Origin: Clostridium sp. CAG:921
GTDB lineage: Bacteria; Bacillota; Clostridia; TANB77; CAG-465
Length of the DNA stretch: 18,110 bases
Assembly: GCA_000433135.1 (NCBI GenBank)
Contig: HF991993.1
Coordinates: 6,331-24,440, forward strand
Direction of reading: 5' to 3'
Part shown: in pieces, positions 1 to 18,110 of the stretch
Position numbering within the stretch: the first letter of the stretch is position 1
Layout: each line of letters opens with the position of its first letter
Made by a program: the position numbers and the translations under genes
The notes under the pieces: generated by a model
Databases searched by the model: none
What the model saw: only the letters and a program-made list of their open reading frames with translations
Told to the model about the DNA's origin: nothing

Positions 1-165
1 TCTTGCTATATTCTTTTTAACTAAACTAATTTTTTTAGGGTTGTCAAGACCATTAAGTGCATGTTGAAATCTTAATTTAAATAATTCTTGCTTTAATTCT
101 TTTAATTCTTTTTGTAAATCTGCTTCAGACATATTTACATATTCATTCATTTTACTAGATTTCAT
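1..165 (-). CDS. rpmC: 50S ribosomal protein L29 (partial, 3' end outside window)
   Basis: The first 55 codons of L29 are present; the frame is still open at the window edge. L29 sits near the peptide exit tunnel and contacts L23. The visible protein begins MKSSKMNEYVNMSEADLQKE and continues with the L29 helical hairpin pattern LKELKQELFKLRFQ. The ATG lies 3 nt after the rplP stop, and its GGGGGAG ribosome binding site is embedded in the last rplP codons, so the two genes are probably translationally coupled. The N-terminus is about six residues longer than in many homologues; the second in-frame ATG (residue 6) and a third (residue 12) are alternative starts with no better ribosome binding site. 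Identification is secure from family pattern and operon position. Confidence 0.93.
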   Translation of the reverse strand, partial: MKSSKMNEYVNMSEADLQKELKELKQELFKLRFQHALNGLDNPKKISLVKKNIAR

Positions 166-168
166 TTG

Positions 169-630
169 CTACTCCCCCTTTTCTTCACTCTCGTTTGAAA
201 CTTCCATATTTTCAGCTTGTTGTTGTGCTTTACTAACTATTTTACATTTTATTGGAAGTTTATGAATTGCTTTTTGTAAAGCTTCTTTAGATACTTCTTC
301 ACTAAGACCAGCAATTTCAAATAATATTCTACCTGGTTTTACAACTGCTACAAAGTATTCTGGATTTCCTTTACCAGAACCCATACGAGTTTCAGCTGGT
401 TTCTTAGTTATTGGCTTATCTGGGAATATTTTTATCCAAGTCTTACCAACTTTTTTTGTATATCTTGATAAAGTAACTCTGACAGATTCGATTTGATTAG
501 CAGTTATCCAAGCTGGTTCTAAAGCTTGAATACCATAATCGCCATTTACTACCATAGTTCCTCTAGATGCTTTACCTTTATTAGTTCCTTTTTGAACTTT
601 TCTATATTTTGTTCTTTTTGGTGACAACAT
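169..630 (-). CDS. rplP: 50S ribosomal protein L16
   Basis: L16 helps form the A-site region of the large subunit. The 153-residue product carries the family pattern from the start ([15 protein letters not shown]) through [17 protein letters not shown] and the conserved [16 protein letters not shown] segment with GRILFEI. It is about ten residues longer than the usual 144 because of a Gln/Glu-rich C-terminal tail that overlaps the rpmC ribosome binding site. The gene starts 2 nt after rpsC, implying translational coupling inside the S10 operon. Confidence 0.97.
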
Positions 631-632
631 TT

Positions 633-1289
633 TTAGTTACCTCCTTTTACATCTTTTTTTGCTGGTAGAACTTCTCCTTTATATATCCAAACCTTAACGC
701 CTATAATACCATATGTAGTTTTTGCCTCAGCAAAACCATAATCGATATCAGCTCTTAAAGTTTGTAGAGGAATTGTTCCTTCGCTATAATGTTCTGTTCT
801 AGCAATTTCTGCTCCACCTAAACGACCAGATACAGCAGTTTTTATACCTAGAGCTCCTGCTTTCATTGTTTTTTGCATAGCTTGTTTCATAGCTTTTCTA
901 AAAGATACTCTCTTTTCAAGTTGTAAAGCTATGTTTTCAGCTACAAGTTGAGCAGCTAAATCAATATCTTTAACTTCAACTATATTTAATGATACTTCTT
1001 TAGATACCATCTTAGAAAGTTTTACTTTTAGTTCTTCTATTGCAGCTCCGCCTTTACCAATTATCATTCCTGGCTTTGCAGTATAGATATCTACAAAAAC
1101 TTTATCACCTTTTCTAGAAATATCTAACTTATTTATTCCTGCTGGTTTAAGTAAGTCTTTTAAATATTTTCTGATTTTATAATCTTCTACTAAGTAATCT
1201 GAAAAATTTTGTTTATTTGCATACCAAGTTGAAGACCAGTCTTTTATTATTCCGACTCTAAGTCCGTGTGGACTAACTTTTTGACCCAT
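633..1289 (-). CDS. rpsC: 30S ribosomal protein S3
   Basis: S3 lines the mRNA entry channel of the small subunit. The 218-residue protein begins [20 protein letters not shown], contains the KH-domain loop [15 protein letters not shown] (about residues 74-88), and carries the C-terminal S3 signature [14 protein letters not shown] followed by [14 protein letters not shown]. Length is normal for Bacillota. It lies 21 nt after rplV and 2 nt before rplP, in standard S10 operon order. The ribosome binding site is GGGAGG upstream of the ATG. Confidence 0.97.
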
Positions 1290-1310
1290 AGTAAACTTAC
1301 CTCCCTTAAA

Positions 1311-1652
1311 TTAAGCTTCTTTTAGAACAACTGTAATATGAGATGTTCTTTTTCTTATTCTATTTGCTCTACCTTGTGCCCTTGGCATAATTCTTTTCAT
1401 TGTAGGTCCTTGATTTGCATATATTTCACTAATATATAACTTTGTTTCATCCATGTCATGATTATTAGTGGCATTTGCTGCAGCTGATTTAACTAATTTT
1501 TCAACTATTGGTGCTGCTGCTTTATTAGTATATTTTAATATTGACAATGCTTCTTTTACATTTTTGCCTCTTATTAAGTCTATTACGATTTTTACTTTTC
1601 TGCTACTTATTCTTGCATTATGTAATTCAGCTCTTGCTATCTTTTCTTCCAT
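1311..1652 (-). CDS. rplV: 50S ribosomal protein L22
   Basis: L22 lines the peptide exit tunnel with a long beta-hairpin. The 113-residue protein has the conserved N-terminal stretch [20 protein letters not shown] and the tunnel-hairpin region [20 protein letters not shown], followed by the typical TSHITVVL strand. Length and position, between rpsS and rpsC, are standard. A GGAGG ribosome binding site precedes the ATG. Confidence 0.97.
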
Positions 1653-1681
1653 TTTAAGGCTCCTCCTTCTTGATTAATATT

Positions 1682-1960
1682 TTACTTTATTTTTGTCTTT
1701 TTATCTCCTGAATGTCCTCTGAAAAGTCTTGTTGGTACAAACTCTCCCAATTTATGTCCTATCATTTCTTCAGTTATATAAACTGGAACATGTTTTCTTC
1801 CATCGTGAACTGCTATTGTGTGACCAATCATTTGAGGATATATAGTAGAACTTCTAGACCATGTTTTTAATGCTTCTTTCTTATCTTCAGCATTTAATTT
1901 TTCAACTCTTCTAAGTAATCTTTCATCTACATATGGTCCTTTTTTTAGTGATCTTGACAT
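1682..1960 (-). CDS. rpsS: 30S ribosomal protein S19
   Basis: S19 is in the head of the small subunit, near S13 and the A-site tRNA. The 92-residue product starts [20 protein letters not shown] and has the conserved C-terminal segment [20 protein letters not shown] then KLGEFVPTR and FRGHSGDKK. It is 16 nt downstream of rplB and 29 nt upstream of rplV, as expected in the S10 operon. Confidence 0.97.
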
Positions 1961-1976
1961 ATTCTATCCCTCCATA

Positions 1977-2810
1977 CTATTTACTATTTCTTCTTTTTAC
2001 AATATACTTATCAGTTCTATGTTTAGTTTTTCTTGTCTTGTAACCAAGTGCTGGTTTACCCCAAGGAGTACGTGGACCTGAATGTCCAACTGGTGCTCTA
2101 CCTTCACCACCACCATGTGGGTGATCACAAGGATTCATTACGCTACCTCTAACAGTAGGTCTAATTCCCATATGTCTAGTTGCTCCAGCTTTACCTTTTT
2201 TTACATTTTCATGATCTAAGTTTCCAACTTGACCAATACAAGCTCTACAATCAACTGATATAAGTCTCATTTCGCCAGAAGGCATTCTAACGTGTGCATA
2301 CTTTCCTTCTTTTGCCATAAGTTGTGCTGACATACCAGCGCTTCTTACAAGTTGAGCACCTTTTCCTTTATGTAGTTCAATATTGTAAATTACTGTACCT
2401 ACAGGAATACTACTAATTGGTAAGCAGTTACCTGGTTTAATATCAGCGTTTACTGAAGACATTACTTTATCGCCATCTTTTAAGTTAAGTGGTGCAATTA
2501 TATATGCTCTTTCGCCATCTTCATATTCAATTAAAGCAATATTTGAAGTTCTATTTGGATCATATTCAATTCCAATTACAGTTGCTTCCATATCTACTTT
2601 ATTTCTTTTAAAATCAATTACTCTATATTTTCTTCTGTTTCCACCACCATGATGTCTAACTGTAATTTTACCACTATTATTTCTACCTGCATTTTTCTTT
2701 AAAGGAGCAAGTAAAGATTTTTCTGGTGATTTTTTAGTTATTTCATCATTTGATAAAACTGTTGTATTTCTAAGTGATGGAGTAACAGGTCTAAATGATT
2801 TTATTCCCAT
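1977..2810 (-). CDS. rplB: 50S ribosomal protein L2
   Basis: L2 is a core large-subunit protein beside the peptidyl transferase centre and is needed for subunit association. The 277-residue protein has the N-terminal [16 protein letters not shown] region, the [20 protein letters not shown] segment, and the C-terminal signature [20 protein letters not shown] with its conserved histidines. Length is typical (about 275). It lies 13 nt after rplW. Confidence 0.98.
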
Positions 2811-2823
2811 TTTTTATTCCCTC

Positions 2824-3186
2824 CTAGTTAGTTCCAAATGCTGAACTGATTTCTTCAATTTCAGTTTTATATTTTTTAGCTACTTTTACTTCTTTTCCAC
2901 CTTTTGTTAAGTATTTAACATCAGCAGGATTTGTGTCAATTTGAACAATTGCTTTCTTCCATGCTTTTGTTGTTCCTTGGTGTACTCCAACTCTTTTATT
3001 TTTTCCGTCATATCTTAATGTATTTACTTTTAATACTTTTACTCCGAATAACTCTTCAACAGCATTTTTTATTTCTACTTTTGTAGAATTTACAGCTACT
3101 TCAAAAGTATATTTACCGTTTGGAATATTAGAATAAGATTTTTCTGTCATTATAGGTCTAATAATTATATCTTCTGCATGTCTCAT
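2824..3186 (-). CDS. rplW: 50S ribosomal protein L23 with C-terminal extension
   Basis: L23 surrounds the tunnel exit and is the docking site for trigger factor and signal recognition particle. The protein opens with DIIIRPIMTEKSY and has the FEVAVNSTKVEIKNAVEELF and VNTLRYDGKNKRVG segments typical of L23. At 120 residues it is about 25 longer than the Bacillus protein; the extra part is the basic tail after about residue 93 (YLTKGGKEVKVAKKYKTEIE). The ATG overlaps the rplD stop by one base (TAATG), so translation is coupled to L4. Confidence 0.96.
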   Translation of the reverse strand: MRHAEDIIIRPIMTEKSYSNIPNGKYTFEVAVNSTKVEIKNAVEELFGVKVLKVNTLRYDGKNKRVGVHQGTTKAWKKAIVQIDTNPADVKYLTKGGKEVKVAKKYKTEIEEISSAFGTN

Positions 3187-3806
3187 TATGCGTACACCTC
3201 CTCTAATTTCTTAACAGCATCTTCTGTTACTACTAAACTGTCATATTTTAATAAATCAAATATATTTATAGTATTAACCAATGTAGTTTTTACATTTTCA
3301 ATATTTCTACTTGATGCTTGTACATTTAGGTTTTTCTCACTTAACATTATTAAAGCCTTATTTGCTTTTAAATTGTTAAGGACATTAACCATATTCTTTG
3401 TTTTGATTTCATTTAATTCTAACTTATCAACAACAATTAAGTTACCTTCTTGAACTTTTGAAGTTAATACTGATCTAAATGCAAGTTGTCTCATTTTCTT
3501 AGGAATTGCATATTTATATGATCTTGGCTTTGGTCCAAGTGCAATACCACCTTTAATCCATTGTGGAGCTCTTATACTTCCTTGTCTAGCTCTACCTGTA
3601 CCTTTTTGTTTCCATGGTTTTCTTCCACCACCACGTACTTCAGCTCTTGTTTTAGTAGATTGAGTACCTTGTCTTTGGTTAGCTAAATAGTTAACAAGTG
3701 CACTATGAACTACTACATCATTAACTTCTACGCCAAATACTGTTTCGTTTAACTCAATATCGCCTACTTTATTACCTTCCATATTTAAAACGTCTACTTT
3801 AAGCAT
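3186..3806 (-). CDS. rplD: 50S ribosomal protein L4
   Basis: L4 reaches into the exit tunnel; in enterobacteria it also represses its own S10 operon. The 206-residue product contains the conserved loop RGGGRKPWKQKGTGRARQGS and the following PQWIKGGIALGPKPRSY segment. Length is normal. It lies 28 nt after rplC and overlaps rplW by one base. Whether this L4 autoregulates cannot be told from sequence, but the structured leader upstream of rpsJ makes the question relevant. Confidence 0.97.
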   Translation of the reverse strand: MLKVDVLNMEGNKVGDIELNETVFGVEVNDVVVHSALVNYLANQRQGTQSTKTRAEVRGGGRKPWKQKGTGRARQGSIRAPQWIKGGIALGPKPRSYKYAIPKKMRQLAFRSVLTSKVQEGNLIVVDKLELNEIKTKNMVNVLNNLKANKALIMLSEKNLNVQASSRNIENVKTTLVNTINIFDLLKYDSLVVTEDAVKKLEEVYA

Positions 3807-3834
3807 TCTATTTAATCCTCCTTCCTAATCACGA

Positions 3835-4461
3835 TTACTTTACAGTCTTTCTGATTTTAACAATTGAATTTTTAGCTCCTGGAATAGAACCTTTTATTAA
3901 AATCACATTTTTATCTGTATCAATTTTTACTACATCTAAGTTAAGAATTGTAGAAGTTTCTCCTCCCATATGTCCTGGAAGTTTTTTACCTTTAAACACT
4001 CTACCTGGTGTAGATGTTGGTCCCATTGAACCTGGTCTTCTATGATACATAGAACCATGAGCCATAGGTCCTCTATGTTGTCCATGTCTTTTGATATTTC
4101 CTTGGAATCCTTTTCCTTTTGAAGTTCCTTGAACATCAATTCTATCTTCAGAAGTAAAATTATCAACTGTTATTTTGCTTCCAATTTCAAATTCATCAAC
4201 ATTTTCAACTTTTATTTCTTTTAAATATCTTTGTGGTTCAACACCAGCTTTTGCAAATATTCCCTTTCTTGGTTTATTTACATTCTTTTCTTTAACTTCT
4301 CCGAAGCTAACAACTATAGCATTGTATCCTTCTTTTGCTACTGTCTTCTTAGCAACAATTGTTAAAGGCTCAACTACAACAGCTGTAACTGGAATTGCTG
4401 TTCCATCTTCAGAAAAAATTTGTGTCATTCCTATTTTCTTTCCGTAAACTTCATTTACCAT
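3835..4461 (-). CDS. rplC: 50S ribosomal protein L3
   Basis: L3 nucleates large-subunit assembly. The 208-residue protein has the N-terminal GKKIGMTQIFSEDGTAIPVT motif and the C-terminal signature GFQGNIKRHGQHRGPMAHGS followed by YHRRPGSMG and GRVFKGKKLPGHMGGE. Length is typical. A strong AAAGGGAGG ribosome binding site precedes the ATG. The 118-nt gap from rpsJ is unusually long for this operon and contains a possible hairpin (see 4512-4563). Confidence 0.97.
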   Translation of the reverse strand: MVNEVYGKKIGMTQIFSEDGTAIPVTAVVVEPLTIVAKKTVAKEGYNAIVVSFGEVKEKNVNKPRKGIFAKAGVEPQRYLKEIKVENVDEFEIGSKITVDNFTSEDRIDVQGTSKGKGFQGNIKRHGQHRGPMAHGSMYHRRPGSMGPTSTPGRVFKGKKLPGHMGGETSTILNLDVVKIDTDKNVILIKGSIPGAKNSIVKIRKTVK

Positions 4462-4511
4462 TTGTTTTTCCTCCCTTTAATTCATTCATTTAAACTCTCA
4501 TAAACGATTTA

Positions 4512-4563
4512 AGTATCTAGCATAGGGTATGTCATTGCCTCTTTAAGGATAACTGCTAATACT
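4512..4563 (-). other. possible hairpin in the rpsJ-rplC spacer
   Basis: On the minus strand AGTAT-AGCA and TGCT-ATACT arms (one internal bulge on each side) enclose about 31 nt. It has no T-run, so it is not a terminator. It could be a regulatory fold, a processing site or chance; thermodynamics and conservation were not tested. Confidence 0.3.
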
Positions 4564-4579
4564 CTAACTTAAGTTTAAA

Positions 4580-4897
4580 TTATAATTTAACTTCGATATC
4601 AACACCAGCAGGCATATCAATTGACATTAAAGCATCAACTGTAGCTTGATTAGGTGATAAAACATCAATTACTCTTTTATGAGTTCTCATTTCAAATTGT
4701 TCTCTTGAATCTTTGTGTTTGTGTGGAGAACGTAATATTGTAACAATCTCTTTCCTAGTTGGTAATGGAATTGGTCCTGATACTTCTGAACCAGTTTTTT
4801 TAGCTACTGCAACTATCTTTGCTGCTGCTTGCTCTAGTAATTCATGATCATAAGCTTTTAATCTTATTCTCATTTTTTTTGACTCTACTTTTGCCAT
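4580..4897 (-). CDS. rpsJ: 30S ribosomal protein S10 (NusE)
   Basis: S10 is a small-subunit head protein that also acts as NusE in antitermination complexes with NusB. The 105-residue protein shows [20 protein letters not shown], the loop [20 protein letters not shown] and the C-terminal [14 protein letters not shown] motif. It is the first gene of the operon: tuf or fusA, often found just upstream, are absent here, and a dedicated promoter lies about 270 nt before it. The ATG is preceded by AAAGGAGTG. Three extra residues at the N-terminus are of no obvious significance. Confidence 0.97.
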
Positions 4898-5132
4898 ATG
4901 TAAAACACTCCTTTTCTACAAATTATCGGACAACAAGTTTTACACTACCCCGTGTGTTTCATTTTCTACACATACAAAAACCAAATCCAATCAAATATTA
5001 GTAAACAAATATCAATTAAAATTTGGCAAATACTATAATATATGTATACTTGCCGCCTGATTTAAAATCAGACATGCTCCATAGAAGTTCCCTATCTCTT
5101 TGGATAGCCACATTCTACTTCATCGCAGATCA
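4898..5132 (-). promoter_or_regulatory. structured 5' leader of the S10 operon
   Basis: Between the predicted transcription start (about 5132) and rpsJ there are about 235 nt with no convincing ORF. Two hairpins are visible on the minus strand. One at 5082-5117 has outer TAGAA/TTCTA and inner CTATC/GATAG helices separated by an internal loop. The other, at 5057-5071, is CTGATTT-T-AAATCAG with a one-base apex, so it probably folds with a shorter stem. A leader of this length and structure suggests post-transcriptional control, but no known r-protein leader family was recognised. Confidence 0.5.
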
Positions 5133-5138
5133 TAATCA

Positions 5139-5167
5139 ATTATAAACTAGTTTATGTAAAAAAGCAA
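5139..5167 (-). promoter_or_regulatory. sigma-A promoter of the S10 operon
   Basis: On the minus strand TTGCTT (-35) and a perfect TATAAT (-10) are separated by exactly 17 bp. It is the only good promoter between the upstream gene and rpsJ, and it precedes the structured leader. The rest of the spacer (about 5168-5403) is AT-rich with no gene seen. Confidence 0.75.
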
Positions 5168-5403
5168 GTATTTTTATAAAAAAAGTAAAAAAATATATTT
5201 TTTTAAAGGGTTGACGTAATATTTTTGTAACAATTGATTAAAAATTCATATAAATGCTTATATTTTAACGTGTAATATTTTACAATAATTATCGCAATTT
5301 TATCAAAAAAATTTTCCTATTTTTTAACAAATTCTATCAATTATTTTTTAAACACATTAATTTTTGTTATTTTAATCTTAATAAAATTTTATAATATTTA
5401 AGT

Positions 5404-5445
5404 CAAAAAAAATCATTGAAATTTTAAAACAGTCTCAATGATTTT
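5404..5445 (-). terminator. intrinsic terminator after the GT-C-like membrane protein gene
   Basis: The minus strand has AATCATTGA and TCAATGATT arms (9 bp, extended by A-T pairs) around a 15-nt loop, followed by a run of T. It lies 35 nt past the stop of the gene at 5480 and separates it from the S10 operon. Confidence 0.8.
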
Positions 5446-5479
5446 ATTTTTTATTTTAGATTCTTAATATCACATCATT

Positions 5480-7318
5480 CTAATCCGCATTTTTCTTTAC
5501 TTTGTACAAGTACAAGGTATCTGATTTACTTAAAAATGAAAAATTTCCTTCTAATTTTTCAATTGAAATAATATCAAAATTATTATTTTTTAGATATTCT
5601 TCTTTCAGACTAACAGTATTTTCATCTACTAGTACATAAAATAATTTATTATAAATTTTATTTTTATACAATTTTTCTGTTTCTTTATTTGTTGCTGTCA
5701 CCCATTCCTCTAGGTTATATATGTAATTTTCTTCATCTCTTAGTAAAGTTGGAAGCATGCTATCATCACCAATAGAACCAAAATTACCATCAACTTTAAT
5801 TTTCTCATTTTTCCTGTCTAATGCAATCATCTTTATATTTGAAAAATATTCATTAAAATAATCACTTATACTAGAAAAATCCTTTACTTTTACCGCTAAA
5901 TCATATCCAATTGAAGGTAGCATTATAATTATAAAAACAATAAATAAAATTTTTCCAGCACATTTATTTTTATTAAATATCTTATACGCATTAGCAATAA
6001 AAAAGATTGTCCCAAGAACCACTATAATACTTGCATACCTTACATACCCTATAATCATTTTTTCCCACAAAATAGTGCATGTAAGCAAAATCATATCAAG
6101 AGTAAACAAGCTATTGCTTTTATATTTTTTTCTAAAGATAAAATATAGTAAATATATGACTTCAGACACATATCCTATCAACCAAGCTATATCTACAAAT
6201 CTTGTATCAAATGCTCTTTTAGGGTAGAATATTATATATATTGGCCATATTAAAAACTGAACTACATTTTTTGGGCCAAATCTATCATCTTGCCATGAGC
6301 TTTCCATAAAGTACTTTGACTTAAATATCTGATTATAATATGGAAATACAGGATTTCCAGTTTGAATATATGAATCAACAAAATATACTAACCACGGTAC
6401 ACTCATAAGAAAAATCACTATCAAATAGTCATATATTTTCATATATTTAAAGTTTTTTCTTTCTTTAATACAAAAATACACAAAAATAGGTATTAAAAAA
6501 ATAGCATTTGTAACTTTAATTGAAATACTAAGTCCAACTATCATTGCCGTAAAATATATAATAATTCTATTTTTTAAAATATCTTTATTGCACAGTATGT
6601 TGTAAAATACTTCCATCAAAAATACAAGTCCAAAGTTATCTATATAATATGTACCGCTATATGCAAATACAACAGATAGCATAGTTGGAAATATACTAAA
6701 AAGCGATACAAAAATTTCACTACTTTTATCATTTTCTTTAATTCTAATAATTTCTTTTTTATTATATTTACATTTTAAATTTAAAATAGTATTGTCTTTT
6801 AAATAGTACTTTATAAACTTTTTTACCTGATAAAATAGTACAATTATTAAATAATAACTAAATATTGTTCCAAGTCTATATCCAAGTAAATACCTAAAGA
6901 AATAATTTATTCTATCCCCCAATGCAAATAAATAAGAATTTAAGTTCCTACCTGCAAAAAAATCTTCATTTATCTTATCTGCAAAAACATTCTCTTGTAA
7001 ATATATATGATAGCTTCTTGTATCCCACGATAAATCCGGGAACACTACAGTTGCAACAAAATAGATTAAAAAAAACATGATGAAAAATAAATCAAATTTA
7101 GAAAAATCATTTTTTATTTCAACTATTTTTTTCTTAATCAAAATTATACTTAAAACCGCTAATATTGCAATCACAACAAAGTTAGTTTGTATAAATCCGG
7201 TTTTTAATGTATATATAAAAATATCAGATATAAATACTGAACATGATATAAAAAATAATATAAAAAAATGAATATCTATGTTGATTTTTTTGCAATTTTC
7301 ATTATCAAATTCCTTCAT
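5480..7318 (-). CDS. multi-pass membrane protein, GT-C glycosyltransferase-like
   Basis: The 612-residue product is very hydrophobic, with roughly ten to twelve predicted membrane segments and a short soluble C-terminal domain (after about residue 490). After the early helices an extracytoplasmic loop carries FPDLSWDTRSYHIYLQENVF (D95, W98, D99, Y103, H104). An acidic residue in the first large loop followed by a Tyr-His pair is characteristic of GT-C enzymes, which transfer sugars from polyprenyl-phosphate donors at the outer face of the membrane. The assignment is by pattern only; substrate and acceptor are unknown. The gene is monocistronic, with its own promoter and terminator, and diverges from rpsT. 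The start is supported by a GGGGGGAT ribosome binding site. Confidence 0.6.
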   Translation of the reverse strand: MKEFDNENCKKINIDIHFFILFFISCSVFISDIFIYTLKTGFIQTNFVVIAILAVLSIILIKKKIVEIKNDFSKFDLFFIMFFLIYFVATVVFPDLSWDTRSYHIYLQENVFADKINEDFFAGRNLNSYLFALGDRINYFFRYLLGYRLGTIFSYYLIIVLFYQVKKFIKYYLKDNTILNLKCKYNKKEIIRIKENDKSSEIFVSLFSIFPTMLSVVFAYSGTYYIDNFGLVFLMEVFYNILCNKDILKNRIIIYFTAMIVGLSISIKVTNAIFLIPIFVYFCIKERKNFKYMKIYDYLIVIFLMSVPWLVYFVDSYIQTGNPVFPYYNQIFKSKYFMESSWQDDRFGPKNVVQFLIWPIYIIFYPKRAFDTRFVDIAWLIGYVSEVIYLLYFIFRKKYKSNSLFTLDMILLTCTILWEKMIIGYVRYASIIVVLGTIFFIANAYKIFNKNKCAGKILFIVFIIIMLPSIGYDLAVKVKDFSSISDYFNEYFSNIKMIALDRKNEKIKVDGNFGSIGDDSMLPTLLRDEENYIYNLEEWVTATNKETEKLYKNKIYNKLFYVLVDENTVSLKEEYLKNNNFDIISIEKLEGNFSFLSKSDTLYLYKVKKNAD

Positions 7319-7347
7319 GGATTATCCCCCCATTTCTAATCAAAATC

Positions 7348-7376
7348 ATTTTACCATACTTGCTGATAAAAATAAA
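7348..7376 (-). promoter_or_regulatory. probable extended -10 promoter of the GT-C-like gene
   Basis: On the minus strand TGGTAAAAT gives an extended -10 (TGn plus TAAAAT), with a weak TTTATT -35 box 17 bp upstream. It lies about 30 nt before the start codon. Confidence 0.45.
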
Positions 7377-7432
7377 TATATTTTTTATTGCTAAGTTTAT
7401 TTATATAAATTTAATAAAATATTCTATATACT

Positions 7433-7459
7433 TTATATACTTTTTTGTAAAGTATATAA
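7433..7459. repeat. perfect 11-bp inverted repeat between divergent genes
   Basis: TTATATACTTT and AAAGTATATAA flank a 5-nt centre. The site lies in the spacer between the GT-C-like gene and rpsT, upstream of both promoters. No T-run follows it, so it is not a terminator. It could be an operator or chance in AT-rich sequence. The rest of the 7319-7563 spacer shows nothing beyond the promoters. Confidence 0.45.
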
Positions 7460-7563
7460 TAAAAAGCATTCATTATAATATTTGTTTTTTCTATAAAATC
7501 ACTTTATTTTGACTAAAAAGCAATAAATGGTTGCCTTTTTACATAAAAACTTTTATTTTCATA

Positions 7564-7592
7564 TTGCATTTTTATTTTTTTTATGTTAAAAT
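7564..7592 (+). promoter_or_regulatory. sigma-A promoter of rpsT
   Basis: TTGCAT (-35) and TAAAAT (-10) are spaced 17 bp, with a TG at 7584-7585 giving an extended -10 (TGTTAAAAT). It is about 45 nt before the rpsT start. Confidence 0.65.
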
Positions 7593-7638
7593 ATCTTAGT
7601 AATAATGTTATAACTCGTATTTAAGGGAGGTGCAATTA

Positions 7639-7893
7639 ATGCCAAATATAAAATCTGCAAAGAAAAGAGTTAAAGTAATTGAAACTAAAACTATGCAAAA
7701 TAGAGCTACTAAGAAAGCATATAAAGATGCTATAAAAGCTTTTGAGGCAGCTGTAAATGAAAATGCAAGTAATAAGGAAGAATTATTCCAAAAAGCAGTT
7801 AGTTGTGTTGACAAAGCTTGGTCTAAGGGTGTTTTAGCAAAAAACACTGCTGCTAGAAAAAAAGCAAGTCTTGCTAAGTTATTAAATAAGTAA
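7639..7893 (+). CDS. rpsT: 30S ribosomal protein S20
   Basis: S20 binds 16S rRNA at the bottom of the small-subunit body. The 84-residue basic protein starts MPNIKSAKKRVKVIE and shows the typical helical pattern with KAYKDAIKAFEAAV and the C-terminal GVLAKNTAARKKASLAKLL motif. The ATG at 7639 was chosen over an in-frame GTG at 7630 because that GTG is part of the AGGGAGG ribosome binding site; the spacing from site to ATG is then 8 nt. It is a single-gene unit with promoter and terminator, as is usual for rpsT. Confidence 0.97.
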   Translation: MPNIKSAKKRVKVIETKTMQNRATKKAYKDAIKAFEAAVNENASNKEELFQKAVSCVDKAWSKGVLAKNTAARKKASLAKLLNK

Positions 7894-7895
7894 TT

Positions 7896-7942
7896 AAAAA
7901 GATGTTATAGAGTGTATGTTTTACTCTAAACATCTTTTTTTG
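7896..7942 (+). terminator. intrinsic terminator of rpsT
   Basis: AGATGTT-TAGAGT pairs with ACTCTA-AACATCT (one bulged base) around a 9-nt loop, followed by seven T. It begins directly after the rpsT stop codon. Confidence 0.9.
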
Positions 7943-8013
7943 TTTTTAATTAAAATTAATATTTAATTTTACTCAATCTGTTTAAATGTATATTAACTTA
8001 AATATTTCATATG

Positions 8014-8040
8014 TATTTTCAACACGTACAGTTGAAAATA
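8014..8040. repeat. perfect 10-bp inverted repeat upstream of the HExxH protein gene
   Basis: TATTTTCAAC and GTTGAAAATA flank a 7-nt centre (ACGTACA), about 120 nt before the start at 8160. Neither strand has a following T-run, so an operator or leader hairpin is more likely than a terminator. No clear promoter was found between it and the gene; TTGATG with TAAATA 17 bp further (8109-8137) is a weak candidate. Confidence 0.5.
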
Positions 8041-8159
8041 AAACATAAAAATGATAAAATGAAGCTAATTTATTATGTACTTCATGTTCTAATGCAACAA
8101 CTATAGTGTTGATGCATTGACCACAAATATTTAAATAAATAGAAATTAGGTGAATGTAA

Positions 8160-9506
8160 ATGAAATATAACAATATACAACAAGTACGTGATAACAACAG
8201 TACTATTTATTCTTTGATAAGCAATTTTATTTCTTCTTCCAATACAGAAGGGTTTATTTTAGATCCGGATGGTAACATAAAAATATCAGATCCTTATAAG
8301 AAAATTATAGCACTTGAGATTGAAAAAATACAAAGAATCTATCAGACTGAATTTCCAAGAGTAAATTATAAGGGAAATCCAAACATTAATATTCTAGCAT
8401 ATATTGGTAACAACTGTGATGCATGCTTTGGATATAAAGAAAATGCAATAAAGTATTCGTATGGCATAAAGAAAACATTTGAAGAGTTAAGACATGGAAA
8501 ATATAATGGTAAAAAGCTAGGATATACTATAGATAATAAAGGAAGAATATTATATAAAGAAAATGGAAATAATCAAAAATTAAAATGCAATCTTTTTGAA
8601 CAAGATGAGAGTGTCCCATACCTTTTAAAAGATGAAGAGGCAATTGAAAATGATTATGGTATCGAAACCGAACAGTTATATTTTTATTTAAATGAGTCAA
8701 AATATGAAAATTATTTTTTTAGTGTTATGCCACATGAATTAGGGCATGCTTTCGGATTTGGTACTGGATTATTTGAGGGATTAACAGAAGAGATATCAAG
8801 AGAAATATCTAAAAAATATAATTTAATCAATCTTCCTTTTGCAAGACAAGATTTTGTTAAATTTATACAAAGTATAGAAAAAATAATCGGTAGAGATAAT
8901 TTAGTTGAAAATGCTAATTTAAATAACAATAGTGTTGAAAATACAGATGAAATTTCAAAACTAATTGGAGATAAAGCAAATCCAGAACTCAGTAGATCAT
9001 TTTGCGAATTGATGTATTTGCTTAATTCTCAAAACAAACTACTAGAAGAAATAAAAAAAGATAAATTCGATGATATTTTGTTAAAAAAGGTAGAAAATGG
9101 GGAATTAAACATTAATGAAGCAAGAAGATTATCTCAAGTTCATTTTGAAGAAACCGGATATAATAAAAAAATTTCAGACTCCAATAGAGTGCTAAATCAG
9201 TGTTTTTCAAAAGCGTCTCTAATGTTAGATGAATACATAAAAAATAATCCAGATAAAGTCTATGAACTTGGATCAAGTGAATATACATCTAATTTAGACT
9301 ATAGCCATATCATTGAAGCACAAGAAAATGAGATTTCTGTTTTAAAAGATTTACTAAAAGACCTGATTGTTGAAAAAGACTCTAAAAACTCCTTTTTTGC
9401 ATCATTAAGTGAATTGGTAAACGATGAATGTGAAACCTTAATACAATCTAATGATAATATATCTAGTGAAAGTCATGAAAAAATAAAAATAGAAAATTTA
9501 AAATAA
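8160..9506 (+). CDS. putative zinc metallopeptidase-like protein (HELGH...EGLTEE), cytoplasmic
   Basis: The 448-residue protein is not a recognised family member. The informative part is PHELGHAFGFGTGLFEGLTE: H192 and H196 with E193 form an HExxH zinc motif, and E206 in the EGLTE segment (or E210) could be the third ligand, as in gluzincin-type enzymes. There is no signal peptide or membrane helix, so it should act in the cytoplasm unless exported by another route. The C-terminal half is helical and rich in Asn, Lys and Glu. An AGGTGA ribosome binding site precedes the ATG. Alternatives are an inactive relative or a peptide-binding protein. Confidence 0.6.
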   Translation: MKYNNIQQVRDNNSTIYSLISNFISSSNTEGFILDPDGNIKISDPYKKIIALEIEKIQRIYQTEFPRVNYKGNPNINILAYIGNNCDACFGYKENAIKYSYGIKKTFEELRHGKYNGKKLGYTIDNKGRILYKENGNNQKLKCNLFEQDESVPYLLKDEEAIENDYGIETEQLYFYLNESKYENYFFSVMPHELGHAFGFGTGLFEGLTEEISREISKKYNLINLPFARQDFVKFIQSIEKIIGRDNLVENANLNNNSVENTDEISKLIGDKANPELSRSFCELMYLLNSQNKLLEEIKKDKFDDILLKKVENGELNINEARRLSQVHFEETGYNKKISDSNRVLNQCFSKASLMLDEYIKNNPDKVYELGSSEYTSNLDYSHIIEAQENEISVLKDLLKDLIVEKDSKNSFFASLSELVNDECETLIQSNDNISSESHEKIKIENLK

Positions 9507-9524
9507 TATAAAAAGCAAAACGAA

Positions 9525-9566
9525 GGCTATAGTTACAATAATCATGTTATAAATGTAACTATAGCC
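9525..9566. terminator. probable terminator hairpin, convergent region
   Basis: GGCTATAGTTACA and TGTAACTATAGCC form a perfect 13-bp stem around a 16-nt loop. It lies between the plus-strand gene ending at 9506 and the minus-strand gene ending at 9610. The flanking T-runs are interrupted on both strands, so termination strength is uncertain, but position and stem favour a bidirectional terminator. Confidence 0.65.
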
Positions 9567-9609
9567 CTATATTTTATGGTTGTACAATTAATTATAACTT
9601 TACCAATAG

Positions 9610-10077
9610 CTATTTTTTAAAATATTTAAATGCCATAACTATTCCATAAAACCAAAACCAAAGCGTTACCAAAAATGTAAAAAAATCACCAGATTTTATT
9701 AAAGTATAATCAATTACTATAAGCACGCCAAACAAAAATGTTAAAAAGATTATTGCATATATTTTCAAGAAAGCTTTATCAGCCATATTCAACTTAGTAT
9801 GAACTTTAAATACCCCATCTGCTGAATCTTTTTTTGATATCATTCCTTTTATTACATTAATTGACTTTAACAACCTAATAATTCCAATTACCAAAGAAAT
9901 TGTCCCAAGAATAATAAATATGACTATAACCGTTCTTACAAAAATATTTTGAATTTCGACAAAAATTTTTATAAATAATAAAGAAAATAGGCATTCACTA
10001 ATTATATTTTTCAAGCTATACCATGCTTCATATTTCCACGAAACTAAATTTTCATTTATTTCATCAGTATTTTTCAT
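9610..10077 (-). CDS. small four-helix membrane protein, tandem paralogue 1
   Basis: This 155-residue protein of unknown function has four hydrophobic segments (about residues 22-42, 48-70, 103-124 and 132-152). A cytoplasmic-looking loop of about 30 residues between helices 2 and 3 contains IIRLLKSINVIKGM and VFKVHTKLNMADK. It is clearly related to its upstream neighbour at 10324-10794: both have NEN-x-x-SW near the N-terminus, IIRLLK(S/A)IN(V/I), and FK(V/T)H-x-x-LN-x-AD. An AGGTGA ribosome binding site precedes the ATG. A terminator between the two genes suggests separate transcription. No catalytic motif is visible. Confidence 0.7.
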   Translation of the reverse strand: MKNTDEINENLVSWKYEAWYSLKNIISECLFSLLFIKIFVEIQNIFVRTVIVIFIILGTISLVIGIIRLLKSINVIKGMISKKDSADGVFKVHTKLNMADKAFLKIYAIIFLTFLFGVLIVIDYTLIKSGDFFTFLVTLWFWFYGIVMAFKYFKK

Positions 10078-10181
10078 TACTATTTCACCTAACCTTTTAA
10101 AAATGCTAAAATACTTTATTTAATATTGTATATAATACTAACATAATTATGTAAAATATTCAAGTTATTAAACAGTAAAGA

Positions 10182-10230
10182 AATTAAGTTACAAAATATA
10201 ATGAAATAAATATATAATTAAGTTACAAAA
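10182..10230. repeat. 15-bp direct repeat upstream of membrane protein gene
   Basis: AATTAAGTTACAAAA occurs at 10182-10196 and again at 10216-10230 (period 34 bp), in the spacer upstream of the gene starting at 10077. It could be a pair of regulator binding sites. Confidence 0.4.
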
Positions 10231-10231
10231 A

Positions 10232-10300
10232 TCAAAAAATAAGACTGTAGTAAAAATTAAAATAATTATTTATATTTTAATTTTTTAACACTACAATCTG
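10232..10300 (-). terminator. long terminator hairpin after tandem paralogue 2
   Basis: On the minus strand GATTGTAGT pairs with ACTACAGTC (one mismatch), and an inner AT helix extends it. T-rich sequence (TTATTTTTTG) follows. It starts about 24 nt past the stop at 10324. Confidence 0.65.
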
Positions 10301-10323
10301 CATTGTTAATTCTTTATTAAAAA

Positions 10324-10794
10324 CTATCCTTTTAATTTCTTACGTATAATTTCTATTCCCACTATCCAAAACAAAATTGAAAATGCTAGAAACATAAATT
10401 GTCCATCTCTTATAAAAATGTAATCTACAAACATGAGAAACCCAAACCAAAATATTGAAAACCCAATTACATATATTTTTGAAAAGATATTATCTGCTTT
10501 ATTTAAGTTATCATGAGTTTTAAATATTTCATCGCTAGAAATATTTTTTGCTTTCAGTTGCCTTACTATGTTTATAGCTTTTAACAATCTAATAATTGAT
10601 ATTATTAGTACAGCTAAGCCACAAATAACAAATGGAACTATAGCAATTTTTGTCGCCGTATTTGCTCCTTTTACAAAAATCCATGTACAGATTCCACTAA
10701 ATATTACTCCTACTATTATACCGTATATACTATAACATGCTTGATATATCCAAGAAGCAATATTTTCATTTGTTTTTTTCGTATCTTTTTCCAT
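10324..10794 (-). CDS. small four-helix membrane protein, tandem paralogue 2
   Basis: This 156-residue protein of unknown function is the paralogue of the gene at 9610-10077. It has the same four-segment topology and the same loop motifs (IIRLLKAINIVRQL, IFKTHDNLNKADN), with a conserved N-terminal NENIASWIYQACYS. The start is well supported by AGGAGG five bases before the ATG. The pair most likely arose by tandem duplication followed by substantial divergence. The upstream spacer (10795-11008), between this gene and the yabG 3' end, is AT-rich and shows no clear feature. Confidence 0.7.
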   Translation of the reverse strand: MEKDTKKTNENIASWIYQACYSIYGIIVGVIFSGICTWIFVKGANTATKIAIVPFVICGLAVLIISIIRLLKAINIVRQLKAKNISSDEIFKTHDNLNKADNIFSKIYVIGFSIFWFGFLMFVDYIFIRDGQFMFLAFSILFWIVGIEIIRKKLKG

Positions 10795-11008
10795 TATTCC
10801 TCCTAAAAATTATAAAAATATTAATAATTAAAGCTACATATTTTTATAAAATTCCTACATATACATGCTATCATAAATAAAAAAAATATACAATATTTAT
10901 ATTAACAATTCAAGAACATTCTCCTCAAAATAAAAAATACCACAGATATTCTTAGCAAAAATACATAATAAAATCAACTATAATGCATTTAATTTTATGT
11001 TTTAATTT

Positions 11009-11790
11009 TTAAATACCAGGCATTCCAACTCTATATTGTCCCTTAGTTTGTAAACCACCTATTCCATTTATTCCTTCTCTTGTATTACTTAGTATATTTT
11101 CAAGTGGTACATACTCATCTACTGGAGTTAAAGCAATAGTTTGTGCTACTATCATTGGATCCATCATATCAATTAATACTCTTTTTGGTGCACTAGCAAA
11201 ATTAGCTCCAGCTGAAATTAAAGCCTCGTAATAACTTTGACAGGCACCAGCAAATATTACCAAATTATCTAAATTATGTTCATATCTCCTTGCTTCTAAT
11301 ACTCCTTGCAAATAATATTTTGAATTTTTATAATTTTCAATATTATATATATCATTTCTTTTTCTTAAAAAAGCATCATGACCAGTTAGTATTAATATAT
11401 TAGGCCTTATTTTTTGAAGCAGTCCATATACTTGCTTATATTGTTCACTTTCGGGAATATTATATGTATAAGCAATAAGTCCCATATTTTTATAGTTTTC
11501 TTTACATTTTTGTGTATATTCAGGATCTCCATCAATGTGTAATATAATTCCCGGCTTTTTTAGAACTGCTTCTCTCTTAAAAAAATTTGGATTTTCATCC
11601 TCTTTTTTGATGTCATTTCCATACATATTTTGATTAAATCCATTATTCTTACTATACATACTACTTTTCTTGTTCATATTCATATAGCATCTATTAACTC
11701 TTACTCTTCTTGACAATTCATCATTTTTGTTTCTTCTTTCAGCTTCCTCATCTGATATATGCTTTAAATCATACTCAGGAGCATCTGCTA
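11009..11790 (-). CDS. yabG: sporulation-specific protease YabG, C-terminal segment of a split gene
   Basis: This segment encodes all but the first ~43 residues of YabG, the mother-cell protease that processes spore coat and cortex proteins. Recognisable parts are PGIILHIDGDPEYTQKC, ILILTGHDAFLRKR and VIFAGACQSYYEALISAGAN. The His of TGHD (residue 179 in the rejoined protein) and the Cys of GACQ (residue 225) correspond to residues reported as catalytic in this family. The frame has no proper start: it enters from the attL core (codons for IADAPEYDLKHIS) and meets a stop (11816-11818) inside the element. An in-frame TTG at 11714-11716 has no good ribosome binding site and would lose the conserved N-terminus. 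Joined to 15628-15758 it gives an in-frame 301-residue protein; Bacillus YabG is about 290. Confidence 0.93.
11784..11790. other. attL-type junction core of the yabG element
   Basis: TCTGCTA on the plus strand is repeated exactly at 15628-15634. It marks where the yabG sequence ends and element sequence begins. To its left AGCA makes a small palindrome with the core (AGCA-TC-TGCT), placing the likely crossover dinucleotide at TC (11784-11785). The element-side arm is TCTGGTGAC at 11797-11805. Confidence 0.8.
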
Positions 11791-11811
11791 TTATTGTCTG
11801 GTGACAACTTT

Positions 11812-13560
11812 TTATTTAATTTTTTCTAAAATACTAATCAAAAAATTTTTTTCACTCTCATCTATTTTATTAATTGATAAATTTACTTCAATCTTTTCTG
11901 TTTGGCTATTATAATATGCACTCTCTATAAGTAAATTCATTATATATCTTTTTGTTTTTAGATCATATTCATCAAATACATCAAAACAGTTGTCAACAAT
12001 TTCTAATATATTCAAATTTTCTTTTGATATATTTTTATTTTCCTGTATCTGGCAGTTGTTGATATTACAATTTTTTTTCATTTTTTCTTGTATATTCTCA
12101 TTTTGCTTATTTAATCTAATTATTTCCTCATTTATAACATTCACCAATGAAGAATCAATATATTTAACCTTTCCAACTAAACTATTTATTTCGTATTTAT
12201 TTTTTTCATATTGTTTTTTTAATTTTATAATTTCTTCATCTTCTCTTTTAATATTTTTAGATATTGACATTTTTTTTAATTCTTTATATATTTCAGAATT
12301 TTGTACAAATATATTTTTCAAAACATTTAATATTTCATTATCAATAAAATCTCCCTTTACATTTTTTGAATTGCACTTTATTTTTCTTGACTTTTCTTTT
12401 AGTACACAAGAATAATAATATGAAATAGTACCATCTTTCTTCTTATTTCCACTATTTTTAGGTCTCATATATGATCCACAGTCCTTACATCTTAATATTC
12501 CCACCATAATAGTATTTTTATTTGAATCTGTAACAGCTCTATATTTTTTGTCTGCATTTTTTTCTAATAAAACTTGAACATTAATAAAATCTCTGCCAGA
12601 AATTTGACCTTGATGTAATCCAACAGCCACAATCCATTCCTCAATAGGTAAAATTTTATTATCTTTTGTTTTATTATATGCAATTAATCCATATTTCCCA
12701 TTAAATTTATCCCTTCCATCATTTTCGAAAAAAATATGGATTCCTTTATTATTGCAATATTCTAATATATCATTATCATTTTTTACATATACTAAATTAG
12801 TAAGTATCCTTCTTAATGTAAATGTACTATAATATACTCCTTTTCTGGTTTTTATATTATTTTGTATTAGGTATGTTTCTAATTTTACTAATGATTTTAG
12901 TTCTAAATATTTTGAAAATATTATATCTATATCTTTCATTTCATCCTTATTAGTTATTAATTTACAAGCTTTTTTTACTCTATTTTCAATAAAATCATCA
13001 GAATTTTTTTCACACACTGTTACTTTTTCATACCTTTTTACACTGTAACCTGTCGGTGTATATCCACCAAGCCATATTCCAGTTTTAGCTAATTCCAACA
13101 TATTATCTCTTATTCTTTCAGCAATCACTTCTCTTTCTAATTGTGCAAATACTGATGCAATATACATCATAGCTCTTCCAATTGGTGTTTTAGTATCAAA
13201 TTGCTCTTTTATTGATATAAAACTAGTATTAAGTTTATTTAATTCATTCACTAAATAAGAAAAATCTGCTAAATTTCTACTAATTCGATCTAATCTATAA
13301 CAAATAAGTATATCATAAGGTTCATTTCTTTCATCATCTAAAAGCTTTTGAAATTGAGGTCTTTTAAAACTACCACCCGAGAAACCTTCATCTTCATATA
13401 TTGCAATTTCTGTATCATATAAATCTTTTGGATAATGTAAGTTTATATAATTTAATGATAATTCAACTTGATTTCCTACTGAATCACCTTTATCTGTATA
13501 TTTAGATTTTCTAGAATAAATTGCAATTCTTTTTTTCACTTTCACTTCATCACTCTCCAT
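11812..13560 (-). CDS. large serine recombinase of the yabG element
   Basis: This large serine recombinase (582 residues from the chosen ATG) carries an N-terminal resolvase domain (about 10-155) with catalytic S19 in IYSRKS and the RLDRISR motif (89-95). EREVIAERIR (142-151) lies in the linker helix. A Recombinase domain (about 160-280) follows, then a zinc ribbon (C358, C361, C385, C396) and a coiled-coil region. It appears intact. The stop is only 22 nt from the attL core, the usual position for a recombinase beside its attachment site. The start is uncertain: a TTG at 13566 has AGGT 8 nt upstream, the ATG at 13560 is used here, and a GTG at 13545 lies 7 nt after GGAGAG. Its expected role is excising the element to restore yabG. 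Confidence 0.92.
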   Translation of the reverse strand: MESDEVKVKKRIAIYSRKSKYTDKGDSVGNQVELSLNYINLHYPKDLYDTEIAIYEDEGFSGGSFKRPQFQKLLDDERNEPYDILICYRLDRISRNLADFSYLVNELNKLNTSFISIKEQFDTKTPIGRAMMYIASVFAQLEREVIAERIRDNMLELAKTGIWLGGYTPTGYSVKRYEKVTVCEKNSDDFIENRVKKACKLITNKDEMKDIDIIFSKYLELKSLVKLETYLIQNNIKTRKGVYYSTFTLRRILTNLVYVKNDNDILEYCNNKGIHIFFENDGRDKFNGKYGLIAYNKTKDNKILPIEEWIVAVGLHQGQISGRDFINVQVLLEKNADKKYRAVTDSNKNTIMVGILRCKDCGSYMRPKNSGNKKKDGTISYYYSCVLKEKSRKIKCNSKNVKGDFIDNEILNVLKNIFVQNSEIYKELKKMSISKNIKREDEEIIKLKKQYEKNKYEINSLVGKVKYIDSSLVNVINEEIIRLNKQNENIQEKMKKNCNINNCQIQENKNISKENLNILEIVDNCFDVFDEYDLKTKRYIMNLLIESAYYNSQTEKIEVNLSINKIDESEKNFLISILEKIK

Positions 13561-13578
13561 ATACAAATTTTATTACCT

Positions 13579-13608
13579 AATATTTGTATATACAAATGTA
13601 CAAATATT
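13579..13608. repeat. inverted repeat cluster between small ORF and recombinase
   Basis: AATATTTGTA (13579-13588) and TACAAATATT (13599-13608) are perfect 10-bp arms, with another TACAAAT inside (13591-13597) and one more at 13562-13568. The hairpin covers the stop of the small ORF and lies directly before the recombinase ribosome binding site, so it could control recombinase translation or bind a regulator. Confidence 0.5.
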
Positions 13609-13768
13609 AATTTTTTTCTAAATAATCTAAAATTTTATTATATATCTCTTTCTTTTTTTCAAATTCTACCTCAAGATTTTCTATTTGTGTTTTAATAAAA
13701 AGAGCTTTTATATAAGCAATATTATTTATATAATTATCATTAGTAGGATAATTTACTTTTACATCCAT
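13607..13768 (-). CDS. 53-residue protein upstream of the recombinase; candidate excision factor
   Basis: This small ORF starts MDVKVNYPTNDNYINNIAYI and ends in a charged helix (ENLEVEFEKKKEIYNKILDY) likely to form a coiled coil. It has a GAGGG ribosome binding site 5 nt before the ATG and is followed by the recombinase on the same strand. No known family was recognised. Large serine recombinases need a recombination directionality factor to excise, and these are often small, unrelated proteins encoded beside the recombinase (SprB of SPbeta is 58 residues). Size, position and the sigma-E-like promoter make this the best candidate on the element, but function is inferred. It could instead be a regulator or non-functional. 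Confidence 0.6.
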   Translation of the reverse strand: MDVKVNYPTNDNYINNIAYIKALFIKTQIENLEVEFEKKKEIYNKILDYLEKN

Positions 13769-13784
13769 AATTTCCCTCTATAAA

Positions 13785-13813
13785 AATTTATGATAAGTAA
13801 AATATTAATATTC
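13785..13813 (-). promoter_or_regulatory. candidate sigma-E (mother-cell) promoter for small ORF and recombinase
   Basis: On the minus strand GAATATT (13807-13813) is 14 bp before CATAAATT (13785-13792). These match the Bacillus sigma-E boxes (kmATATT, CATACAhT) at every position but one. It sits between a terminator and the small ORF, where a promoter is required. A caveat is that the predicted start (about 13778) would leave a very short leader, with the ribosome binding site almost at the 5' end. Confidence 0.5.
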
Positions 13814-13835
13814 ATATTTTCAGTTTTTTGAGTAT

Positions 13836-13868
13836 AAAAAAATGAGCTGAAAATACGCTCATTTTTTT
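13836..13868. terminator. bidirectional terminator after the cysteine peptidase gene
   Basis: AATGAGC and GCTCATT stems around a 9-nt loop carry T-runs on both strands. It lies 50 nt past the stop of the peptidase gene and isolates the small ORF-recombinase unit from upstream transcription. Confidence 0.85.
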
Positions 13869-13918
13869 TAAAACTTTTTTACCTAATCATATTTTATAGT
13901 AAATTTAGTTTTTGTAAA

Positions 13919-14590
13919 CTATTTTAAGTAAATATGGACTGATGTCATATTCATATTACTACTATTAAAATTAATCCAAGTATATTCAGGTGCACTCCAC
14001 CCAGTACATGTATATAACTGTTTTATTCCGTCCATGACACGGTAACCAAGAACTAGATATCCATGATTATTATAGCTCATTATGACTGGGTATCCAAATT
14101 TTAAATCTCTTGTAACATCAGACCAAAGATTTAAAAGATATTTATCATAACTGAAACCGTAACCAGCATTTTCTACATATGATTTTAAAGCACTCGGTAT
14201 TTTATTTAAATCACTACCATTTGATATGCTATATCCTAATCTAGCACAAATATCATCATACATACTTTGTGTTATTGTTCCAAAATATAAATTACCATAT
14301 CCTAAACTTTTATAGTAAGATAACACATTTGCTAATAACGTTGGTCCACAGTTATTACCATACTGATATTGTGAAAAATCACTTGTATGGTACCTAGTAA
14401 AACTATTATAATTAAGTAAAAAAATCTGGTCTGTCACGGTGAATTGTGATGCAAAGTGTTCATCAATTATCTTTACAATTTCAGTGCTATAATTTGTTTC
14501 ATTTGCATAAGCAGGTACTATATCTAATGACACAAAAATAACAAAGATAGTAACAAAAGCTCGCCGCATCGCGTTTAAAATAGATTCCAT
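13919..14590 (-). CDS. secreted papain/C39-like cysteine peptidase, element cargo
   Basis: The 223-residue protein has a signal peptide (basic MRRAFVTIFVIF region, probable cleavage after AYA near residue 29). The mature part contains GNNCGPTLLANVLSYY with C81 as likely nucleophile, and NNHGYLVLGYRV with H176 as likely catalytic histidine, the pattern of C39-like secreted peptidases; Q76 may help form the oxyanion hole. No other domain is present. It is translated from AGGAGG before the ATG and has its own extended -10 promoter upstream. The target is unknown: other roles of this fold include bacteriocin-leader cleavage and host- or wall-protein cleavage. It has no obvious part in excision, so it is best seen as cargo. 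Confidence 0.75.
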   Translation of the reverse strand: MESILNAMRRAFVTIFVIFVSLDIVPAYANETNYSTEIVKIIDEHFASQFTVTDQIFLLNYNSFTRYHTSDFSQYQYGNNCGPTLLANVLSYYKSLGYGNLYFGTITQSMYDDICARLGYSISNGSDLNKIPSALKSYVENAGYGFSYDKYLLNLWSDVTRDLKFGYPVIMSYNNHGYLVLGYRVMDGIKQLYTCTGWSAPEYTWINFNSSNMNMTSVHIYLK

Positions 14591-14643
14591 ATTAAATCCT
14601 CCTAATTATATTCAAATTTTCAATTTATACCATTTCTTGTATT

Positions 14644-14667
14644 TTAAGGTCCATGTATTATATACAT
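14644..14667 (-). CDS. possible 7-residue leader peptide (MYIIHGP)
   Basis: ATG at 14667 opens a seven-codon ORF ending in TAA. It is preceded by AGGAGG at ideal 5-nt spacing, stronger than most sites in the window. It lies between the promoter and the peptidase gene, so it could be an upstream regulatory ORF. It may equally be the remnant of a longer gene. Confidence 0.35.
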   Translation of the reverse strand: MYIIHGP

Positions 14668-14717
14668 TTTTTCCTCCTATAAACATTATTTAATGCTTAT
14701 TATTTATTTTTTATTAA

Positions 14718-14746
14718 ATTATACCATTAACATATAATTAATTAAA
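14718..14746 (-). promoter_or_regulatory. extended -10 promoter of the cysteine peptidase gene
   Basis: On the minus strand TGGTATAAT gives a perfect TATAAT with a TGn extension (14718-14726). A weak TTTAAT -35 is 17 bp upstream. The spacer 14747-14858 holds one small palindrome (AGTTTG-CA-CAAACT near 14834) and nothing else recognised. Confidence 0.6.
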
Positions 14747-14858
14747 CATTTTCAACAATATTCGACAAAAGTAGACATCCTATTATTTCTAATATAACCT
14801 CTACATAAAACATTATGTAAAGTTTTTTATTTTAGTTTGCACAAACTATTCGATATAC

Positions 14859-15287
14859 CTAAAATACCATATTAGTATCGTATTTTATAATTATATCTTT
14901 TATATTATCAAATACATTATCATTAGTTTTATATATTTTGTTACCATTAATAACAATTTTTTTTCTACCAATATTAATATTTACTTTTTTATTATTTTTA
15001 GTATTTAATATTACTAATCTGCAAAAACCACCTATTATATCCTCATTATCAAATGATATGTCTACATTAGTATTCATCAAACTATTTAGTATAACGTTTA
15101 TATCCTTTTTATCTGTAATTAATACTTCTTTATTAGTCGATATATTTTTAACATAAATTTCTATATTATTAATATCTGTATTATGTTTATATACTCCATT
15201 TAAATCTATCTTTTTATGAGATAAGATATTAAATAAAAAGATTATCAACATCAATATTAATATAATTACAATAATTTTTCTTTTCAT
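14859..15287 (-). CDS. small membrane-anchored extracytoplasmic protein, element cargo
   Basis: The 142-residue product has a single N-terminal membrane segment (about residues 5-23: IIVIILILMLIIFLFNIL) and no lipobox. A small soluble domain follows, with strand-like repeats and a C-terminal IYKTNDNVFDNIKDIIIKY helix. It resembles short anchored proteins common in Clostridia, but no family was identified with confidence. GGAGG lies 7 nt before the ATG, and a good sigma-A promoter is upstream. It is inside the yabG element and upstream of the peptidase, but with a separate promoter. Function unknown. Confidence 0.6.
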   Translation of the reverse strand: MKRKIIVIILILMLIIFLFNILSHKKIDLNGVYKHNTDINNIEIYVKNISTNKEVLITDKKDINVILNSLMNTNVDISFDNEDIIGGFCRLVILNTKNNKKVNINIGRKKIVINGNKIYKTNDNVFDNIKDIIIKYDTNMVF

Positions 15288-15324
15288 ACTTTATCCTCCA
15301 AACAAAAATTAAAATGTTCGTATT

Positions 15325-15353
15325 ATTATATCAATAATATATTACATTTACAA
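15325..15353 (-). promoter_or_regulatory. sigma-A promoter of the anchored protein gene
   Basis: On the minus strand TTGTAA and a perfect TATAAT are spaced 17 bp, about 40 nt before the start codon at 15287. Confidence 0.65.
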
Positions 15354-15428
15354 TATTCAAATTTATTTTACAATAATTGTATACATAATATTTTATGTCT
15401 TGTTACATAAGTTCATAACCTTATTTTT

Positions 15429-15497
15429 TTATATATAATAACGTATTCTGCCTACTAAACCATTAATTTTAAAAAGCAAAATGCTTGGCTTGTCCAT
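15429..15497 (-). CDS. 22-residue ORF, possible gene remnant
   Basis: A short ORF (MDKPSILLFKINGLVGRI, then RYYI and stop) lies in the otherwise empty right end of the element (15354-15607). AGGGG and AGGT are upstream at poor spacing. The KINGLVGRIRY segment faintly recalls the N-terminus of some mobilisation relaxases, so it may be a degraded remnant; this is a weak impression only. Confidence 0.2.
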   Translation of the reverse strand: MDKPSILLFKINGLVGRIRYYI

Positions 15498-15611
15498 TGT
15501 TGTAACCTATTCCCCTAGATTTATTATTTTATCTTTAATTTATTTAAATAATTTCATAAACAACATTATCAGCATTCATTACCTTTTCAACATTTATCTA
15601 CTTTTCTGTCA

Positions 15612-15758
15612 TCAGAATAGAGTTGCTTCTGCTAAAATTCTTACCGTAAGCCCAGCAAGTTCAACAATTCCATTTTGATTTACTTTTGTAATCTTAAACA
15701 AGACATCGTAATTGTATGATTTTCTTGCCACTATATCTCCAACTTTAAAATTTTCCAT
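15612..15758 (-). CDS. yabG: sporulation-specific protease YabG, N-terminal segment of a split gene
   Basis: A 48-residue open frame starts MENFKVGDIVARKSYNYDVL and runs through IVELAGLTVRILAEATLF before a stop inside the element. The first 43 residues match the conserved YabG N-terminus (Bacillus: IGDMVARKSY..DVLFRI and EVRLIAD). The ribosome binding site AAAGGGATG precedes the ATG. At the core repeat the reading phase (xTA GCA GAx) is identical to the C-terminal segment, so recombination gives VRILADAPEYDL with no frame shift. Before excision, only a useless 48-residue peptide is made. Family knowledge says yabG is transcribed late in the mother cell; no confident sigma-K or sigma-E promoter was found upstream. 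Confidence 0.9.
   Translation of the reverse strand: MENFKVGDIVARKSYNYDVLFKITKVNQNGIVELAGLTVRILAEATLF
15628..15634. other. attR-type junction core of the yabG element
   Basis: This is the second copy of TCTGCTA. The element-side arm GTCATCAGA is at 15608-15616, 11 bp from the TC dinucleotide, exactly mirroring the arm at the other end (TCTGGTGAC, 11 bp from TC). Right of the core begins intact yabG 5' sequence. Confidence 0.8.
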
Positions 15759-15938
15759 AAAAATATCATCCCTTTCTCACTTTGCTCAATGGCATATATA
15801 GCAATGAAAACCTTGAGTTTAAAGCATTTTCATTATATAACATACCTTTAATAAATTTCTAGCAATTTTAGAAATCATTTATTAGCTAATAATTTTCAGA
15901 ACATATTGAATTACTGAAAAACATTATACTCCTGTATA

Positions 15939-15973
15939 CAAAGACATTTGAAAGTACATTTCTAATGTCTTTG
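15939..15973. repeat. 10-bp inverted repeat upstream of yabG
   Basis: CAAAGACATT and AATGTCTTTG are perfect arms around 15 nt, with no T-run after either arm. It lies about 180 nt upstream of the yabG start and could be a regulator site or hairpin. Confidence 0.45.
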
Positions 15974-16198
15974 CTACTAATTCAAAATGTGTTATATGTA
16001 TTAAATATAAAAAAGATAACAGCAAATATACCAAATTAATTTTCATTTTTTTATTTCTGGTAAGGATAAATTATTTTGTTTTTATATTTATTTACATAAA
16101 ACTAATCTCCCTTTAAATATAATATGAATAAACTATCTAATAAGTTAAGAATGGGATTGTTTATTTTTTTCCTAATAGAGTAAAAATATTATTTTACT

Positions 16199-16223
16199 AT
16201 TATTTTAGTAATACTAAAATAAT
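16199..16223 (-). terminator. possible AT-rich terminator after the TraX-family gene
   Basis: ATTATTTTAGT and ACTAAAATAAT form a perfect 11-bp stem with a 3-nt loop, about 28 nt past the stop at 16252. A second AT hairpin (AGTAAAA/TTTTACT) follows at about 16179-16198. There is no clean T-run, so termination is plausible rather than certain. Confidence 0.45.
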
Positions 16224-16251
16224 TAAACCTTCAAAATACTATATAAAATTT

Positions 16252-17106
16252 TTAATGTATTAACATAGCAACAAAATAAAATATAGCATGTTGAAGTGGA
16301 AATATAATATAAAAACTCCATTTCATGATATCTGAATTTTTTCCTTTTTTACCATTATAAAGCATTATAATAAATGCAGCAAATAATAAAGTGTACTTAA
16401 ATCCGTATGCAAATTTTATAAGTGATATAGAAATAGCAAAACATACAATTATAGCACTATAATATATCAGTTTACTTAACGCATATTTTTCAGCACTTAC
16501 AATTTTTCCTTTATTTTCTATACTATTACATAAATTTTCTTTGCTTTGAGATAATAACAGTTTTTCATTTTTTTGAAAAAACTTTTCTATTCCATATAAT
16601 TGAAGTATTATAAATGGTACTTGAAAATCGAATTCTATTTTTAAATTCAAATATGCAAGCACAATTAATATAAATATATTAACTCTAATAATAGCATTTT
16701 GATTATTACTTAATTTAGAAATTATTGTCTTTTTATCTATAACAGTAAGTAACAAAAGTGACAAGGTGTATGAGTATAGTACACCGAAATATCCAGTAAC
16801 TCCAGTCCAGTAATTACTAAAATATTTTTGATTAATTATGCCAAGTATTATGATAACAGTTTGAGTTATTGTAGCAAATGAAAACATTCTAAAAATATAT
16901 TTTTTTAGGTCTTTAGTATAAAAGAATCCTTGAACTACCATATATGAAAAAATGGGCATTACTACTCTTCCTATACTTCTAAATACATAATAAGTTGTGT
17001 CATCTAATTTAAAATACATATACATTCCAATATGATCAATTAACATACATAAAATTGCAATTATTTTTATCATATTTGAGCTTAAACCTATTCTAGTTTT
17101 TTTCAT
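16252..17106 (-). CDS. TraX-family membrane protein
   Basis: The 284-residue protein has about eight membrane segments and the TraX family opening: IKIIAILCMLIDHIGMYMYF, then RSIGRVVMPIFSYMVVQGFF and TKDLKKYIFRMFSFATI. TraX was named for F-pilin N-acetylation in conjugative plasmids, but chromosomal Bacillota members are common orphan membrane proteins, possibly acyltransferases of surface molecules. No conjugation genes are nearby. AGAAGGAG lies 7 nt before the ATG. It follows the surface protein gene at 17158 but is separated from it by a terminator whose trailing T-run abuts its ribosome binding site. Confidence 0.82.
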   Translation of the reverse strand: MKKTRIGLSSNMIKIIAILCMLIDHIGMYMYFKLDDTTYYVFRSIGRVVMPIFSYMVVQGFFYTKDLKKYIFRMFSFATITQTVIIILGIINQKYFSNYWTGVTGYFGVLYSYTLSLLLLTVIDKKTIISKLSNNQNAIIRVNIFILIVLAYLNLKIEFDFQVPFIILQLYGIEKFFQKNEKLLLSQSKENLCNSIENKGKIVSAEKYALSKLIYYSAIIVCFAISISLIKFAYGFKYTLLFAAFIIMLYNGKKGKNSDIMKWSFYIIFPLQHAIFYFVAMLIH

Positions 17107-17120
17107 TTTTTTCTCCTTCT

Positions 17121-17159
17121 AAAAAATCAGAGGCAATTTAAATCATTGCCTCTTTTTTT
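17121..17159 (-). terminator. terminator after the surface protein gene
   Basis: AGAGGCAAT and ATTGCCTCT make a 9-bp stem around a 7-nt loop (17129-17153). On the minus strand TGATTTTTT follows; on the plus strand seven T follow, so it could work both ways. It abuts the stop of the gene at 17158 and leaves only about 14 nt to the next start codon. Confidence 0.85.
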
Positions 17160-18110
17160 ACATTTTATTATTTTCTTGTTCTTCAATATTTGAATTCATA
17201 TTTTCAGTACTTTTTTTCATTAAATCATCTGATTTATTTTTCTTTCTCTTTTTCTCAATTATTAATATAATAGCAACTATTATTATAACTAAAATTGAAG
17301 CACTAACTATTATAATGTAAACTTTACCACTTTCTAAAAAGCTTACTTCATCACTTGAAGCATTTTGAATGTTAGCATCTAATAATTGATTTACAAGTAC
17401 GTACTTTGAATTATGTGATATAGCAAATTCAATATATCCAGTTGATTTATCATATGTAACTTTTGTGCCAATTCTAGACAATTCCTTTGATTCCTCGTCA
17501 TAATGGTAGATATATATAGAATTTGTTTTTAATACTTTACTCATTCTGTCTGTTAACTTTATCTTTATAGTAGCAGTACCTGGTAAATTACCATTATTTG
17601 CAAAATTTATGACTACGCCATCTTGATTTAAAGTTTTTAAAGTATCATTTTCTGAAATTAAATTATATGAAATACTTGCATCAATTTGTTTTGGATTTTT
17701 TATATCTTTTCCTTTAAATATAATTCTATTATCTCCAACATTTATTGTTAATTTTTTTGAAGTTCCTTTTATAGCTTCAAATATTTCTTCACTGATATTT
17801 GTATCTTTTTCGACTACAACTACAATATTTGTTATTTCACTGCTGTCTTTAATTTGACTAAGTACTTCGCTATTTATTTCAGACACTTTATACTCAACTG
17901 TTTTTGATTCATTTTTTTCCTGTTTTTCATCTTCTTGTTTTTCATCTTCTTGTTTGCTTTCTTCATCGTTTTCATCTAAATTTTTGTCTTTATTTGAAAT
18001 TTCTTCATTTGTTTTATTATCCTTACTTGATGAAATTTCCTCATCATTTCTTACATTATTATCTACTTTTATTGTAGTATTATTATTTGAATCACTCTTC
18101 TCTGATGCAT
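17158..18110 (-). CDS. cell-surface protein with acidic linker and C-terminal membrane anchor (partial, 5' end outside window)
   Basis: The frame is open to the right window edge, giving 316 visible residues. A GTG at 17886 is internal, since coding continues upstream without a stop. The N-terminal visible part is a low-complexity acidic/Asn linker with short EDEKQ-type repeats. A folded region (about 100-260) follows, including IYIYHYDEESKELSRIG and YIEFAISHNSKYVLVN, the style of C-terminal domains in clostridial surface proteins. A single membrane helix follows (VYIIIVSASILVIIIVAIIL), then KKRKK as stop-transfer and a short cytoplasmic tail. It is probably an exported protein anchored by its C-terminus; ligand or adhesin role unknown. 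Confidence 0.7.
   Translation of the reverse strand, partial: ASEKSDSNNNTTIKVDNNVRNDEEISSSKDNKTNEEISNKDKNLDENDEESKQEDEKQEDEKQEKNESKTVEYKVSEINSEVLSQIKDSSEITNIVVVVEKDTNISEEIFEAIKGTSKKLTINVGDNRIIFKGKDIKNPKQIDASISYNLISENDTLKTLNQDGVVINFANNGNLPGTATIKIKLTDRMSKVLKTNSIYIYHYDEESKELSRIGTKVTYDKSTGYIEFAISHNSKYVLVNQLLDANIQNASSDEVSFLESGKVYIIIVSASILVIIIVAIILIIEKKRKKNKSDDLMKKSTENMNSNIEEQENNKM

Follow-up and report, generated by a model that had tools for sequence, protein, structure and literature searches.

Whether a yabG gene that lies in two separated pieces can still give rise to a protein, and if so when, is the question raised by the 18,110 nucleotides of Clostridium sp. CAG:921 analysed here and referred to below as the window. 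In this window yabG, the gene of a spore-coat protease, is split at about codons 42-44 by a recombinase-bearing element of 3,844 bp. Our reading, to which we attach a probability of roughly three in four, is that precise excision of the element would give a 301-codon gene and that this event likely takes place in the mother cell during sporulation. A split yabG with a frame-exact junction is far above what chance would give; excision, its mother-cell timing and the role of a small ORF in the element are what we infer.

The interruption and its predicted exact reversal

The N-terminus of YabG (MENFKVGDIVARKSYNYDVL...VRILA) is read on the minus strand from 15758 to 15628 and its frame then runs into the element, where EATLF is followed by a stop at 15614. 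The C-terminal part (ADAPEYDL...) is read on the same strand from 11790 to 11009, and a stop at 11818, again within the element, closes its frame upstream, such that both halves end as the initial annotation had described. When the element is subtracted, at an offset of 3,844 bp, there remain 906 nt, in other words 301 codons and a stop codon, with no stops or frame changes in either part. The joined protein scores 302.4 bits against TIGR02855, above the cut-off of 270.4, whereas the halves, at 256.7 and 34.9 bits, both lie under it. The central claim made from first inspection, that a recombinase element splits yabG and that its excision restores the gene exactly, is borne out by these values. 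Moreover, pN/pS is low in both parts (0.17 and 0.21, with L001 as the reference), although dS is above or close to 1 and the ratios are therefore rough.

Table 1. Features of the interrupted yabG locus (window coordinates).
Feature	Position	Strand	Basis or remark
yabG 5' part, to att core	15628..15758	-	PF05582 37.3 bits; TIGR02855 34.9 bits
att site at yabG 5' part	15606..15634	-	core TAGCAGA 15634-15628; arm TCTGATGACAG 15616-15606
Intervening element, 3,844 bp	11785..15628		offset of common TAGCAGA; cut between G and A of GCAGA
Cargo, 142-aa protein	14859..15287	-	no Pfam or PHROG family
Cargo, 223-aa C39-like peptidase	13919..14590	-	PF13529, 25.2 bits (cut-off 24)
Sigma-E-like promoter, GAATAT-N15-CATAAATT	13785..13813	-	16 nt before the 53-aa ORF
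Conserved 53-aa ORF, probable recombination directionality factor	13607..13768	-	profile match 5' of recombinase in element loci
Large serine recombinase, 584 aa from TTG (possibly 577 aa)	11812..13566	-	PF00239, PF07508, PF13408; PHROG integrase family; TP901-1 integrase domain in PDB
att site at yabG 3' part	11784..11807	-	arm TTGTCACCAGA 11807-11797; core TAGCAGA 11790-11784
yabG 3' part, att core to stop codon	11009..11790	-	PF05582 283 bits; TIGR02855 256.7 bits

Content of the element

The reading frame of the recombinase is open and intact. Its start is uncertain, in that the listed TTG gives 584 residues while the relative P0001 (98%) begins seven codons later, for a length of 577. Among the four ORFs of the element compared with PHROG the recombinase is the sole match; the lack of phage structural genes, remarked on in the initial annotation, is upheld and extends to replication genes. 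Nor do Pfam and PHROG find any mobility gene other than the recombinase among the element ORFs of the window. An intron or intein can be ruled out, because no such domain was found but a recombinase with att-like cores is present. SpoIIIAE was considered as an identity for the 142-residue cargo protein and set aside, as the NCBIfam match is weak, reaching 19.9 bits where the cut-off is 247.

The recombination sites

The core TAGCAGA (TCTGCTA on the plus strand) stands at both junctions in equal codon phase, as had been noted from the outset, and the same 7-mer occurs four times on the minus strand of the window and not at all on the plus strand. The arms are inverted about the junction centre with a score of 17 of 32, a modest symmetry when taken alone, which is reached by 0.8% of random joins at a fixed centre and by 7% when the best of nine centres is allowed. 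In a second genome of the order, G026, the corresponding arms contain a perfect inverted block of 10 bp; for this site and for the window the centre was fixed. Three other sites score 6, 9 and 11 of 32 at a misplaced centre and 22, 19 and 16 at their best neighbouring centres, and an inverted-repeat scan allowing several centres per site ranked wrong centres top at both yabG sites. A search of viral contigs with the attP and attB strings found neither.

Joined and interrupted yabG in relatives

The comparison with relatives suggested in the initial annotation gives a uniform result, the two yabG parts being contiguous across VRI-(I/L/T)-A-(D/N) in all seven of the relative loci. A public protein set also contains the joined form (P0241), of 301 residues, 299 of them identical and with the same junction, which shows at the level of protein sequence that a joined yabG exists in close kin, whether in an excised cell or in a never-hit strain, between which P0241 does not discriminate. 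Interrupted forms are likewise to be found. P0002 extends into the same right junction, and G026 carries a 67% identical recombinase at the same yabG codons, with an open C part, the locus being spread over two contigs. G025, in which no relative of the recombinase was found, carries a duplicate of the yabG 5' region, and this second copy is continuous with the C part. Many genomes, at least 48, have two or more YabG matches and were considered as candidates for further insertions; most of those inspected proved to be contiguous with a frame change.

It is in this regard that another view of the locus has to be weighed, namely that the insertion is parasitic or decaying, with yabG lost or being lost wherever the element sits, and with database copies of the joined form derived solely from strains which the element had never entered. 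P0241, being no proof of excision, is compatible with such a view, as are the recombinase relatives found in genes without a known link to sporulation and the fact that YabG is matched in 307 of 385 genomes of the order, not every spore former having been found to keep one. We nevertheless consider it quite unlikely, since both yabG parts are open over 301 codons and under constraint, the frame, cores and arms of the recombination system are intact, G026 uses the same site with a diverged recombinase and an equally open C part, and G025 has its C part joined to a second copy of the 5' region.

An assembly chimera is far less probable still. Many such sequences are metagenomic and the G026 locus is broken across two contigs, but the cores agree in codon phase, the recombinase adjoins the same yabG codons in an independent genome, P0002 runs into the same right junction, and recombinase clade and target are concordant across genomes (see below). 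The 53-residue ORF of the element, moreover, belongs to a cluster (P0172) present on 120 contigs, the longest of 286,749 bases.

A family of elements in sporulation genes

The element is not a one-off, its recombinase clade being found also in spoVFB, sigK, CwlJ/SleB-type and other genes of related genomes. Related recombinases occur in 36 of the 385 sampled genomes of the order, which are of uncultured gut Clostridia. At 27 of the 41 loci examined the recombinase lies in yabG, spoVFB (5 loci), sigK or a CwlJ/SleB-type gene, and at 12 it lies in genes without a known sporulation role, the non-sporulation targets of the clade including ABC-transporter and RhuM/Fic-type genes; the remaining 2 are unassigned. 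The 12 elements with both gene halves on a single contig measure 3.0-10.2 kb.

A tree was built from 28 of the 41 element recombinases, 7 of 80 phage recombinases and 2 from peroxiredoxin sites, omitting L174-L186 (13 loci, most of them incomplete or split). In it the recombinases of the window and G026 group in a single clade (100/99), and target gene tracks recombinase clade, with nine changes, the least possible, against a mean of 25.3 when targets are shuffled. In viral contigs the recombinase as a single query found no relative; a three-sequence profile found 138, of which 80, at 36-46% identity, were kept. Judged by these comparisons, the window element is one of a family of compact elements with related recombinases, often accompanied by the same small ORF, in several sporulation genes, of which sigK is probably the older target.

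The small ORF and its putative promoter

Profile matches to the 53-residue ORF, whose family numbers 224 proteins, lie upstream of the recombinase at 20 of the 41 element loci and, at E<1e-3 and within 500 nt, at none of the 80 phage loci from viral contigs. Searches of the PDB and PHROGs gave nothing convincing and matched no known recombination directionality factor. From its conserved position, the ORF probably encodes such a factor.

The motif ahead of it resembles the consensus of sigma-E promoters. Similar promoters precede 8 of 25 small-ORF copies, 2 of the 8 being in ssuC-site elements, against 2 of 446 control upstream regions; the pattern was written after the match in the window had been seen by eye, such that the other loci, which are mutually related, constitute the test. 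Among the 25 copies scanned, the strict pattern is absent before all sigK-site small ORFs and before several spoVFB- and CwlJ/SleB-site copies. Four of the sigK-site entries (L166, L167, L178 and L186) begin at an internal Met, and rescanning them from the first Met again gave no strict match. A sigma-K pattern was found ahead of none of 18 small ORFs, a count in which the starts are wrong for some loci, L032 among them. A sigma-E-like promoter before a conserved small ORF is consistent with excision that would be confined to the mother cell.

Relation to known systems

The initial annotation did not count yabG among the classical examples, but as a host gene it is already on record. The yin prophage, reported in 2023, interrupts yabG of C. 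botulinum V73, and the restored gene and the circle were both obtained by PCR and sequencing (PMC10747680). Like the window element, yin as described carries a serine recombinase (HEQ52_18485) with the same three Pfam domains and a small candidate directionality factor. The core given for yin is of 14 bp. By the same description, however, it is a prophage related to Caudoviricetes, whereas the window element is of 3.8 kb with no phage family match beyond its recombinase (PMC10747680).

The yin account also bears on whether excision need be developmental at all. An ordinary integrative element might leave and re-enter at a low rate or under stress, the sporulation gene being only a convenient conserved attB, and excised forms of yin are indeed described at all time points (PMC10747680). 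The 12 of 41 loci outside known sporulation genes and the missing strict promoter at sigK-site copies point the same way. Set against these are the 27 of 41 loci in sporulation-type genes, a promoter pattern before the small ORF far above controls, and a window element devoid of mobility or phage genes besides its recombinase; on balance we hold such an ordinary element to be unlikely.

Developmental excision, the reading preferred here, has close parallels. In the skin element of Clostridioides difficile a serine recombinase (CD1231) and a small directionality factor (CD1234) restore the mother-cell gene sigK, and the factor is under sigma-E, with a start site 14 bp before its start codon, comparable to the promoter-like motif 16 nt upstream of the window's small ORF (PMC5025042). 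Going by that description, skin differs in its target, in its larger content (19 skin genes are mentioned) and in the length of CD1234, 72 residues against 53 (PMC5025042). The gin element leaves gerE of Bacillus cereus ATCC10987 during sporulation by means of a serine recombinase and a directionality factor, and is described as having no phage genes, a trait common to the window element, but its length is 28.6 kb and its serine recombinase genes number three, against 3.8 kb and one in the window element (PMC5595907). vfbin, described as prophage-like and likened here on that description, resides in spoVFB of Bacillus weihenstephanensis, a gene which the window's family also targets (PMC10747680, PMC5595907). 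Finally, the excision of SPbeta from spsM of Bacillus subtilis rebuilds a spore gene during development, as is proposed for yabG, although SPbeta is an active prophage and the window element is compact (PMC4191935). The family of compact elements looks new. Of the interpretation first offered for the locus, the architecture, the exact restoration and the likeness to skin and SPbeta stand; what changes is that yabG has a recorded precedent as a host and that the element has relatives in other genes.

Proposed mechanism and implications

In the mechanism that we propose, sigma-E in the mother cell would turn on the 53-residue ORF from the promoter just upstream, and its product, with the recombinase, would recombine the two att sites within the GA of GCAGA. 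The element would in this way be excised and yabG restored in the mother cell, and the chromosome of the spore would keep the element. A broader form of the proposal, for which we would put the chances at about even, is that recombinase and sigma-E-driven factor constitute a modular gate which spread in the order, to sigK first and then to yabG, spoVFB, CwlJ/SleB-type and ABC-transporter genes, such that mother cells would have to excise up to four elements (as in G150) while the spore line keeps all of them.

The few cases of programmed excision recorded in spore formers are isolated ones, and prophages account for most of them. In the present family a single compact recombinase lineage is traceable between host genes, and it can therefore be asked why sporulation genes are favoured, whether sigK came first, and how small an excision module can be. 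The candidate module, a recombinase and a 53-residue protein, is of a size that lends itself to testing on plasmids in E. coli or B. subtilis 168. In automated annotation, meanwhile, yabG, sigK and spoVFB genes interrupted in this way will be recorded as broken, and organisms that carry the elements may be taken for non-spore-formers.

A split yabG gene that removal of an element would restore exactly

The spore-coat protease YabG is encoded in the window in two pieces, with the sequence TAGCAGA at both junctions in identical codon phase and at a spacing of 3,844 bp. Removal of the intervening element gives a 906-nt yabG of 301 codons and a stop, whose product scores 302.4 bits against TIGR02855, above the cut-off of 270.4, whereas the separate halves (256.7 and 34.9 bits) both fall below it. 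Both the interruption of the gene and the exact repair that deletion of the element would bring, as put forward in the initial annotation, are real.

In the direction of yabG, the element encodes first a 142-aa protein that has no Pfam family, then a 223-aa C39-like peptidase, a 53-aa ORF and finally a serine recombinase, which contains Resolvase, Recombinase and Zn-ribbon domains and ends ~20 bp from the right core. Among these four ORFs a PHROG family match was found for the recombinase only, in keeping with the earlier description of the element as lacking phage genes. The arms obtained from the joined element ends (TTGTCACCAGA and TCTGATGACAG, each 12 nt off a centre in the GA of the core) pair at 17 of 32 positions against a random mean of 9.7. 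Among random joins, 0.8% score as high at this centre, and 7% do so if the best-scoring one of nine centres may be chosen. A terminator-like hairpin within the element would shield the recombination genes from transcription that starts in the cargo. Elsewhere in the window, a predicted 448-aa protein has no match in Pfam, NCBIfam or PHROG.

Features of the window and of other interrupted yabG loci
Feature	Position	Strand	Remarks
yabG 5′ piece	15758-15628	-	Reads MENFKV...VRILA; stop at 15614
yabG 3′ piece	11790-11009	-	Begins inside protein; frame closed upstream at 11818
Terminator-like hairpin	13836-13869		By eye; between C39-like gene and 53-aa ORF promoter
448-aa protein	8160-9506	+	HELGH metalloprotease-like motif, by eye
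G025 locus (L190)	G025:C1 158000-177000		
G074 yabG parts (L191)	G074:C2 28539-37846		8.4 kb apart
G280 yabG parts (L192, L193)	G280:C5 4847-47276		41.6 kb apart

The yabG locus in relatives

Alignment of relatives' yabG across the junction had been set as a test, and all seven relatives found by search with the 3′ piece have an uninterrupted gene, contiguous through the cut point, where VRI is followed in each by (I/L/T)-A-(D/N). Their 3′ parts are 60-75% identical to that of the window, and the locus carries rpsT in six (L001, L003-L007) and rpsJ in five (L001, L004-L007). Compared with L001, the 5′ part has a pN/pS of 0.17 and the 3′ part one of 0.21; across all seven relatives the ranges are 0.17-0.48 and 0.21-0.41, respectively, values which are only a rough guide since dS is ~0.8-2.0. 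A protein-set search with the joined YabG matched P0241 (a cluster of 32 sequences, with an ENA contig of 9,462 bases), which is 301 aa long and identical at 299 of 301 residues, junction included. The predicted joined gene thus exists in close kin, whether through excision in those cells or because the element was never present; P0241 is compatible with either history.

In the sampled genome G026, a recombinase 67% identical to that of the window directly abuts the yabG 3′ part at identical codons, with the 5′ part (containing one frame change) and the left att site on a separate contig; the arms of this element pair at 17 of 32 positions, with a perfect block (GTCAACAGAC / GTCTGTTGAC). The protein-set entry P0002, an 88% identical recombinase, reads through into a right junction identical to that of the window. 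G025, which has no match to the window recombinase, has kept at the identical site a yabG 5′ part whose left att end matches, followed by other genes, one of them transposase-like by eye. Next comes a ~190-bp copy of the yabG 5′ region, with one base changed, joined to the 3′ part, and the last 40 residues of this gene are severed near residue 251 by ~7 kb containing another serine-recombinase-like gene (by eye). This locus is a relic at the window's yabG site without a window-type recombinase. In G074, where the gap holds two other serine-recombinase-like ORFs, and in G280, yabG seems to be interrupted at different positions by other elements.

A recombinase family with many targets

In a sample of 385 genomes from the order, a three-recombinase profile had matches at E<=1e-60 in 36, a lower bound because only three candidates per genome were scored. 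In all, 41 loci were examined (38 fetched, L031, L032 and the window), the target being the gene at the 3′ side of the recombinase or that split around the element. From the target counts, 27 of the 41 lie in sporulation-type genes and 12 in genes without a known sporulation role, some labels coming from one scanned member per class, with the other members of the class placed through likeness by eye; an NCBIfam scan of two CwlJ/SleB-labelled members gave no match.

Target genes of the recombinase loci
Target	Loci (of 41)	Elements with both gene parts on a single contig
yabG	2	Window
spoVFB	5	G003, G050, G288, G305
sigK	15 (14 genomes)	G182, G205, G252, G150, G314, G280, G358
CwlJ/SleB-type hydrolase (Pfam Hydrolase_2)	5	
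ssuA-like binding protein	5	
ssuC-like permease	2	
cbiO-like ATPase	1	
RhuM/Fic-type	4	
Without assignment (L181, L183)	2	

Wherever the neighbour is readable, the recombinase has the orientation of its target. The 12 single-contig elements span ~3.0 to 10.2 kb with varying cargo; judged by eye, G003 carries a FolD-like and G050 a glycosidase-like gene, and G288 carries little. G150 (L156 = G150:C3, L157, L169) has clade recombinases at four genes, sigK, CwlJ/SleB-type, ssuA and ssuC, the last in two frames, and two of these four loci neighbour each other. Separately, more distant serine recombinases (33-36% identity) abut peroxiredoxin genes lacking the N-terminus in L033 (G014) and L034 (G019), the family label having been checked on L034.

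A tree was built from 37 recombinases, of which 28 come from the 41 element loci, seven from the 80 phage loci, which are viral-contig relatives, and two from the peroxiredoxin-site loci. In it, the window and G026 form one clade (support 100/99), and ten target groups require nine changes, the minimum possible, against a shuffled average of 25.3. The sigK-site recombinases fall in three lineages outside the others and nearer phage integrases, such that, with the root placed at the midpoint, sigK looks to be the older target.

The 53-aa ORF and its candidate promoter

Twenty of the 41 element loci have the 53-aa ORF <=500 nt upstream of their recombinase (E<1e-3), three of these twenty having served to build its profile, and none of the 80 phage loci has it at the same distance and threshold; a second scan, of 36 loci, adds five copies, making 25. 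The family profile found 224 proteins and, among solved structures, no match. A strict sigma-E-like pattern stands 16-19 nt before eight of the 25 copies (window, L031, L032, L149, L151, L161, L162, L177) compared with two of 446 other ORFs. Since the copies are related to each other, the corresponding Fisher value of 8e-10 exaggerates their independence; counted by target class, the pattern occurs in four of eight (6e-7). It was found before no sigK-, RhuM- or cbiO-site copy and is missing before some spoVFB- and CwlJ/SleB-site copies. Two of the eight matches belong to ssuC-site elements. There are three readings of this: the transporters have a role in sporulation, the promoter predates targeting, or the pattern is unrelated to timing.

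In C. difficile, the directionality factor of the skin element, CD1234, has 72 aa, is controlled by sigma-E and SpoIIID, and has a start site 14 bp before its start codon (PMC5025042). By analogy, the 53-aa protein, shorter and preceded by a sigma-E-like pattern, is probably a directionality factor.

Frame changes in sporulation genes

In genomes of the order, copies of yabG, spoVFB, sigK and some recombinases occupy two contiguous frames (L194-L199, L225-L235, L156, L174-L179, L184, L186). The change is +1 at CGG in 6/6 of one set and 27/27 listed of another, mostly directly 5′ of the codon for a conserved glycine, as though CGGN encoded one residue; apart from these positions, long ORFs of these genomes seldom contain CGG. 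In the same genomes RecA is split in 0/32, GyrB in 0/26 with a match (one cut by contig ends) and SpoIVA in 4/31. A +1 frameshift or four-base codon is possibly favoured in sporulation genes; among the papers listed by a literature search, none dealt with such CGG changes.

Relation to known elements

The suggestion that yabG might lie outside the known examples does not hold: as a host gene it is already known from yin of C. botulinum V73, a prophage for which the restored gene and the circle were shown by PCR and sequencing, and whose authors state that public databases held no other yabG insertion (PMC10747680). The window element shares this host gene with yin, which is itself a prophage. 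The gin element in gerE, at 28.6 kb, is described as lacking phage genes (PMC5595907). For the window element, developmental excision resembling that of skin is the likely mechanism, by which yabG would be restored exactly. Searches of the open-access literature, which lacks most subscription papers, listed no compact multi-target family of such elements in gut Clostridia. What looks new is a compact family of recombinases with several targets, together with its small ORF and the sigma-E-like promoter.
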